The notes under the pieces: generated by a model
Databases searched by the model: none
Seen by the model: only the letters and a program-made list of their open reading frames with translations
What the model was told of the DNA's origin: nothing
From: Thermococcus siculi
Lineage (GTDB): Archaea > Methanobacteriota_B > Thermococci > Thermococcales > Thermococcaceae
Length of the DNA: 64,000 nt
Assembly: GCF_002214505.1 (NCBI RefSeq)
Contig: NZ_CP015103.1
Span: 1,178,001-1,242,000, forward strand
Reading direction: 5' to 3'
In this document: one piece after another, positions 1 through 64,000 of the stretch
Layout of the letters: every line of letters begins with the position of its first letter
Position numbering within the stretch: the stretch's first letter is position 1
Translations under genes and position numbers: made by a program

Positions 1-86
1 ACTACGTGACGGAGAAGCCCTATGGAGACGGTGGGGCTGAGGCGATAACCCACATCCTCAGGAAGTTCGGCTATCTGGGTGATTGA
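1..86 (+). CDS. C-terminal end of a probable UDP-N-acetylglucosamine 2-epimerase (partial)
   Basis: Only the last 27 codons lie in the window, in the frame that ends with TGA at 84-86. The tail contains PYGDGGAEAITHIL, which resembles the NPYGDGxAxxRI end of WecB-type UDP-GlcNAc 2-epimerases. These make UDP-ManNAc for surface polysaccharides. The next gene starts inside this one (GTG at 79), so the two are probably translationally coupled. The assignment rests on a short tail and is tentative. Confidence 0.45.
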   Translation, partial: YVTEKPYGDGGAEAITHILRKFGYLGD

Positions 87-939
87 GTTGGCCCTTAGGA
101 TAAGGGTCGCCACGCTGGATGATGTTGAGGGGATAGTCAACGTTCACACGGGGGGTGAAGACCTCTCCAATCTTTCCGTCCGCGAGAGGTACCTCCGCGG
201 CGGCCCCTGGATGAGCGTGGAGACGTGCGCCGTTCACATCAACGCCCTGCTCCTTGAGGGGCAGTTGCCTCTGGTTGCCGAGCTTGAGGGGAGAATCGTA
301 GGCGAAGCGGAGATTTTCCTCTCCGAGGAGCCGATAAACGGGGAACCAAAGAGGATTGCCCACTTAGACGTCATAGAGGTTCATCCCGACTTCAGGGGAA
401 GGGGAGTAGGAAGGGCGCTCATCGAGTACATTGAGCAAAACTTTGCGGATAGAGCGGAACTCCTAACGACCCAGCCGAGCGATGAGGCGGTTGGATTTTA
501 TAGAAAGTTGGGGTTTGATGAAACCCCCTATGAAAACTGGCTCGTTGAAGTCGAGACCTCTGAGTTCAGCGCGGGGGAAGTCAGAGCCAGGAAGTTCATC
601 CCGTGGGAGGACGTGAAAGACCTTGAGCTTGTCGCCGGCCGCTTTCAGAGTTCCTATGACATCTGGTTTTCGAGCTTTAAAGACATCTTCGCCGGCGTCC
701 ATGAACTGGCTGAGGCTGGGAAGATTGGAGATTCGTACTACGTTCTGAAGCCCCTGCCGGGCAGGCCAGGGAAGGCGAGCCTCTTCCTCTGGGGGAGACG
801 GGAGGATATTCCTCAGGCGATAGGACGTGCGGGGAAAATCGGCTTTGAGAAGGTTCTGACCGTCTTAGACGAAGAGACCGCCGAGAAGATTGGAGCGGAA
901 AAGAGGAAAAAGCTGCCGATAATCGCGAAGCGGCTTTAG
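79..939 (+). CDS. GNAT family N-acetyltransferase
   Basis: A 286-residue protein. Residues about 7-150 form a GNAT acetyl-CoA transferase domain: motif A is VHPDFRGRGVGRALIEYIEQ near residue 101, followed by the usual GFYRKLGFDE segment. The C-terminal 130 residues are an extension I do not recognise, so the substrate is unknown. The start used is GTG at 79, overlapping the stop of the gene before it; TTG at 88 is an alternative. The gene runs tail to tail into the amidohydrolase, sharing 4 bases at the stops. Confidence 0.8.
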   Translation: MIELALRIRVATLDDVEGIVNVHTGGEDLSNLSVRERYLRGGPWMSVETCAVHINALLLEGQLPLVAELEGRIVGEAEIFLSEEPINGEPKRIAHLDVIEVHPDFRGRGVGRALIEYIEQNFADRAELLTTQPSDEAVGFYRKLGFDETPYENWLVEVETSEFSAGEVRARKFIPWEDVKDLELVAGRFQSSYDIWFSSFKDIFAGVHELAEAGKIGDSYYVLKPLPGRPGKASLFLWGRREDIPQAIGRAGKIGFEKVLTVLDEETAEKIGAEKRKKLPIIAKRL

Positions 940-2087
940 CGGAGGAACTCGAAGGCTAATGCAACCTCCATCGCGGTTCCCAGGTAGAGAACGTCCTCGT
1001 CCACGTCGAACTTAGGGTGGTGGTGCGGGTAGACTATGCCCTTCTCCTCGTTGTAGATCCCAAGGGTCAGGAAGGCTCCCGGGACCTTTTGGAGGTAGTA
1101 TGCGAAGTCCTCAGCCCCCATTGACATAGCAACGTCGCCGTGCCTGAGGCCGTACTTTTCCGCGACGCCCCTCGCGAAGTCCGCCATTTTGGGGTCGTTT
1201 ATCGTCGGGGGAACGAGGTCGTTGATGCTGAACTCCGCCCCTGCTCCGTGAGTCCTGGCGATTCCGTCTATTATCTCCGCCATTCTCCTCTTTATCAGCT
1301 CTCCGATTTCTGGCCGATAGTAGCGGAAAGTGCCCTTCATCTCCACCTCCTCTGGGATGACGTTGAAGGTCGTTCCGCCGTGTATAGCCGTGACGCTGAC
1401 GACCCCCGTCTCGATCGGATTGACGTTCCTGCTGACTATGGTCTGGAGCGCCAAGACCGTTTCGGCCGCTATCGGGATCGGATCGATCGTCTCGTGAGGC
1501 GAAGCCCCATGGCCGCCTTTTCCCTGAATCTTTGCCTCGAAGAAGCCGGCCCCTGCAAGAAACGGCCCGTCCCTGATGCCTATGATTCCGCTCGGCAGTT
1601 CGTGCCACACGTGGAAGCCGAATATGGCATCAACGCCCTCGAGGGCACCGCCCTCTATCATCTTGACCGCGCCATTTCCGCCCTCTTCTGCCGGCTGGAA
1701 GATAAGCCTGACCCTTCCCCTCAGCTCGTCTTTGTGCTCGGCGATTATCCTGGCCGCCCCGAGGAGCATGGCAGTGTGGGCGTCGTGGCCGCAGGCGTGC
1801 ATCTTGCCTGGAATTCTGGATTTGTAGGGAACGTCGTTCTCCTCCTGAACTGGAAGGGCGTCCATGTCGGCGCGGAGGGCTATTGTTTTCTCCCCCTCCC
1901 CGATGTCCGCTATTATCCCGGTTCCAACGCGCCTGATCGAGTAGCCCCACTCGCGCAGGTGCTCTTCCACTATCCTGGAGGTCCTCTCCTCCTCGTACTT
2001 GAGTTCCGGGTACATGTGGAAGTCCCTGCGCCAGGCTATAATCTCATTCTCTATTCTCTTCGCTTCAGAAACGGGATCGAAGCCCAT
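936..2087 (-). CDS. M20 family amidohydrolase / aminoacylase-carboxypeptidase
   Basis: A 383-residue zinc peptidase of family M20D (aminoacylase, carboxypeptidase CpsA and IAA-amino-acid hydrolase group), which cleaves N-acyl amino acids or C-terminal residues in the cytoplasm. Seen: WRRDFHMYPEL near residue 20, metal-binding HACGHDAHTAML, EEGGNGA, and HGGTTFNVIP of the dimerisation lid. The reading frame stays open upstream through a tRNA fragment, but ATG at 2087 has a good GGTGAT site and matches the family length. Its first 14 codons have a close copy at the start of an element gene (4,338). The promoter faces the integrated element. Confidence 0.85.
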   Translation of the reverse strand: MGFDPVSEAKRIENEIIAWRRDFHMYPELKYEEERTSRIVEEHLREWGYSIRRVGTGIIADIGEGEKTIALRADMDALPVQEENDVPYKSRIPGKMHACGHDAHTAMLLGAARIIAEHKDELRGRVRLIFQPAEEGGNGAVKMIEGGALEGVDAIFGFHVWHELPSGIIGIRDGPFLAGAGFFEAKIQGKGGHGASPHETIDPIPIAAETVLALQTIVSRNVNPIETGVVSVTAIHGGTTFNVIPEEVEMKGTFRYYRPEIGELIKRRMAEIIDGIARTHGAGAEFSINDLVPPTINDPKMADFARGVAEKYGLRHGDVAMSMGAEDFAYYLQKVPGAFLTLGIYNEEKGIVYPHHHPKFDVDEDVLYLGTAMEVALAFEFLR

Positions 2088-2152
2088 GGGATCACCTGGA
2101 GTAATCTTTGCCCATGGGCATATTAACTTTTCGATATCTATCTGAATGATCC

Positions 2153-2196
2153 GGGCCGGTAGCTCAGCCTGGTATGAGCGCCGCCTTGGCAAGGCG
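2153..2196 (+). repeat. attL core: 5' half of tRNA-Ala(GGC)
   Basis: These 44 bases are identical to 6,147-6,190, the first 44 bases of the intact tRNA-Ala, and diverge right after the anticodon stem. It is therefore the left attachment site and not a functional tRNA gene. The integrase start codon (2,174) lies inside it. Confidence 0.9.
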
Positions 2197-3175
2197 TGGA
2201 CGCAATGAAGAACTGGACACCTCACAACCCGCAACCCTCGAAAGTGAGCCACCCCAAGACGTTTTTACAGACGAGGCTTTGCAAGATAAAAAGCCAGAGC
2301 ATAAGCGTTCGGCATACTTAAACAGCCTTTGGAGAAAGTATAAAGACGAATTCAGAGCTTACATGGAGGGTCAAGTCAACGAAGGGAAGCTAAGCAAAGC
2401 ACGGCTTAGGGACTACTGGAACGGCCTAAACCGCTTCTTCAAAGAGCATAAAATAAATGAAGCCATCGACTTCCTAAACATTGACCACATCACAGACTCA
2501 CAGGTGAAAGGATTAAAGAAGTTCTTCAACTTCCTCAAACAATTCAAGTATAAAGAGGTAGATATGATGGAGATCGAAGCGATGAACAGACAGATAAAAG
2601 TCAAAGCCTCACCAAAACTCGAAGGCAAACCCGCCGACGAGAAAACCATGAAGGGGATTCTAACGAACCTCGAGAAAGATAAGGACTACCGCTATTACCT
2701 CTACCTCACGTTGATATACACTGGAGGGAGAGCCTCCCAGATTTTCAACCTCCTCAAGGACATCGGAGCGGGGAAGGTTAAGAAGTATGAGGACTTTGGG
2801 GACGTAGTAGCCTTCAACCTCCAAAAATATGAAAAAGGCAAAAAGCCGGCTTACTTCGCCATAATGCCTAAATACCTCGCAGAAGAGCTTTTATCCCACA
2901 AAGATTTATTCAAGAAAATGCCTGCAAGCGAAAAGAACATTAAATTCATGAAGACTGCATCAAAAAAGAAAGCCGGAGCGAGTAACATTAGGGACTGGTT
3001 CTTTAACAAAGCATTTTACGAACTGAACGGGGATTTAAATCGTGTGAACTTCATTCAGTCGAGGGGAGAAAAGGGACCGTGGACAAGCTACGCAGCACGG
3101 TTCAAAGCATTGAAAGGAGCTGTCAAAGAATATAAGAAGTTGATGGAGAAAGGCATGTTCGCCTTCCTCAGCTAA
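2174..3175 (+). CDS. int: Tyrosine recombinase / integrase of the tRNA-Ala element
   Basis: A 333-residue archaeal tyrosine integrase that would recombine attP with tRNA-Ala. The catalytic residues appear present: Arg in TGGRASQI, a Lys-rich beta strand around LQKYEKGKK, Arg in ASNIRDWF and the nucleophile Tyr in WTSYAARF. The only start codon in frame near the junction is ATG at 2,174, so the first seven codons are tRNA sequence and no good Shine-Dalgarno precedes it. Unlike SSV-type genes that are cut by integration, the whole coding region lies on one side of the junction, so the gene seems to stay intact. It overlaps the PIN gene tail to tail by 4 bases. Confidence 0.85.
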   Translation: MSAALARRGRNEELDTSQPATLESEPPQDVFTDEALQDKKPEHKRSAYLNSLWRKYKDEFRAYMEGQVNEGKLSKARLRDYWNGLNRFFKEHKINEAIDFLNIDHITDSQVKGLKKFFNFLKQFKYKEVDMMEIEAMNRQIKVKASPKLEGKPADEKTMKGILTNLEKDKDYRYYLYLTLIYTGGRASQIFNLLKDIGAGKVKKYEDFGDVVAFNLQKYEKGKKPAYFAIMPKYLAEELLSHKDLFKKMPASEKNIKFMKTASKKKAGASNIRDWFFNKAFYELNGDLNRVNFIQSRGEKGPWTSYAARFKALKGAVKEYKKLMEKGMFAFLS

Positions 3176-3675
3176 GCCTTTTTCTTTTTGTAGAATTCTA
3201 TGAATTCTTTTGGTGTGAGGATGTAAAACTCATGCCTTCCGAGTTTAAACTTCTTCACTCTGTCCCTGATTTTTAACAGGTGCTTACGGTCGTAAGTGAT
3301 TAGAACGTCGGCTTTAGCGTTATACGCCACGTCCAGAAACGGGATGTCCTTCGGATCATGGACTTTCTCTAAGAGCGTCTTGGACTTTTTGAAGGAGCGT
3401 TTTATTTGAACCCTCTTTGAGTAGAATACTACAACGTCCACCCTCTCTCTGGCAACATCTAAAGGTATTTTCTTCAGGATTTTAGGATAGTTAATGACTT
3501 CATAATACTCAGCTTTGGTCAAAGTAGAATAATAGTTTATGATCTTCCCCTCAAAGAGGAGTTCGAGAACTTCAAAAGCATGACCTTTGGGAGATAGGAG
3601 CGCAGGGATTAAAACTGAAGTGTCAATGACTACTCTAAACCGAGCTTCTTTAGTTTTCTTTCGAGTTTCTCCCAT
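3172..3675 (-). CDS. PIN-domain toxin nuclease (COG1569-like), copy A
   Basis: A 167-residue PIN-domain protein, a predicted Mg-dependent ribonuclease toxin. Acidic residues are visible in VVIDTSVLIPALL (near residue 17), AEYYEV, KDIPFLDVA and VLITYDRKHL, the pattern of the COG1569 branch. It overlaps the upstream gene (3,630-3,935) by 46 bases, as toxin-antitoxin pairs often do. A related but broken copy lies at 4,569-5,063. The target RNA is unknown. Confidence 0.75.
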   Translation of the reverse strand: MGETRKKTKEARFRVVIDTSVLIPALLSPKGHAFEVLELLFEGKIINYYSTLTKAEYYEVINYPKILKKIPLDVARERVDVVVFYSKRVQIKRSFKKSKTLLEKVHDPKDIPFLDVAYNAKADVLITYDRKHLLKIRDRVKKFKLGRHEFYILTPKEFIEFYKKKKA

Positions 3676-3935
3676 TTCTTAATCTCCTCCTCGGCCTCAT
3701 AATAGAGCTTAACGGCCTCACCCTCACTCATGCGAGGTTTTTCCTTCTTCCATTTCTCTATAACCTTCTTCGCTTCCATTTTGGTCATTCTCTTGGGTTT
3801 CATCTTTTTGAGCTTCTCCCGATTGGCCTTCCACTCGTAATACTCAATAAGCTCTTTTGGTGAAACCCCAATAGCTCTCGCAACCTCCTCAATGAGGAGT
3901 TTCACACCCTCCGAGTTCTTCACACTCACAGCCAT
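3630..3935 (-). CDS. Putative antitoxin partner of the PIN protein, copy A
   Basis: A 101-residue, highly charged helical protein starting MAVSVKNSEG and ending KKWEKLERKLKKLGLE. The same start and end pattern is seen in the gene at 5,064-5,402, which also sits directly before a PIN gene, so the two are paralogues. The frame is open further upstream, but ATG at 3,935 has AGGTG six bases before it and matches the paralogue. The antitoxin role is inferred from position and overlap; no DNA-binding fold is obvious. Confidence 0.6.
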   Translation of the reverse strand: MAVSVKNSEGVKLLIEEVARAIGVSPKELIEYYEWKANREKLKKMKPKRMTKMEAKKVIEKWKKEKPRMSEGEAVKLYYEAEEEIKKWEKLERKLKKLGLE

Positions 3936-3972
3936 CTCCAACACCTTGAGAGTGTTTAGGAAGACCTGATTA

Positions 3973-4338
3973 TTAACTTTTCCTCCTCTTTTTTCTCTTC
4001 CTTTCAGGGTAATCAATCCCCCTAATGTCGTAGCGGTCGGGATGCCGTAACCATGCATTCAATTGTTTTAAAGAAGCGGTCTCGAGGTTGAAAACCTTCC
4101 GAGCCTTCTTCCCCTTATCAACCGCATAACTCCGTCCACCGTAACGCTCCCAATACTCCTTAAACTCCATTACCGCTTTGAGGAGTTGATCCCTCGCTTT
4201 CTGGACTTTAGAAGCCTTCCCGATGATTTTAGCGATGTTCTTAATGTTCTCCTCATAACTAATGTTCGTGTCCACGAGAGCGTAATAATCTATCAGGTCT
4301 TCTATCCTTTTGGCCTCAGAAACGGGATCAAACTGCAT
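3973..4338 (-). CDS. Hypothetical element protein with a host-like N-terminus
   Basis: A 121-residue protein of unknown function with a very basic tail (ERKRKKRRKS). Its first residues MQFDPVSEAKRIED match the start of the neighbouring host amidohydrolase (MGFDPVSEAKRIEN) at 12 of 14 positions, and the DNA over that stretch is about 79% identical. The remainder is unrelated to the peptidase. The gene reads toward the antitoxin and PIN genes and probably heads that operon. Confidence 0.6.
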   Translation of the reverse strand: MQFDPVSEAKRIEDLIDYYALVDTNISYEENIKNIAKIIGKASKVQKARDQLLKAVMEFKEYWERYGGRSYAVDKGKKARKVFNLETASLKQLNAWLRHPDRYDIRGIDYPERKRKKRRKS

Positions 4339-4404
4339 TCAAACCACCATCCGAAGTTGGCTCTCACAGGATATTAAGTTTTTGAGGTATTTCCAAAGGT
4401 TGTT

Positions 4405-4563
4405 TACGAGTTTAAATACAACCGGACAATGATTAGCTTCATTCAATCGAGAAGTGATGAAAAGGGAGCGTGACGGAACTATGTGAACATTAAACAAGCC
4501 TGGACGGAGCGGTGAAAGAATACAAGAGACTAATGGAGAAAGGCATGTTCGCCTTCCTTGACT
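4405..4563 (+). pseudogene. Decayed 3' end of a second integrase gene
   Basis: This stretch aligns with the last 145 bases of int (about 3,030-3,175), including an exact copy of aaggcatgttcgccttcct at the end. It keeps the SFIQSR motif but has a stop and frame changes soon after. Like the intact int, it abuts a minus-strand PIN gene. It is what remains of the integrase of a second, tandem element. Confidence 0.75.
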
Positions 4564-4568
4564 GATTC

Positions 4569-5063
4569 TCACACTTTCCATTTGTATTTTTCCCTTAAGT
4601 GCCTCAAGAACTCTGAATCCTTGAGGATGTAAAACCAATGACGCTTTAAGCTGAACTTAAGAGTCTTTGGATCCCTCAGCTTTACCAGGTGCTTCGTGTT
4701 CATGCTCACCAGGTAGCGAGCCTTGGCAGAGTAAACCACGTCAAGGAATTTAATGTCATCCACGTGACCAACTTCTTTAACAAGACTCTTATCCTCCTCA
4801 AACCTTACCCTCGGGGACACCTTTATGGTATTGTTCAGAATGATGTTGTAAATAGCTCTCGCCTTTTGAGTCTTCCCCGTGAGCAATCCGATGATTGCCA
4901 GGGTCTCCTTCATCTCTTAGAGCGTCTCTTTAGAACCATAATTCACTAACCTATCCTCTTTGAGGAGGCCAAGAATCTTAACAGCGGGACTTCTTTTAGA
5001 ATCCTTGGACTTTAAAGCACTTATTAGAATAGAAGTGTCTAACACGACCTTTATTTTAGGCAT
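4569..5063 (-). pseudogene. PIN-domain nuclease, copy B, interrupted by an in-frame TAA
   Basis: From ATG at 5,063 the frame reads MPKIKVVLDTSILISALKS and is open to 4,569 except for one TAA at 4,917-4,919. The total of about 164 codons matches copy A (167). It shares VVLDTS, DDIKFLDVVYSAKA and the C-terminal region with copy A, but the last acidic residue of the active site is lost (LVSMNTKHL where A has LITYDRKHL). The stop and the lost residue both point to an inactive toxin. The 114-residue ORF from 4,913 is its downstream part. Confidence 0.7.
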
Positions 5064-5402
5064 TCAAATCACTCCAAGCTTTTTGAGTTTCCGCTCAATC
5101 CTCCTGAACTTCTTAAGCTCCACACGAGCAACCTCTATTAGTTCGGCAGTACTGAGTTTAACAGACTTTTTATCCTCCATAATGACCTCCCAAGCCTTAT
5201 CATCGCTCATGGGTTTATCCATACTTCTCACAACCTCCCTGACCTGAAAGAACCATATAACATCCTCTGGTTTCTCTTTGATGGCTTTGGCAATGCCATC
5301 CACGATGGATTCAAGCACTTTCTTATCGGCACTTCTCACAGCCATTCTTTCCACCATCTTTCTCTTCGTCTTATTGCTCTTAAGATTAACCCTCGACGCC
5401 AT
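5064..5402 (-). CDS. Putative antitoxin partner of the PIN protein, copy B
   Basis: A 112-residue charged helical protein whose MAVRSADKKVLESIV and C-terminal RIERKLKKLGVI match the antitoxin of copy A. It still reads without interruption although its PIN partner is broken, which is the expected survivor when a toxin decays. ATG at 5,402 follows GGAGGG and overlaps the end of the upstream gene; the PIN start at 5,063 follows its stop directly. Confidence 0.6.
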   Translation of the reverse strand: MASRVNLKSNKTKRKMVERMAVRSADKKVLESIVDGIAKAIKEKPEDVIWFFQVREVVRSMDKPMSDDKAWEVIMEDKKSVKLSTAELIEVARVELKKFRRIERKLKKLGVI

Positions 5403-5577
5403 ACGGCAACCCTCCTCCTTTCTTTTTATTCTTCAACCCAACGATCCCGAAAAGGCCGGTGAGGTAGGCCATAGCAATGGTTTTGGCTTCAGCTTTCAGA
5501 ATGAGGAGAGAAGCCAACGCTACCACTCCCCCCGTAATCATCGCCACGTCCGTGTCATCAAGATCAAAACGCTTCAT
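5386..5577 (-). CDS. Small membrane protein of the element
   Basis: A 63-residue protein with two hydrophobic stretches, around VAMITGGVVALASLLIL and TIAMAYLTGLFGIVGL, then a Lys/Gly-rich tail. The ATG at 5,577 has GGTGG a few bases before it and is preferred to the longer frame from 5,619. The size and topology resemble holin-like or small virion membrane proteins of archaeal elements, but no family is recognised. Confidence 0.55.
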   Translation of the reverse strand: MKRFDLDDTDVAMITGGVVALASLLILKAEAKTIAMAYLTGLFGIVGLKNKKKGGGLPYGVEG

Positions 5578-5615
5578 TTCAACCACCGGTTTGAGATATA
5601 AGAAAAACGAAAGAA

Positions 5616-6014
5616 TCACGGGAGCGGATTGAAAACATAAACCCCGTCAAGCGTCGTCCACACGTCGTTACTTCCTCCCCACTCTGCATGAGTGAGTATC
5701 GCCAGCTTCAATGATTGGAGAGGCACCCACACGAACTTTACTGAAGCACTCCCAACACTCTGCATCTTGAAAAATTCATACTCGGTTGGGTCTCTCTGGA
5801 GGTAAATCCCTCTTACCCACTCAACTGCATTATCATAACTCCCTGCCGCCTTCACGTACGCGCTCACGATTTTTCCGTCCGCACCCTCAAAGTAGATAAC
5901 CTCCCTGTGGTCGTCCCACGTATGCTCTGTAACCGTCGCGTGGTTCTCTATGACTGGCTGGTCGTTGTAAAGCTCACGCCTGCTGTCTCCCGACAAGTAC
6001 TCATAGAACTTCAC
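5616..6014 (-). CDS. Hypothetical element protein
   Basis: A 132-residue protein without recognised domains. It is rich in aromatic residues and beta-prone segments (SVKFVWVPLQSLKLAILTHAEW), with no signal peptide. The start is GTG at 6,014, which has GGAAGG five bases before it. It is the first minus-strand gene of the right-hand half and probably heads the transcript through the membrane protein, antitoxin B and PIN B. Its promoter region (6,050-6,088) resembles the promoter of the host amidohydrolase. Confidence 0.55.
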   Translation of the reverse strand: MKFYEYLSGDSRRELYNDQPVIENHATVTEHTWDDHREVIYFEGADGKIVSAYVKAAGSYDNAVEWVRGIYLQRDPTEYEFFKMQSVGSASVKFVWVPLQSLKLAILTHAEWGGSNDVWTTLDGVYVFNPLP

Positions 6015-6097
6015 TGTAACCTTCCGGAATCGCTAAGCACGTCCCAGCTGGAGATTGAACTTTTCGATTCTCATCTTAATGATGCTTGACCCGACCG

Positions 6098-6110
6098 CAA
6101 AATTTATAAA
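6098..6110 (+). promoter_or_regulatory. BRE/TATA promoter now driving tRNA-Ala
   Basis: A strong archaeal promoter (CAAAATTTATAAA) lies about 40 bases before the tRNA. It is on the element side of attR, so the element supplies it; in the circular form it would drive int instead. Confidence 0.65.
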
Positions 6111-6146
6111 CCCACTCTGATAGGTGATTACGGCGTCGATGGGAGT

Positions 6147-6224
<78 letters not shown>

Positions 6225-6233
6225 TCCCTGGGC

Positions 6234-6311
6234 GGGCCCGTGGTCTAGACTGGTTATGACGCCACCCTGACAAGGTGGAGGTCCGGGGTTCGAATCCCCG
6301 CGGGCCCACCA
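6234..6311 (+). tRNA. tRNA-Val (anticodon GAC)
   Basis: Acceptor GGGCCCG pairs with CGGGCCC. The anticodon stem CCACC/GGTGG carries the loop CTGACAA, giving anticodon GAC (valine). The T arm CGGGG TTCGAAT CCCCG is complete and CCA is encoded. It lies 9 bases after tRNA-Ala and is probably cotranscribed with it. Confidence 0.95.
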
Positions 6312-6361
6312 GAAAACAAACTTCTACCAAGCAAAAACTTCACCAAGGTTAAAATTCTTCT

Positions 6362-6511
6362 GTGTTCCCAGAAGCAGGCAAAGCGTGTCTTCTTGAAATT
6401 GCAGGGTTGACTGGGGCTACCCAAGAAGACGTCTATGAAACGAGTTTGCATTTTATTCTGGCATCCTTCAGACGTCTTGAGGAAGGCAAACCTTGGAAAG
6501 TTGCCTCCTAA
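6362..6511 (+). pseudogene. Short ORF, possible gene remnant
   Basis: In the otherwise empty 320-base gap after tRNA-Val, one frame reads 49 codons from GTG at 6,362 to TAA at 6,509. It contains ACLLEIAGLTGATQEDVYET and ASFRRLEEGKPWK, which look protein-like, but there is no clear ribosome site. I do not recognise the family; it may be the end of a lost gene. Nothing else is seen between 6,312 and 6,590. Confidence 0.25.
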
Positions 6512-6593
6512 GGAGTAAACCTCTAGGAGTCGGCACTCTTTAAACTTGCACCCATTTCCCGCCAGCGCTTCCCTAAGAAAGAGCGGGGGATAA

Positions 6594-6603
6594 GGTTTAT
6601 AAG
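6594..6603 (+). promoter_or_regulatory. TATA element for the DUF357 gene
   Basis: GGTTTATAAG about 35 bases before the GTG start of the DUF357 gene, with a GA-rich stretch just upstream; a typical Thermococcales promoter. Confidence 0.5.
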
Positions 6604-6635
6604 ACCACATCCTAACCACTCGTGAGGCGAGACCG

Positions 6636-6923
6636 GTGGGGCGGGAGATAACCGAAGAAAAGCTCCAGAAGTACTTTAGAATCACCGAAGAGGCGCTGAA
6701 GACCCTCGAGGTCGCGGTTCATGAGAAAAGCCTGCTCTGGGTGGCTGCTCAGGATTTTCTGACGATGGCGAAGAGCTATTTTGAGGATGCCAAATACTAC
6801 TACGAGAAGGGCGACTACGTAACCGCCTTCGCCGCTTTGAACTACGCTCACGGTTTCATTGACGCCGGTGTGAGGCTCGGCGTTTTCAGGGGAGAGGACG
6901 ACAGACTTTTTGCCTTCGGCTGA
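6636..6923 (+). CDS. DUF357 family protein
   Basis: A 95-residue archaeal protein of unknown function, entirely helical, with the DUF357 pattern: [15 protein letters not shown] at the start and [32 protein letters not shown] in the middle (shown in part). The helix layout resembles TPR/HEPN-like small helical bundles. The start is GTG at 6,636, behind GAGGCGAGACCG. The next gene begins 10 bases after its stop and is likely in the same operon. Confidence 0.75.
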
Positions 6924-6933
6924 GGTGAGAGAA

Positions 6934-7311
6934 ATGGGGGACTACGTGGTCGTTTTGGAGGCACCTATCATAGTGAGGGACGTCGAGACGAGCGAGGACG
7001 CGATAAACGTCGCGGTTTCCAAGGTTGCCAAGGCCCTCAACAAGGAGAAGCTCGACTTCGTGAGGGTTGAAATAGGCTACTCCCAGTGCCCCGTCTGCGG
7101 GGCCCACTTCGAGAGCGCCTTCGTGATAGGCTCGGTCGGCCTCGTGGGAATGTACCTCACGATAAAGGTCTACAACGCCCAGACCATAGAGCACGCCGAG
7201 AGGATAGCCAAGGCCGTCATCGGAAAGGCTCTCAAGAAGGTTCCCCTCAAGGTCTACGAGATAAGGGAGCTGACCGAGGAGGACGAGGGCAACGGCGTCG
7301 AGCTGGAGTGA
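6934..7311 (+). CDS. DUF555 / UPF0212 family protein
   Basis: A 125-residue conserved archaeal protein of unknown function. MGDYVVVLEAPIIVRDV at the start and a CPVCG motif near residue 50 are typical of the family; with only one CxxC, any metal site would need a partner chain. ATG at 6,934 is preceded by GAGGTGAGAGAA, and the longer TTG start is not needed. It follows the DUF357 gene closely. Confidence 0.8.
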   Translation: MGDYVVVLEAPIIVRDVETSEDAINVAVSKVAKALNKEKLDFVRVEIGYSQCPVCGAHFESAFVIGSVGLVGMYLTIKVYNAQTIEHAERIAKAVIGKALKKVPLKVYEIRELTEEDEGNGVELE

Positions 7312-8238
7312 TCAGGCTTCCGATTCTATCCGCTGCCCTTCTTTTGTCTCACTTCCCGTTGCCTCACCGGTTCCAAGGTATACCACCAGTGCCCCAACGC
7401 TGTTGAGGATGTACCTTGGCGCTCCCACTGCGATCATTATCAGGAGGGTTCCAATTCCCAGGTAGTGGCCGTACTGCAGGGTCGTTATCGTGTCGAACAG
7501 GGTCAACAACAGGCCCAGGACGATGTAGCCGCCCGTGTTGTTCCTGATGACCTTCCATATCTCGTGGACGGGGCCTATTTTGCGCTCGAAGTAGTAGATG
7601 GGTACCACGAGGGCAAAGGCTGGAGCGGCCAGGATCCCCACCAGTATTCCCCCGATGGTTCCGAATATCGCAAGGGGTATTGCCAGCACGATAAGGACCA
7701 GTAGAAGGGCGAGGAAGACGATGAACTCCGAGGCAATCAGAGCCGGAAGCGCGCGGAAGCCCGAGAGAACGGACTCCTTGAGTGAAAAGCTCTCCTCCTG
7801 AGACTTCACCGCGGCGTCCACCAGGGCATAGCTGAATGCCAAGATGGACATGATGACCCATATCACGAAGGCTATGAACCTTGGGAGCTCTCTCCTAAGG
7901 CTGTCCTTCGCGCGGATGTATTCCCAGTAAGTGTCGCGGTAGACGCTCATTCCGCAGCAGCTCACGGTCGTCTCGTTGGGGCGGTAGTATGTGTTGTCGC
8001 AATCCATCCCGTGGCTTCCGAAGAACTCGGGATTGACGCTGTACACCTGGTGGCAGGTTATGGCATCGTTCTCCTGCTCCATCTGCTTCAGGATCTCCCT
8101 GGTCTTTTCATAGTCCTCGAGGAAACCGCTGATGAGCGGGAATGGAAGTGCGTAGGTTATAAGAAGGACTATAACCAGAAGCCCGAGGAACTTCCTATCT
8201 TTGAGCGTTCTCTCAACTTCTATCCCACGAGTCTCCAT
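7312..8238 (-). CDS. Membrane protein of unknown function
   Basis: A 308-residue integral membrane protein: one segment near residues 18-38, an outer loop of about 75 residues with paired cysteines (DCDNTYY, VSCCGM), then about five further segments from residue 118 on. It has the general build of the protein at 9,958-10,848 (cluster of C-terminal segments, a conserved IRNN/FRN turn), and the two may be distant paralogues flanking pyrG. No enzymatic motif is visible. Confidence 0.65.
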   Translation of the reverse strand: METRGIEVERTLKDRKFLGLLVIVLLITYALPFPLISGFLEDYEKTREILKQMEQENDAITCHQVYSVNPEFFGSHGMDCDNTYYRPNETTVSCCGMSVYRDTYWEYIRAKDSLRRELPRFIAFVIWVIMSILAFSYALVDAAVKSQEESFSLKESVLSGFRALPALIASEFIVFLALLLVLIVLAIPLAIFGTIGGILVGILAAPAFALVVPIYYFERKIGPVHEIWKVIRNNTGGYIVLGLLLTLFDTITTLQYGHYLGIGTLLIMIAVGAPRYILNSVGALVVYLGTGEATGSETKEGQRIESEA

Positions 8239-8266
8239 GTTACATCAGTCAGTAGTGTATAGCTGA

Positions 8267-9952
<1,686 letters not shown>

Positions 9953-9957
9953 ATCCG

Positions 9958-10848
9958 TCAAATATCTATCCCCAGCTCTGCCAGCTCCACGTCCACTTTT
10001 TTCAGTTCTTCCATCCTCTGAAGCTCCTTGTAGAACGCCACTCCTGCCACCCAAATGAAGACATAGAGGAGGGCGTTGAACGGCGCCTGCAGGAGGGCCG
10101 AAACGTATACTCCTGCCCCCTGGTTGAGGAACGCCTCGGTTACGAAGGCTATCGGCGCCGATATCATGCCTACCCCAATGATTCCAACCCACATCAGGAA
10201 GCCGAAGCCGATGCTCGATAGGATGTTCCTGAAGACCAGACCGAACGCCTCGAAGGCCGCCCCGACCTTTCCCTTATCCGCGTACAGGGGTATCGAGAGG
10301 GCCGAGAGGGACGTCACCAGCGCCGCTATTGGGAGCAGGAGCACCAGCCCGAGGAAGATGAGAACGCCTCCTGCGGGGAGGGTCATTACTCCAACCGCTA
10401 TCGGGATGAAGGCAACGCCGATAAAGGCCAGGGCGATGAGGGAGTAGATCAGGTTTATGATGAAGACGCCGATGAAGTGCCTCACACCTTCACCCAGAAG
10501 CTCTCCGAGGGAAGGTTCTTCCCCGGCCAGGTGGGCTAGGGCACCCTTGACCACACCGTACTCGAAGATCGAGCTTAGCACCATCGTGATTAGCAGATAA
10601 ACGGCCAGCCCCTTCATGAGCTGGGTGAAGAGATCCATCAATTCGTCCTCGCTTGGGCCTCCGTACTCCTCCACAATGACGTTGCCCTTCTGCATCGACG
10701 TCTGATTGTAGTTATAGGATAGCTCATTCGGCACCAGGTATGCTCCAATGGGCGCCAGGATTAACGCCAGAATCAGCGCAAGTAGGTAGAGCCTCTTGTT
10801 TTCCAGGATGAGCGAGAAGGTCTTTACGAACGCATCTATCGCTCCCAT
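9958..10848 (-). CDS. Membrane protein of unknown function
   Basis: A 296-residue protein with about six membrane segments; the first follows FSLILENKRLYLLALILALI, the others are crowded into residues 80-280. A soluble loop (EEYGGPSEDELMDLF) lies between the first two. ATG at 10,848 has GGTGGTG before it, so the longer frame from 10,908 is not used. It resembles the protein at 7,312-8,238 in plan. No function can be assigned. Confidence 0.65.
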   Translation of the reverse strand: MGAIDAFVKTFSLILENKRLYLLALILALILAPIGAYLVPNELSYNYNQTSMQKGNVIVEEYGGPSEDELMDLFTQLMKGLAVYLLITMVLSSIFEYGVVKGALAHLAGEEPSLGELLGEGVRHFIGVFIINLIYSLIALAFIGVAFIPIAVGVMTLPAGGVLIFLGLVLLLPIAALVTSLSALSIPLYADKGKVGAAFEAFGLVFRNILSSIGFGFLMWVGIIGVGMISAPIAFVTEAFLNQGAGVYVSALLQAPFNALLYVFIWVAGVAFYKELQRMEELKKVDVELAELGIDI

Positions 10849-10912
10849 GCCACCACCCGTTGGAGTAATCGTGGAAAGGTTTAAAATCTTTTGGGTGCAC
10901 TTCTCCACCCCC

Positions 10913-10928
10913 AGAAAAGCTTATAAAC
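10913..10928 (+). promoter_or_regulatory. Promoter of rps8e
   Basis: GAAAAGCTTATAAACG, a BRE/TATA element about 62 bases before the S8e start. Confidence 0.55.
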
Positions 10929-10989
10929 GAACCTCCGAAAGTGGCGATAGGTTGTAAACGGTGAATATCAATCTCATGAGGTGAGAAGA

Positions 10990-11382
10990 ATGGCCATTTG
11001 GCAGGGAAGATCACTCAAGAAGCCTTCAGGCGGAAGGATTATCCTCGCTAGGAAGAAGAGGAAGAGGGAGCTTGGAAGGGAGCCGGCCTTCACCAGGGTC
11101 GGCGAGGACAGGGAAAAGAAGAAGATAATCAGGACCTACGGCGGCAACAGGAAGGTCCGCCTCATCGAGGCCCTCTACGCCAACGTCTTCGAGAACGGAA
11201 AGGGCAAGAAGGTCAAGATCCTCAACGTCGTTGAGAACCCGGCCAACAGGCAGTACGTCAGGAGGAACATCATCACCAAGGGAGCTATCATCGAGACCGA
11301 GGCCGGCAAGGCCATCGTCACCAGCAGGCCGGGCCAGGACGGAGTCGTCAACGCCGTTCTCATAAAGGAAGAGAGCGCCTGA
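10990..11382 (+). CDS. rps8e: 30S ribosomal protein S8e
   Basis: A 130-residue protein beginning [17 protein letters not shown], followed by the basic [15 protein letters not shown] stretch and ending with the beta-rich [20 protein letters not shown]. This is the archaeal/eukaryal S8e family of the small subunit. ATG at 10,990 has GAGGTGAGAAG before it; an upstream GTG in frame lies inside that site. T-rich sequence (cttttctccttt) after the stop is a likely terminator. Confidence 0.95.
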
Positions 11383-11432
11383 GCTCTTTTCTCCTTTAAA
11401 CCACTTTGGCTTTTCTCAATCCTCGCTGGTAG

Positions 11433-11513
11433 CTACCGTAAATCACCGTAAAGGGGAAAAGTTTACGGTAAAGGACTTCCAGCGTAAAATTTCTGGGCTT
11501 ACGTGAGTTAACG
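11433..11513. repeat. 81-bp direct repeat, copy 1 (downstream of the AlbA_2 gene)
   Basis: Aligns without gaps to 12,803-12,883 at about 75% identity by eye. It contains gtttacggtaaa, two copies of accgtaaa and cgtaaaat, so it is itself built of short CGTAAA units in both orientations. It overlaps the stop codon of the AlbA_2 gene. It may be a set of binding sites or an end of a mobile cassette. Confidence 0.7.
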
Positions 11514-12800
11514 GTTCAGGAGGTAGCGCCTCTGAGAGCCCCTCCCTTCGCTCCTCACGAGGCCCAATCCCTCAAGTTTCTTGAGCCTCTTAAGAAGGGT
11601 GGGCTTTGATATTCCAAGCTCTTCCGCGAGTTCTCCGCTTCTCCTGGGAGTTTCCAGAGCCGATAGAATTTTTCTGTCAAGTTCATCGAGCAGCCTGCCA
11701 GCCCATTTGTGGAAGGTTACCTCAAACCTGTTTGCCCTGGTTTTAAACTCAACACCGACGAGGCCGTGCTTCTTGCACTCCTCCCTTATCATCCTCAGGC
11801 CATAACCGTACTTCTCGATGTAGCCGGCATCGTAGAGGAGGGAGCACAGGTTGGGATTCCTCGGAACGTGTTCGGGGTCGTTTAGGTCGACTCCCGGCAT
11901 TAATCCCCCAGGGTTTCTTATCACAAGCCTGTCCGGGTAAACAAAAACCCTGACGTCCGCAGGGATGGCGTAGTTCCTGTGGGCAAAGGCATTTATCAGT
12001 GCTTCTCTAACCGCCCTTGGGGGATATTCCGGGAGCTTAACCCTCTTCGTCCCAACGACAACTTCGTATGTCCTGAACTCCCGTGTGAGAGTGTAGAACA
12101 TCTCATCAACCACGCGCCAGACCGGGCCTGAGAACTCGACGCTCTTTACCGCCTCGTCCCCCTGCATCCACACTATCCTACCCCCTGAGTGGGGTATAAA
12201 GTCGGTGGCATCCGTGAAGAAGAGAACTCCCGCGTTCGTCAGGCGCTCCCCCTTCACTGCCTTCGAACTCCTAAGGTATCTCATCCAGTCCTCTCTGGGT
12301 ATCTTTCTCCCCCTGGCCCTCTCAAGGGCGGAGAAGAACCACTCCACGTATTCATCTTTCATCTCTGAAAGGTCAACCAGTGGGAACTCGTCCCACGTTA
12401 CAGTCCCCATCTCGGCGGAGAGCATCAGGATTTCCTGGACTGAAAGGGGTCTGATGCTGGAGCCAATCCGTATGTAGGCGACCCCTCCAATGGAGCACAG
12501 CGTCTTTGACCTCGGAACCTCTACGACGAGAACGTCCTTATCCCCAACGCTGACCACACTCGTTTTCACGCTTATCGGTGGAGTTATGTTCTGAAGCGCC
12601 GAGGACAGGACTTCCTTTGCCTTCTTGGTGTCCACTCCAACGATTCTGCCCTCGTCCGAGACTCCAATAAGCAGGTAGCCACCCTCAGCGTTTGCCATGG
12701 CGCAGATTTCTCTCGCTATGTTAGGGGTTGCCTTGGCTTTAAACTCAACCCTCTCGTTCTCCCCCTCCCTGAGGAGTTCTATAAGGGATTCCACATTCAT
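11508..12800 (-). CDS. AlbA_2 (Schlafen-type) putative transcriptional regulator
   Basis: A 430-residue COG2865-type protein. Residues about 13-120 are an AlbA_2/Schlafen domain (EFKAKATPNIAREICAMANA, GGYLLIGVSDEG). The middle has VREALINAFAHRNY and IRNPGGL, the C-terminal ATPase-like domain of the family. Residues about 375-430 form a winged helix (SGELAEELGISKPTLLKRLK). It is predicted to bind DNA and may respond to a nucleotide. It is alone in its transcription unit, and 81-bp repeats with TTTACGGTAAA sites lie just before its start and over its stop, suggesting autoregulation or a mobile origin. Confidence 0.8.
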   Translation of the reverse strand: MNVESLIELLREGENERVEFKAKATPNIAREICAMANAEGGYLLIGVSDEGRIVGVDTKKAKEVLSSALQNITPPISVKTSVVSVGDKDVLVVEVPRSKTLCSIGGVAYIRIGSSIRPLSVQEILMLSAEMGTVTWDEFPLVDLSEMKDEYVEWFFSALERARGRKIPREDWMRYLRSSKAVKGERLTNAGVLFFTDATDFIPHSGGRIVWMQGDEAVKSVEFSGPVWRVVDEMFYTLTREFRTYEVVVGTKRVKLPEYPPRAVREALINAFAHRNYAIPADVRVFVYPDRLVIRNPGGLMPGVDLNDPEHVPRNPNLCSLLYDAGYIEKYGYGLRMIREECKKHGLVGVEFKTRANRFEVTFHKWAGRLLDELDRKILSALETPRRSGELAEELGISKPTLLKRLKKLEGLGLVRSEGRGSQRRYLLNR

Positions 12801-12802
12801 GT

Positions 12803-12883
12803 TTATCGTTAAATACCATAAACCTAAAAAGTTTACGGTAAACGACTTTCAGTGTAAAATTTTGGGGTTTACAATATTTAACG
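12803..12883. repeat. 81-bp direct repeat, copy 2 (promoter side of the AlbA_2 gene)
   Basis: Exactly 1,370 bases from copy 1 and in the same orientation. It begins three bases upstream of the ATG (12,800) and therefore covers the promoter of the gene. The core AAAAGTTTACGGTAAA is identical in both copies. Confidence 0.7.
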
Positions 12884-12902
12884 ACGAAGAAAGCAAAAGA
12901 GG

Positions 12903-13982
12903 TCAGAGCTCAAGCTCTTCCCGGTACTTCCTGAGTTCCTTTTCCATGATCCTCTTCGCCTGCTCCTCGACCATGGGCTTGACGAGTTTGATGACCCTCT
13001 CCTTCAGCTCGTCAAGACCCTCTCCGTTGAGCGCTGAAATCCTGAGCGGCTCGATTCCCTTGGAGCGGACGAACTCTTCAACGGCCTTAATCTTCTCCTC
13101 GTCGGCGATGTCCACCTTGTTGAGAACCACTATGAACGGGAACTCGCCGAACTCACGATGAATCTCCTCAAAGAGGTGGGTCTGTTCTTCTATAGGGTAG
13201 CCGCAGTATTCGCTGGGGTCGAAGATGTAGACGATGACCTTTCCGAGGTGTTTTAACGCGAGAATCGCCTGCCTCTCCACCTCGTTCCTCTCGCTGAGCG
13301 GCCTGTCGAGTAGGCCCGGGGTGTCGATGACCTGGTACTTGAGGTAGTGCTCCTCGAACTGGCCGACATTTATGCCCTTGGTTGTGAAGGGATAGCTGGC
13401 AACTTCGGGCTTGGCGTTGGTTAGTGCCCTGAGCAGGGTGCTCTTGCCAACGTTTGGATGGCCTGCTATGACTACAGTCGGAAGCTCAAGATCAACGACT
13501 GGAAGGTCTTTCAGCACGTTCCTGGCCTGGTTGAGGTACTCGAGGTCCTCAGCTATGTCCTTTATGACGTCCGCCGCCCTTCCATAGAAGCTCCTCCTGA
13601 GCCTTGCTATCTCGTCGGGATCGCGGGAATAGCGGATTTTCTCGACGTACCTCTGTTCCAGGTTCCTTATCGTCTTTATCGCCCAGTTGACCCTCGCGAG
13701 GGAGCGGTGAAACTGGTCTCTGTCTACGAGCGTATCGACCAGCTCCCTGTAGAACGCCGGTAGCTCCGAAACGCCCGGCGTCCTGTCCAAGAGCTTCCTG
13801 AGGTTGTCCCTGATTACGTTGGAGACGGTTCTTATCCTCAGCTCCTCCCTCTGCCTTGCCTTTGCCCTCGGGCCTCCCTTGGGCGTGAGTGCTGATGCCG
13901 CTTTCTCCGCCCTCCTGAAGGCCTTGTCGATGAGTTCGTCAGCGGTAAGAACCGTTGGCATCTTCTCAAAGGGGTTCTTCAT
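12903..13982 (-). CDS. NOG1-like GTP-binding protein
   Basis: A 359-residue GTPase of the OBG/NOG1 class, involved in large-subunit ribosome assembly in eukaryotes. An N-terminal helical domain (residues 1-160) precedes the G domain: G1 is GHPNVGKSTLL, G3 is DTPG in QVIDTPGLLDRPLS, G4 is NKVD, and a C-terminal charged helix closes the protein. ATG at 13,982 follows GAGGTGAGGG; GTG at 13,991 is part of that site and is rejected. Confidence 0.88.
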   Translation of the reverse strand: MKNPFEKMPTVLTADELIDKAFRRAEKAASALTPKGGPRAKARQREELRIRTVSNVIRDNLRKLLDRTPGVSELPAFYRELVDTLVDRDQFHRSLARVNWAIKTIRNLEQRYVEKIRYSRDPDEIARLRRSFYGRAADVIKDIAEDLEYLNQARNVLKDLPVVDLELPTVVIAGHPNVGKSTLLRALTNAKPEVASYPFTTKGINVGQFEEHYLKYQVIDTPGLLDRPLSERNEVERQAILALKHLGKVIVYIFDPSEYCGYPIEEQTHLFEEIHREFGEFPFIVVLNKVDIADEEKIKAVEEFVRSKGIEPLRISALNGEGLDELKERVIKLVKPMVEEQAKRIMEKELRKYREELEL

Positions 13983-14043
13983 CTCCCTCACCTCTCCTTT
14001 CTCTCGCGGTGTTCAGCTTTTCGGCTGGGTATTTAAAGGTTCG

Positions 14044-14850
14044 CTAAAGCTCGATGGTCTTCCCGACGTGGAGGGCCTCTATCCTCTCGCCGAGCCTCCC
14101 CTTCAGGTACGCGTAGGAATCGATGCCAGTACAGTGGCCGGCGTAGAGCCTCTCCGCGTCTATCCTTTCGATAACTTCATTGAGCAGCTCCTTTTTTGCC
14201 CCTATCAGATGAAATCCTCCGATGAGTGCTTTAACGGGCTTTCCCGTTACATCCTCGGCGTGCCAGGCTATATTGAGCACTCCCGAGTGGCCGCAGCCGG
14301 TAATCACGGCGACGCCCTCCCCGAGATCGACTATGAGGGCCATGTCGTCCGGAACCGTGTCCCTGAGGAGTTTCCCGTTTTCCTCCACGTAGCCAACCAC
14401 CCGATCCCAGGTGCGCCTCTCTATCTCGCCTGAACTCCAGAAGCCGGGGGCTAACTCGAATGGCTCCGTCTTGAGTACAAACTCCGCTCCGAGTTCCTCA
14501 AGTTCCTCTCTCCTGAACGGGATTCCTATTTCCCTCCTGTACGGCTTCAGTGCTATTCTCCTGCGGAAAATTTCGGGGTGTGTGATTATCTTAACCGGCT
14601 TTTTCCTCTCCTCCAGGAACAGTTTCAACCCGCCTGTGTGGTCGTAGTGGCCGTGGGTTATGAAGACGTAGTCCACCTCTGCCGGAGAGACTCCAAGCTC
14701 CTCCATGTTGTTGAGGAGGACTTTGCCGTCAGTCCCTGCATCAACGAGCACTCTGACGCCGTCCCGCTCCACCAAGGCCGAAAACCCGTGGGACCCTAAG
14801 AGGCCCTTCTTAAAGCCCGAGTGGTTCTCATAGAGGATGGTTAGCCTCAT
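14044..14850 (-). CDS. Metallo-beta-lactamase fold hydrolase (COG1237, dihydropterin-type)
   Basis: A 268-residue MBL-fold protein. The metal motif ITHGHYDHTGG lies near residue 65, with ITGCGHSGVLN and GGFHLIGA further on and GHCTG near the C-terminus. The spacing and the late GCGHSG histidine mark the COG1237 branch, to which the Methanocaldococcus protein acting on the dihydropterin-RFAP intermediate belongs. A role in modified pterin synthesis is plausible, as DHPS and beta-RFAP synthase homologues lie at 42.9-44.8 kb, but it is not next to them. Confidence 0.8.
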   Translation of the reverse strand: MRLTILYENHSGFKKGLLGSHGFSALVERDGVRVLVDAGTDGKVLLNNMEELGVSPAEVDYVFITHGHYDHTGGLKLFLEERKKPVKIITHPEIFRRRIALKPYRREIGIPFRREELEELGAEFVLKTEPFELAPGFWSSGEIERRTWDRVVGYVEENGKLLRDTVPDDMALIVDLGEGVAVITGCGHSGVLNIAWHAEDVTGKPVKALIGGFHLIGAKKELLNEVIERIDAERLYAGHCTGIDSYAYLKGRLGERIEALHVGKTIEL

Positions 14851-14906
14851 CTAAAATCCCTCGAAAAGTTTATGTTCCAGCTCGTTAAAATCCTTTTGTG
14901 GTTGCC

Positions 14907-15719
14907 ATGGTAGCGTCTCTGGATTACATCTCACCGCTGGTGTCTGGAATCATTGTGGCCCTGGCCTCGTGGCTTCCCATTGGGCCTGAGGGTCACGCAG
15001 TGTCCGGGCTTCTCGAAAGCCTCGCCCCCTCTTACGGGGACTATCTCGTTCCATCTTACCTTGGGATAATCTTCGCGGTTCTCTTCTATTTCAAGAACCT
15101 GATAGCCCTCGACACCCAGAGCGCCATCAAGGGGAGGGTAAGCTCCGACCTCAGGTACTTCTTTTACGCCTCAATCTTCACCATCCTAATAGGGTACCCT
15201 GTGATAAGGGGCCTCGAGGACGCTGTTAGTCCAGCAACCTCTGACCTGATAAATGCGGTCATAGGTCTCTTGCTAATCGCCCTGGGGCTGATTTACAGGG
15301 GGCGCAAACTGGCCCCGCTGGAGGACGTGGAGGGGCGGATTAGAGAGGACGAGAACGAAGCCACTCTCCTTGACTCGATAGTTTCGGGGATAACGCAGGG
15401 GGCCGCGCTGATCGGAAGCGTTTCAAGGAGCGGTCTCGTCCTCCTTGGGCTTTCGAGCACCGGCATCGACGTAAAGAGGGCCCTCGAGCTTAGCTTCCTT
15501 GTGGCCCCGGTTTACTTCGTGTTGAAGCTTCTGTTCATGACGTGGAACCCCGAACTCCCGGTATCCCTCCTCTTCACTGCCTTCCTTTCGGCCTTCGTGG
15601 TTAGCCTCATAACGATGAAGCTTTTGCTAAAAATGGCTGAAGCCCTGGGGAGGAGGCGCTTCCTCATAGTGTTCGGCTCCATCGCGGTGGTAGTTTACCT
15701 GCTGGGGGTGATGATGTGA
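14907..15719 (+). CDS. UppP/BacA-like membrane protein with altered active site
   Basis: A 270-residue protein with about seven or eight membrane segments and the two-fold repeat of undecaprenyl-diphosphate phosphatases. Motif 1 here is ALASWLPIGPEGHAVSG, where the family has EGLTEFLPxSSxGH; motif 2 is GSVSRSG against PGxSRSG. The histidine and the arginine are kept, but the glutamates and serines are not, so normal pyrophosphatase activity is doubtful. ATG at 14,907 is preferred to GTG at 14,898. The next gene overlaps its stop (ATGTGA), so they are translated together. Confidence 0.75.
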   Translation: MVASLDYISPLVSGIIVALASWLPIGPEGHAVSGLLESLAPSYGDYLVPSYLGIIFAVLFYFKNLIALDTQSAIKGRVSSDLRYFFYASIFTILIGYPVIRGLEDAVSPATSDLINAVIGLLLIALGLIYRGRKLAPLEDVEGRIREDENEATLLDSIVSGITQGAALIGSVSRSGLVLLGLSSTGIDVKRALELSFLVAPVYFVLKLLFMTWNPELPVSLLFTAFLSAFVVSLITMKLLLKMAEALGRRRFLIVFGSIAVVVYLLGVMM

Positions 15720-16975
15720 AGGGTGTAATCCTCGCGGCCGGGAAGGGGGAAAGGCTCCGCCCGCTGACCGACGACAGACCTAAGGTTATACTCAAGGTTG
15801 CCAACAGGCCGATAATCGAGTACGTCCTCGAGAACCTCGATCCCTTCGTGGACGAGTTCATAATAGTGGTTCGCTACGAGAAGGAAAAGTTGATGAAAGC
15901 CCTGGGAGACGAGTTCAACGGGAAGCCGATAACCTACGTCGACCAGCTCCCCGGTGAGGGAACCGCCAAGGCAATAGAGTCCGCGAGGGAGAGCGTCGGG
16001 GATGAGGAGTTCATAGCCGTCAATGGTGACATATATTTTGAGATAGACGGCCTCAAGGACCTCATCTCCACGTTCCGGAAGGAGAGGGCCGACGCTGCCC
16101 TCCTCGTCAAGGAATTCGACGACCTGAGTCACTTCGGCAAGATAGAGGTCGAAGGAAGCCTTGTCAAGGCGGTTAAGGAGAAGCCGGGCAAGGTATCGGG
16201 CTACGCGAACCTCGGTGTCTACGCCTTCAAGCCCGAGGTCTTCGAGTTCATCGAAAAGACCCCGCTGAGCAAGCGCGGTGAGTACGAGATAACGGACACG
16301 CTCAACCTCATGATAGAGTCCGGGAGGAAAGTTGCCTATGCCGTCTACTCCGGCTACTGGAACGACGTCGGAAGGCCCTGGAACCTGCTCGAACTCAACG
16401 AGTACCTTCTCAAGAACAGGCTCAGGCACGGGATAAAGGGCATGGTTGAGGAGGGTGCAACGATAGTCCCGCCGGTGGAGATAGGGGAAGGCACCGTTGT
16501 GAGGAGCGGGGCGTATATAATCGGGCCGGTGAAGATAGGGAAGAACTCCCGCATAGGGCCAAACTGCTTCATAAGGCCCTACACGAGCATAGGCGACAAC
16601 TGTCACATCGGCAACGCCGTCGAAGTGAAGAATTCCATAATCATGGACAACTCCAACGCGCCCCACCTCAATTACGTGGGCGATTCTATAATAGGGGAGA
16701 ACACGAACCTCGGCGCCGGGACGATAACGGCCAACCTGAGGCACGATAAGGGGAACATCAGGGTTGAGATAAAGGGCAGACTCGAGGACAGTGGCCGGCA
16801 CAAGCTGGGTGCGATAATAGGCCACAACGTCAAGGTGGGCATTAACGTGAGCATTTATCCCGGCAGAAAGATAGGCAGCAACTCATTCATAGGGCCTGGG
16901 GCGATAGTTGACAGAAACGTTCCTCCGAGGAGCCTTCTGGTGGTGAGGCAGGAGAAGGAGGTACGGAAGATCTGA
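15716..16975 (+). CDS. Bifunctional sugar-1-phosphate nucleotidylyltransferase (GlmU-like)
   Basis: A 419-residue enzyme. Residues 1-230 form a nucleotidyltransferase with the signature LAAGKGERLRPLTDDRPK and AVNGDIYFE. Residues 250-419 form a left-handed beta helix of hexapeptide repeats ending in an acetyltransferase-like part (NLGAGTITANLRHDKG). Archaeal members use glucose-1-P or GlcNAc-1-P with UTP or dTTP and may acetylate glucosamine-1-P. The start is GTG at 15,716, overlapping the UppP-like gene, so both probably serve surface glycan synthesis. Confidence 0.85.
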   Translation: MKGVILAAGKGERLRPLTDDRPKVILKVANRPIIEYVLENLDPFVDEFIIVVRYEKEKLMKALGDEFNGKPITYVDQLPGEGTAKAIESARESVGDEEFIAVNGDIYFEIDGLKDLISTFRKERADAALLVKEFDDLSHFGKIEVEGSLVKAVKEKPGKVSGYANLGVYAFKPEVFEFIEKTPLSKRGEYEITDTLNLMIESGRKVAYAVYSGYWNDVGRPWNLLELNEYLLKNRLRHGIKGMVEEGATIVPPVEIGEGTVVRSGAYIIGPVKIGKNSRIGPNCFIRPYTSIGDNCHIGNAVEVKNSIIMDNSNAPHLNYVGDSIIGENTNLGAGTITANLRHDKGNIRVEIKGRLEDSGRHKLGAIIGHNVKVGINVSIYPGRKIGSNSFIGPGAIVDRNVPPRSLLVVRQEKEVRKI

Positions 16976-17021
16976 GGTTCAACCCCTAAGGCACCGGCTA
17001 AAGCCTCAAAGGGAATTAGAA

Positions 17022-17040
17022 TGGGGTGAGGGTCACCCCA
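17022..17040. terminator. Perfect hairpin between convergent genes
   Basis: TGGGGTGA, three G, TCACCCCA: an 8-bp stem with a 3-base loop between the GlmU-like gene and the CBS gene, overlapping the stop of the latter. It could end transcription in both directions, though it lacks a long T run. Confidence 0.35.
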
Positions 17041-18208
17041 GCCCCATCTTCTCTATAAACCTCTTGTAGTAGTGCGTGTCCTTCTCAAGCTCCGCCTTCT
17101 GGAGTAGCTGCCTCTCTATGGCTCTCAGGGCGTCGTGGACGGCCTGTATCGCTCCCCAGGTCTCGCCGGTGGCTATGAAGACGCCCCTGTCGGTCACAAC
17201 CCTCATCCTGGCCTGGTAGAGGTGCACCCCCCTGAACTTCTCGTTGAAGCGCCTTATGTAGAGGTAGATGATGCCCTCCTGGCCGAGGAGGTCCTCGTAG
17301 CCGTCAACAAAGCGCCTGACGTCCTCGATTATCCTTTCCCTGGTGAAGTCACTGAGTATCTCGGCGTCTCCGCCCAGCTGGAGGTAGAACCTTGCCTCCT
17401 TCTCGACCATCCTCGATATCGGCAGGAGGAGGTCCTTGACGGTCAGTATTCCAACAACCCTGTTGTTTTCGTTGACGATGACGAGGCCGTCGATATCGTT
17501 GTCGATCATTATGGTTATGGCCTCCCTGATCCTGGCGTCTGGGGATGCAGTTATAACGCCCCTTATCATCACGTCGCGGAGCTGCATGCTGAAGGGGGGT
17601 ATCTTCTCTCCAGCGACTTCTCCGTACTGGGATTTGAAGCGCGGCTTGATGAACCTTATGATGAGGTCGTGGAGGGTCACCAGGCCTTCAAGCTTGCCCT
17701 CCTCGTTCACTATGGGTATCCTCGATATGGCGTGGTCGCGCATCGTGGCGAAGGCTTTCGCGACAGTGTCGTCGGGCTTGAGGGTTATGACGTCCCTGGT
17801 CATGAACTCCTCAATCTTTCTCTTTCCAAAATCGCCCTCTGCTACCCTATTCAGAAGCTCTATGTCGCTTATAACACCTATGATTTCAGCCTTGCTCTCC
17901 CCAACGGGAAGGGAGCGCAGGTCAACCTCCATCATTAGCTTTGCGGCCCTGCTCAGGTCCTCATCGGGTTTTATAACCGGGGCGGTTTTGTACACGTCCC
18001 TAACCTTGGCCTTGGTTGGGTCCCACTTGAGGTGGGAGCGTATAATAAGGTCCTGGGTCAGGACCCCTTTGTACAGGTTTCCGTCGAAGACCAGAATAAG
18101 GTCGGGGTCTTCCTTTTCGAAGATTCCAAGCGCCTCAGAAAGGGGGGCGTCGATGTCGATTTTCTGGAACCTGTCGGTCATAACTTCCTGCACAAGAATA
18201 CCGACCAT
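17033..18208 (-). CDS. Four-CBS-domain protein with an HPF-like C-terminal domain
   Basis: A 391-residue protein. Four CBS motifs in tandem cover residues 1-275 (VQEVMTDRFQKIDID, VRDVYKTAPVIKPDE, IEFMTRDVITLKPDD, LRDVMIRGVITASPD), which usually bind adenine nucleotides. Residues about 280-391 (LYIRRFNEKFRGVHLYQARM, TGETWGAIQAVHDAL) look like a ribosome-hibernation-factor type fold. From memory, a CBS protein of this kind has been reported as a ribosome dimerisation factor in Pyrococcus, which fits but was not checked. ATG at 18,208 follows GGAGGTGACAGC; a TATA element (GGTTTAAATTC) lies at about 18,246-18,257. Confidence 0.82.
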   Translation of the reverse strand: MVGILVQEVMTDRFQKIDIDAPLSEALGIFEKEDPDLILVFDGNLYKGVLTQDLIIRSHLKWDPTKAKVRDVYKTAPVIKPDEDLSRAAKLMMEVDLRSLPVGESKAEIIGVISDIELLNRVAEGDFGKRKIEEFMTRDVITLKPDDTVAKAFATMRDHAISRIPIVNEEGKLEGLVTLHDLIIRFIKPRFKSQYGEVAGEKIPPFSMQLRDVMIRGVITASPDARIREAITIMIDNDIDGLVIVNENNRVVGILTVKDLLLPISRMVEKEARFYLQLGGDAEILSDFTRERIIEDVRRFVDGYEDLLGQEGIIYLYIRRFNEKFRGVHLYQARMRVVTDRGVFIATGETWGAIQAVHDALRAIERQLLQKAELEKDTHYYKRFIEKMGLG

Positions 18209-18303
18209 GCTGTCACCTCCTTCATCTTATTATTAGGGCGCCGGTGAATTTAAACCTTTTCAACCGGAGCCATTTTAGTAACAAAACCTTAATAAATTTT
18301 TCG

Positions 18304-18321
18304 CGGAAAGATTTATAAAAC
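18304..18321 (+). promoter_or_regulatory. Promoter of tRNA-Ser
   Basis: CGGAAAGATTTATAAAAC, a strong BRE/TATA element about 25-30 bases before the tRNA. Confidence 0.6.
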
Positions 18322-18343
18322 CGGTCCACCAACCCAGAAACGC

Positions 18344-18429
18344 GCCGGGGTAGCCTAGCCTGGGAAGGCGCGGGACTCGAGATCCCGTGCGCTCTGCGCA
18401 CCAGGGTTCAAATCCCTGCCCCGGCGCCA
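18344..18429 (+). tRNA. tRNA-Ser (anticodon CGA)
   Basis: Acceptor GCCGGGG pairs with CCCCGGC, discriminator G and encoded CCA. The anticodon stem CGGGA/TCCCG carries the loop CTCGAGA (anticodon CGA). A long variable arm (TGCGC TCT GCGCA) confirms the serine class. T arm CAGGG/CCCTG. Confidence 0.95.
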
Positions 18430-18540
18430 ACTGCCGAGCCCGAGAGGGTTCCCTACCCTTTCTCACTCGTTTTCAAACATCTACGGTTCTTGGAACGCAT
18501 TATGCCGCCCCTCAAAAGCGAGAGGAAGAAAAGGAAGGGA

Positions 18541-19431
<891 letters not shown>

Positions 19432-19523
19432 TTATCACCATAACGGAGGGGTAACCGCTCCCCTTAAACCTTTCCACGGGAAAACCTTTTATTTAGTGCG
19501 AACCCTACCCCTACGGTGGGCCT

Positions 19524-21005
19524 ATGCTGGAGCTAGGAAAGCACATCAACATCGCGGATGACATCTTCGTCGTCAAGAACCTCATAGGTTCAATCCTCCA
19601 GGGCGTGGGGATCGCGTATCTAATCCCCGTGCTTCTCGCGTGGTTCTACCCCGAGGAGATCAAATATGTGGTTTATTTCGCCGCCCCGGGTGCCTTCAGC
19701 ATACTCCTGGGTGCGTGGCTCGCCAGGCACATTGGTAAAATCGAGGACGTGAACCTAAGGCAGGCCATGGTCTCCGCGGCCTTTACCTGGCTCTTTGCCT
19801 CTTTCATCAGCGTCGTCCCCTTCATGGAGATTGCCCACATGTCTTTCATAGACTCCTACTTCGAGAGCATGAGTGCCTGGACCGGTACGGGTCTCACCAT
19901 GATGACCAACCTCGAGAGCTACCCCCACATAGTCCTCTTCTGGCGCGCCTGGATGCAGTGGCTGGGGGGAATAGGCATAGTTCTCGTCGCCCTGACCGTT
20001 CTCATACGTCCCGGAGTGGCTGCCGCTAGACTCTACAAGGCCGAAGCCAGGAGCGAGAGAATCCTCCCGAACCTCGTGAACACCTCAAAGGTCATCTTCC
20101 AGATATACTTCATCCTGACGGTTCTGGGAATCTACCTCTACTACATCAACGGTATGCCCCTCTTCGATGCGGTGACCCACTCCATGACCGGCCTCGGGAC
20201 CGGTGGTATGAGCACCCACGACCTCAGCATCGGCTATTTCAACAGTACCGCGATAGAGGCCGTCACAATATTCCTCATGATAATGGGCGCCGTCAACTTC
20301 ACCGTCCACTACAGGATGTTCGTGAACAAGCATCTGAAGCCCTTTTTTGACGACATCCAGGTCAGGTACATGTTCTTCTTCCTGATACCAACGATAGTTC
20401 TAACCGCCTACAGCCTAGTTCAGGTTGGTGATGGCGTAGCCGATGCCCTTCGGCAGTCCGTGTTCCACTCCGTCTCGGCGATTACGTGTACCGGTTTTGG
20501 AATCGCCGATTTGGGCAAGTACCCGGAGCTGGGCAAACTAGTACTGGGCATCCTCATGGTGATAGGCGGCGGTGCAGGAAGCACCGCGGGAGGTATAAAG
20601 CTCATCCGTGTCACCCTGATGTATGAGAGCCTGAAATGGACGCTGTATCAGGCCATACTCCCGAGGGGGGCAGTCATAAAGAGGAAGGTCGGCAACTACA
20701 TTTTCACCGAGGATGACATCCAGGAGGTCATGAGCTTCACGATGACGTACCTCGTGTTCCTGCTCGTTGGAACGATATACACGATGGTCCGCATGGGCAC
20801 CAGCCTCGTTGATTCCTTCTTTGAAGTCGCCTCCGCCCAGGGTAACGTCGGTTTGAGCGTTGGTATAACCTCGACCACCCTTCCGGTGGACATGAAGATC
20901 CTCCTCATCCTCCACATGTGGATCGGCAGGCTCGAGATATTCTCGACCCTGGTGTTCATTATAAGCGCGCTCCTCCTCGTCCCCAGGGTGGTGAAGGGCA
21001 GATGA
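19524..21005 (+). CDS. trkH: TrkH family potassium transporter
   Basis: A 493-residue membrane protein built of four MPM repeats. Selectivity-filter glycines are seen in SAWTGTGLTMM, MTGLGTGGMSTHD, ITCTGFGIADLG and ASAQGNVGLSVGI; the IGGGAGSTAGGIKLIR motif closes the third repeat. It imports K+ using a cation gradient. Its usual TrkA regulator is not in the window. A TATA-like AAAACCTTTTATTTAG lies upstream. The ABC ATPase that follows starts within its stop codon. Confidence 0.92.
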   Translation: MLELGKHINIADDIFVVKNLIGSILQGVGIAYLIPVLLAWFYPEEIKYVVYFAAPGAFSILLGAWLARHIGKIEDVNLRQAMVSAAFTWLFASFISVVPFMEIAHMSFIDSYFESMSAWTGTGLTMMTNLESYPHIVLFWRAWMQWLGGIGIVLVALTVLIRPGVAAARLYKAEARSERILPNLVNTSKVIFQIYFILTVLGIYLYYINGMPLFDAVTHSMTGLGTGGMSTHDLSIGYFNSTAIEAVTIFLMIMGAVNFTVHYRMFVNKHLKPFFDDIQVRYMFFFLIPTIVLTAYSLVQVGDGVADALRQSVFHSVSAITCTGFGIADLGKYPELGKLVLGILMVIGGGAGSTAGGIKLIRVTLMYESLKWTLYQAILPRGAVIKRKVGNYIFTEDDIQEVMSFTMTYLVFLLVGTIYTMVRMGTSLVDSFFEVASAQGNVGLSVGITSTTLPVDMKILLILHMWIGRLEIFSTLVFIISALLLVPRVVKGR

Positions 21006-21862
21006 ACGTCATCACCGTTGAGGGACTGAGCTTCAAGTACCGCAGGGCTGAGAGGCACTCCCTGAGGGACATCAGTTTCAGCGTGAAGAAAGGCGAGCTG
21101 GTGGGAATCATTGGACCGAGCGGGAGCGGGAAGTCAACCCTCTGCCTGACGCTGAACGGTATAATCCCCAACTCCATAAAGGGCGAGTTCAGGGGAACCG
21201 TCATAATAAGGGACCCGCGAACCGGCGAGGAGTTCAACACCCGGGAGACGCCGGTTCCGAGGCTCTCAACCGTGGTTGGCCTCGTCCTGCAGAACCCGGA
21301 GAGTCAGCTCTTCAACATGACGGTTGAGGAGGAGATCGCCTTCGGCCTTGAGAACCTTGGCCTCGAAAGGAACGAGGTGCTGAGACGCCTCCGCTGGGCG
21401 CTCGAGGTGACTGGGCTGAAGGGCCTGGAGAGGGAGTTTCCACCCAACCTGAGCGGGGGCCAGCAGCAGAGGCTCGCTATAGCGGCGGTTTTGGCCATGG
21501 AGCCGGCGATAATCGTCCTCGACGAACCGACAAGCCAGCTCGATCCCGTGGGGAGGAAAGAGGTTCTCGGCCTGGTTTCCCTCCTCAATCGCGAACACGG
21601 CATAACGGTAGTCCTCGTTGAGCACCACACCGACTACATCCTGCGCTACGCGGACAGGGTCCTGGTGATGGCGGACGGCTCGATAGTGATGGAGGGGAAG
21701 CCCGCGGAGATAGCCGAGGAGGCGGAGGAGCTGAGGAAGCTGGGAGTGAAACTTCCCCCCGTCTTGGAAATATCCCACGAGCTTAGAAAGAGGCAACTGC
21801 TCGACCGGGTTGTTCTCACTCCCGAGGAGTTTCCCTCGAGGATAGGACATCGTGCACGCTGA
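21002..21862 (+). CDS. ECF-type ABC transporter ATP-binding protein
   Basis: A 286-residue ABC ATPase of the CbiO/EcfA type. Walker A is GPSGSGKST, the Q loop is VLQNPESQLF (typical of EcfA), the signature is LSGGQQQRLAI and Walker B is IIVLDEPTSQLDP. It would energise vitamin or metal uptake with EcfT and an S subunit, none of which is nearby. Its ATG overlaps the trkH stop by 4 bases, so the two are cotranscribed. The 3' end runs 47 bases into the convergent gene at 21,816. Confidence 0.88.
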   Translation: MNVITVEGLSFKYRRAERHSLRDISFSVKKGELVGIIGPSGSGKSTLCLTLNGIIPNSIKGEFRGTVIIRDPRTGEEFNTRETPVPRLSTVVGLVLQNPESQLFNMTVEEEIAFGLENLGLERNEVLRRLRWALEVTGLKGLEREFPPNLSGGQQQRLAIAAVLAMEPAIIVLDEPTSQLDPVGRKEVLGLVSLLNREHGITVVLVEHHTDYILRYADRVLVMADGSIVMEGKPAEIAEEAEELRKLGVKLPPVLEISHELRKRQLLDRVVLTPEEFPSRIGHRAR

Positions 21863-22643
21863 AGCCTTCGCCAAGGATGGAGTGCTTCAGGTCGTAGAGC
21901 TTCAGAGTGAGTTCAAACCTGGCGTCGGGATCTTCCACCTTCTCTGCCTCCCGGAAGGCCGCATCTATGAGCTTGATGGCCCTCTCTTGGTCCCGTTCTT
22001 TTTCAATCGCCGCCATGTAGTAGAGGGCCATTGCCCTGTGGAAGGGGTTGGTTATGTGTTCAACGATCAGCCCGGCTTTTTCCACCTCCCCGGCACGGTA
22101 GAGGGTCTCGGCGATGTGCGTGAGAACCACGTCGAGCTTTTCCGGCTCCCTGACCATTTTCATGGCGTAGGCCGCTTTGCCCAGCAGGCCCCTCCTCACG
22201 AGTTCCATAAGGGCGTCCCTCACGATGTCCGCGTCGTCCCCGGCGAGGTTTATTGCGGTTCTCAACGCAACGTCTCCGTTTAGCTCATCGTGGAGCCTGT
22301 AAAAGAGAACGGCCAGGTCGGAGAGGAGTATGGCGCGGTATCTCCTGTTGAACAGCCCGTTCACTGCCGGGATAAGTGATTTGATGAGTTCTCTGGCCCT
22401 CCCAATGTCGTGCTCCGTTAGCTGCCCGGTTCTCTCCCCCTCATCGAGGGTATCGGTTAAGGCCTTGATGATCATCCTCAGCGCGAGGAACAGGTTGTGC
22501 TCCTTCTCAAGCTCGTCCAGCAGGGCTATGGCCCCGTCTATTTCGCCTTCTCCCAGATAGGCCTCTATATCCTCAAGCACCTCCAGTTCGGAGCGCTTTT
22601 TCTCCTCGCGCAGGCCCCGAAAGAACTCGTCGAGCTTCCCCAT
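21816..22643 (-). CDS. Helical-repeat protein of unknown function
   Basis: A 275-residue soluble, entirely helical protein. Paired helices such as ALFYRLHDELNGDVALRTA and ITNPFHRAMALYYMAAIEKE suggest TPR-like repeats, so a scaffold role is possible. ATG at 22,643 follows GGAGGTGAAC. It is the last gene of a four-gene operon whose members overlap by a few bases (HepT-like, archaemetzincin, CYTH, this gene). Confidence 0.65.
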   Translation of the reverse strand: MGKLDEFFRGLREEKKRSELEVLEDIEAYLGEGEIDGAIALLDELEKEHNLFLALRMIIKALTDTLDEGERTGQLTEHDIGRARELIKSLIPAVNGLFNRRYRAILLSDLAVLFYRLHDELNGDVALRTAINLAGDDADIVRDALMELVRRGLLGKAAYAMKMVREPEKLDVVLTHIAETLYRAGEVEKAGLIVEHITNPFHRAMALYYMAAIEKERDQERAIKLIDAAFREAEKVEDPDARFELTLKLYDLKHSILGEGFSVHDVLSSRETPRE

Positions 22644-22645
22644 GT

Positions 22646-23179
22646 TCACCTCCCTTCGAGCAGGAGTTCCAGGTAGGAGCGCCTCTCAAAGTGCTCAACC
22701 CCGAGTGCCCTGAGAATTTCCCTGAGCCTTTTCACGGTCTCCTCAACGGCCCCTTCGTCCTCGGCGAGGGCCTCTATCTCTATGAACTTCCCGAGACCCT
22801 CGACCTCGTCCAGGGCTATTATGATGCCCTTGTCCACGTAGTACTTCTCCCTCACCTTCTCGACGGTCAGAACCTCCCTGAATCCGAGGTTGATGAGTAT
22901 CTCCGAGTGCTTGTCGGGGTCGCTTATGGGAACCTCCACCTCCTTTCTCGTTTTTGAGTTGGGGTCTATCTTCGGCCCCTTGTAGGTCAAAAACGCCTCA
23001 AAGTGGCCGTTGAACCTCCTCACCCTTATCCTGAGCGCCTCGTCCGTCTCAGCGAAGTCCCTGCACGGGTGCTGGAAGTAGGTGTCCTCGTGGTACTCCC
23101 TCCTTATCAGCTCGAAGTTTTCCCTAACCCTCTCGAAGATTTTATCGTCGGCGTGGCCTTTAACCTCAATCTCTATCAC
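22646..23179 (-). CDS. CYTH domain protein (CyaB / class IV adenylate cyclase-like)
   Basis: A 177-residue CYTH (triphosphate tunnel) protein. The N-terminal signature IEIEVKG and the alternating charged strands EALRIRVRRFNGHFEAFLTYKGP, RKEVEVPI and EVEGLGKFIEIEAL (parts) line the tunnel that binds triphosphates with Mg. Family members hydrolyse thiamine or inorganic triphosphate or cyclise ATP; which one applies here cannot be told. The start is GTG at 23,179, overlapping the stop of the archaemetzincin gene. Confidence 0.85.
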   Translation of the reverse strand: MIEIEVKGHADDKIFERVRENFELIRREYHEDTYFQHPCRDFAETDEALRIRVRRFNGHFEAFLTYKGPKIDPNSKTRKEVEVPISDPDKHSEILINLGFREVLTVEKVREKYYVDKGIIIALDEVEGLGKFIEIEALAEDEGAVEETVKRLREILRALGVEHFERRSYLELLLEGR

Positions 23180-23730
23180 GGAACCACCCCCATGTTCCTC
23201 CTGAGTCTGGCCTCGCACGACGGGCAGTACAGTGCCCCTTTGATGTCCGTGTCGACTATCGAGTTGGAGAAGTGCATCACGCAGCGCCTGTCCGGGCAGT
23301 GGGACAGCCCGAAGACGTGGCCCAGCTCGTGCATCGCCTCTTTGATGGCCCTCTCCACAAGTAGATTGGGGTCGGGGGATTCACCGTAAAACTCCGGTCT
23401 GAGCCTGAAGGTCGATACGACCGCTGCCCTCAGTCCGGGATGTGCAAGGCCGAATATGAAGTTCAGTCCCTCCTCGTACAGGTCGAGGCCTGTAACGCCG
23501 AGGACGGCTCTGGCCTTGAGTTCTTCTCCAATCCCTGCCAGGATTGGGAGGAATTCCCTTCCGAGAAACTGCCCCCTAAGGGGGTTGTAGGCGTCCTTAA
23601 AGTCCTCCTCCGGAATGGGAGGAACGGTCCTGACCCCAAGGCCCAGCCTGGAGTAGTAACTGCTTACGAAATCCGCGATTCCCTTGAGCACGTACTCCCC
23701 GACGTCTCCGATGGGGACTATGGCTGTCAC
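23176..23730 (-). CDS. amzA: Archaemetzincin-type zinc metallopeptidase
   Basis: A 184-residue peptidase. The extended zinc motif HELGHVFGLSHC near residue 137 is followed by CVMHFSNS (the Met turn), and a second cysteine cluster (YCPSCEARLR) binds a structural zinc, all typical of archaemetzincins. The substrate is unknown. It overlaps both neighbours by 4 bases, inside the HepT-like/CYTH operon. Confidence 0.92.
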   Translation of the reverse strand: MTAIVPIGDVGEYVLKGIADFVSSYYSRLGLGVRTVPPIPEEDFKDAYNPLRGQFLGREFLPILAGIGEELKARAVLGVTGLDLYEEGLNFIFGLAHPGLRAAVVSTFRLRPEFYGESPDPNLLVERAIKEAMHELGHVFGLSHCPDRRCVMHFSNSIVDTDIKGALYCPSCEARLRRNMGVVP

Positions 23731-24113
23731 CCATACCCCTCCAGATGGGCCATTACGTCCTCTATGAACTGCAGGTACTCCCCCATGTCCCTGAAGGCTA
23801 TCTCGTCGTTGACGAGGTCGTAGTCGTATATGAGAACCTCCCTCAGCTGGGCCAGAAAAGCCGCTTTCTCCGCCACGTCCCCTGGGATCAGGCTCCTCTC
23901 TTTGAGTGAGGCGACAACGTCTCCATATGAGATGGCCATTATGCCCTGCTCCCTCGCCATCTCCGCCAGCCCCTCGAGGACGAGACCTATGGCGAACTCG
24001 AGCCGCTTATAGATTCCATCCCTTGCGAGTCCCATCGATTTGAACTCCTCCAGCGAGGAGGGCATTCCCCTTCTGATGACCTCGATGCTCTCCAGAACCT
24101 TCTCGGGTTCCAC
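23727..24113 (-). CDS. HepT-like (DUF86) protein, catalytic motif altered
   Basis: A 128-residue helical protein resembling the HepT/DUF86 HEPN ribonucleases: a long helix with IYKRLEFAIGLVLEGLAEMA, then REVLIYDYDLVND where the family has R-x4-H-x-Y. Arg and the last Tyr are kept, but His is Tyr here. No MNT nucleotidyltransferase antitoxin is adjacent, so it is probably not an ordinary toxin. The start is GTG at 24,113 with GGTGGGG before it; the longer frame from 24,194 would start upstream of the TATA box. It is the first gene of the operon. Confidence 0.6.
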   Translation of the reverse strand: MEPEKVLESIEVIRRGMPSSLEEFKSMGLARDGIYKRLEFAIGLVLEGLAEMAREQGIMAISYGDVVASLKERSLIPGDVAEKAAFLAQLREVLIYDYDLVNDEIAFRDMGEYLQFIEDVMAHLEGYG

Positions 24114-24145
24114 AGTCCCCACCGGTATATTGTAGGCCCGTTGGG

Positions 24146-24163
24146 AGTATAAACTTTTCCCGG
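24146..24163 (-). promoter_or_regulatory. Promoter of the HepT-like/archaemetzincin operon
   Basis: On the minus strand, GGGAAAAGTTTATACTCC is a strong BRE/TATA element 33 bases before the GTG at 24,113, and it supports that start. Confidence 0.6.
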
Positions 24164-24190
24164 TGCAGAAGGGGGAGAAAAGAGGAGGAT

Positions 24191-25228
24191 TCACGGGGTG
24201 AGATCCATCGGGCGAAGTTCCTCGAGGAAGTGCCTCGCGAACTCGATGGTCTTCTCGATGTCTCTGAGATCCGCGGTCTCGACCTGGCTGTGCATGTACC
24301 TTATCGGGACGCTCAGAACTGCCGTTGCGACACCCTCGCGGTTTATCTGCATTATGTTTGCGTCGGTTCCCGTCGGCCTCGGTGAAGCCTCGACCTGGAG
24401 CGGTATGTCGTACTTCTTGGCGACCTCGTCGGCGAAGGCGCGAACCTTGGGGTTGATATTCGGGCCGACGTCCATGACAGGTCCGCCGCCGAGCTTGGGG
24501 ACTATCTTGCCCTTGTCGCCGACCTGCTTCGCGAAGGTGACGTCCATGGCTATGCCTATCTCGGGGTCGATTGCGTAGCTCGCGACGCGCGCTCCCCTGA
24601 GACCAACCTCCTCCTGGACGCTGGCGACGAAGTAGATATCCGCCTCATGGCTCTCAAGCCTCTTGGCGGCCTCTATCATCGTGTAGAGGCAAACCCTGTC
24701 GTCGAGGTAGGGGGTGGCAATCCTGTTCTCGTTGAGCCTCGTGAAGGCCGGGGCGAACTCTCCAACAGTTCCGACGCGGAAGCCAAGCTCCTCAGCTTCC
24801 TCCCTGCTGTCAACGCCGATGTCAACGACTATGGTGTCCCAGTCCGCTGCTTTCTTCCTGTCCTCCGGCTTCTGAAGGTGGGGCGGTATGTGGCCGACCA
24901 CTCCAAAGCGCTCTCCCTTCTCGGTGAAGAAGCGAATCCTCTGGGCGACGAGGGTTCTCGGGTCAACGCCGCCAACCGGAACGACGTGGAGGTAGCCTTC
25001 TTTGTCTATGTGGTTCACCATAACGCCTATCTTGTCCATGTGAGCGGCTATCATTATCTTCGGCCCGCTGCCCTTCTTGTGGGCTATGACGTTGCCGAGC
25101 TTGTCAACGTATATCTCATCGACGACTGGCTTCAGCTCCTCTATAACGAGGTCCCTTATTCCCATGAACTCATGGCCGGAAACGCCCGGCGCTTCAACGA
25201 CTCTCTTGAGCAGTTCTACATCAACCAT
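24191..25228 (-). CDS. M42 family TET aminopeptidase (TET3-like)
   Basis: A 345-residue dinuclear zinc aminopeptidase that forms tetrahedral dodecamers and degrades peptides in the cytoplasm. Ligands are visible in [43 protein letters not shown] and YMHSQVE. The sequence follows the lysine-preferring TET3 of Pyrococcus horikoshii more closely than TET2, as judged from memory. ATG at 25,228 has GAGGCGAAAGCC before it. It is a single gene, transcribed toward the HepT-like operon. Confidence 0.9.
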
Positions 25229-25308
25229 GGCTTTCGCCTCCTTTAGATTTCCATCTGAATGTGTTCGGCGGGCTTAATAAGGTTTGCGAAAGGAAATTGA
25301 GAAGAATC

Positions 25309-26853
25309 TCACCCGAGGAGAACCTGCAGGTAGGCCTCCTCGCCGGGTTCGAGGTGCTCTATTCTCCACAGGATTCTACCGTCCTGGATCTCCGCCTTCC
25401 CCTTCGTTGCCCTGACTTCCAGAGCGTTGACGGCCTTCTCGAAGGTGAAGCCCTCAAGGCCCTTCAGCCGCGGTGCCCTGACCTTGACGAAGTAGTAGCG
25501 GTCTATGGTCTCCTCCTGGACTATCGGCCTGAAGAACGCCGCGTAGGACGTCCCAGCCAGCAGAACCCCGGACACTATGAGTATCATCGCCAGTGGCCCG
25601 TAGTTCTTCGGCGGCTTTGGGGGCGTCGGGGTGGTTGTCACCGGGGGTTTTGATGTGGTCGTCGGACTGGGGGTCGTTGTGGGGGTTGGCTTGGGGGGTT
25701 CGACGGTCTTGGCCGTGGCCGAAGCGCCCATGTACTGACTGCTCTCGGCCTTCAGGATTATCGTCCCATAGCCGGTTTTCTCGAGGCTTATCGCGGCCAG
25801 CCCGGAGGCGTTGGTGGTCGCGTAGTCCTTTCCCAGGGGGCCAGAGGCGGTTACGGTTATGTTGGGGGTGGGCTTCCCGGTCGAGTCAACGACCCTCACC
25901 AGAAGGGTCTCGTTCTCCTGTTCGTAGCTTATGAAGAGCTTTTTGACCTCAACGAAGGTCGTCACTATCCTCCCGTCCAGATTGAGCACCACCTCGTACG
26001 TCCCCGGTTCTTTGACGAGGTAGGATACCGTGCCCCCGTCGTCGGTGCTGAAGGATATGCCGTTTATCCTTACGTGGATGCCCGGGACTCCCTTTCCGGT
26101 CTCGTCGTAGACAAAGACGTGTATAGCGCCGTCCCTGAAGTACGCATCGTAGCCGAGGTTCCTCTGGAAGATCCTGAAGGAGGCGGTGGTGCCCTTGGAT
26201 TTTCTGCCGAAGTAGGCCCAGAACCGGACGTGGTAGTTCCCCACCGGCGGCCTGGTGAGCGTCACGTTCTTGACCCAGCTCTCCCCAGGGTTGAGGTAGA
26301 TGGTAGTCGCGAAGTCCTCGACGGTTTCTCCATCGCGGGTTATCGTGTACCCTATCCTGCCTATTATGACTCCGTTGGCCTTTGACGTCATTTTGAAGAT
26401 TACGCTGACGTTGCTTCCGTAGGGGTACTCATCCCCGACATCCACCTTCAGGTCGTAGTCCACGAGGGTTTTGACGGAGACTGTTACCTGGGCCTGGGAA
26501 TAAACGGAACCCGCCCGGGCCACGAGCGTCAGGTTGTACTTTCCGGGAGGGGTGTTCAGTATCTTGATCGAGAGGGTATCCTGGTACGTCTGGTTTGGCT
26601 CAATGGCTTCCCTTATCACCTTGCTCTGGTACAGAAAGCCATCCGCCGGACCTGTCACGTAAACCGTGATGTTCTCAAGGGTCTGGTTCCCGAGGTTTTC
26701 CAGCTGGAACGGGATTATTATCGTGTCTCCGGGAACGCCGGAGAAGTTGTTGTTGAGGGGGATTATCACGAGCGGTGACTGGGCACTCGCACTTGGAATG
26801 AACGGCAGAACCGTAAGCAGGAGGGTTATGATGGCCAGGCCCCTAAGTTTCAC
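25309..26853 (-). CDS. Secreted NEW3/CARDB-type surface protein with C-terminal anchor
   Basis: A 514-residue protein. A signal peptide (LAIITLLLTVLPFIPSASA) is followed by several beta-sandwich repeats: the first (residues 30-120) fits the NEW3/CARDB type (IPFQLENLGNQTLENITVYV), and later ones are Ig-like with GKPTPNITVTASGPLG. A Pro/Thr-rich linker near residues 385-415 leads to one membrane helix (LAMILIVSGVLLAGTSYA) and a cytoplasmic tail of about 75 residues. It probably supports the cell surface or binds glycan. GTG at 26,853 overlaps the hjc stop. Confidence 0.75.
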   Translation of the reverse strand: MKLRGLAIITLLLTVLPFIPSASAQSPLVIIPLNNNFSGVPGDTIIIPFQLENLGNQTLENITVYVTGPADGFLYQSKVIREAIEPNQTYQDTLSIKILNTPPGKYNLTLVARAGSVYSQAQVTVSVKTLVDYDLKVDVGDEYPYGSNVSVIFKMTSKANGVIIGRIGYTITRDGETVEDFATTIYLNPGESWVKNVTLTRPPVGNYHVRFWAYFGRKSKGTTASFRIFQRNLGYDAYFRDGAIHVFVYDETGKGVPGIHVRINGISFSTDDGGTVSYLVKEPGTYEVVLNLDGRIVTTFVEVKKLFISYEQENETLLVRVVDSTGKPTPNITVTASGPLGKDYATTNASGLAAISLEKTGYGTIILKAESSQYMGASATAKTVEPPKPTPTTTPSPTTTSKPPVTTTPTPPKPPKNYGPLAMILIVSGVLLAGTSYAAFFRPIVQEETIDRYYFVKVRAPRLKGLEGFTFEKAVNALEVRATKGKAEIQDGRILWRIEHLEPGEEAYLQVLLG

Positions 26854-27244
26854 GTTCTATCACCCCTTGAAGGGAGGTCTGCTTTCCGGTTATTTCATCG
26901 AAGGTCAGATAACTCTTTGTTCCCAGGCTAATCTTATAGTTTTTGCCCCCTTTCTCAAGATCCTCCGGGTAGAAGAAGCGCCAGCCGTTGTTTATGAACT
27001 TCACCGCTATCACTGCCCTTCCCCCAAAGCGCTCCGCGAAGGAGGTCAGCTTTTCGTAGTCCTCCTCGCTGAAGTACAGCTTGTCGTCGTGGGTGCTCTT
27101 GACCTCTATGCAGAGGTAGAGCCTTCCGTTTCCGGCCACTATGTCCACCTTCTTGCTACCGGCCGAGCGCACAACGGCGAAGCCGGCCTTTTCGAGCATC
27201 TTTATAAGCTCCCTCTCGGCGCTCGCTCCCCTTCTGTACCTCAT
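26843..27244 (-). CDS. hjc: Holliday junction resolvase Hjc
   Basis: A 133-residue archaeal resolvase with a PD-(D/E)xK nuclease core. The residues are visible: GASAERELIKMLE (Glu), SKKVDIVAG (Asp) and LCIEVKST (Glu-x-Lys). It cuts four-way DNA junctions during recombination and fork restart. The start ATG at 27,244 has GGGAGTGC before it. It shares 11 bases with the next gene (surface protein), so they are cotranscribed although unrelated in role. Confidence 0.93.
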   Translation of the reverse strand: MRYRRGASAERELIKMLEKAGFAVVRSAGSKKVDIVAGNGRLYLCIEVKSTHDDKLYFSEEDYEKLTSFAERFGGRAVIAVKFINNGWRFFYPEDLEKGGKNYKISLGTKSYLTFDEITGKQTSLQGVIERET

Positions 27245-27270
27245 TGCACTCCCTCTAACTCCATTGTCCG

Positions 27271-27290
27271 GTTAGGTTTATAAGTTATGT
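27271..27290 (+). promoter_or_regulatory. Promoter of the gamma carbonic anhydrase/uppS operon
   Basis: GTTAGGTTTATAAGTTATG lies 26-45 bases before the ATG at 27,316, a normal distance for a short-leader transcript. Confidence 0.5.
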
Positions 27291-27315
27291 TGAGGAGTTT
27301 AGCCCGGTGATGCTT

Positions 27316-27840
27316 ATGGCGATTTACGAGCTTGAGGGAAAGAGGCCTAAAATTCACGAGACCGCCTTCATCGACGAGAAGGCTTCGGTTATAGGGGACG
27401 TCGTCCTCGAGGAGAAGACAAGCGTCTGGCCCTCAGCTGTTCTCAGGGGGGACATCGAGCAGATTTACATCGGATGCTGCTCCAACGTCCAGGACAACGT
27501 GAGCATACACACCTCCCACGGGCTTCCGACCATCGTCGGCAAGTACGTCACCATCGGCCACAACGCGGTGGTGCACGGAGCGACGATAGGAGACTACACC
27601 ATCATCGGGATGGGTGCAATAATCCTCGATGGTGCCAAGATAGGCAAGCACGTCGTCATAGGCGCTGGAGCGCTCGTCCCGCCCGGCAAGGAGATACCGG
27701 ACTACAGCCTCGTCGTTGGCGTTCCTGGAAAGGTCGTCAGGCAGCTCAGTGAGGAGGAAATCGAGTGGACGAAGAAGAACGCCGAGATATACATGGAACT
27801 CGCGGAGAAGCACCTAAAATCAAGGAAGAAGCTTGAGTGA
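27316..27840 (+). CDS. Gamma-class carbonic anhydrase-like protein
   Basis: A 174-residue left-handed beta-helix protein of hexapeptide repeats. It has SVWPSAVLRGDIEQIYIG, three putative zinc histidines (SIHTSHG, TIGHNAVVHGA) and the Cam-type C-terminal helix. Trimers of this family hydrate CO2 or have a related metal-dependent role. Several starts are in frame (27,307, 27,310, 27,316); ATG at 27,316 has GGTGAT at the right spacing. UppS follows 6 bases later. Confidence 0.87.
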   Translation: MAIYELEGKRPKIHETAFIDEKASVIGDVVLEEKTSVWPSAVLRGDIEQIYIGCCSNVQDNVSIHTSHGLPTIVGKYVTIGHNAVVHGATIGDYTIIGMGAIILDGAKIGKHVVIGAGALVPPGKEIPDYSLVVGVPGKVVRQLSEEEIEWTKKNAEIYMELAEKHLKSRKKLE

Positions 27841-27846
27841 TGTTGG

Positions 27847-28641
27847 ATGCTCTCCCGTCTCCTCTCCCATATTCCCCACATTCTCTTCAGGCCCATCTAC
27901 GGGCTTTACGAGGACTACCTCTTCGAGAAGGTTAGGGGAGGCCGTATTCCGAACCACGTTGCAATAATAATGGACGGGAACAGGAGATGGGCAAAAAAGC
28001 TGGAAAAGCCCCCCTGGTACGGCCATCTGTTCGGTTCTCAGAAGCTCGAGGAGATACTCGAGTGGTGCCGCGATCTTGGAATAAGAACCCTCACCGTCTA
28101 CGCCTTTTCCACAGAGAACTTCAAGCGGAAGCCCGAGGAGGTAAACGCCCTGATGAACCTCTTCGAGCAGAAGTTCAAGGAACTCCTCACGGACGAGAGG
28201 GTTCACAAGTACGGGATAAGGGTGAACGTCCTCGGGAGGAAGGAACTTCTTCCTGAGAACGTCAGAAAGGCGGCTGAAGAGGCTGAAAGGGCGACGAGGA
28301 AGTACTCCAACTACACCCTCAACATAGCCCTCGCCTACGGTGGCAGGAGTGAGATAGCCGACGCCGTCAAGGACATCGTCAGGGATGCACTGGAGGGCAA
28401 GCTGAGACCGGAGGACGTCGACGAGGACCTCATAAAGCGCTATCTCTACTACCCGAACATGCCCGATCCGGACATCGTTATCAGAACCGGCGGCGAGGAG
28501 AGGATAAGCAACTTCCTCCTCTATCAGATAGCCTACAGCGAGCTTTTCTTCGTTGACGTCTACTTCCCGGAGTTCAGGAAGATCGACTTCCTCAGGATAA
28601 TCAGGGAGTACCAGAAGAGGCAGAGGCGCTTTGGAAGGTAG
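27847..28641 (+). CDS. uppS: cis-Polyprenyl diphosphate synthase (UppS family)
   Basis: A 264-residue synthase that adds isopentenyl units in cis to make long polyprenyl diphosphates, the precursors of the dolichyl glycan carrier. Seen: VAIIMDGNRRWAKK (catalytic Asp), FSTENFKR, NIALAYGGRSEI, IRTGGEERISNFLLYQ and ELFFVDVYFPEF. ATG at 27,847 starts 6 bases after the carbonic anhydrase stop, so the two genes form an operon. The unusual N-terminal 30 residues before the core are common in archaeal homologues. Confidence 0.93.
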   Translation: MLSRLLSHIPHILFRPIYGLYEDYLFEKVRGGRIPNHVAIIMDGNRRWAKKLEKPPWYGHLFGSQKLEEILEWCRDLGIRTLTVYAFSTENFKRKPEEVNALMNLFEQKFKELLTDERVHKYGIRVNVLGRKELLPENVRKAAEEAERATRKYSNYTLNIALAYGGRSEIADAVKDIVRDALEGKLRPEDVDEDLIKRYLYYPNMPDPDIVIRTGGEERISNFLLYQIAYSELFFVDVYFPEFRKIDFLRIIREYQKRQRRFGR

Positions 28642-28691
28642 TTTTTCCAAATTGGGGCCTTGTCCTCCCGGAACGACCCTTTTTAAAGTTT

Positions 28692-28711
28692 TCCGCTAAA
28701 GTTTATTAACG
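28692..28711 (+). promoter_or_regulatory. Promoter of the TIP26-like gene
   Basis: CCGCTAAAGTTTATTAACG lies about 30-50 bases before the ATG at 28,742; GGTGGTGACTG forms the ribosome site. Confidence 0.5.
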
Positions 28712-28741
28712 TTGGACTCGACTTTCCCACGGTGGTGACTG

Positions 28742-29422
28742 ATGGGGTACAGTGAGCTGAGTCCAAGGATAAAGAAGGTCTACGCCCAGGTAAGGTACCT
28801 TGACGATTATCACTGGGAAATCAATGAGGACAGGATAATCGGCGTTCACAAGAAGAGCAACGTTCACGTCGTCATAGAGGTGGCGGACAACAGGGAGCAC
28901 GCCGAAAAGCTGGCGGAGAACGATGGGAAGGGCATAAGGATAATCGCCATTCCCGATAAAAACGTCTTCTTCATTCACAACGGGGCGTTCATACTCACCT
29001 ATCGCTACATCAAAGCGACCCTCGCGGACATAAACGACCACATAGTCTGGAGCGGGTTCAAGATACTCGAAGAGGGTGGAAACCTCATCCAGGAGGACTT
29101 CTACGAGTACCTCGGCGGTGCCCTCATAACCCACATCAAGAACAACATGCTCGCCGGCCAGGACTACGTCTTCTGGCAGTTCTACAGGTGCGAGGAGTGC
29201 GGCAAGTACGTCGACGTCGAGAGCCTTGAGAGGCACCTCAAGGGGCACGGCATCAAGCACCACGAGAAGAGCGAGGAGAGGTACGAGGTCTTCGAGATTA
29301 ACTTCCGTGACGGAAAGATCTACGACAAGTACGGCAAGGAGGTTCCGAAGGAAAAGTTCAGCGAGGAGGCCCTCGATTTCCTCGAGGAAATAACCTCCGG
29401 GATGAAGATGTCTCCCGGCTGA
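28742..29422 (+). CDS. Probable TBP-interacting protein (TIP26-like)
   Basis: A 226-residue protein of about 26 kDa. By memory of the Thermococcus kodakarensis protein, the length and the start ([20 protein letters not shown]) fit TIP26, which binds the TATA-binding protein and has a restriction-nuclease-like N-terminal fold. A C2H2-like zinc site ([20 protein letters not shown]) lies near residues 158-177. It would modulate transcription initiation. Its own promoter and GGTGGTG site precede it. The family assignment is from recall and needs a search. Confidence 0.6.
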
Positions 29423-29442
29423 TCTTTTCCCCTTCCGGGGGT

Positions 29443-30183
29443 ATGGCCATGGAGGTCAGCTTGCTCGATCTCTTCCGTGAGGATCATCTCCCCGGTTCCA
29501 TCGTCACCGTGGTCTACGACGCCTACTCCTCCGCATGGAAGATACCGTTTATTCTTCTCCACACAGCCATTGAAAGGGGCTACTTTGGCATAGTCTCCAA
29601 CTACAACATCCCCCTCAGGAACTTCATGAGGAAATCGGCTTCCGTTGGGTTTGACGCGGTGAGGGCACTCGAGGAGGGCGACATGGCGATCATCGACCTC
29701 TTCGGAACCCGCTATGGCTCAATGATGAACATGCCAAACGTCTTCTACCTGGACAAAGTGGAGCCGGAAACCCTCAACCCCAAGATAACCCACCTCTACG
29801 AGACCGAACTTGGTGGGATACTCTCCGAGAGGCCCGCCTTCAGACTCATACACACCCTCGACGGGGCGGCACTGATGCTCGGGGAGGAGAACACTCTAAA
29901 GCTCCTCAACAGGACGATAGCCACGAGGAGCGTCCAGCTCCCTGATTCCGTCCTCGTTCTTCCCGTGAACCGGGACGTAGTCTCCGAGAAGTTCGTGGCC
30001 TGGGCCGTCAGCGTCGGGGATTACGTCTTCGTGGCCCGTTCGGAGCTTGGAGAAAACGGCCTCTCCGAGTACCTCTACGTGATCTCCGCCCCACACGAGG
30101 ACTTCGAACCGACGACGTACTCCTTCAGGGTCACCAAGTCGAAAGGAATAGAAAAGCTGAAGATGGAAAAAATCAGCCCCTGA
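29443..30183 (+). CDS. Hypothetical RecA/KaiC-like protein without Walker motifs
   Basis: A 246-residue soluble protein. The start [20 protein letters not shown] and the strands [13 protein letters not shown] and [13 protein letters not shown] recall a RecA/KaiC-type ATPase fold, but the GxxxxGKT loop is absent, so it would not bind ATP in the usual way. ATG at 29,443 lies 20 bases after the TIP26-like gene. It is probably cotranscribed with it. Function unknown. Confidence 0.6.
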
Positions 30184-32053
30184 ATTTGGGCCTTCTGGAA
30201 AGAAGCAGTGGCAGGGGCCTCGGCCTGTAGGGGAAGCCCTCGGTCTGGGCCTTTATCTCCTTGATGAGGTCTTCGAGCTGCATCTCCACCTGCTTTCCGT
30301 CGCTTCTCCTCCTGACGGTGACGGTGTTCTGCTCCTTCTCGTTCCTTCCAACGACAACGATGTAGGGAACCCACTCCTTCTCGGCCTTCCTTATCTTCTT
30401 GTTGAGCCTGTCGTTGGTGTCGTCGACGTCGGCCCTTATCTTCGCACCCTCGAGCTTGCCCGCAACGTAGAGCGCGTAGTCCATGACCTCCTCACTGACA
30501 GGGATAACGCGGATCTGTATCGGGCTGAGCCAGAGCGGGAACATCGGCTTGATGCCCTTGGCCTGGAGCTTTGCCTGCTTCTCGAGGATGGCGTACATGA
30601 CGCGCTCTATCGCACCGCTCGGCGAGCAGTGGAGTATGAGCGGGTACTGCTCCTTGCCCTCCTCGTCGTAGTAGGTTATGCCGAAGCGCTCCGCGTTCTC
30701 CACGTCGATCTGAACCGTACTGAGTGCTGCAGCCTTGTCGAGGTTGTCAACGAAGTTGAACTCGAACTTGAGGATGAAGTAGAAGAACCTCTGCTTCCAC
30801 ATCTCGATGAGGACGGGCTTGCCGATGATCTTCGCGAGTTCGACTATGAAGTCCTTGTTCTCGTTCCAGAAGTCCTCGGTGAACCTTATGGCGACCTCGT
30901 AGTCATCCGGCGTAAGTCCAACGCCCCTGAGGACCTCCATGCTGAGCTTGTACTGCTTCTTGAACTCGTCCATGGCCTGCTTGAGGTCGCGAGCGACCGT
31001 GTGCATATCGGGCATTGTGAAGGCCCTGAGCCTTCTCAAACCTGAAAGCTCGCCGCTCTTCTCCCTTCTGAAGGAGTAGCGAGTAAGCTCGTACATCCTG
31101 AGCGGGAGGTTGCGGTAGCTTATCGTGGCGTCCTTCTTGATTAGGAACTGGCCGAAGCATGCCGCGAACCTGAGGAAGAACTTCTTGTCTCCGCTCTTGA
31201 CGACGTACTGCCTGGCGGGGAACCTGTTCAGGTACTTCTCAAGAGCCGGGTGCTCGAAGTCGTACATGATCGGCGTCTCGACCTCCATGGCCCCGTACTC
31301 GATAACCTTCTCGGTGACGTACTGCTCGAGCAGTCCCTTGATGAGCCTGCCCTTCGGATAGTACCTGAGGTTTCCACCGTCGCTTCCCGGCTCGTAATCA
31401 ACCAGCTCGTGCTCCAGCATGAACCTGACGTGCGGCGGCTCCCTGTCGGCGATTCTGTTCTTGCTTATCTCGTAGTTGGCGAACTTCCTGAGGTTCTCGT
31501 GGCCGGTGAAGTCGAACTTGTCAACCTCCACCAGCTCGCCTTCCGGAGTGAGTATGTACCAGTAGCTCCTCAGTTCCTCCTCCTTCTCGAGGGCTATGTT
31601 GCGCTCTTCCTTTGAAACCACCTCTCCGCTCGGGACGACGGTTCTGCTCAGCTCCGCCAGGGGGTGCCCCTTGCAACTTAACTTGAAGGCCTTGTAGTAG
31701 CCGAAGGGGGCCCTCTTAACCTCGAAGCCCTCCTCCTTCAGGCGCTCCTCGACCTTCTGGAGAACCTTTAAAGCGACGTCCGGCCTGGCCAGCTCGCTGC
31801 TGAGGTGTGCGAACGGGTAAACGAACACGCGGTTGGTCTTCACCTGGGATGCGACGTCCTTGATTTCCGCAACGGCCTTCTCAACGACCTCATCAGGGTT
31901 GGTCTCATCGACCTTTTCAACGCTTGTAAAGACCGCGAGAACCTCCTCAAGGCGACCTCTCCTCTGCTCGTCGCTTATCGGCTCGGGGTTCTTCAGGGCC
32001 TTGTCCCTGACCTCGTACTCGAGGTAGTCCGAGTGTATCAGAAGCATTCTCAT
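30173..32053 (-). CDS. thrS: Threonyl-tRNA synthetase, archaeal type
   Basis: A 626-residue enzyme charging tRNA-Thr. The N-terminal 140 residues form the archaeal editing domain related to D-Tyr deacylase ([15 protein letters not shown] start). The class II core has motif 2 ([20 protein letters not shown]) and motif 3 ([16 protein letters not shown]). The C-terminal anticodon domain begins [19 protein letters not shown] at 32,053 has GGTGGTTAAAG before it and a promoter (GGGGAAAAGTTTTAGTAA) near 32,084-32,102. It overlaps the convergent gene by 11 bases. Confidence 0.96.
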
Positions 32054-32126
32054 CTTTAACCACCCACCATAGCCTCAATCGGGATTACTAAAACTTTTCC
32101 CCTTTCCTTTATAAATCCTCCCGAGA

Positions 32127-32146
32127 GCCAAAGGCTTAAAAAATCC
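32127..32146 (+). promoter_or_regulatory. Promoter of the csl4-DUF2067-rpoL operon
   Basis: GCCAAAGGCTTAAAAAATCC, a BRE/TATA element 30-50 bases before csl4. Confidence 0.5.
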
Positions 32147-32175
32147 CCGCCGGAACTTTCAGGGAGGTGGGAGGA

Positions 32176-32766
32176 ATGGATGAGAAAAGAGGCGTAAGAA
32201 ACGGTGACCTCGTTCTTCCCGGCGATTACCTCGGCGTCATCGAGGAGTACTTCCCGGGAGACGGCGTCAAGGAGGAGGACGGCGAGCTATACGCAGTTAG
32301 GGCAGGTAGGGTTGTGATCGACCAGGACAGGATGGAAATCAGCGTTGAGCCGATAACCGACACGCCGCCCCTGCCGAAGGCGGGCGACATCGTGGTGGCG
32401 AGGGTCATCGAGGTCAAGCCCCAGGCGGCGATAGTCCAGATAGTTAAAATCGAGGGCAGGGAGAACGACAGGGAGATAGCCACCTCAAAGCTCGCGGGGA
32501 TACATATCTCCCAGGTGAGGGACGGCTACGTGGACAGTATCAACCGGGAGTTCAGGATCGGGGACATAGTCAGAGCGAGGGTCATAGCCACCGAGAAGAG
32601 TCCCATACAGCTCTCCACGAAGGGTCCCGACCTCGGCGTTATCTACGCCCTCTGCACCCGCTGCAGAACCCCGCTGGTAAGACGCGGGGAGAAACTGGTC
32701 TGTCCGCGCTGTGGTCACGTCGAGACGAGGAAACTCTCCTCTCTCTACAGGAAGGTGAAGGTCTGA
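32176..32766 (+). CDS. csl4: Exosome RNA-binding subunit Csl4
   Basis: A 196-residue cap protein of the archaeal exosome. The N-terminal beta domain (VLPGDYLGVIEEY), a central S1 domain (AGDIVVARVIEVKPQAAIVQ, FRIGDIVRARVIA) and a C-terminal zinc ribbon (CTRCRTPLVRR, CPRCGH) are all visible. It guides RNA into the Rrp41/42 ring. ATG at 32,176 has GGAGGTGGGAGGA before it. Its stop overlaps the start of the next gene (TGATG). Confidence 0.93.
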   Translation: MDEKRGVRNGDLVLPGDYLGVIEEYFPGDGVKEEDGELYAVRAGRVVIDQDRMEISVEPITDTPPLPKAGDIVVARVIEVKPQAAIVQIVKIEGRENDREIATSKLAGIHISQVRDGYVDSINREFRIGDIVRARVIATEKSPIQLSTKGPDLGVIYALCTRCRTPLVRRGEKLVCPRCGHVETRKLSSLYRKVKV

Positions 32767-33398
32767 TGGCGAGGGCGAAGAAGGTCATAACGATTCACGT
32801 CCGCGACGACCGTGAGAAGGAGGAGTTCATGCGCGAACTCCAGCGTCTCCGGCTTCCCGCTTTCATCTACGTCCACGGCAAGCTGAACGACCTCAAGATA
32901 AACGTCCAGGGGACGAAGGACGAGATACGCGAGGCGATAAGGAAGATCAGGGAGATACACCACAGGGTGAGGGCCAAGCTCTACCCGGACAGGCGTGGTC
33001 TCTACCGCTACAACATAGACGACCTCCTCAGGGAGGCCGGGGCGAGTGTCTCGACGCCTATCCTCCTCAAGACCCTCGAGCTGCTCGGCGAGACAGTCGA
33101 ACTGAGGGAGAACGAGCTGATAACCTCCCTGCCCTGGGAGGAGATGGTTGCCGTCACGGAAAGGCTGGGGAGCTATCTCTCCGACATATCCTTCAACACC
33201 ACCAGGCAGATAAGGGAAGTCGTGCTCCCCGCGGCAGTCGCCTACGATCTCGACCCGGAGGACGTTATCGAGACCCTGATCGACTTGGGCGCGGCCGAGT
33301 GGAAGGAGGATAAGTTTAAATACGAACTGGTGAAGAACAAGGAGCAGGCCATGGAGATGCTGCTTAACCACTTAAAGGGTGAGGAAAATGAAGATTGA
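32766..33398 (+). CDS. DUF2067 family protein
   Basis: A 210-residue conserved archaeal protein. The N-terminal 80 residues look like a small alpha/beta RNA-binding-type domain ([34 protein letters not shown]); the rest is helical and could be a winged helix. The function is unknown, but its place between csl4 and rpoL, with overlapping stops and starts, suggests a role tied to RNA. ATG at 32,766. Confidence 0.8.
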
Positions 33399-33675
33399 GG
33401 TCATCAAGCGTGAGGAGAACGTCCTTGAGTTCTATCTTGAGGGTGAGGACCACACCTTCGCCAACCTGCTCAACGAGGTGCTCCACGAGAACAAGCACGT
33501 CACCTTCGCAGGCTACACCATAGAGCACCCCGTTCTCATGGCGAGGAAGCCTAAGTTCAGGGTGGTCACCGACGGCAAGGTAACGCCCGAGAAGGCCCTC
33601 GAGGAGGCGGCCCAGAAGATATTCGACAGGGCCAGGGCAGTCCTCGAGGCCTGGAACGCCGCTCTGAAGGAGTGA
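33388..33675 (+). CDS. rpoL: DNA-directed RNA polymerase subunit L
   Basis: A 95-residue subunit of the polymerase assembly platform (pairs with RpoD). The core [19 protein letters not shown] and [16 protein letters not shown] is characteristic. ATG at 33,388 lies inside the end of the DUF2067 gene and has GGTGAGGAAA before it; the ORF start at 33,379 is part of that site. Confidence 0.96.
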
Positions 33676-33710
33676 ACTTTTCTATTTTGTTCCCTCGTCA
33701 TTCCCCATCT

Positions 33711-33730
33711 TCGAAACCCTTAAATGCTGG
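33711..33730 (+). promoter_or_regulatory. Promoter of the GT-C gene
   Basis: TCGAAACCCTTAAATGCTGG, a BRE/TATA element about 50-65 bases before the TTG start. Confidence 0.4.
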
Positions 33731-33777
33731 GATTTTCTAATCCTTAATTGGAAATCTGCCTCTTTGGGGTGTAATAA

Positions 33778-35106
33778 TTGAAGCGCCCGGATCTATTCCT
33801 CGCAACCCTCCTGGTATTTGGCTTGGCCCTCAGGCTCTTCCTTGCTCCTTACTCGGCAGGCAGTGACATAACCCAATTCTACGGCTTCGCCGGGACGATG
33901 CTCCAGCACGGTGCCTGCTTTTACTCGTACGCCGACGCCGTCGGCTTCTCCACCAAGGGCTGGCCGTATCCCTGGCCCTATGTCTACGGCCCCGTGATGG
34001 CCTACATGTTAGCGGGTATTAGGGCACTCGTCGGCGGCTGGGTGGAGACCTTCTGGAGCGGTGGAGTTTATCACGTCTACGTGGATCCCACGTGGGCCTT
34101 CTCGGTGAAGATGACCTTCATAGTTGCGGATGTCATCGTTGCGTTTTTCATTTACTCTCTCCTGAAATCAAGGGGAGAGCGGAGGGCCATCTTTGGAGCC
34201 GCCCTCTATTACCTCAATCCGATGGTCATCCACGTGTCCTCAATATATGGCATGTTCGATGGCCTAGCCCTGCTGTTTTTCCTCCTCGCCATACACCTGG
34301 AGCGCAGGGAGTACCTTTCACCGCTTCTGGCAGGTTTCTCCCTGTCCGTTAAACACACTCTCCTCTTTCCAGCGGCGGTTCTCCTATGGGACTGGCTTCT
34401 TAAAGGGAGGAAAGGAATAAGACGGGCAGTCCTTTTCCTCGCTGGCATCGCCCTCCCCTTCGTCCCCATGCTTCTCCTCTGCCCTTCAAGCCTCTCCGCC
34501 GTTCCCAAATTACTCAGAGGCATGAATATAACCTATCCAGTCCCCGTGGCTTACAGCATGAACGGCATCTCCAGCCTCGCCACCTACCTTCACAAGACCG
34601 AGGGGTTAGAGACCATCGCGCTTATACATAACTGGTACATTCCGGCGGCGGTTCTCCTCGCATTGATCCTTCTAAGACATGCCTTTCGGAGGGACGTTAT
34701 TGTCTCGACCGCCCTTGCCTACGCAGTCTTTACGGCAACGTACTGGCGCGTTAACCCGCAGTACCTTCTACCGCTGGCGGCCTTTCTGGTGCTGCTTGCT
34801 TTTCCGTCGAGGACACATCTCCCACGGAGCGTCCGTCTGCTTTCGGCTCTTACAACCGTTTATCTGGGTCTCTGGCCCATTCTCCAGCCCACGGAGTTCT
34901 GGTTCCAGGTTCACATGAAGAACCCCAACTGGGCTGTGGTCCATATCGTTGATGTTTTTACCCTCGGAGTCCACGACGAGAGGATCTACGTGGGGTACAG
35001 CCTGATCCTCACCACGCTTCTCTACCTCATCGTGTTCTCCGCCACGTTGCCCTACCTCAAAAACCTTAAAGCCTGGCTCTCGGAGAGGGTTCGGGTGAGC
35101 GCATGA
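33778..35106 (+). CDS. GT-C type membrane glycosyltransferase (mannosyltransferase-like)
   Basis: A 442-residue protein with about eleven membrane segments and the GT-C plan. An acidic residue lies in the first outer loop ([15 protein letters not shown]), a Trp/Pro/Tyr-rich loop follows ([13 protein letters not shown]), and later [18 protein letters not shown] (part). It probably moves a sugar from a dolichyl donor to a surface glycan. The start is TTG at 33,778 behind GGGGTG, since no ATG lies near. It overlaps the RNase III-fold gene by 4 bases. Confidence 0.75.
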
Positions 35107-35489
35107 GGTATGAGAGGGACTTCACGGACAAGGGGCTTGCAAAGTTCGGCGATTCACTGGTCAACTTCGCCTTTTCCCTTGCCCTTAGTGAGTATCTTGG
35201 GAGACCAACCGGTGAGAGGGTTCCGAACGCTTCGCTCTCAATGGCGCTCGAACTCTCGGGACTAAGGCACGTTGTCCCGCCGAGGACCGACAAGCACGGG
35301 AAGGGGGACATAGCGGAGGCCATATTCGCCTACGCCTGGCTTGAGGGGAAGATAACGGTGGAGGAAGCGGCCGACATCTTGAAGAAGAACTTCACCGAGG
35401 ATGTTACGCACTTCTCAAGAAAGAAGGAGGATATCGGAAGGGCTTTTGCGGAAGTGTTCAAAGTTATAAAAGAGAGACTGGGTCTGTAG
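35103..35489 (+). CDS. RNase III-fold protein
   Basis: A 128-residue helical protein with the two halves of an RNase III active site: [20 protein letters not shown] and [19 protein letters not shown]. It has no double-stranded-RNA-binding domain, like Mini-III enzymes, so it would act on structured RNA, perhaps rRNA precursors. ATG at 35,103 overlaps the stop of the GT-C gene. The family assignment is good; the substrate is not known. Confidence 0.8.
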
Positions 35490-35595
35490 CATCCCCAAGT
35501 GTTTTCACAATTATCTTCCATCCATCTCCAGTCGTTCCTCCAGTTTTTCTGGCGTCAAGTATTCAATCTCGTCCGAGTTGCTATCACCACCCCAT

Positions 35596-36234
35596 TCAAA
35601 GGCTTACTGAATCTTTGGTGTGGTTTTTCCGAGCTTTGGAAGACTTTTTGATTGCATAGTGGATCATCATGAACACAGCAAATCCAAAGAGGAACCCCAA
35701 GCCGAGCACGAGATAGTCCACTTTGTAGGCTTGATTTACAAGCGCCCATAATAGTACATACGACGCTATATATTGAAGTTCCACTCTTTTCCTGAATGCG
35801 TAGAATGCTAAAGACAGGAGTATTAGCCCTATCACTATGAGGCTCTTGTTTGATATACCAAGACACGCCAACAGTGAAAGTGTAAAAACAATGGCACTAA
35901 TTTGCTTTTCCCCATTTCTATAGTATCTCAGTGAGAGTAGCGGGATCAAAATGATCAAACCTGCCAAAAGCCAAGACAGAGGACTTATGACAGCATACAC
36001 AAATGGATAGAACCCAAAGACCGGTAACACGTCGCTCACCCATTTTATATCTTCTTTTCTATTCTTTGCCAGATAATAGTCAGCAAAGAGGAAGGGTAGG
36101 ATCACTGTTGAAAACAGGGCTCCAGCTGCTATTCCCTCTTCTCTACTGGAGACTTCTGCAATTATCTGAAAAGTGGATACTATTAAAAGTTCCGGAAAAA
36201 TAAGGGGAAGAGAGGCACGAACGCTTGCTCCCAT
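35596..36234 (-). CDS. Membrane protein in AT-rich island
   Basis: A 212-residue protein with about six to seven membrane segments (WLLAGLIILIPLLSL, VLGLGFLFGFAVFMM) and a basic tail. No motif is recognised. ATG at 36,234 has GGGGGTGAT directly before it and lies 4 bases after the stop of the large secreted protein gene, so it belongs to that operon and may anchor or export it. The low GC sets it apart from the flanking genes. The 106 bases between it and the RNase III-fold gene show no feature. Confidence 0.6.
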   Translation of the reverse strand: MGASVRASLPLIFPELLIVSTFQIIAEVSSREEGIAAGALFSTVILPFLFADYYLAKNRKEDIKWVSDVLPVFGFYPFVYAVISPLSWLLAGLIILIPLLSLRYYRNGEKQISAIVFTLSLLACLGISNKSLIVIGLILLSLAFYAFRKRVELQYIASYVLLWALVNQAYKVDYLVLGLGFLFGFAVFMMIHYAIKKSSKARKNHTKDSVSL

Positions 36235-36238
36235 ATCA

Positions 36239-38785
36239 TCACCCCCCGATTATGGAATTGTTGTCATTTTCTTCTTCCCCTGGCTCATGTATTCCCCAAT
36301 AATACTCGCCCCACAGATCCCAGAGGAATGTACCCAACGGCTTTACAACGTACTCTGTTGTTGCGACCCCACCAATAAATGTTGCTACGAATGTTAGTGA
36401 AATTGGATTCGAACCAGCGGCTACTGCAACTATTGAACCTCCAACAAAGTCCGCGCCTAAACTAGTTGCTTTATCCTTCCAATCCTCCTCTTTCCCTGTG
36501 ATAGTAATGACATCAGACACTGGATAACTTAGACCTTCCAAATAAGCTTCTATACGATAAGAGTGGGTCTCCAATAGCTTATGGGTGTAACCCCAATGTC
36601 CAAAGTAATAATCCGCCAGTTCGTCATTTATGTTGATGGTTATTGTCAGGTCCCCCTGCATGGTGGTTGGAGTCAGGGTCATAGTTTGCTTGTTAACTCT
36701 AACGCTGCTTGGTCCGGTCGGCCACACTTTCCTGCCTCCAAAGTCAACTTCTTCAAGGTTCAAAGTTACTGTATCAGCATTCTTCAATCCAAGATGGATA
36801 GTGCATGTTGTTGATGAGTCTAGTGGGACAGTTGTTGGATTACAATCCATACTTGCAAGGATATTTCCAGTAGGCTTCACTTCTACCCTGGCAGTGCGGG
36901 TGTGAGTTTCTGAACCCCAATCGGCAGTTAGTATGAATGTGTAATTACCCACGCCATAAAATGTGTATGTGAAGTTTGCAACGTTGTATTTAACTCCCCC
37001 TTCTGGGACATATGAATTAAACTCTTTAATAACTGTCTCCTCATTTGTAATTACTTTAAAATGGATAGTGTCCGCTGAGGTAAAACTTACGTTTAGTGGG
37101 TTCTCCATGAAGTTCCATGCGTAAATCTTGAAAAACACTGTTCCACCGCCATAAAGTATTTGGGGATATACTTCCCATTCAACATTGAATAGTGGGTTGC
37201 TAGGGGCTCCGCTCACGGTAATTCCTTCGCTCCTCGACGCCTCAAGTTTACCGTCTTCCCAGACTTCTATCCTCCAGTCGTGGTCTCCAGCAACGGCACT
37301 CCACTCAAGGACAAATGTCCTTTCTTTTTGTGGATCTACTTTTCCTTTTACACTATCAATTAGGGTATTGTCGATCAAGAGTCTAACCTCAACCTCCTTG
37401 CTTGAAGCATAATTATTGCTTACATCAACCACAAATTTCACAACCTGATCCTCCTGGGGAGATTCGGGATCATGCCTGACCTTAATATCCATACCCCCCG
37501 AAATTCCATCTTCAACTACTGTCAAACTTCCAGTCATGTTTTTGAAGTATTGACCAAATACACAGTGCCCTTCATAATGAAATGTTCCTTCCCAATGGTA
37601 ACTTGTTCTCTCTTCAAATTCCTTTTCTACGACTTGTCCTGCTGGCACATTGATACTTGTAATGTAATCCTTTGTTTCTCTGTCACTGCTGCTTATGGGG
37701 TATTCCACGTTTAGTGTGCAGGTACCACCAATGTTTGCTTTATTGTCATTTCTAACAATGATCTTGAATGTAACATCCTCTCCAGTTTCGATGATGCCAT
37801 CATGGTTGGCATCTTGGGGCTTAATGTCCAAATATATTTTGTTTGGATCGATATCCTCTAGGTGTATTGTTTTTGAATAACTCTTTATTATCTCCCGTTT
37901 TTCACTTGTCGGACCAACATTATTTGGCTCTTGAGTATCTTTCTGGAGGGTGTACGTGACCTTAATAGTTCCGCTTACAGTAACCCACTTATCCCCGTAC
38001 ACCTTACCACTGGGGACACTTGTTACGGTAATTGTGCTCTTCGGATAGATAAAAATGCTCTGATAATCGCTTAATTTGGTTCCTTCCACTAAAACTTCCA
38101 CGGGAGTAGAGTCGTCCATGTTATTTTTCACATAAACTACAACCCTATATGTCACGTAATCTGAGGTAATGTTTATTGGTTCAACATGGATATCCTTGAT
38201 TTCAAGTGTGCCCTCATTTTCTTCCCCTGTTTTAATGGCTAGCATTCTGATCCAATCATCTTGTGAAGTAGTGGCCTCCAAATTTTCTAAGTTCATTTTG
38301 GATCCTCCTGAGATCTCCGTAGAGAGTATTGTTATGGGGGGCTTCGGATTTATGGGAGATGGCTCTGGGGACTCAGTGGGGATTTCCCAGGTGGTAGTAT
38401 TGATTATTATAACGTTCAAAGCTTCTTTTAATTCAGCAACTTTCTGATTAAGTATCCAGTCAATCTCGGGATTAGTGTTTCCTCGGCTTCTTGCGTTTAT
38501 CAATGTGTTGATATCTTCAATAAGCCTGTAAGCATCCGTTGCATTGGGCCAATAGTAAATGGTTCTTGTTGTCTTAACCTTTGTTGAACCGATTGTTAAA
38601 CTGATTGTTGTAAATATCAGACCGCCATTCTGAACCCAGGTTATATTCTTAACTTGCCCTCTCTTTGAGATGATACCGGAGTCGTCAAGGAGCATAAGAG
38701 TTATGGGGCCACTCTGGCCCAGCAACAATTTATAAACCTCGTTTCTTAGATTTTGGATACTTACTTCCATACCCGGGTAGTCCAT
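36239..38785 (-). CDS. Large surface protein, downstream part of a TGA-split gene
   Basis: 848 codons from ATG at 38,785, rich in beta-sandwich repeats: CARDB-like (VTFKIIVRNDNKANIGGTC, VVKFVVDVSNNYASSKEV), N-glycosylation sequons and a Gly/Ala-rich hydrophobic stretch near the C-terminus (GGSIVAVAAGSNPISLTFVA) that could anchor it. No ribosome site precedes the ATG, and the frame stays open upstream for 34 codons to a single TGA at 38,888-38,890, which ends the gene before it in the same frame. Together they would make one secreted protein of about 1,060 residues; this part is probably not translated by itself. Confidence 0.6.
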   Translation of the reverse strand: MDYPGMEVSIQNLRNEVYKLLLGQSGPITLMLLDDSGIISKRGQVKNITWVQNGGLIFTTISLTIGSTKVKTTRTIYYWPNATDAYRLIEDINTLINARSRGNTNPEIDWILNQKVAELKEALNVIIINTTTWEIPTESPEPSPINPKPPITILSTEISGGSKMNLENLEATTSQDDWIRMLAIKTGEENEGTLEIKDIHVEPINITSDYVTYRVVVYVKNNMDDSTPVEVLVEGTKLSDYQSIFIYPKSTITVTSVPSGKVYGDKWVTVSGTIKVTYTLQKDTQEPNNVGPTSEKREIIKSYSKTIHLEDIDPNKIYLDIKPQDANHDGIIETGEDVTFKIIVRNDNKANIGGTCTLNVEYPISSSDRETKDYITSINVPAGQVVEKEFEERTSYHWEGTFHYEGHCVFGQYFKNMTGSLTVVEDGISGGMDIKVRHDPESPQEDQVVKFVVDVSNNYASSKEVEVRLLIDNTLIDSVKGKVDPQKERTFVLEWSAVAGDHDWRIEVWEDGKLEASRSEGITVSGAPSNPLFNVEWEVYPQILYGGGTVFFKIYAWNFMENPLNVSFTSADTIHFKVITNEETVIKEFNSYVPEGGVKYNVANFTYTFYGVGNYTFILTADWGSETHTRTARVEVKPTGNILASMDCNPTTVPLDSSTTCTIHLGLKNADTVTLNLEEVDFGGRKVWPTGPSSVRVNKQTMTLTPTTMQGDLTITININDELADYYFGHWGYTHKLLETHSYRIEAYLEGLSYPVSDVITITGKEEDWKDKATSLGADFVGGSIVAVAAGSNPISLTFVATFIGGVATTEYVVKPLGTFLWDLWGEYYWGIHEPGEEENDNNSIIGG

Positions 38786-38887
38786 CTGGTAATAATTGAT
38801 ATAAAATAGGCTCCATGGATCGGCTAAGACTGGATTTATAAGCTTCGTCCCCTCAGTTGTCGGAGCTTTAACCGGTTGATTCCACTT

Positions 38888-39421
38888 TCACTTTTCCAGC
38901 GCCCAGGCTTCATATTGGTTGTATTTGAAAGCCACGTCGATGAAGGCCATTGAAAACTTCTCAAGGAAGGCGGTCATGTTGAAGTCCTCGTCGATCTCGT
39001 CCGCGTTTTGAACAATGTACTCTTCTAAAGCTTGAATCTGTTCGTCAGTCCAGCCTTGGGCTTTCAAAGCCTCCATGGTCTCTTGGGGAAGGCCGTTCTG
39101 GCTGATGTTTTGGGCCATTTCCCTCAGCTCTTCTGCAGTGTAGTACGTCTTCACTCCTGAAGCTTTCAGTTCTTCTAGAGCCTGCCAGGTTAAGGCTGAA
39201 ATATTAGCCGCATTCTCAGCTCCAAGCCGGGAGTTTTGAATCAACTCTAGTGCGGCGCTTAAATTACCATCCTCAACTTCAACGACAAGGGTGGACTCCC
39301 TGTCCAGAATCTCCCAGAACGCCTCGTACGGGTCGTTGCTTAAGGCTTTGACTGGCCTGACCGTGCTTATGCCCATGCTTAATACCAGCAGGATCAACCA
39401 CAATCCCACTGCCCTGCGCAT
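38888..39421 (-). CDS. N-terminal part of the TGA-split secreted protein
   Basis: 177 residues from ATG at 39,421, which has GGTGATATCACA before it. A signal peptide (GLWLILLVLSMGISTVRP) is followed by a helical, acidic domain (WTDEQIQALEEYIVQNADEI). It ends at TGA (38,888) in the middle of an otherwise continuous frame that runs on into the 848-codon ORF. A TATA element (GAAAAGTATTTATACCC) lies about 30-45 bases upstream. Either this is a truncated product, or the TGA is a recent mutation or sequencing error. Confidence 0.6.
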   Translation of the reverse strand: MRRAVGLWLILLVLSMGISTVRPVKALSNDPYEAFWEILDRESTLVVEVEDGNLSAALELIQNSRLGAENAANISALTWQALEELKASGVKTYYTAEELREMAQNISQNGLPQETMEALKAQGWTDEQIQALEEYIVQNADEIDEDFNMTAFLEKFSMAFIDVAFKYNQYEAWALEK

Positions 39422-39521
39422 TGTGATATCACCAAGAAAAGTAACAAGTAACTCGGGTATAAATACTTTTCCTATTCGAATTTTACACACTATCGAAAAT
39501 AGTATGCAAAAAATGGAAAAA

Positions 39522-40328
39522 TTACAAACTCGTCAGCAGCTCTATAAGCCCCTGCTTCGTCGGGACCTTCGCGAACTTCTCCGGATCCTTCACCTTGAGG
39601 AGCAGTGGCACGTCGCCGAAGAGTCTGAGAACCTTGCCGAAGGGTATGCTCCCCTCCCCCGGAAGGAGGTGCAGGTCACCGACTCCATAGGCTAATGCAT
39701 CCTCCGGTTCGACGTGTGGGAAGAGCTTCCCGAAGTTGTCGTGTATCATCAGGATAACCGTTTTATCTGTTCCGAGCTTGACGTCTTCAAGGAGCTTCTC
39801 CTCGTTGCCCTGGGCGCTGAGGAAGGCGTGGGCAACATCCAGGGCGAAGCCGACGTTCTCCCTGTCAACGTTGTCAACGACGTAGAGCGTGTCCTTGACG
39901 CTGAAGGTGTTCTCGAGGGCGATCTTTATGCCGAAGGGTCCCACCATATCCGCGAGCTGCTGGATGGCCTCTATCTCGAGGTCGAGCCTCCCGGTTCTCC
40001 CGCTCTGCATGACTATGACCTTCGCGCCCAGTTTTATGGCCACGTCGGCTATGGCCCTCGCCACACGGAAGTGGCGCGTGTAGTAGATGTGGTCGCGGAG
40101 GTTGACTGAGGTTGGCATCCTCACTATGTAGTCAATTCCAACGCCCCTGAGCGTTGTCTCGACGTTTCTGAGCTTCTTCTCGACGACTACACCGTTCATT
40201 ATCAGCCCCAGGGTGTGGGGGAATATCGAGACGAAGTCGTAGTCCTTTATCTTGACGTCCGCGAGCACCGATGCGAGCGTCTTGTCCTTTGTGACGAAGT
40301 GCGGGTAGACTGTGATTCCTATCTCCAT
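39522..40328 (-). CDS. Sugar phosphate isomerase/epimerase (AP endonuclease 2-like TIM barrel)
   Basis: A 268-residue TIM-barrel protein of the xylose isomerase-like/AP endonuclease 2 superfamily. Metal-binding residues are likely in KVIVMQSGRTG, IALENTFS, GFALDVAHAF, VILMIHDNFG and LPGEGSIPFGKVL. It could isomerise a sugar or inositol compound; DNA repair is less likely from the sequence. ATG at 40,328 follows GGTGATAGC. It is a single gene between the AT-rich island and sppA. Confidence 0.78.
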   Translation of the reverse strand: MEIGITVYPHFVTKDKTLASVLADVKIKDYDFVSIFPHTLGLIMNGVVVEKKLRNVETTLRGVGIDYIVRMPTSVNLRDHIYYTRHFRVARAIADVAIKLGAKVIVMQSGRTGRLDLEIEAIQQLADMVGPFGIKIALENTFSVKDTLYVVDNVDRENVGFALDVAHAFLSAQGNEEKLLEDVKLGTDKTVILMIHDNFGKLFPHVEPEDALAYGVGDLHLLPGEGSIPFGKVLRLFGDVPLLLKVKDPEKFAKVPTKQGLIELLTSL

Positions 40329-40422
40329 GCTATCACCTAAGGGGAAAGTGCACCGCTGGATATAAAAGCTTACCGAGGGACACCCTTAAAAGCACGGGAC
40401 GTAAAACCTCTTGGGTGAGTGG

Positions 40423-41424
40423 ATGAGAGAGAATATCTGGAAGTACATCTCGGCGGTCCTCGTACTCCTGCTCGCAGTGTCGAGTGTTGCGGTCGTTCTG
40501 CTCTACATGCAGAACTCGGAGCTTAAATCCTATACGCCATCGAACGTCTCCCCGGTGGTCGTCGAGACGTCCCTGAACGCGACATGCAACGAGACTGCGT
40601 ATCGCCTCCAGATCGATGAACTCCAGCGCCAGCTGGACTTTCTCAAGGCCCAGCTCAGGGAGCGGAACATGCCTGCCAACAACACCACCGTGGCGATAGT
40701 TCCGATATTCGGCCTCATCGACGACTACACAGCCCTGCAGGTTGTTTCGGTTCTCAGGGATATAGCTAAGAACGACTCCATAGGGGGAGTGGTTCTCTGG
40801 GTGGAGAGTCCCGGAGGTTACGTGGCTCCCGTCCGCGAGATATACGCCACCGTGAGAAAGCTCAACCTCATAAAGCCCGTTGTCGCTTACACCGGCGGAA
40901 TAGCGGCATCCGGGGGTTACTACATCGCCGTGGGTGCGGAGAGGATAATAGCAGACCCCCTGGCTGAGGTCGGGAGCATCGGTGTCATCTACGTCCACTA
41001 CGACCTCCAGAAGAACTACGAGATGAATGGCATCAAGGTGGACGTCTTCAAGACCGGCCCATACAAGGACATGGGGGCTGAATGGCGCGGCCTCACCGAC
41101 GAGGAGCGCGAGATGATAGCGGAGAGCATCGATACGTACTTCCAGGCCTTCCTGCAGGCGGTTAGCAGTGGGAGGGGAATGCCTCTCAACGAGACGAGAA
41201 AATACGCTACCGGGCAGACGTGGTTCGCCATGAACGTTACCGGAACGCTCGTCGATGAGACCGGCGATTTGGACTACGCCGTAAAGGTGCTCTCGGACAT
41301 GCTCAACGTCTCCAACCCAAGGGTCGTCGTGTATAAAGGTACCTCTCCCTCTGACTTTGGGATATTCGGCAGCACCTCGCTGCTCCTTGATCCGCGCTAC
41401 GTTGGCGCGTACATAAAGGGCTGA
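40423..41424 (+). CDS. sppA: Signal peptide peptidase SppA
   Basis: A 333-residue membrane serine peptidase that degrades cleaved signal peptides. One N-terminal membrane helix (YISAVLVLLLAVSSVAVVLL) is followed by a coiled stalk and the ClpP-like domain. The nucleophile Ser is in GGIAASGGYYIA and the general-base Lys in KTGPYKDMG. ATG at 40,423 has GGGTGAGTGG before it; TTG at 40,411 is less likely. The length is typical of archaeal single-domain SppA. Confidence 0.92.
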   Translation: MRENIWKYISAVLVLLLAVSSVAVVLLYMQNSELKSYTPSNVSPVVVETSLNATCNETAYRLQIDELQRQLDFLKAQLRERNMPANNTTVAIVPIFGLIDDYTALQVVSVLRDIAKNDSIGGVVLWVESPGGYVAPVREIYATVRKLNLIKPVVAYTGGIAASGGYYIAVGAERIIADPLAEVGSIGVIYVHYDLQKNYEMNGIKVDVFKTGPYKDMGAEWRGLTDEEREMIAESIDTYFQAFLQAVSSGRGMPLNETRKYATGQTWFAMNVTGTLVDETGDLDYAVKVLSDMLNVSNPRVVVYKGTSPSDFGIFGSTSLLLDPRYVGAYIKG

Positions 41425-41434
41425 GGTGGTTGCC

Positions 41435-41914
41435 ATGCTCTGCGAGGAGAAGCTGGAGATCTTTGAGAACGGGTTTGAGGACGGGAAGTTCAACCTCCGG
41501 ATAGAATTCTACGGAAAGGACGCCAGGAGGCTTCTCCTTGCTGTGATAAGGGAGCTATACCTTCCCGACTACGGGGAGGACTACGTCTACCCCTTCGAGT
41601 GCGCGAAGGAGTTCTGGGGAATCTACATGGACGCCGGTGATGTGAAGGTCGAAGAGTTCCACTCCAGCCCGATAAAGTTCATGAATCAGAGCATCAGGAA
41701 CAGGCTTGAAAAGGCTCTGGCAGCCATAGATGCCCCCACGGAGGTCAAAGAGGGTATAGACTTCGAAAAGGCAGAGGTTCACAAACTCAAGAAAGGTTTA
41801 TTAGCCATGGGGAAGAACTTCATCCTTGGCGAAGGGGGCTACCTCTTCATCTTCAACAAGCCCTCCGCCAGAGAGCTGATACTGAAGTACCTGGGGATGC
41901 TCGATGGAGCTTGA
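41435..41914 (+). CDS. Conserved hypothetical protein
   Basis: A 159-residue soluble alpha/beta protein, without recognised motif; LCEEKLEIFENGFEDGKFNLRI at the start (in part) and KKGLLAMGKNFILGEGGYLFIF near the end (part) seem well structured. ATG at 41,435 has GAGGTGGTTGCC before it. It follows sppA by 10 bases and overlaps the AI-2E-type gene by 11, so all three form one operon. Confidence 0.65.
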   Translation: MLCEEKLEIFENGFEDGKFNLRIEFYGKDARRLLLAVIRELYLPDYGEDYVYPFECAKEFWGIYMDAGDVKVEEFHSSPIKFMNQSIRNRLEKALAAIDAPTEVKEGIDFEKAEVHKLKKGLLAMGKNFILGEGGYLFIFNKPSARELILKYLGMLDGA

Positions 41915-42914
41915 GGCCGCGGTATGGATAGCTATCTCACTCGTCGTCCTCTACCTCGTATGGGAGACGGTTAGCCCCATCGTTTCTCCCCTTATCCTCG
42001 CGGCGACCCTCGCCTACATCCTCTATCCATTTCACGAACGCCTCTCAAAAAAAGCAGGACACCGCGTTTCGGCCTTCACGATAACAGGAATCCTGACGAT
42101 ACTCACTTTCCTCTTCATAATCGGCTACGCCCTCTGGATAAACGATGTCAAGGAGTCCCTTGCCTACTACATTGACGCCTTCTTCAGGTGGCTCCTAGAG
42201 TTCCATCTTCCCCTGGCTATCTACGAACTCATTCAGCGTTTAGCGGAGGACATTCCAAAACGCTTTGAGGAATACGTGCTGGGCTACACTTACTCCCTCC
42301 CCAAGCTGGCCCTTCAGGCCATCGTCATGGTCTTCGCCTTCTACGGAATCCTCGTGAACACTAGGGCCATACGGGAGGAGATATACTCCCTCCTGCCCGG
42401 CGAGAACCGTGAGCTGGCCCTTAAGCTCCTCGGGAGTGCCGGCAGGACCCTCCACAACCTCCTCCGCGGCTGGCTCGCTGTGAGCGTTCTGAAGGGTGCC
42501 GCCATAGCTGTGGGATTCTACATCTTCTCGATATCCTCCGCCGGAGGGGCCATAGCCGCGGGAATATTCACGGTTGTCTTCGAACTCCTCCCCGTTCTTG
42601 GAGGCTGGATGATATGGCTGGCCGGCGCGGCCTATCTCTTCACGTCCGGTGATGTGCTGGGTTCCGTGGTATTCTCCCTGTACGGCATCGTCCTCGTCTC
42701 GCCGATGCCGGATTACCTGCTCCGCTCGAAGCTCGGAAAGAGAGAAACCGGCGTCAACTCCCTCATAAGTCTCGTTGGAATCTTCGGCGGCTACATAGCC
42801 TTCGGCTTCGTTGGGATAATAATCGGGCCGGTTGCCCTTTCCCTGCTTGGAACACTCCTAGACGAGTGGAAGAAAACCAAGGAGGCCCGCTCTAGGGCCG
42901 GAACTTCTTCATGA
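41904..42914 (+). CDS. AI-2E family (PerM-like) membrane transporter
   Basis: A 336-residue protein with about eight membrane segments, including the opening pair (VSPIVSPLILAATLAYILYP), the central amphipathic part (NRELALKLLGSAGRTLHNLLRG) and the C-terminal VGIFGGYIAFGFVGIIIGP. This is the AI-2E exporter/PerM family, whose members move signals or act as Na+/H+ antiporters; the substrate here is unknown. The 3' end overlaps the convergent DHPS gene by 23 bases. Confidence 0.85.
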   Translation: MELEAAVWIAISLVVLYLVWETVSPIVSPLILAATLAYILYPFHERLSKKAGHRVSAFTITGILTILTFLFIIGYALWINDVKESLAYYIDAFFRWLLEFHLPLAIYELIQRLAEDIPKRFEEYVLGYTYSLPKLALQAIVMVFAFYGILVNTRAIREEIYSLLPGENRELALKLLGSAGRTLHNLLRGWLAVSVLKGAAIAVGFYIFSISSAGGAIAAGIFTVVFELLPVLGGWMIWLAGAAYLFTSGDVLGSVVFSLYGIVLVSPMPDYLLRSKLGKRETGVNSLISLVGIFGGYIAFGFVGIIIGPVALSLLGTLLDEWKKTKEARSRAGTSS

Positions 42915-43728
42915 ATGCTGCCATTCTGACGGCGTCGAGCGTCTCTCTGACGTCGTGGGTTCTAACTATGTGCGCCCCGTTGAAGACGGCTATGGCAGTC
43001 GCCGCGAGGCTTCCGGGGAGCCTCTCGGAGGGGTCTTTTCTCCCGGTTATCGCGCCGATGAAGGACTTTCTTGAGACACCTATGAGTATCGGCCTTCCGA
43101 GAATCTTCAGGGTGTTCAGATTGGCCAGTATCTTGGAGTCCCACTCGTACCAGGGGGGCCAATCGGGACGGAGGAATCCTATCGCCGGGTCAACAGCTAC
43201 CTCTCCGATGCCGTGCTTTTCTGCCGCGACCAGGCTCTCCTTGAGGAGGTCGATGATGGTGTGAACCGGATCGCTGAGGTTTCTGACTTCCCCGTGGGCG
43301 CAGACCACAACAGGGGCGTCGTATTCGGCCGCGATCTTTGCCATTTCAGGGTCGCCCTTAAGACCCGTAACGTCGTTTATGATGTCGGCACCGGCTTTGA
43401 GGGCCTCCTCGGCGACCCTGGCGCTGGTGGTGTCGATGCTTATCGGGACGTTGACGTGGTCTCTGATCGTCTCCACCGCCCAGACCGCCCTCCTTATCTC
43501 TTCCTCAAGGGGGATCTGAGTCTCAAGGTAGGGGGCTGTGGATTTCGCCCCGATGTCTATGAACGCCGCCCCATCCTCGACCATTTTAACGGCCGTCTCT
43601 ATGAGCTTCTCCTCATCGTTCCTGACGCTCCCCTTGTAGAAGCTCTCGGGGGAAACGTTGATGACGCCCATTATCCTGGGTTCGTTCAGGTCAACACCCG
43701 CGAACTTCACGTTCACCACCGTCCCCAT
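42892..43728 (-). CDS. folP: Dihydropteroate synthase-like protein
   Basis: A 278-residue TIM-barrel of the DHPS family. Seen: IMGVINVSPESFYKG, GAAFIDIGAKSTAP, ISIDTTSARVAEEAL, GADIINDVTGL and LIGVSRKSFIGA, all standard DHPS motifs. It joins a pterin diphosphate to an arylamine; here the acceptor may be beta-RFA-P, not free pABA, since beta-RFAP synthase lies next door in the divergent direction. The annotated ATG (43,728) has no ribosome site; GTG at 43,710 with GGTGGTGAAC is a good alternative. Confidence 0.87.
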   Translation of the reverse strand: MGTVVNVKFAGVDLNEPRIMGVINVSPESFYKGSVRNDEEKLIETAVKMVEDGAAFIDIGAKSTAPYLETQIPLEEEIRRAVWAVETIRDHVNVPISIDTTSARVAEEALKAGADIINDVTGLKGDPEMAKIAAEYDAPVVVCAHGEVRNLSDPVHTIIDLLKESLVAAEKHGIGEVAVDPAIGFLRPDWPPWYEWDSKILANLNTLKILGRPILIGVSRKSFIGAITGRKDPSERLPGSLAATAIAVFNGAHIVRTHDVRETLDAVRMAAFMKKFRP

Positions 43729-43780
43729 TAGAAAGGAATGGATATAAAAGGGCTTTTCCTAAATGTGGCCGGTGGTGTTC

Positions 43781-44752
43781 ATGCTGATCCGTACCCCCAG
43801 AAGGCTCCATCTCGGCTTAATCGATCCTTCCGCTGTATTCGGCAGGCGTTTTGGAAGCCTCGGCGTGGCCCTCGAGGGTGGTTACGAGGTGAGAATAATC
43901 GAGAGTGATTCAATGGAGATAGCCGCAGAGGGAGAGGACAGGGAGACGGTAGAACACGCCATAAAGCGGATGAACTCGACCTACGAGACCGGTGTGAACT
44001 ACGTGGTTGACGTTAAGAAGACCATTCCGAGGCACGTCGGCCTCGGCTCGACGACCCAGCTCAGTCTGGCGATCGGTTTGGGGATAGCCAGGCTCAACGG
44101 CCTGAAAATGCCCGTTGAGGAGCTTGCCAGAACCCTTGGACGCGGAAAGAACGGGGGAACGGGGATATACACCTTCGCCTACGGTGGCTTCGTGATAGAC
44201 GGCGGCGTTAAGGGAGACATTCCGCCGCTGATATTCCGCGAGGACTTCCCGGAGGACTGGGCGTTCCTGCTGATAATCCCGGAACTAAAGCCGGGCTTCG
44301 ACGAGGAGGAGGAAAAGCCCGTTATGGCCAGTGTCATGGGCCGCGCCGATGTCGCGATGGAGATAAGCCATCGGATACTCCTCGGTCTCCTTCCAGCCCT
44401 GAAGGAGAGAGACCTTAAAACCTTCGGGGGGCACCTCTCGGCCATCCAGAGGCTCGTGGGCAAGCACTTCGAGGCCTATCAGGGCGGGGAATTCAGGGAG
44501 GACGTAAGGTTAATCCTCGACTTTCTCTCTGAGAAGACCTACGGCTTTGGGCAGAGCAGCTGGGGACCAACGGTGTACGGCCTGATACGGAAGGGGGACT
44601 TTCAGAGGCTTTCTGCGGAGGCCCACGATTTCCTGAAGGAGCATGGGCTGAAGGCGAAGGTAGAATTAGGAATCCCGCGGAACCGTGGGGCCGAGATAGT
44701 TGAGGAGAGCGCCTTCATCGAAAGGCTGATACGAAACGTGAGTGGTGATTAA
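43781..44752 (+). CDS. Beta-ribofuranosylaminobenzene 5'-phosphate synthase
   Basis: A 323-residue GHMP-kinase-fold enzyme. It condenses PRPP with 4-hydroxybenzoate or pABA to make beta-RFA-P, the first committed step of methanopterin-type carriers. Seen: TPRRLHLGLIDPS, the GHMP loop PRHVGLGSTTQLSLAIG, GRGKNGGTGIYTFAYGG and GQSSWGPTVYGL. ATG at 43,781 has GGTGGTGTTC before it. It is divergent from the DHPS gene and followed at 1 base by the AGOG gene. Confidence 0.88.
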   Translation: MLIRTPRRLHLGLIDPSAVFGRRFGSLGVALEGGYEVRIIESDSMEIAAEGEDRETVEHAIKRMNSTYETGVNYVVDVKKTIPRHVGLGSTTQLSLAIGLGIARLNGLKMPVEELARTLGRGKNGGTGIYTFAYGGFVIDGGVKGDIPPLIFREDFPEDWAFLLIIPELKPGFDEEEEKPVMASVMGRADVAMEISHRILLGLLPALKERDLKTFGGHLSAIQRLVGKHFEAYQGGEFREDVRLILDFLSEKTYGFGQSSWGPTVYGLIRKGDFQRLSAEAHDFLKEHGLKAKVELGIPRNRGAEIVEESAFIERLIRNVSGD

Positions 44753-44753
44753 T

Positions 44754-45545
44754 ATGACCCTCGACCGCTTCGTCAGGATTAAGTACCGCTCCGACGACGA
44801 AAAGATCGGGGAGCTGGTGAGAATACTCGGAGAGCTAGGTCTCGACTGCGCCAGAACAATCGAAGAGAAGGTTGACCTCCAGTTCGATGCCCTCAGGAAC
44901 CTCCGCGAGAACTTGGGAAACGATGAGCTGTTCATAAAGCTCGTCGTAGCAAACGCCATTGTGAGCTACCAGCTCTCCGCCAAGGGAGAGCAGTGGTGGT
45001 GGGAGTTCTCGCGTTACTTCTCGGCCAACCCTCCCGGGGGGAGTATTGCAGAAGCCTACTCCGAGTTCCTCCCCAACTCCAGAACCAACAGGCGAATCGT
45101 TGCTGGAAAGATCAGGAGGCTGGAGAGGCTCGAGCCTTTCCTCGAATCGCTTGACGTCGCGGCCCTCAGGGAGTACTATTTCGGCGGCATGGAAAGATTG
45201 AGGGACGACCTCGCGGGTACCCTTAACTCGAAGAAGAGCGCCAAAACGATAGTCTTCGCCGTTAAGATGTTTGGCTACGCGGGCAGGATATCCTTCGGAG
45301 AGTTCGTGCCATATCCAATGACCATCGAGATCCCTGACGACGTCAGGATAAACGCCTACACAAAGCACTTCACGAACGAGCCGCCTGTGAGCTTCTGGGC
45401 TAGGATAGCGGAGGAGACAGGGATTCCACCCCTCCACATAGACTCCATCCTCTGGCCCGTTCTTGGTGGAAGTGATGAGGTTTTGAGGAGATTGAAGGAT
45501 CACTGCGGAAAGAGCAACGCGGTTTTGAGGCTCGCTTCACTTTGA
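44754..45545 (+). CDS. Archaeal 8-oxoguanine DNA glycosylase/lyase AGOG
   Basis: A 263-residue HhH-GPD superfamily glycosylase specific to archaea. It removes 8-oxoguanine and nicks the AP site. The family features are the N-terminal helices, WWWEFSRYFSANPP, the Lys-bearing KKSAKTIVFAVKMFGYA and the Asp-bearing TIEIPDDVRI, where the catalytic pair is expected. ATG at 44,754 has GGTGATTAAT before it and starts next to the end of the beta-RFAP synthase gene. The next 210 bases hold only a promoter for the ABC operon. Confidence 0.88.
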   Translation: MTLDRFVRIKYRSDDEKIGELVRILGELGLDCARTIEEKVDLQFDALRNLRENLGNDELFIKLVVANAIVSYQLSAKGEQWWWEFSRYFSANPPGGSIAEAYSEFLPNSRTNRRIVAGKIRRLERLEPFLESLDVAALREYYFGGMERLRDDLAGTLNSKKSAKTIVFAVKMFGYAGRISFGEFVPYPMTIEIPDDVRINAYTKHFTNEPPVSFWARIAEETGIPPLHIDSILWPVLGGSDEVLRRLKDHCGKSNAVLRLASL

Positions 45546-45687
45546 GGATTGTTCCTTGGCCATCCATTCTCAACCTCCCTTCACAATGCTTAAAATAACT
45601 TGAAAGTCAACATGCCTCGAACTTCTAGGTATGGTGGGATTGGGGGTCCTAACAACGGGGGCGGCTTTTCAGAAATGCAACTTCAAA

Positions 45688-45705
45688 GGCAAAATTTTTA
45701 TACTT
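45688..45705 (+). promoter_or_regulatory. Promoter of the ABC exporter operon
   Basis: GGCAAAATTTTTATACTT, a BRE/TATA element about 55-70 bases before the permease start. The gap 45,546-45,687 shows nothing else. Confidence 0.55.
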
Positions 45706-45757
45706 TCGGTGTTAGTGAAAACTGAGTGGGTTTAACGCTGAATGGGAGGTATGGAAT

Positions 45758-46627
45758 GTGTTTTGGGGATTCGAACTTGAGTTCAAGCAGAGCCTCCGCA
45801 CGAAGAAGCTCTGGGTCATACTCGGAGTGATGATGCTCCTCTACGTTCCGGGGTTCTACCTTCAGAAATCCAGCGGGAGGGAGATAGAGACCGTTGGAGA
45901 AGCCATCTCCGCGCTCATCAACAGCATCAACGGCCTGGGAGCGTTCTTCATAGGGATACTGGCGATTCTCATCGGGGCAACGGCCATAAACAGCGAGATA
46001 GAGAAGGGCACCCTCAGGGTGGCCATGAGCAAGCCAATAAAGCGGCTCGGTTACATAGGTGGCAAGTTCCTTGCCCACACCGTCGTTCTCCTGCTGGCGC
46101 TTCTCCTAACCACGGTGATAGGAATAATCGGCGTCGCCTGGCTCGGCGCTCCGATTACGGGGAAGCTGGTAACTGATTCTCTCCTGCTCAACGGCCTGCT
46201 TCTGCTGGCGATGATACAGCTCGTTGCGCTGGGATACATAATCTCCACGACGGTGAAGTCATCAAGCACGGCCCTCGGCGTCGCCTTGGTCATAATGTTC
46301 GTGGTCTTCATGATAATGCCGGCCATCGTTCAGTTCATGGCGGCGAAGGACACCCTACTGACGGAGAACCCCGACTTCGAGGCCTATCAGGAAAAGGTCA
46401 AGGATTACCAGACGAAGTACCTCTTCTACGTCCCGACGACGCAGATAGACGTCATACTGAGCGATGCGACGGTGGTCAGGGGGGACATAGGCAGACCCGA
46501 GATCGAGTACCTGGGCATCGGGCACGCCATCAGGGAGAATCCCGTCAACCTCGGCATCCTCCTTGGCCTGACCCTGGTCTACCTGGGCATCACGTTCTAC
46601 CGCTTCCTCCGCATGGATCTGAGGTGA
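45758..46627 (+). CDS. ABC transporter permease (ABC-2 type)
   Basis: A 289-residue membrane protein with six segments, of the ABC-2 group with one large outer loop between segments 5 and 6 (residues 190-245). It begins WGFELEFKQSLRTKKLWVIL, typical of this group. It pairs with the ATPase that follows, whose start overlaps its stop (TGATG). The substrate cannot be told; such pairs export small molecules or maintain the envelope. GTG at 45,758 has GGGAGGTATGGAAT before it. Confidence 0.85.
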   Translation: MFWGFELEFKQSLRTKKLWVILGVMMLLYVPGFYLQKSSGREIETVGEAISALINSINGLGAFFIGILAILIGATAINSEIEKGTLRVAMSKPIKRLGYIGGKFLAHTVVLLLALLLTTVIGIIGVAWLGAPITGKLVTDSLLLNGLLLLAMIQLVALGYIISTTVKSSSTALGVALVIMFVVFMIMPAIVQFMAAKDTLLTENPDFEAYQEKVKDYQTKYLFYVPTTQIDVILSDATVVRGDIGRPEIEYLGIGHAIRENPVNLGILLGLTLVYLGITFYRFLRMDLR

Positions 46628-47550
46628 TGACGGTGATAAGGATAGAAAACCTTGTCAAGTTCTACAAAGACGTGAAGGCCCTCGACGGCCTCAACCTTGA
46701 GGTTAAGCCCGGCCAGGTCTACGGCTTCCTCGGGCCGAATGGAGCTGGGAAGAGCACCACGATACTGAGCGCCCTCGGCCTCATCTTTCCCCAGGAGGGA
46801 CGCATCCAGCTCTTTGAGATGGAGGTCTTCAGAGATGGGAAGTTTGACGAGAACAAGCTCGTCGAGGCCAAAAAGAGGATCGGCTACATGCCCGAGCACG
46901 CGACGCTCTGGGACTTCATGACTCCCCTCCAGACCCTCGAGATAATAGGCGAGGCCTTCGGCATTCCAAAGGCGGAGAGGGAGAAACGTGCGAGGGAACT
47001 TCTCGAACTGGTGAACCTCTGGGAGGACAGGAACCGGAAGGTCGGAAAGTTCTCCAAGGGCATGCGTCAGAGGCTCCTCCTGGCTCAGGCCCTCATAAAC
47101 GACCCTGACCTGCTCATTCTCGACGAGCCGATGACGGGACTCGATCCGACTGGAATAGCGGAGTTCAAGGACATCATCAGGGAGCAGAAGAAGGCCGGGA
47201 AGACGGTCTTTTTCTCCAGCCACATCCTCGCGCACGTCGAGGAAATCTGCGATACCGTTGGGGTCATCGTTAAGGGGAAGCTCCGCGTTGAGGACAGCCT
47301 CGACAGGATAAAGAGTGAGTTCCTGAAGAAGGCGGGCTATACTATAATCCTCGAGACGAACGCTCCCGTGGACTTCACGGGCGTTGAGTGGACGGTGTCG
47401 CCCCTCGGGGAGAAGAAGTACCGGATAGTGGCGCCGGAGGATATAAGAGAGGAACTCCACGACTTCGTCTCCGCCAGGGGCGCCAAGATACTCACGATGC
47501 AGGTGAAAGAACCCAGCCTGGAGGAGATATTCCTGAAAATGGTGGAGTGA
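46627..47550 (+). CDS. ABC transporter ATP-binding protein
   Basis: A 307-residue ATPase, partner of the permease before it. Walker A is GPNGAGKST, the signature is FSKGMRQRLLLAQAL, Walker B is LLILDEPMTGLDP, with the H loop SSHILAHVEEI. The C-terminal 90 residues form the extra domain of this subfamily. The overlap ATG at 46,627 is given, but GTG at 46,633 has better spacing from GAGGTG and gives the usual VIRIENLVKFYKD start. Confidence 0.9.
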   Translation: MTVIRIENLVKFYKDVKALDGLNLEVKPGQVYGFLGPNGAGKSTTILSALGLIFPQEGRIQLFEMEVFRDGKFDENKLVEAKKRIGYMPEHATLWDFMTPLQTLEIIGEAFGIPKAEREKRARELLELVNLWEDRNRKVGKFSKGMRQRLLLAQALINDPDLLILDEPMTGLDPTGIAEFKDIIREQKKAGKTVFFSSHILAHVEEICDTVGVIVKGKLRVEDSLDRIKSEFLKKAGYTIILETNAPVDFTGVEWTVSPLGEKKYRIVAPEDIREELHDFVSARGAKILTMQVKEPSLEEIFLKMVE

Positions 47551-47553
47551 GGG

Positions 47554-48819
47554 CTAGACCCTGGCCCTCTCGAATTCCTCTTTTCTGTCGAGCGGTTTTG
47601 TGGCGTCGATGCCCCACTTCGCTGTCAGGCTCTTTGTTGAGGACGGGTCCAGGGAGCTTCCCCTCGCGTTGGGGATGATTACAAGATCTCTGTCTGCCTG
47701 GAAGCGCGTCGCTATCGCCCACTCCACCTCTCTGTCGTCGTAGATGTTTATGTCCTCATCGACGACAACAACGTGCTTTAGGCTGGGATGCCCGGCGAAA
47801 GCCGCCAGAATCGCGTTCTTGCCATCGCCGTCGTGCTGTTTGGTGATTGAGACGACCGCGTGGAGCCACATTGCCCCTCCTTCGGTCAGGCGGACGCCGT
47901 GAACCTTTGGTACAACCCTCTTGACGCTCGCGTATATCTGCGGCTCCTTTGGAAGGCCCATCAGCATGAAGTGCTCGTAGCCGCCCGGAAGGAGCGCGTG
48001 GAATATCGGACTATCGACGTGGTACATCCTCTCGAAGACCACCAGAGGCTGCTTCCTCACGTAGTCGTAGGTGCCGGTTATATCAACGAATGGCCCCTCA
48101 TCGACCAGCTCGGGTGTTATCCTCGCCTCAAAGACGAACTCGCTCTCCACAGGAACGGGGATTCCGTCGAGGTCAACTACTTCCAGCGGCCTTCCAAAGG
48201 CTTTCTCGCTCATCCTCGATGCTATCTCAAGCTCGCTGATTCCATAGGCTGTGCTCACGGCTCCGGCCAAAAGGAGGTGTATCGGGTTTCCGACGATGAT
48301 TCTAACGTCGAGTTCCTCTCCCCTCTCCGCCTTATCCTTCCACATGGAGTAGAGATGCCTCGGGACGAGCCTTATGGCGGCGGGTTTATCGTCGCGCACC
48401 ATTATCCTGTGGAAGGACAGGTTCACGAAGCCGTTATCGTCCTTCGCTATGACCATTGCGGAGGTGAAGTACTGGCCGCCGTCCTTAGGGTAGTACTTCG
48501 GAACGGGCAGTTCCCGGAGCGAGAAATCACCTGTTGAGTTCCGGAGGAAAGGTGCCTTCTCTACGGTCCTGCAGGGGGCGGGATTCTCCATGGCGTCGGC
48601 GATGAATCTCGTGAGATCCTCCTTTGTGATGCCCAGGTACGAGGCTATTCTCTCCCTGGTGCTCCAGATGTTGCCCGCAACTTCCCAGCCGTCCACGTCC
48701 CTGAAGAGAACGGGCCTATCGCGGTACTTCACCAGGTAACGGGTCACGCCCAGCTCTTTGCTCACGGGTTCCTCGACGATGACCGTCTCTCCAAGACGCT
48801 CGATTATTTCTCTCAGCAT
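47554..48819 (-). CDS. UbiD family decarboxylase
   Basis: A 421-residue prenylated-FMN-dependent decarboxylase. Seen: [14 protein letters not shown] (family N-terminal domain), [35 protein letters not shown] and [16 protein letters not shown]. In many archaea a UbiD homologue decarboxylates anhydromevalonate phosphate in the modified mevalonate pathway, which would suit the HMG-CoA reductase gene 10 kb away, but aromatic acids remain possible. ATG at 48,819 has GGTGATAGG before it, so the longer frame from 48,909 is not used. Confidence 0.85.
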
Positions 48820-48886
48820 CCTATCACCTGGGATTAATGTTCCAAAAGGCCTATAAAGCCTTTTTCCAAACTTCCGGTGATTGATC

Positions 48887-50287
48887 ATGCCCATGGTTGT
48901 CCTTCGCATCCCGGACGGTTCGGCACTGGTGAAGATCGAGAAGGCTGACCCCCAGGTCTACTTCAAGATATACGAACTCCTGAGCTACAAGAGGGACTTT
49001 GGCAAGTGGGAAAAGCCGGAGAGCCTCTACGACCCCTACGAGAGAACCTTTCCGGTTGGTGTTCTGCCCAGGGTCAAGAAGTTCCTGAACTGCAAGGGCT
49101 ACCGCGTCCGCGTCAAGGACGAGCGCCAGGTGAGGGGGGTTAAGCTCAACTCCACATGGAACGAGAACTACGTCATGCGCAAATATCAGCAACGCGCCGT
49201 TAAGAAGGCCCTCCGGGAGAAGATGGGAGTTCTCGCCCTTCCGGTTGGAAGCGGAAAGACCGTCGTTGGGCTGAGGATAATCCACGAGCTTGACCTTTCG
49301 GCGCTCGTCGTCGTCCACACGAAGGAACTCCTCTACCAGTGGGCCGACAAGGTGAGGGAAGTCCTCGGCGTTGAGCCTGGAATAGTTGGGGACAACAAGT
49401 GGGAAGAGGGGGGCGTTACAATAGCGATGATACAGACCCTTCTCTCGAGGGGTGCCGACAAGCTCCAGAATGACTACGCCATCGTCATGTTCGACGAGTG
49501 TCACAGGACTTCTGCGGCGGAGAAGTTCTACCAGCTCGGCCTCTCTCTGCCCCAGGTCTACCGCTTCGGCCTCTCCGCAACCCCCTGGAGGCGCGTTAGG
49601 GGGGAGGAGATAAAGATAGAAGCCGTCGTCGGGCCGACTATATTCGAGGTAAAAGCCGAGGATCTCATCAAGGAGAAGTTCCTCGCCAAGCCGCGCTTTG
49701 AAATCATAACCTACGAGTCGACAATGCCCTCCTTCAGCGAGCGCTACAAGGAGCTTTACGAGGACATGATAATGAACAACGACGAGAGGAACCTCGCCGT
49801 GGTTGAGAAGGCCGTTGAGCTTGCCAGGAAGGGCCACCGCGTCCTCATCGACGTCAAGAGGATAGAGCACGGCAAGATACTGAAGAAAATGCTCGAGGAG
49901 AGGGGCATTAAGGCGGAGTTCCTCAGCTCGAAGAGTCCAAACCGGTGGGAGATACTGGAGGCCTTTAAAGAGGGCGAGATTCCGGTTCTCATCTCGACCC
50001 TCCTCAAAGAGGGCGTTGACATACCGGAGATATCCGCCATAATCCTCGCCGGCGGAGGAAAGAGCGACATAATGACGATCCAGACGATAGGGCGCGCCCT
50101 GAGGCCCAAGAAGGGCATGAAGGCTGTAATAGTCGACGTCCAGGACGACGACCCGCTGCTCTTCACGCACTTTATCGAGAGGCAGAAGGCGCTTAAGCAG
50201 TACTACGGCAAATACTACGATAGGGAGATGGCGTCAAAGCTCGAGGAGAGCGTCCCCAAAAAGCGCCGCCCTCGTAAGCGCTCTTGA
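48887..50287 (+). CDS. XPB-type DNA helicase (SF2, DECH box)
   Basis: A 466-residue superfamily 2 helicase. Motif I is [13 protein letters not shown], motif II is [10 protein letters not shown], motif III is [10 protein letters not shown], motif V is [13 protein letters not shown] and motif VI is [13 protein letters not shown] short N-terminal domain (residues 1-95) precedes the core and a basic tail (KKRRPRKRS) ends it. It resembles the compact archaeal XPB/UvsW group, acting in repair or fork processing; no Bax1 partner is adjacent. ATG at 48,887 has GGTGATTGATC before it. Its end overlaps truA by 54 bases. Confidence 0.85.
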
Positions 50288-51037
50288 GTAGCGCTCGAAG
50301 AGATCCCTTTTTGCCCTTTTTAGACCCCTTTCATCAACCCTGAACTCAACGTCCGGGTAATCGATGTGCCAGAGGATCAGTCCCTCGGGCGGTGCCGGCG
50401 GAACTTTTTTGGTGTACTGTCCTTCCAGCGCCCTCCTGATTTCCTCCGGCTCCATGATTCCCAGCCCGCAGAATCGTATGGCGTTAACAATCCTCCGTGC
50501 CATCTCCCAGAGGAAGCTCTTTCCCTCTATCTCAATTACGTAGTAGCCGGGCCTCTCCCCGATTTCAACTCCGGTTATCTCCCTCACCGGGTCCTTCCCG
50601 GGTTCGAGCCTCGCAAAGGCCGAGAAGTCGTGCTTCCCCATGAAAAGCCGGGCGCAATCCTTCATCTTTGCTAGGTCGAAACCCTCGTTGACAAGGTAGT
50701 AGCGGTATGTCTTCGACTTTGCCCAGAAGCGCGGGTGGAAATCTTCCGGAACCTCCGCAACTCCGAGAACCCAGACATCGCGGAGGTGGTGGTTCAGAAC
50801 CTCCGCCCTGACCAGGTCGGGTCTATCTGCGGCGTTGAAGGCAACGACATTGAAGAACGCAGAAACTCCCCTGTCAGTTCTAGAGGCGCCTTTGAAAGCC
50901 GAGCTTTCTGCGTCTCTGATTATCCTCAGCTTGGTTAGGGCCTTGAGCACTTCACCCTCAACGGTTCTAACATCCGGCTGTCTCTGAAAACCGTAAAATG
51001 CGGTCCCATCGTAGGCTATTCTGAGCGCGAACCTCAT
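50234..51037 (-). CDS. truA: tRNA pseudouridine synthase A
   Basis: A 267-residue enzyme that makes pseudouridine at positions 38-40 of tRNAs. The catalytic Asp lies in KGASRTDRGVSAFFN; the start ALRIAYDGTAFYGFQRQPD and the ARLEPGKDPVREI region (in part) are typical. ATG at 51,037 follows CCGGGGGAC. The 3' end overlaps the convergent helicase gene by 54 bases, longer than is usual here. Confidence 0.92.
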   Translation of the reverse strand: MRFALRIAYDGTAFYGFQRQPDVRTVEGEVLKALTKLRIIRDAESSAFKGASRTDRGVSAFFNVVAFNAADRPDLVRAEVLNHHLRDVWVLGVAEVPEDFHPRFWAKSKTYRYYLVNEGFDLAKMKDCARLFMGKHDFSAFARLEPGKDPVREITGVEIGERPGYYVIEIEGKSFLWEMARRIVNAIRFCGLGIMEPEEIRRALEGQYTKKVPPAPPEGLILWHIDYPDVEFRVDERGLKRAKRDLFERYSRALTRAALFGDALLEL

Positions 51038-51195
51038 GTCCCCCGGTTCTCCGTTGGGGTATAAATGTCTTTTCGAGTCCCGCCGATGGTGTGACGGATT
51101 ATTTTACCAATGTAAACCCCAATTTTGGAGACTATTCAATGCGAGCTGGAAAAGATTGATAAAGGACCCTGAGAACTTCGACTGGAGGTGGGAAA

Positions 51196-51288
51196 ATGGA
51201 AGGGTTTGTCGACGTCGAGGTGCTCGAGAACGTTACCAACTTCGAGATAATGTGCATCTTCATGGAAAGGAGAAAAGAAAGCTGCTAA
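51196..51288 (+). CDS. 30-residue ORF with strong ribosome site, possible gene remnant
   Basis: ATG at 51,196 is preceded by GGAGGTGGGAAA, among the strongest ribosome sites in the window, yet the frame ends after 30 codons. Its VLENVTNFEIMCIF resembles GLGNLANFIMIFIA in the remnant at 54,689, so it may be the start of a gene family present only as fragments here. It is either a true short peptide or a truncated gene. The 255-base gap between truA and pheT holds nothing else. Confidence 0.35.
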   Translation: MEGFVDVEVLENVTNFEIMCIFMERRKESC

Positions 51289-51291
51289 GGG

Positions 51292-52998
51292 TTAGAGGTA
51301 CGGCTCCCTGTAGAGGGGGGCCAGAAACATCTCAAATACCGCGACCGGCATCTCTATTCCCCATTTCTCCAGCACCGCGGGGTGTATCTCTCCAATGATG
51401 CCTATCGTTCTGCCGTCGATCACTATTCTTCCGGCCCTTCCGGGGATGAAGCTCGGGTGCTCGACCTCTTCCAGGCTGTAGTCAAAGCCGAGGTGGTGCA
51501 TGACGCTGTCGAGTATCTCCTTCGCCTCGGTGAAGGTCACGCGCGGGTGTGCCAGAGCCACTGCCAGCTTGCTCTCGCTGACGGTCTTGGTTTCCCTGGT
51601 CTCGTCTATGAGGGTCGCCTTCCCGACCTCGAATATTCTCTGCGGGTACTCCTCGTGGGTGTTCTGGCTCAGGAAGTCGAGCAAGCTGGGAATCAGCCAG
51701 ACCCTCAGGGCGGACCACTTGGGACTTATCGGGTTCTCTATCTCGACGATTTCAGCCGGCGGGTGGCTGAAGTAGTCCCTTCCAAAGTCAAGGTTCATCT
51801 TCCCGTACTGCGCCTCCCTGTTCGTCAGGTTGAAGGTCATGACCTCCTGGAGGCCGTAGCCGACCATAAGTTCTCTAACTGCGTCCTCGAACTCGACGAA
51901 CTTGTCTCCCCTTCCCTGGACGGCGAGCTTTGGCTCCTCCGGCTCGATCTCGTTGTAGCCGTAGGCTATGAGAACGTCCTCAAGAACGTCCCTCGCGTGC
52001 ATTATGTCGTCGCGGAATGCAGGATAGAGGAGCTTCGCCTTTCCATCCTCCAGTTTAACCTCATACATCATTCTCTCGAGGAGTTCCTTGATTTCCTCAT
52101 CGCTCAGCCCAAGGCCGGAAAGCTTCTTTATGTAGTCCAGCTCGACCTCGAACTCCTTCGGCTTTAAGGCAGGCGTCTCGATCTTGAAGTCAGGGTATAC
52201 GACCTTAACGCTCGTTATCTTCCCACCGCGCTCCGCCAGTGCAGTAACGACGACGTTGAGGGCGAGCATGATCTTGTTCAAATCCCAGCCGGTTACATCG
52301 ACAAAGACGTTCCTGGTCTCAGTGGTTACCCTGCCGGTTATCTCTGAGTTGATAATCGGCGGCATCGAGAGGACCTTGCCCTCCGAATCAACGAGGAGCG
52401 GGTAATAGGGCTTGTCCCTTATGAGGTGGCCATACTCCTTCCCCTTCTCGTGCTTCTCCAGGATTTCCTCGAGGCTCATCTCCTTCTCGAAGCCGAGGGG
52501 AACAAAGCGCTCGCTCTTCTCCGCTGCCCTGTAATATATTGGAGGCTTCACCCTGTCGAAGTCGAAGATGCCTATCGCTACCTCCCTTCTCCTCCTCCCG
52601 AAGGTGAGAGCCACCTTCTCCTGGAGGTTTATCATCTGCTTCAATGCCTCTTCGTCGAGGTTTAGCCCTTCAACGACCGCGTAGACACCGTAGGGCCTTA
52701 CCTCCTTCAGATTCTCGTCAACGTAGACGGTAACGTCGCTCTTCTCAACCTCGTAGTGCGGAAGGCCCCTCTCCATGCCGAGCGCCCACTTTATCTGCCT
52801 CGCTATTCCTTCGGCGCTCCAGAGGTCGGGCCTGTTGGTGTCCTTGGAGTCCGCCTTGAAGTAGATTTCACCGTTCTCCTCCCACACGTCGTCCAGCTCG
52901 CACTTGGCGTAGAGGAAGAGGTCCTCCCACTCCCCGACGCTGAACTCCTTTCCAACGAGCCTCTCAAGGTCGCGCTTTGAAACGTCGAACTTCGGCAT
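51292..52998 (-). CDS. pheT: Phenylalanyl-tRNA synthetase beta subunit
   Basis: A 568-residue archaeal-type beta subunit. It has an N-terminal domain with KFDVSKRDLERLVGKEF, the B3/B4 editing module (VRPYGVYAVVEGLNLD region), the B5 fold (LDYIKKLSGLGLSDEEIKEL) and the catalytic-like core with VEIENPISPKWSALRVWLIP. It pairs with PheS for charging tRNA-Phe. ATG at 52,998 has GAGGTGATGCTC before it. It starts 11 bases after the pheS stop in the same operon. Confidence 0.96.
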   Translation of the reverse strand: MPKFDVSKRDLERLVGKEFSVGEWEDLFLYAKCELDDVWEENGEIYFKADSKDTNRPDLWSAEGIARQIKWALGMERGLPHYEVEKSDVTVYVDENLKEVRPYGVYAVVEGLNLDEEALKQMINLQEKVALTFGRRRREVAIGIFDFDRVKPPIYYRAAEKSERFVPLGFEKEMSLEEILEKHEKGKEYGHLIRDKPYYPLLVDSEGKVLSMPPIINSEITGRVTTETRNVFVDVTGWDLNKIMLALNVVVTALAERGGKITSVKVVYPDFKIETPALKPKEFEVELDYIKKLSGLGLSDEEIKELLERMMYEVKLEDGKAKLLYPAFRDDIMHARDVLEDVLIAYGYNEIEPEEPKLAVQGRGDKFVEFEDAVRELMVGYGLQEVMTFNLTNREAQYGKMNLDFGRDYFSHPPAEIVEIENPISPKWSALRVWLIPSLLDFLSQNTHEEYPQRIFEVGKATLIDETRETKTVSESKLAVALAHPRVTFTEAKEILDSVMHHLGFDYSLEEVEHPSFIPGRAGRIVIDGRTIGIIGEIHPAVLEKWGIEMPVAVFEMFLAPLYREPYL

Positions 52999-53008
52999 GA
53001 GCATCACC

Positions 53009-54514
53009 TCACCAGACGAGCCTCGCTTCCCTAAGCCACCTCAGGTCGTAGCTGAAGAGGTAGCGAATGTCGTCTATTCCGAGCTTGAACATGGCCAGCC
53101 TGTCTATTCCTATTCCCCACGCTATGACCGGTGCGTCGATTCCAAGTGCTTTCGTCATCTCCTCCCTGAATATTCCAGCACCGCCGAACTCGACCCAGCC
53201 GAGTTCAGGGTGATAGGCGCTCATCTGGACGCTCGGCTCGGTGAACGGGTAGTAGTCCGGGAGGAACTTCACCTTCTTCGCCCCTGCGATCTCAACCGCG
53301 AAGCGCTTGAGTATCCCGAGCAGGTGCCTAAAGGTCAGGTCTTCGCCAACGACGAACCCGTCCACCTGGTTGAACTCTATGAGGTGGGTCCTGTCGAGCA
53401 CATCTGGCCTGAACACGCGCTGTATCGTGAAGTATTTACCAGGTATCTCGACGCCCTTGGCGAGCTGCCTCCCGCTGAGTGCCGTCCCGTGTGCCCTCGG
53501 CATGAGGAGCATGGCCCTCTCCGGCGACCAGACGTAGCCCCAGCCTCTCGATCCAGTATCGCCGCCGTGCTCGTGAGCCGCCTTCACTCTGGCAACGAGT
53601 TCCTCAACCGGCAGGTAGCCGCTCTTGGGGTACCTGAGCTGGTATGTGTCCGTCCACTCCCTAGCCGGGTGGTTCTGGGGCTGGAAGAGCGCGTCGAAGT
53701 TCCAGAATTGGGTTTCTATCATGCTCTCCGAGACCATCTCTATGAAGCCCATCTCGATGAGCCTTCTCCTTATCTTGTCGAGGAAGGCCCTGTAGGGCTG
53801 CTTCTTGCCCGGGTAGAACCTCCTCACCGGGGCCTTGATGTCAAACTTCCTGAACTCAACTTCCTTCCACTTGCCCGACTTTATCAGTTCCGGGGTTAGG
53901 ACAGAAACTTCCCTCTTCAGCTCGATGCCCTTCTTCATCAGCTCCTCTCCAGCGGGGGTTATCTCGACCTCCCTCTCGGTGACGGTGTCCTCCTCGGCTA
54001 TCTTTCTCCTCTTGAGTTCCTTGACTGGGATCAGCTTCTCAATCTCGCTCAGCGGGACGGTTTCCTTCTCCGCAAGGAGCTTGAGCGCTCTGTCGATGAC
54101 CCTCTCGCCAGCTTCCCTTCCTTTGTCGGTTATCTCTAGGATGAGCTTCCCTTCCTCTTTCCTAACGCTGGCCCAACCTTCCCTCCTGAGAAGGCCGACT
54201 ATCGGCTTCAGCTCGTCCTCGCTGAGAACCTCCTTGAGGTCGTCGAGGGTAACTTTCCCTCTCTCACGGAGGAGCTTTAGCGCCCTCCACTCTGGGAGGC
54301 CGATTTGAGCGTACCTCCTCCCGGTCTCAGTTATCTTAACGACCTTCTCGCTCCTCTCGTGGAGCTTAGCAAGTCCCTTGGCCTGGAGGCCGAGAACTGA
54401 GCGCATAACGGCGACCTGGTCGAGGCCGGTTCTTTCAACGAGTTCTTCGAATTTGACCCTTTTGGTCTCGCCGAGTTTTATGAGCGTGAGCTTCTCCTGG
54501 TAGCTTAGCTCCAT
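53009..54514 (-). CDS. pheS: Phenylalanyl-tRNA synthetase alpha subunit
   Basis: A 501-residue class II catalytic subunit. Residues 1-170 hold winged-helix modules that bind tRNA ([20 protein letters not shown]). The core has motif 2 ([27 protein letters not shown]) and motif 3 ([17 protein letters not shown]). ATG at 54,514 has GGAGGTGGCACT before it, so the longer frame from 54,592 is not used. It is the first gene of the pheST operon. Confidence 0.96.
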
Positions 54515-54688
54515 AGTGCCACCTCCCGGTGTGAGTGGGCAAGAGAACTTAAGAGAATTGCGGTTGAAGAAGTGCCGGAAGAAACCTGTCAAATTCGTCC
54601 CTCTTTTCCTGTTCCCCAGTATTATACCCTCCGGTAGGAGGGAAATGGTCGACTACCAGTACCCCCAAGAGGAAGATAATCCTTTCGT

Positions 54689-54832
54689 ATAACGAGCCTA
54701 ATAGGACTCGGCAACCTCGCCAACTTCATAATGATATTCATCGCCCACGGCCGCTACAAGGAGCTGAGGAAGGCCTTTCTCATTCTCCAGATCGCGGAGA
54801 AGAGAAACGCCGAGGTGTCGATTAAAATCTAA
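54689..54832 (+). pseudogene. Gene remnant beside the toxin-antitoxin cassette
   Basis: An open stretch reads SLIGLGNLANFIMIFIAHGR, then YKELRKAFLILQIAEKRN, to TAA at 54,830, without a start or a ribosome site. It is the 3' end of an unknown gene, possibly membrane-associated. Its last 17 codons recur in front of the second cassette (55,741-55,790). The interval 54,515-54,688 shows only a short ORF after GGAGGGAA and no other signal. Confidence 0.4.
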
Positions 54833-54861
54833 AGCTCCCCAGCCTCTTTTAGAATTCTTTC
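54783..54861. repeat. 79-bp direct repeat, copy 1, end of a duplicated cassette
   Basis: Matches 55,741-55,819 at about 70 of 79 positions, without gaps, 958 bases apart. It covers the end of the remnant ORF and the last codons of the PIN gene (last 31 bases identical). Confidence 0.75.
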
Positions 54862-55308
54862 ATAAAGCTCCTCGCTTAACCAGAAGCCGGTGGCCTTCAG
54901 CCTTTCTAGTTCTTCCATCAGGCTCTCTATCTTTCCCAGGAGTTTCGCCCTGAGAAGAACGCCTATGGTTCCGACAACCTTAAGCCCTAAGGCTCTTGCC
55001 ACTTCCCGTCCGTCGTAGTCGTCAATCAGAATCAGCTCTGCGTTCCTTTCGAGGGCAAGAACGATCGCCTCGCTCTCCCCCTCATCCAGTTCAAGCATTA
55101 AGGCGCGCTTCAGCTTCTCGTCTGATATATTCTCAACTTTGATCCACTTGGCGTTTTTAATGGCTAAGGCGTCCTCCGAGTTCCCACCTTCAAGGACGCA
55201 CTCTCTATAAACGGCTGCAGGAATACTTATCTCCCCAAAGAACTCCTGGAGAAGTTCGAGCCTGCCTATCTTTGCCAGATGGATTAAGGGCGTTGAGTCA
55301 CTTACCAC
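54829..55308 (-). CDS. PIN-domain toxin (DUF3368), copy 1
   Basis: A 159-residue DUF3368 PIN protein, a predicted ribonuclease toxin. Seen: VVSDSTPLIHLAKIGRLELL at the start, LDEGESEAIVLAL, LILIDDYDGREVARALGL and the ending YERILKEAGEL. All acidic residues of the family are kept. GTG at 55,308 lies within the 3' end of its antitoxin gene, so the longer frame from 55,383 is not used. The second copy at 55,787 has the same last nine residues. Confidence 0.82.
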   Translation of the reverse strand: MVSDSTPLIHLAKIGRLELLQEFFGEISIPAAVYRECVLEGGNSEDALAIKNAKWIKVENISDEKLKRALMLELDEGESEAIVLALERNAELILIDDYDGREVARALGLKVVGTIGVLLRAKLLGKIESLMEELERLKATGFWLSEELYERILKEAGEL

Positions 55309-55546
55309 GGGCAAAGGCAACGTCCTCCTCGAGTTCTCTCTCAGTATAGTGCCTTGGAACCTTTCTCGTGGCCAGTTCCTCAAGGAACTCCCTCTTTGTC
55401 ATTCCTGCAAGTTTGGCGGCTTTTCCAAGCGGGAGAACGCCCCTTTGGTAGAGAATAACCGCGAGGTCAACCCTCAGCTCTCTCTCCACTTCTCCCTTCG
55501 GAAGCTTCATGGCGGTGATTACGTCATCGGGAATTACTATCTCCAT
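55298..55546 (-). CDS. UPF0175 family antitoxin, copy 1
   Basis: An 82-residue UPF0175 protein: EIVIPDDVITAMKLPKGEVE, then the helix-turn-helix LPLGKAAKLAGMTKREFLEELA. The family binds DNA and is usually found before DUF3368 PIN toxins as here, with an 11-base overlap. It probably represses its own operon and neutralises the toxin. Confidence 0.82.
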   Translation of the reverse strand: MEIVIPDDVITAMKLPKGEVERELRVDLAVILYQRGVLPLGKAAKLAGMTKREFLEELATRKVPRHYTERELEEDVAFARGK

Positions 55547-55786
55547 ACTCCCACCGTGGGGAGGTTGGTATTTCAGTTTTTAAACCCTTTCGTTTTATAG
55601 GAGATAAAGCTTAGGTGCCTCCCGAATTCGCTCGGTTAGCTGGGGATACGGTGGAATTCTCATTCCGGCGGCTGTGATGAGCTACCAAGACTTAGAGAGC
55701 CGAACACATAACCACACACAACAAAGGAGAAGATTTTTCCTTCTCCAGATCACGGAGAAGAGAAACGCCGGGGCCTTGGTCAAGCT
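55547..55786. other. Intergenic region between the two toxin-antitoxin cassettes
   Basis: 240 bases without a complete gene. The first 50 bases hold the minus-strand promoter of copy 1 (AAAGGGTTTAAAAAC, 55,574-55,590). The last 50 are the duplicated remnant tail. The middle shows short protein-like pieces in several frames and no clear signal. Confidence 0.4.
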
Positions 55787-55819
55787 CTAAAGCTCCCCAG
55801 CCTCTTTTAGAATTCTTTC
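55741..55819. repeat. 79-bp direct repeat, copy 2
   Basis: The second copy of the repeat at 54,783-54,861; the distance of 958 bases equals the size of one remnant/PIN/UPF0175 unit. Confidence 0.75.
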
Positions 55820-56272
55820 CACTATGCCATTGGAAATCCTGAAGCCGCTCTTTCTGAGGGTCTCTATGTAGGGTTTTATGCTCTCGATTAACCCTCTTCT
55901 CTTTGCAATGAGAAGAATCCCAAGAGTCCCCGTGACCCTCACTCCAAAACCTCTTGCGACTTTCCTCGCGTCCTTGTCATCAAGAACAACGAGGTCGAGG
56001 TTATTCTCAAGCGCAAGCGCTATGGTCTCTGCTTCTCCGTAATCTATCATCTCAAGGAGGAACCTCACAAGTCTCTGGTCGCTTACCTTGGCCTTCTTCA
56101 AGAAGTCTGCCCGTGCAATGATGGACGACTCCTCATGGTCGGAACCTTCTACCACTGTTTCCTCATAAACGGCCTCTGTGATATAAACCTCATCGAACAG
56201 CCTATCCAATAAGTCAAGCAGTCCAAGTTTGGCGAGGAATATCAATGGAGAAGAATTAATCGCGACCTTCAT
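55787..56272 (-). CDS. PIN-domain toxin (DUF3368), copy 2
   Basis: A 161-residue PIN protein like copy 1: VAINSSPLIFLAKLGLLDLL, YGEAETIALALENNLDLVVL, DDKDARKVARGFGVR and the ending VERILKEAGEL. In the first motif Asn stands where copy 1 has Asp (INSS against SDST), which may affect metal binding. ATG at 56,272 overlaps the antitoxin stop by 4 bases. Outside the ends, the two copies differ widely, so the duplication is old or the ends were converted recently. Confidence 0.82.
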   Translation of the reverse strand: MKVAINSSPLIFLAKLGLLDLLDRLFDEVYITEAVYEETVVEGSDHEESSIIARADFLKKAKVSDQRLVRFLLEMIDYGEAETIALALENNLDLVVLDDKDARKVARGFGVRVTGTLGILLIAKRRGLIESIKPYIETLRKSGFRISNGIVERILKEAGEL

Positions 56273-56520
56273 GCGATTTCCTCCACGACCTTTAGGTCGT
56301 TCTCAAGCTCTTCCTCGTCGTAGTGTATTCCGCTGCCCTCTTCTGCGAGAAGCTCTACGAACTCCCACTTGCTCAACCCAGCCAGCCTTCTCGCCTGGCC
56401 GAATGAGAGAATGCCCTTCTCGTAGAGCCTTAAGGCCAGTTCCACTTTTACCCTCCTCTCGACCTCTTCATCCGGAAGCTTAACCATTCCGGGAAGCTCG
56501 ACAACAACTTTCTTTCCCAT
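56269..56520 (-). CDS. UPF0175 family antitoxin, copy 2
   Basis: An 83-residue UPF0175 protein with LSFGQARRLAGLSKWEFVELLA as its helix-turn-helix and a charged C-terminus that would wrap the toxin. It directly precedes and overlaps PIN copy 2. Ribosome site GATGGTGAGAAG before the ATG at 56,520. Confidence 0.82.
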   Translation of the reverse strand: MGKKVVVELPGMVKLPDEEVERRVKVELALRLYEKGILSFGQARRLAGLSKWEFVELLAEEGSGIHYDEEELENDLKVVEEIA

Positions 56521-56619
56521 CTTCTCACCATCAGATGGTTTTGAAGAAGTAATATTTAACGCTTCCCACGAAACTGAGGTTTTTGACTTCTAAAAAATGG
56601 GCAAAAATAGAGGACAAAA

Positions 56620-57672
56620 TCATCCCTTGTGCGGGAAGAAGACGACCTTTCCGGTCTTGCCGGCGCGCATCAGCTCGAAGGCTTCCTCGAACTTGTCGAA
56701 GCCCCTGTACTTGTGGGTTATTATCGGGTCGAGATTGAGCTTCCCGCTCTGGATGAGGCTCGATACTGTGTACCAGGTCTCCCAGAGGTGTCTGCCGGTT
56801 ATGCCGTGAACCTCAAGGGCTTTGAAGATGATGAGGTTGTTGAAGTCGATGGTGACGTCCCTCGGGAAGAGGCCGAGGAGCGAGACCCTTCCTCCGGGTG
56901 TGGTGGCGGCCAGACCCTGCTCGAGGGCCTTGGGAGCGCCGCTGAACTCAAGGAAGACCTCAACTCCTGCACCGTCCGTTATGTCCATAACGGCCTTGAC
57001 TGGGTCCTCCTCGAATGGGTTGATGACGTAGTCGGCGCCGACCTTCTTGGCGAGATTCCTCCTGAACTCGCTCGGCTCACTGACGATGACAGGATAAGCA
57101 CCGCTGGCCTTGGCAACCGCTATGCCGAGCAGCCCGAGCGGGCCGGCACCGGTGATGAGGGTGCTCCTTCCAGCTATCGGGCCGGCTAAGACAGTATCGA
57201 CGGCGTTTCCAAGCGGCTCCTGAAGGCTGGCGTACTCTGGCGGCATGTCCTTCGGGTTCTTCCAGGCATTCTGAGCGGGGACTATGGCGTACTCGGCGAA
57301 GACACCGTCCATGTCAACCCCAAAAATCTTCGTGTTCTGGCAGACGTGGTAGCGGTTGTGCCTGCAGGCGTAGCACTTGCCGCAGACTATGTGGGTCTCG
57401 GCGCTTATGTAGTCGCCCACCTGAATGGTGTCGACTCCCGGTCCGACCTCGATGACCTCACCGGCAACCTCGTGGCCCATTATCTGGGGCGGCTTGATCC
57501 TGCTCTGGGCCCACTCGTTCCACTCGTAGATGTGAAGATCGGTCCCGCAGATGCTGGTCGCGAGAACCTTGATAAGAACCTCACCAGGCCCGGGCTTTGG
57601 AACATCGACTTCAACCAGCTCAGCACCATAAGCGGGCTTTGTTTTTACGATAGCCGGCATCTTTTCGGCCAT
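56620..57672 (-). CDS. tdh: L-threonine 3-dehydrogenase
   Basis: A 350-residue zinc alcohol-dehydrogenase family enzyme oxidising L-threonine to 2-amino-3-ketobutyrate with NAD+. Catalytic zinc ligands lie in [16 protein letters not shown] and MGHEVAGEV; the structural zinc cluster is [15 protein letters not shown]; the Rossmann loop is [15 protein letters not shown]. The length equals that of the Thermococcus enzyme. ATG at 57,672 has AAGGAGATGATTGCC before it. Confidence 0.95.
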
Positions 57673-57717
57673 GGCAATCATCTCCTTAACTTTTCAATGT
57701 GTGTCTAAACGGAGAAC

Positions 57718-57735
57718 GATATAAACCTTTTGCGG
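57718..57735 (-). promoter_or_regulatory. Promoter of tdh
   Basis: On the minus strand CCGCAAAAGGTTTATATC, a BRE/TATA element 46-63 bases before the tdh start. Confidence 0.55.
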
Positions 57736-57767
57736 GATGATAGGGCGTTAAGTGTCTTCTCCGCCAT

Positions 57768-57783
57768 CGGAAACCTTATATCC
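57768..57783 (+). promoter_or_regulatory. Promoter of the MinD-like/HMG-CoA reductase operon
   Basis: CGGAAACCTTATATCC, a BRE/TATA element about 40-55 bases before the MinD-like start. Confidence 0.5.
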
Positions 57784-57822
57784 TCCTTTGAGTATCCCTT
57801 ACGGGGTAAAGGGGGTTCAGAG

Positions 57823-58566
57823 ATGGTGCTCATAGTCGTGACGGGTAGGGGCGGTGCCGGAAAGACAACCACAACGGCGAACCTCAGCACATTTCTGGCT
57901 ATGAGGGACTACCGTGTCCTCGCCGTTGATGGCGACCTCTACCTACCCAACCTGGGCTTTCACTTTGGGCTTGATGCCGTCAAGTACACGCTCCACTCTC
58001 TCCTGAAGAACCCAGATATTGATCCTGAGTGGGCAATATACAGACACCCCCAGACGGGTGTGCATGTAATGCCCGGGAGCACCCAGCTTCAGGATGTCCT
58101 CGGGATTTCTCCCCGGAGGCTCGTTGATATCCTGGACCGGGTTAAGTACAAGTTCGGTGTCGTTTTTGTGGACTCCCCCACAGGGATACCCTTCGATACC
58201 CTCCCAACCTTCGAGGTCGCGGGATATCAGCTCATTGTCGTGGAGATAGAGCGCTCACCGATTTACTCCTTTGAGACCATGGTGAAGAACGAGATTGAGA
58301 AGCTGAAGGCCCTTGGGGAGCGGTACAACCTGAACATCGGGGTGATTCTGAACAAAGTTCGTGAATCCGGGGATGTCGTTGACAAAATAATAGAGGCCGT
58401 TGAGGAGGATCTTGAGGTCCCTGTCCTCGGATGGATACCCTTCGACAACAATGTCCCCGAGTCAATAAACGTGGGAATCCCCGTTCTCAAGTACGCTCCC
58501 AAGAGCGACGCCGCTCTGGCGTTCCAGGAGACTGGAGAGGTTCTTGAGGAATGGATATTCGGCTGA
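57823..58566 (+). CDS. MinD/ParA-like P-loop ATPase
   Basis: A 247-residue SIMIBI-class ATPase. The deviant Walker A reads GRGGAGKTTTTANLS, with Arg where MinD/ParA proteins have the signature Lys. Switch and Walker B regions are AVDGDLYLPNLGFHFG and VVFVDSPTGIPFDT; the C-terminus ends with EWIFG. It may position cell components or act as a metallochaperone. ATG at 57,823 follows GGGGGTTCAGAG. The HMG-CoA reductase gene begins 18 bases after its stop and has no promoter of its own. Confidence 0.85.
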   Translation: MVLIVVTGRGGAGKTTTTANLSTFLAMRDYRVLAVDGDLYLPNLGFHFGLDAVKYTLHSLLKNPDIDPEWAIYRHPQTGVHVMPGSTQLQDVLGISPRRLVDILDRVKYKFGVVFVDSPTGIPFDTLPTFEVAGYQLIVVEIERSPIYSFETMVKNEIEKLKALGERYNLNIGVILNKVRESGDVVDKIIEAVEEDLEVPVLGWIPFDNNVPESINVGIPVLKYAPKSDAALAFQETGEVLEEWIFG

Positions 58567-58584
58567 TTTTGGAGGTGTGTAAAC

Positions 58585-59817
58585 ATGGACGTGAACTTTG
58601 AGGAGCTCGTGGAGAAGGTAGCCAGCGGAGAAATAAAGCTCCACCAGGTGGAGAAGTACACGAACGGCGACAAGAAGCTCGCCACTGAAATAAGGAGGAA
58701 GGCCCTCGAGAGGAAGTTCGGAATAAGCCTCGAGAACATCGGGCATTACTCAATAGACCCGAACAGGGTGATAGGCAAGAACATCGAGAACATGATTGGT
58801 GTCGTCCAGATACCGATGGGCGTTGCCGGCCCGCTCAAAATCAACGGTGAATACGCAAAGGGCGAGTTCTACATCCCTCTGGCCACCACTGAAGGTGCGC
58901 TGGTTGCAAGCGTCAACCGCGGCTGCTCCGCTCTAACTGCCGCTGGGGGCGTTAAAACCACACTCATAGACGACAAGATGACGAGGGCACCTCTCCTCAA
59001 GTGCCCCGACGCCAGAAGGGCAAGAGAAGTGGCGGAGTGGGTGAAGAACAACATCGACTACCTCCAGGAGAAGGCGGTCAGCAAGGTCACCAGACACGGG
59101 AAGCTCCGCGATGTGAAACCCTACATCGTCGGCAACAACCTCTATCTGAGATTTGAATTCGAGACCGGCGATGCCATGGGAATGAACATGGTCACCATTT
59201 CGAGCGAGGAGATAATGAAGGTCATCGAGGAGGAGTTCCCCGACGTGAAATACCTCGCCCTCTCCGGCAATCTCTGCGTCGACAAGAAACCCAACGCCGT
59301 GAACTTCATCAACGGCCGCGGGAAGACAGTTATAGCGGAGGCGGTAATCCCGCGCGAGATAGTCGAGAAGAAGCTGAAAACCACGCCCGAATTGATAGCC
59401 GAGGTGAACTACAGGAAAAACCTCGTTGGTTCGGCTCAGGCCGGTTCCTACGGCTTTAACGCCCACTTCGGGAACATCGTTGGTGCCATATTCCTCGCGA
59501 CCGGTCAGGACGAGGCCCAGATTACCGAAGGCTCACACGGCATAACCCTGGCGGAAGTCACACCTGAGGGGGACCTCTACATCAGCATCACCATGCCCAG
59601 CCTTGAGATTGGAACTGTGGGGGGAGGAACAAGGGTTCCGACCCAGAGGGAAGCGCTCTCAATTATGGGCGTTGCCGGCGGAGGTGATCCGCCGGGAACG
59701 AACGCCAGGAAGTTCGCGGAGATAATTGCGGGGGCAGTTCTTGCCGGTGAGCTTTCGCTCCTCGCTGCGATAGCTGCGAAGCACCTGGCGAAGGCCCACA
59801 AGGAGCTGGGGCGCTGA
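58585..59817 (+). CDS. hmgA: HMG-CoA reductase, class I (NADPH)
   Basis: A 410-residue enzyme reducing HMG-CoA to mevalonate, the committed step to archaeal lipids. Seen: ENMIGVVQIPMGVAGPL, LATTEGALVASVNRGC (catalytic Glu), GDAMGMNMV (NADPH), ATGQDEAQ (catalytic Asp) and the C-terminal LAAIAAKHLAKAHKE with the catalytic His. There is no N-terminal membrane domain, as in all archaea. ATG at 58,585 has GGAGGTGTGTAAAC before it. It is cotranscribed with the MinD-like gene. Confidence 0.97.
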   Translation: MDVNFEELVEKVASGEIKLHQVEKYTNGDKKLATEIRRKALERKFGISLENIGHYSIDPNRVIGKNIENMIGVVQIPMGVAGPLKINGEYAKGEFYIPLATTEGALVASVNRGCSALTAAGGVKTTLIDDKMTRAPLLKCPDARRAREVAEWVKNNIDYLQEKAVSKVTRHGKLRDVKPYIVGNNLYLRFEFETGDAMGMNMVTISSEEIMKVIEEEFPDVKYLALSGNLCVDKKPNAVNFINGRGKTVIAEAVIPREIVEKKLKTTPELIAEVNYRKNLVGSAQAGSYGFNAHFGNIVGAIFLATGQDEAQITEGSHGITLAEVTPEGDLYISITMPSLEIGTVGGGTRVPTQREALSIMGVAGGGDPPGTNARKFAEIIAGAVLAGELSLLAAIAAKHLAKAHKELGR

Positions 59818-59879
59818 TGTGCCCTCTTCTTCTCTCCATGATAAATTTTTAAAGCGGAGCATCAACAGACCCAACCCGG

Positions 59880-59932
59880 GATGATGAGCAATTTCCCTCA
59901 CTCCGAGCGGTGAGGAGGAGCCGATGCTCTGA
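59880..59932 (+). ncRNA. Probable C/D box guide RNA
   Basis: In the 137-base gap after hmgA, a C box (ATGATGA, 59,881-59,887), a D'-like CCGA (59,903-59,906), a C'-like GTGAGGA (59,910-59,916) and a D box (CTGA, 59,929-59,932) have the spacing of an archaeal 2'-O-methylation guide of about 53 bases. Guide segments would be 59,888-59,902 and 59,917-59,928. A TATA-like AATTTTTAAAG lies about 30 bases upstream. D' and C' deviate from consensus, and the target was not determined. Confidence 0.5.
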
Positions 59933-59954
59933 CCGAGAAGAGAAAAAAGCGGGT

Positions 59955-61844
59955 TCAGCCCGCTATCTCCTGAATCTTCTTCCTGACGAGCTGGTTCACG
60001 AGCTTTCCATCTGCCCTGCCGCGGAGCTTCGCCATGGCCCTTCCCATCACCATTCCCATTGCGCCCATGCCCCTGGCCTTTATGACGTCGATGTTCTGCT
60101 GGATGACCTCGTCGATGATCTTCTCCACCTCTTCCTCGCTGAGGAGCGTTAATCCTTTCTCCTCGGCGACCTGGACGGCGGTCTTCTCTGGGTTCACCGC
60201 TAGCTCCTTGAATATCTCCTCAAAGGCCTCCTTTGCGATCTTCCCGTTGAGGTAGAGGGTGAAGGTCTCCCTTATGTGCTCCTCGGTTATGTTCTCTATC
60301 GGAACCTCCTTCTTGAGACCTTTGAGGACGACCACGAGTACTGAGGCGGCGAGTGAGGGTTTGACGCCCCTCTGAATAAGCTCCTCAAATAGTTCATCCC
60401 TCTCGTCGTTCACCAGAGTTTCGGCCAGGCTCCTGTCAATCCTGTACTCCTTGACGAACCTCTCAACCCTCTCCTGTGGGAGTTCGGGCAGGTTCGCGAG
60501 GATTTCCTCCTTCATATCGGGCGTTATGAGTATGGGCGGTATGTCCGTTTCGGGGTACATCCTCGCCTTGCCGGGGAGTGGGCGCATGTACTGTGTGTTG
60601 CCGTCGGGCAAAGCCCTCCTGGTCTCCTCCGGGACTCCTTCGATGGCCTCCCTCGCCCTCTGAACGACCTCGCGGAGGGCTTTCTTGGCCGTCTCCTCCT
60701 CAGCCGCAACGAGGACGAAGGCGTCCTTCTCCCCGAGGCCAAGTTTTTCGATAACCGCATTAACCTCTAATTCTGTAATTCCGTAATTCGGCAGTTCATC
60801 GATGTGGAAGATTCCCCTGACGTACTTCTTTGCCCTGTCGGCCATCTCGGTGCCGATCCTCCTTCCCGGCTGGATCTCCCTTCCGATAAGCCCGCGGAAG
60901 CCGGGGAGCTTTACTGCGAGAACCTTTCCGCCGCTCTTTATGGCCCTCGCCACGATCTTCGAGCCGGTGTTCTGGAAAACCTCGGTCACGTCGTGGAACT
61001 CCTCTTTGATGTCCTCGGGCTTAACACCCCTCTCACGGAGTTCGTCCCTTATCTTGAGGAGGTTGACCTGCCTCTCCACTTCCCTCTCGATGATGAGCGG
61101 GATCATGTCAAGCTCCTGAACACCCTTGATCTCGACCCTCGCTCCACCTTTGATGGAGACGTTGAGGTCCTGCCTGATGGTTCCGAGGCCGCGCTTGACC
61201 TTCCTGGTGGCCCTCAGGGCGTCGCCTATGTACTTGGCGACAACCTTAGCCTGTTCCGGGTGGTGTATGTCCGGGGTAGTGCTTATCTCCACGAGCGGAA
61301 TGCCGAGGCGGTCAAGGCGGTAGATTACCTCTTTTTCTTTCCTTTCCACTATACGGCAGGCGTCCTCCTCAAGGCAGACGGTCGGGATGCCGACGCTTCC
61401 CCAGGGGGTGTCCACCTTCCCGTTCATCGCCACTATCGCCGTCCTCTGGAAGCCGGAGACGTTCGAACCGTCGATGACTATTTTACGCATGAAGTGAACC
61501 TCGTCGACGGGGGTGGCGTTGAGGAGGTAGCTTATCTGGAGGGCGACCCTCATGGCCTCCTCGTCGGGCATGTGGGGCGGCTCCTCGTCTATGTAAACGA
61601 GATCCGCCAGCCTGTAGTTGCCCTGGTAGACGTACTTCTTGCCCTTCTTGAACTCCTCGAGGGCAGCGGGATCGATCTCGCCGAGTTCGCTTATCGTGGG
61701 CCTCAACCTTCTCTCGAAGGTGAAGTCGACATCCTCGCTGAACTCGCTCGGGACTGGGGAGAACAGCTTCTTCGTGTCAAGTTGCCTGTGAATCTCGAGA
61801 CCGACCTTGAGGCCGAGTTCCCTGTAATCGAACTTCTCGCTCAT
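59955..61844 (-). CDS. gatE: Glu-tRNA(Gln) amidotransferase subunit E
   Basis: A 629-residue kinase/transamidase subunit that converts Glu-tRNA(Gln) to Gln-tRNA(Gln) with GatD. The GatB-like cradle carries [15 protein letters not shown] near residue 15 and [16 protein letters not shown]; the middle has the AspRS-type insert of GatE (residues 280-400), and the YqeY-like tail ends [20 protein letters not shown] at 61,844 has GAGGTGATGAGG before it. It overlaps the gatD stop region and is translated from the same transcript. Confidence 0.95.
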
Positions 61845-61849
61845 CCTCA

Positions 61850-63169
61850 TCACCTCAGGAAAGTGTCAAACCTCGTGTAGGGCGTTATCTCGCCGGCGTA
61901 GTTCGTCAGCATCATCTCGCGGACTTCCTTCGGGTCGTCCGTGTGGCCGAGAACCCACATCAGCTTGACGTAGGCGGTCTCTGGTAGCATATCCTCGCAC
62001 GGTATAACGCCCGCCTTCAGGAGCCTCCTTCCGGTGGAGTAGACGTTGAGGTTCACCCTTCCGTAGAGGCACTGGCTCGTCATGCAGACTGTTACGCCCT
62101 CCTCTGTGGCACGTTTTATGGAGTCGATGACGTAGGTCGGGACATGACCGAGGCCGGTTCCTTCTATTACGAGGCCCTTGTAGCCCTTATCAACGAAGAA
62201 GTCGATAACCTCCGGCTGGATCCCGGGGAATACCTTGACGAGTGCCACCTTTTCCTCCATCTCGTCGTCGACCCAGACCTCGGAGTCGGTTCTCCTCCTG
62301 TAGTCGTCGCGCAGGAACTCTATCTTACCCTCCGGCCATATCTTCGCTATTGGGACGTCGTTTATGCTCCTGAACGCGTCCCTCCTGCTGGTGTGCATCT
62401 TCCTGGCCTTGGTTCCGCGGTGGGCCAGACAGTAGGTATCGCCCGTTTCCCCGTGCATGACTATGGCAACCTCACCGAAGTCCGCCGTGGCCATCCTAAC
62501 TGAACAGATGAGGTTCATGGCCGCGTCGCTGCTGGGCCTGTCGGAACTCCTCTGGGATCCAACAAGTATCACCGGCTTGCCGAGGTCGCGTAGCATGAAG
62601 CTGAGCGCCGATGCGGTGTAGGCCATCGTGTCCGTTCCGTGGGTGATGATGACACCGTCCTCGCCGTTGTTGAGCATGGAGGCTACCCCTTGGGCTATCT
62701 TAACCCAGTACTCCGGCTTCATGTCCTCGCTCATTATGTTGAAGATCAGCTTGGGGGTTATGTTGGCTATCTCGAATATCTCGGGAACCGCCTTGGCGAG
62801 TTCCTCGGCCGTGAAAGCGGCGTGAACCGCTCCCGTCTTGTAGTCTATCCTGCTCGCGATGGTTCCGCCCGTTCCGAGGATAGCCACGTTCGGGAGTTCG
62901 GGCTTCTTTGGGAAGACTTCCGTGAAGCTTATCTCTCCCCTTGGCCGGGCCTTTTCGATTATCTCGACCTCCAGAATCTGATCGACCAGTATTCCAATGT
63001 TGTAGCCGTTGTCGAGCTTCAGGGTCAGCGTCTCACCGCTCGACAGCTCGTAGGGGTTCATTACGACGCCCTCGTAGACGCTCGTATTTCCATTCTCCTT
63101 TTCAATTATTCTGACGTAATCTCCGACTTCGAGGTTCTTCTCCTTCATAAACCTCTCAACTTTGCGCAT
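61850..63169 (-). CDS. gatD: Glu-tRNA(Gln) amidotransferase subunit D
   Basis: A 439-residue asparaginase-like subunit that frees ammonia from glutamine or asparagine for GatE. The N-terminal SH3-like domain ([14 protein letters not shown]) is followed by the amidase: [18 protein letters not shown] (nucleophile Thr), [15 protein letters not shown] and [17 protein letters not shown] at 63,169 has GGGAGAGTT before it. It is the first gene of the gatDE operon. Confidence 0.95.
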
Positions 63170-63203
63170 AACTCTCCCTCCGCCCTATGGTGGGGGCCAA
63201 CTT

Positions 63204-63219
63204 AATATAAACCTTGGGG
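63204..63219 (-). promoter_or_regulatory. Promoter of gatDE
   Basis: On the minus strand CCCCAAGGTTTATATT, a BRE/TATA element 35-50 bases before gatD. Confidence 0.55.
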
Positions 63220-63275
63220 CTGAACAGGTGACAAAAATCGCCTGGAAAACTCCTAAAAGTTCGCCAGTATGACAA

Positions 63276-63569
63276 TCACCGAGGCTCTATCTTAAACCTC
63301 GGCTCCTCGATCCACTCTGACTTACATCGGGGGCACTTGGAGGGGATGTTTATCTCCGGTCGGAAGACGAAGCCGCACTTTCTGCACTCGGCCGGTTTTA
63401 TGAGGAGAACCTTGCCCTCTCTCTTGAGAGTCTTCTGGATGGCCTTGAGGTCTTCTAGGACTATCTTCTTGGCACCCCTACCCCTGAGTTCGAGGGCCAC
63501 TGCCAGCTCGCTCGGCGAGTAGTCCCGCTCCTCCAAAAGCTTTATTATGCGCTGCCTTCGAGTCATCAT
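63276..63569 (-). CDS. Winged-helix/zinc-ribbon regulator (COG3357-like)
   Basis: A 97-residue archaeal protein: winged helix at residues 1-60 (QRIIKLLEERDYSPSELAVA) and a zinc ribbon at the C-terminus (CRKCGFVFR, CPRCKSEW). It is a predicted transcription factor. ATG at 63,569 (or 63,566) is chosen because the frame upstream only mirrors pus10; the ribosome site is weak. It is divergent from pus10, 45 bases apart, so it may control that gene. Confidence 0.8.
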   Translation of the reverse strand: MMTRRQRIIKLLEERDYSPSELAVALELRGRGAKKIVLEDLKAIQKTLKREGKVLLIKPAECRKCGFVFRPEINIPSKCPRCKSEWIEEPRFKIEPR

Positions 63570-63614
63570 CGCGAGAGCTTTTGACTCGTGAGATATAAAT
63601 CTTAGGGTGAGAAT

Positions 63615-64000
63615 ATGATAACCGAGAAGGCTGAGAGGGTGCTCGAGAATTACAGGCTCTGCGACCACTGCCTCGGAAGGCTCTTCGCGAAGCTTGGAAA
63701 GGGCACGAACGAGGAGCGCGGGAGGGCGATAAGGTTCGTCCTCAACATGGAGCGTTCCGCAAAGGGACTGCCGCCGATCAACGGGCCGGAGAAATGCGAA
63801 CTCTGCGGAAACGTCTTCGAGGAGATTCCCAGGCTCGTTGGGAAAATGAAAGAAGCCTCCGATGGAATAGAGTTCGATACTTTCCTCGTCGGTTCGCGCT
63901 TCCCGGAGGAAGTTCGTGAGAGGGAGCAAGCCATCTGGGCGAAGTTTGGGATAGATACCGCCGAACCGATAAACAGGGAGTTCAACCGCGAGCTTGGGAA
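63615..64000 (+). CDS. pus10: tRNA pseudouridine synthase Pus10 (5' part)
   Basis: The first 128 codons of an archaeal Pus10, which modifies U54 and U55 of tRNA. The N-terminal THUMP/zinc module is visible: CDHCLGRLFAKLG, then CELCGNVFEEIPRL, giving the four zinc cysteines. The gene runs off the window at 64,000. ATG at 63,615 has GGTGAGAAT before it. Confidence 0.9.
   Translation, partial: MITEKAERVLENYRLCDHCLGRLFAKLGKGTNEERGRAIRFVLNMERSAKGLPPINGPEKCELCGNVFEEIPRLVGKMKEASDGIEFDTFLVGSRFPEEVREREQAIWAKFGIDTAEPINREFNRELG

Follow-up and report, generated by a model that had tools for sequence, protein, structure and literature searches.

The AlbA_2 Locus

The window, i.e., the whole 64,000-nucleotide stretch of the Thermococcus siculi genome (G000) that was analyzed, carries on its minus strand, at 11508..12800, a gene for a 430-residue AlbA_2 regulator identified by ORF and Pfam analysis. 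The protein comprises an SLFN_AlbA_2 domain (residues 14-119; Pfam E-value 5.6e-24), a GHKL-like HATPase_c_4 domain (residues 282-363; 2.8e-19) and a C-terminal winged helix of the ArsR/AsnC-like kind (residues 370-430; HTH_20/HTH_5, 5.3e-09). This is the domain order of the COG2865-type AlbA_2/Schlafen regulators (PF04326, PF13749 and a winged helix-turn-helix; solved relative, 3LMM), with both core Pfam domains scoring far over the curated cut-offs, and the nearest solved chain is indeed 3lmm_A (E 1.9e-11). The protein is present as a single copy in this genome, the remaining matches spanning the winged helix only. On the basis of Pfam and the ortholog alignment, the winged helix (encoded at 11511..11693, minus strand) is the putative reader of the half-sites described below; its recognition helix is invariant in part only.

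The gene lies between rps8e (10990..11382, plus strand), a convergent neighbor with orthologs in 89 of 94 genomes, and a co-directional gene for a NOG1-type GTPase (12903..13991, minus strand; ORF and Pfam). The first-pass annotation had hinted at a defense setting, which found no support: PADLOC returned partial domains only and no full-length match to a defense model, and the neighbors are housekeeping genes, so that a role in anti-phage defense was rejected.

The Framing Repeats

Two repeats framing this gene had been proposed from inspection by eye (61 of 81 positions identical), and a repeat search agrees, with a direct pair at 11434-11513 and 12804-12883 (80 nucleotides, 76% ungapped identity, spacing 1370). 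As had also been claimed, one copy covers the promoter and the other the stop codon. The gene being on the minus strand, the copy over its promoter, called U here, is the one at 12.8 kb (12804..12884, minus strand; covariance model R1, E 4.5e-14); it combines a putative operator and the core promoter immediately before the ATG. The 11.4-kb copy, D (11434..11515, minus strand; covariance model E 1.0e-11), is an operator-like array that encodes the last codon and the stop (AAC CGT TAA). The core said to be common to both, AAAAGTTTACGGTAAA, does have the same letters in U and D. Their local alignment score of 43 compares with at most 13 in 200 shuffled controls, and it tops the start/stop flank pairs of the 61 ORFs in the window (runner-up 17, median 9). 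In the 2.03-Mb genome, mismatch-free copies of GTTTACNGTAAA occur at U and D only. The repeats are genuine and gene-specific.

Each copy consists of six ACCGTWAA half-sites in the order forward, forward, reverse, forward, reverse, reverse. This refines the description of the repeats as made of CGTAAA units: the unit is not a tandem CGTAAA run but this array with dyad symmetry. The half-site scan gave spacings of 10-17-9-17-10 in one sequence type and 9-17-9-17-9 in another, the array center being longer in the type found in the window. Within a genome, U and D invariably share their sequence type, and the identity between a gene's own U and D averages 0.859 vs. 0.680 for U-U comparisons between types.

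The two copies differ in their promoter elements. U has a TATA-like TTTTTAGG inside the array, at about core-promoter distance; in the window it reads CTTTTTAGG (12823..12831, minus strand), some 23-31 nucleotides before the ATG, and it is retained in nearly all U copies. D keeps its half-sites, and its counterpart of the TATA-like box, CTTTTCCCC in the window (11453..11461, minus strand), is altered in many genomes (G000, G030, G041, G047, G050, and others). The stop codon TAA (11508..11510, minus strand) is built from a half-site of D, and the same CGT TAA belongs to D in the orthologs that have this repeat, whose proteins therefore end in arginine or another repeat-encoded residue. The C-termini of orthologs with U only differ from these in the alignment.

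A BLAST search with the repeat alone overlooks most copies, and a sequence-only covariance model was therefore applied. Outside the window it found in this genome a third, diverged array (G000:C1:898931-899004; L172 3433-3505), located at the stop of an ATPase_2/DUF234 gene. The genome search for core clusters suggested in the first-pass annotation thus returned the exact core at U and D only, plus one diverged array elsewhere, and a wider regulon was rejected, the exact core sites being confined to the AlbA_2 gene and the sole extra array lying at the ATPase_2 stop codon. That array itself forms the stop codon of the ATPase_2/DUF234 gene, likewise in G001 and G068, where the ATPases are partly different.

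Distribution Among the Thermococcales

An ortholog of the dispensable AlbA_2 gene was found in 22 of 94 Thermococcales genomes. Both repeats are present in 13 of these 22 orthologs, their aligned parts being 77-100% identical (70 of 70 positions in G014), and U only in eight, mostly outside Thermococcus, while D is weak at best in an ortholog at a second site in G039. G066 is undecidable where its contig ends, and G063 is weak. The existence of relatives with unrepeated flanks had been named beforehand as evidence against the proposal; eight or nine orthologs are of this kind, and the pattern stands within Thermococcus. As these orthologs are mostly from other genera, D is taken to be a lineage-specific addition, and since it is missing or weak in them, the core function of the protein does not need it. 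In the assemblies of G001 (L141) and G055 (L140), the AlbA_2 gene is disrupted and both repeats are still present.

Most matches of the covariance model lie beside an AlbA_2 gene or at its empty site. A dispersed intergenic repeat or terminator unlinked to the gene would also be palindromic, might sit at convergent junctions as D does, and could explain orphan copies. That explanation can practically be dismissed in view of this distribution, the dyad half-sites, the position of U over the promoter, and the fact that each of three gene families has a sequence of its own (see below). Nevertheless, similar arrays occur near ATPase_2 genes or alone, and the site may therefore have other readers. 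The orphan arrays are found at unrelated sites with no adjoining AlbA_2 gene (L184 2909-2987 in G008, L175 3384-3455 in G073, and L182 3029-3097 in G071).

In genomes that have the gene, the conservation of D exceeds that of the gene's fourfold-degenerate sites, with means of 89.9 vs. 79.8, 80.5 vs. 75.2, and 77.5 vs. 57.5%. D surpasses them in 18 of 19 pairs, the exception being G000/G030 (84.5 vs. 84.9). The locus thus has matching symmetric sites at the promoter and at a distance, with selection on the second site. Where the gene is absent, solo copies have identities near those of NOG1 third positions, mostly a few points above (e.g., 79.1 vs. 75.5 and 71.9 vs. 70.1). Hence, D looks functional in the presence of the gene and relic-like in its absence, and solo copies appear to drift almost neutrally. 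Some solo pairs are better conserved than NOG1 third positions (80.7 vs. 63.8), and some solos may therefore be recent or used.

Empty Sites and Probable Lateral Exchange

The region after rps8e was compared in 57 genomes. It had been suggested that gene-less strains be checked for a single repeat, and 11 genomes without the gene there (G036, G044, G039, G071, G059, G048, G054, G019, G025, G067, and G056) retain exactly one array at the rps8e/NOG1 junction. Further solo cases are G064 and, in part, G053; in most other genomes without the gene, no array is present. Alignment with G016 shows that the solo sites of G039 and G044 join the left flank of U to the right flank of D, so that the empty site consists of one repeat and both outer flanks. 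In the NOG1 tree, G039 is sister to G016, and G044 falls inside the same clade of genomes with both repeats. Given this nesting, both solo sites descend from a state with two copies.

The history of the gene is decoupled from that of its neighbors. Between G000 and G030 the gene is 95.7% identical, vs. 86.2% for NOG1 and 88.5% for rps8e, and between G042 and G033 the values are 94.1, 84.3, and 92.1%. For G000 and G042 the order is reversed, with 70.7% for the gene vs. 83.4% for NOG1 and 92.3% for rps8e. Similarly, G047 groups with G050 and G055 in the gene tree (clade support 100/100; with G050, 97/93) and with G070 and G071 in the NOG1 tree (98/97). These discordances indicate that the cassette has been transferred laterally into the same site. 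A cassette had been one of two options offered in the first-pass annotation, and as an account of the history of the locus it is well supported, by the gene-less relatives with one repeat and by gene phylogeny and identities at odds with those of the flanking genes. A common plasmid or phage vehicle was rejected; only distant matches were obtained, with at most 32% identity and no archaeal organism among the matches listed.

It may be asked whether a static dual operator would suffice, with D selected purely for autoregulation, by looping or as a road-block against read-through from rps8e, and with solos as incidental deletions and no exchange. The conservation of D beyond fourfold sites is as expected from such an arrangement, as is its location at a convergent junction in three families (as read in G000). 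The discordance between the gene and its flanking genes, however, makes it quite improbable.

Two ATPase_2 Families With the Same Design

There are 16 ATPase_2 matches in the T. siculi genome, two of which show the same framing with other palindromes. The first of these, family 2 (354 residues; ATPase_2 and an MCM_C-like winged helix), is located at G000:C1:1788393 (L228 2567-3631) and has a 25-bp palindrome, CCCCCCACCAGTAACTGGTGGGGGG, directly before its start and right after its stop. The palindrome core CACCAGTAACTGGTG has 41 matches across 33 genomes, vs. one for a reversed control pattern, and in eight genomes it forms pairs about 1.09 kb apart. In G013, G014, G021, G031, G033, G044, and G054 the gene is missing and one palindrome is left. 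A TATA-like TTTTTAAG often precedes this lone palindrome, and G013 is a clean empty counterpart of the G017 site. At the family 2 site of G041 (L239) and G047 (L241), another ATPase_2 paralog (~42% identity) is found with its own palindrome, CATACAGTATG, beside a single CACCAGTAACTGGTG.

Family 3 (368 residues) is located at G000:C1:148244 (L206 1153-2259), with CTTACCNNNNGGTAAG palindromes at both ends. Its stop codon TAA lies within D in most Thermococcus carriers; the site is without the gene in G015 and G041, and U only is present in G008 and G092. Both families carry winged helices, and in G000 each of the three cassettes follows a co-directional gene and sits at a convergent junction. 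Relative to the AlbA_2 gene, the two families of archaeal ATPase_2 genes (PF01637) share the U/D framing and solo scars, and differ in their NTPase fold and palindromes. The one-gene arrangement thus looks as if it recurs with AlbA_2 and at least two unrelated ATPase_2 genes.

The recurrence bears on whether the locus goes back to a tandem duplication of operator and gene, with the second gene lost since. Such an event would yield a promoterless operator like D, and tandem AlbA_2 paralogs are present in G023 and G073. Nonetheless, the duplication would have had to stop exactly at the palindrome three times, once in each family, and D still matches U in every lineage, which leaves this origin hardly plausible.

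Proposed Mechanism and Relation to Known Systems

Our preferred interpretation, held with moderate confidence, is that of a one-gene cassette that regulates itself, is exchanged laterally, has its own putative operators at both ends and is lost via recombination between them. For this cassette, we infer binding, repression, a use of D in looping or as a road-block, and the recombination pathway as follows. The AlbA_2/GHKL/winged-helix protein would bind the six-half-site dyad array at U, probably via its C-terminal winged helix, and thereby shut off its own transcription. The same protein would probably also contact the matching array D at the stop codon; with both sites occupied, the gene (1.3 kb) could be drawn into a loop, or transcription that enters from the convergent rps8e could be blocked. 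Binding of both ends by the regulator, as had been envisaged earlier, agrees with how the half-sites are arrayed, with the selective conservation that D shows and with the winged helix at the C-terminus. U and D being direct repeats, their recombination would delete the gene precisely and leave one operator, which would then decay. Intact cassettes would be swapped among Thermococcus species at the same site, re-entry occurring by lateral exchange.

The main rival is an actively mobile single-gene element, in which the operator would serve as an attachment site, with site-specific excision and integration at solo operators, perhaps by a recombinase acting in trans. The units of three families are bounded by palindromes, clean empty sites exist (G013 vs. 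G017), solo arrays are found at several chromosomal sites, cassette swaps are seen, and other AlbA_2 paralogs also lie between direct repeats, there involving the start of a flippase-like gene. On the other hand, the unit contains no transposase among its Pfam domains and no integrase, a single gene lying between U and D; most orthologs remain at one locus; and where polarity can be read, it is that of loss. Homologous recombination via the flanks, together with deletion between the repeats, accounts for the data, and we consider active mobility rather unlikely.

The lac, gal, and lambda systems are examples of autoregulated repressors that use two operators and DNA looping. The cassette resembles them in having two separated sites, one over the promoter, its operator role being read here from sequence; unlike in those systems, the second putative operator is at the gene's own stop, and the direct repeats open a way to gene loss. 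A solo LTR is the scar of recombination between direct repeats, and the likeness is that two copies are found with the insert and one without it. In contrast to LTRs, however, the repeats described here are putative operators of one regulator gene, and genes for transposition are missing. Integron cassettes, pdif/Xer modules, and insertion sequences are small units of genes with recombination-prone sites at their ends. In architecture, the present unit differs from them in that it has no recombinase and that the palindrome differs from one gene family to the next. Compared with other COG2865-type regulators, the AlbA_2 gene is distinguished by its two operator-like arrays and the precise scars of its loss. 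The features of a dual operator and of solo-LTR scars are thus combined, but no transposase, no integrase and, around the unit, no terminal inverted repeat was found, U and D being direct repeats; the unit is therefore not classed as a transposon or integrative element. No description of this arrangement was found in the open-access literature, which is weak evidence of absence.

A broader proposal, tentative and on present evidence doubtful, is that of a class of archaeal one-gene mobile units, consisting of an NTPase or AlbA_2 protein with a C-terminal winged helix, whose operator doubles as a recombination site. Gain and loss would always leave either a gene between two repeats or a single repeat, and at least three gene families of Thermococcus, each having a distinct palindrome, would belong to this class. 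ATPase_2 genes and AlbA_2 regulators are common in archaea, and their function is obscure. The design common to the families described here, with the gene's own putative operator at both ends, the stop codon in or beside an operator, and a single-operator scar, predicts a target for the winged helix, points to former insertion sites through their sequence, and allows a test of whether regulator operators serve as recombination sites in archaea.

More distant AlbA_2 paralogs (L071-L074; ~30% identity) are framed by direct repeats that include the partial start of a downstream flippase-like gene, and short tandem repeats cover their stop codons.
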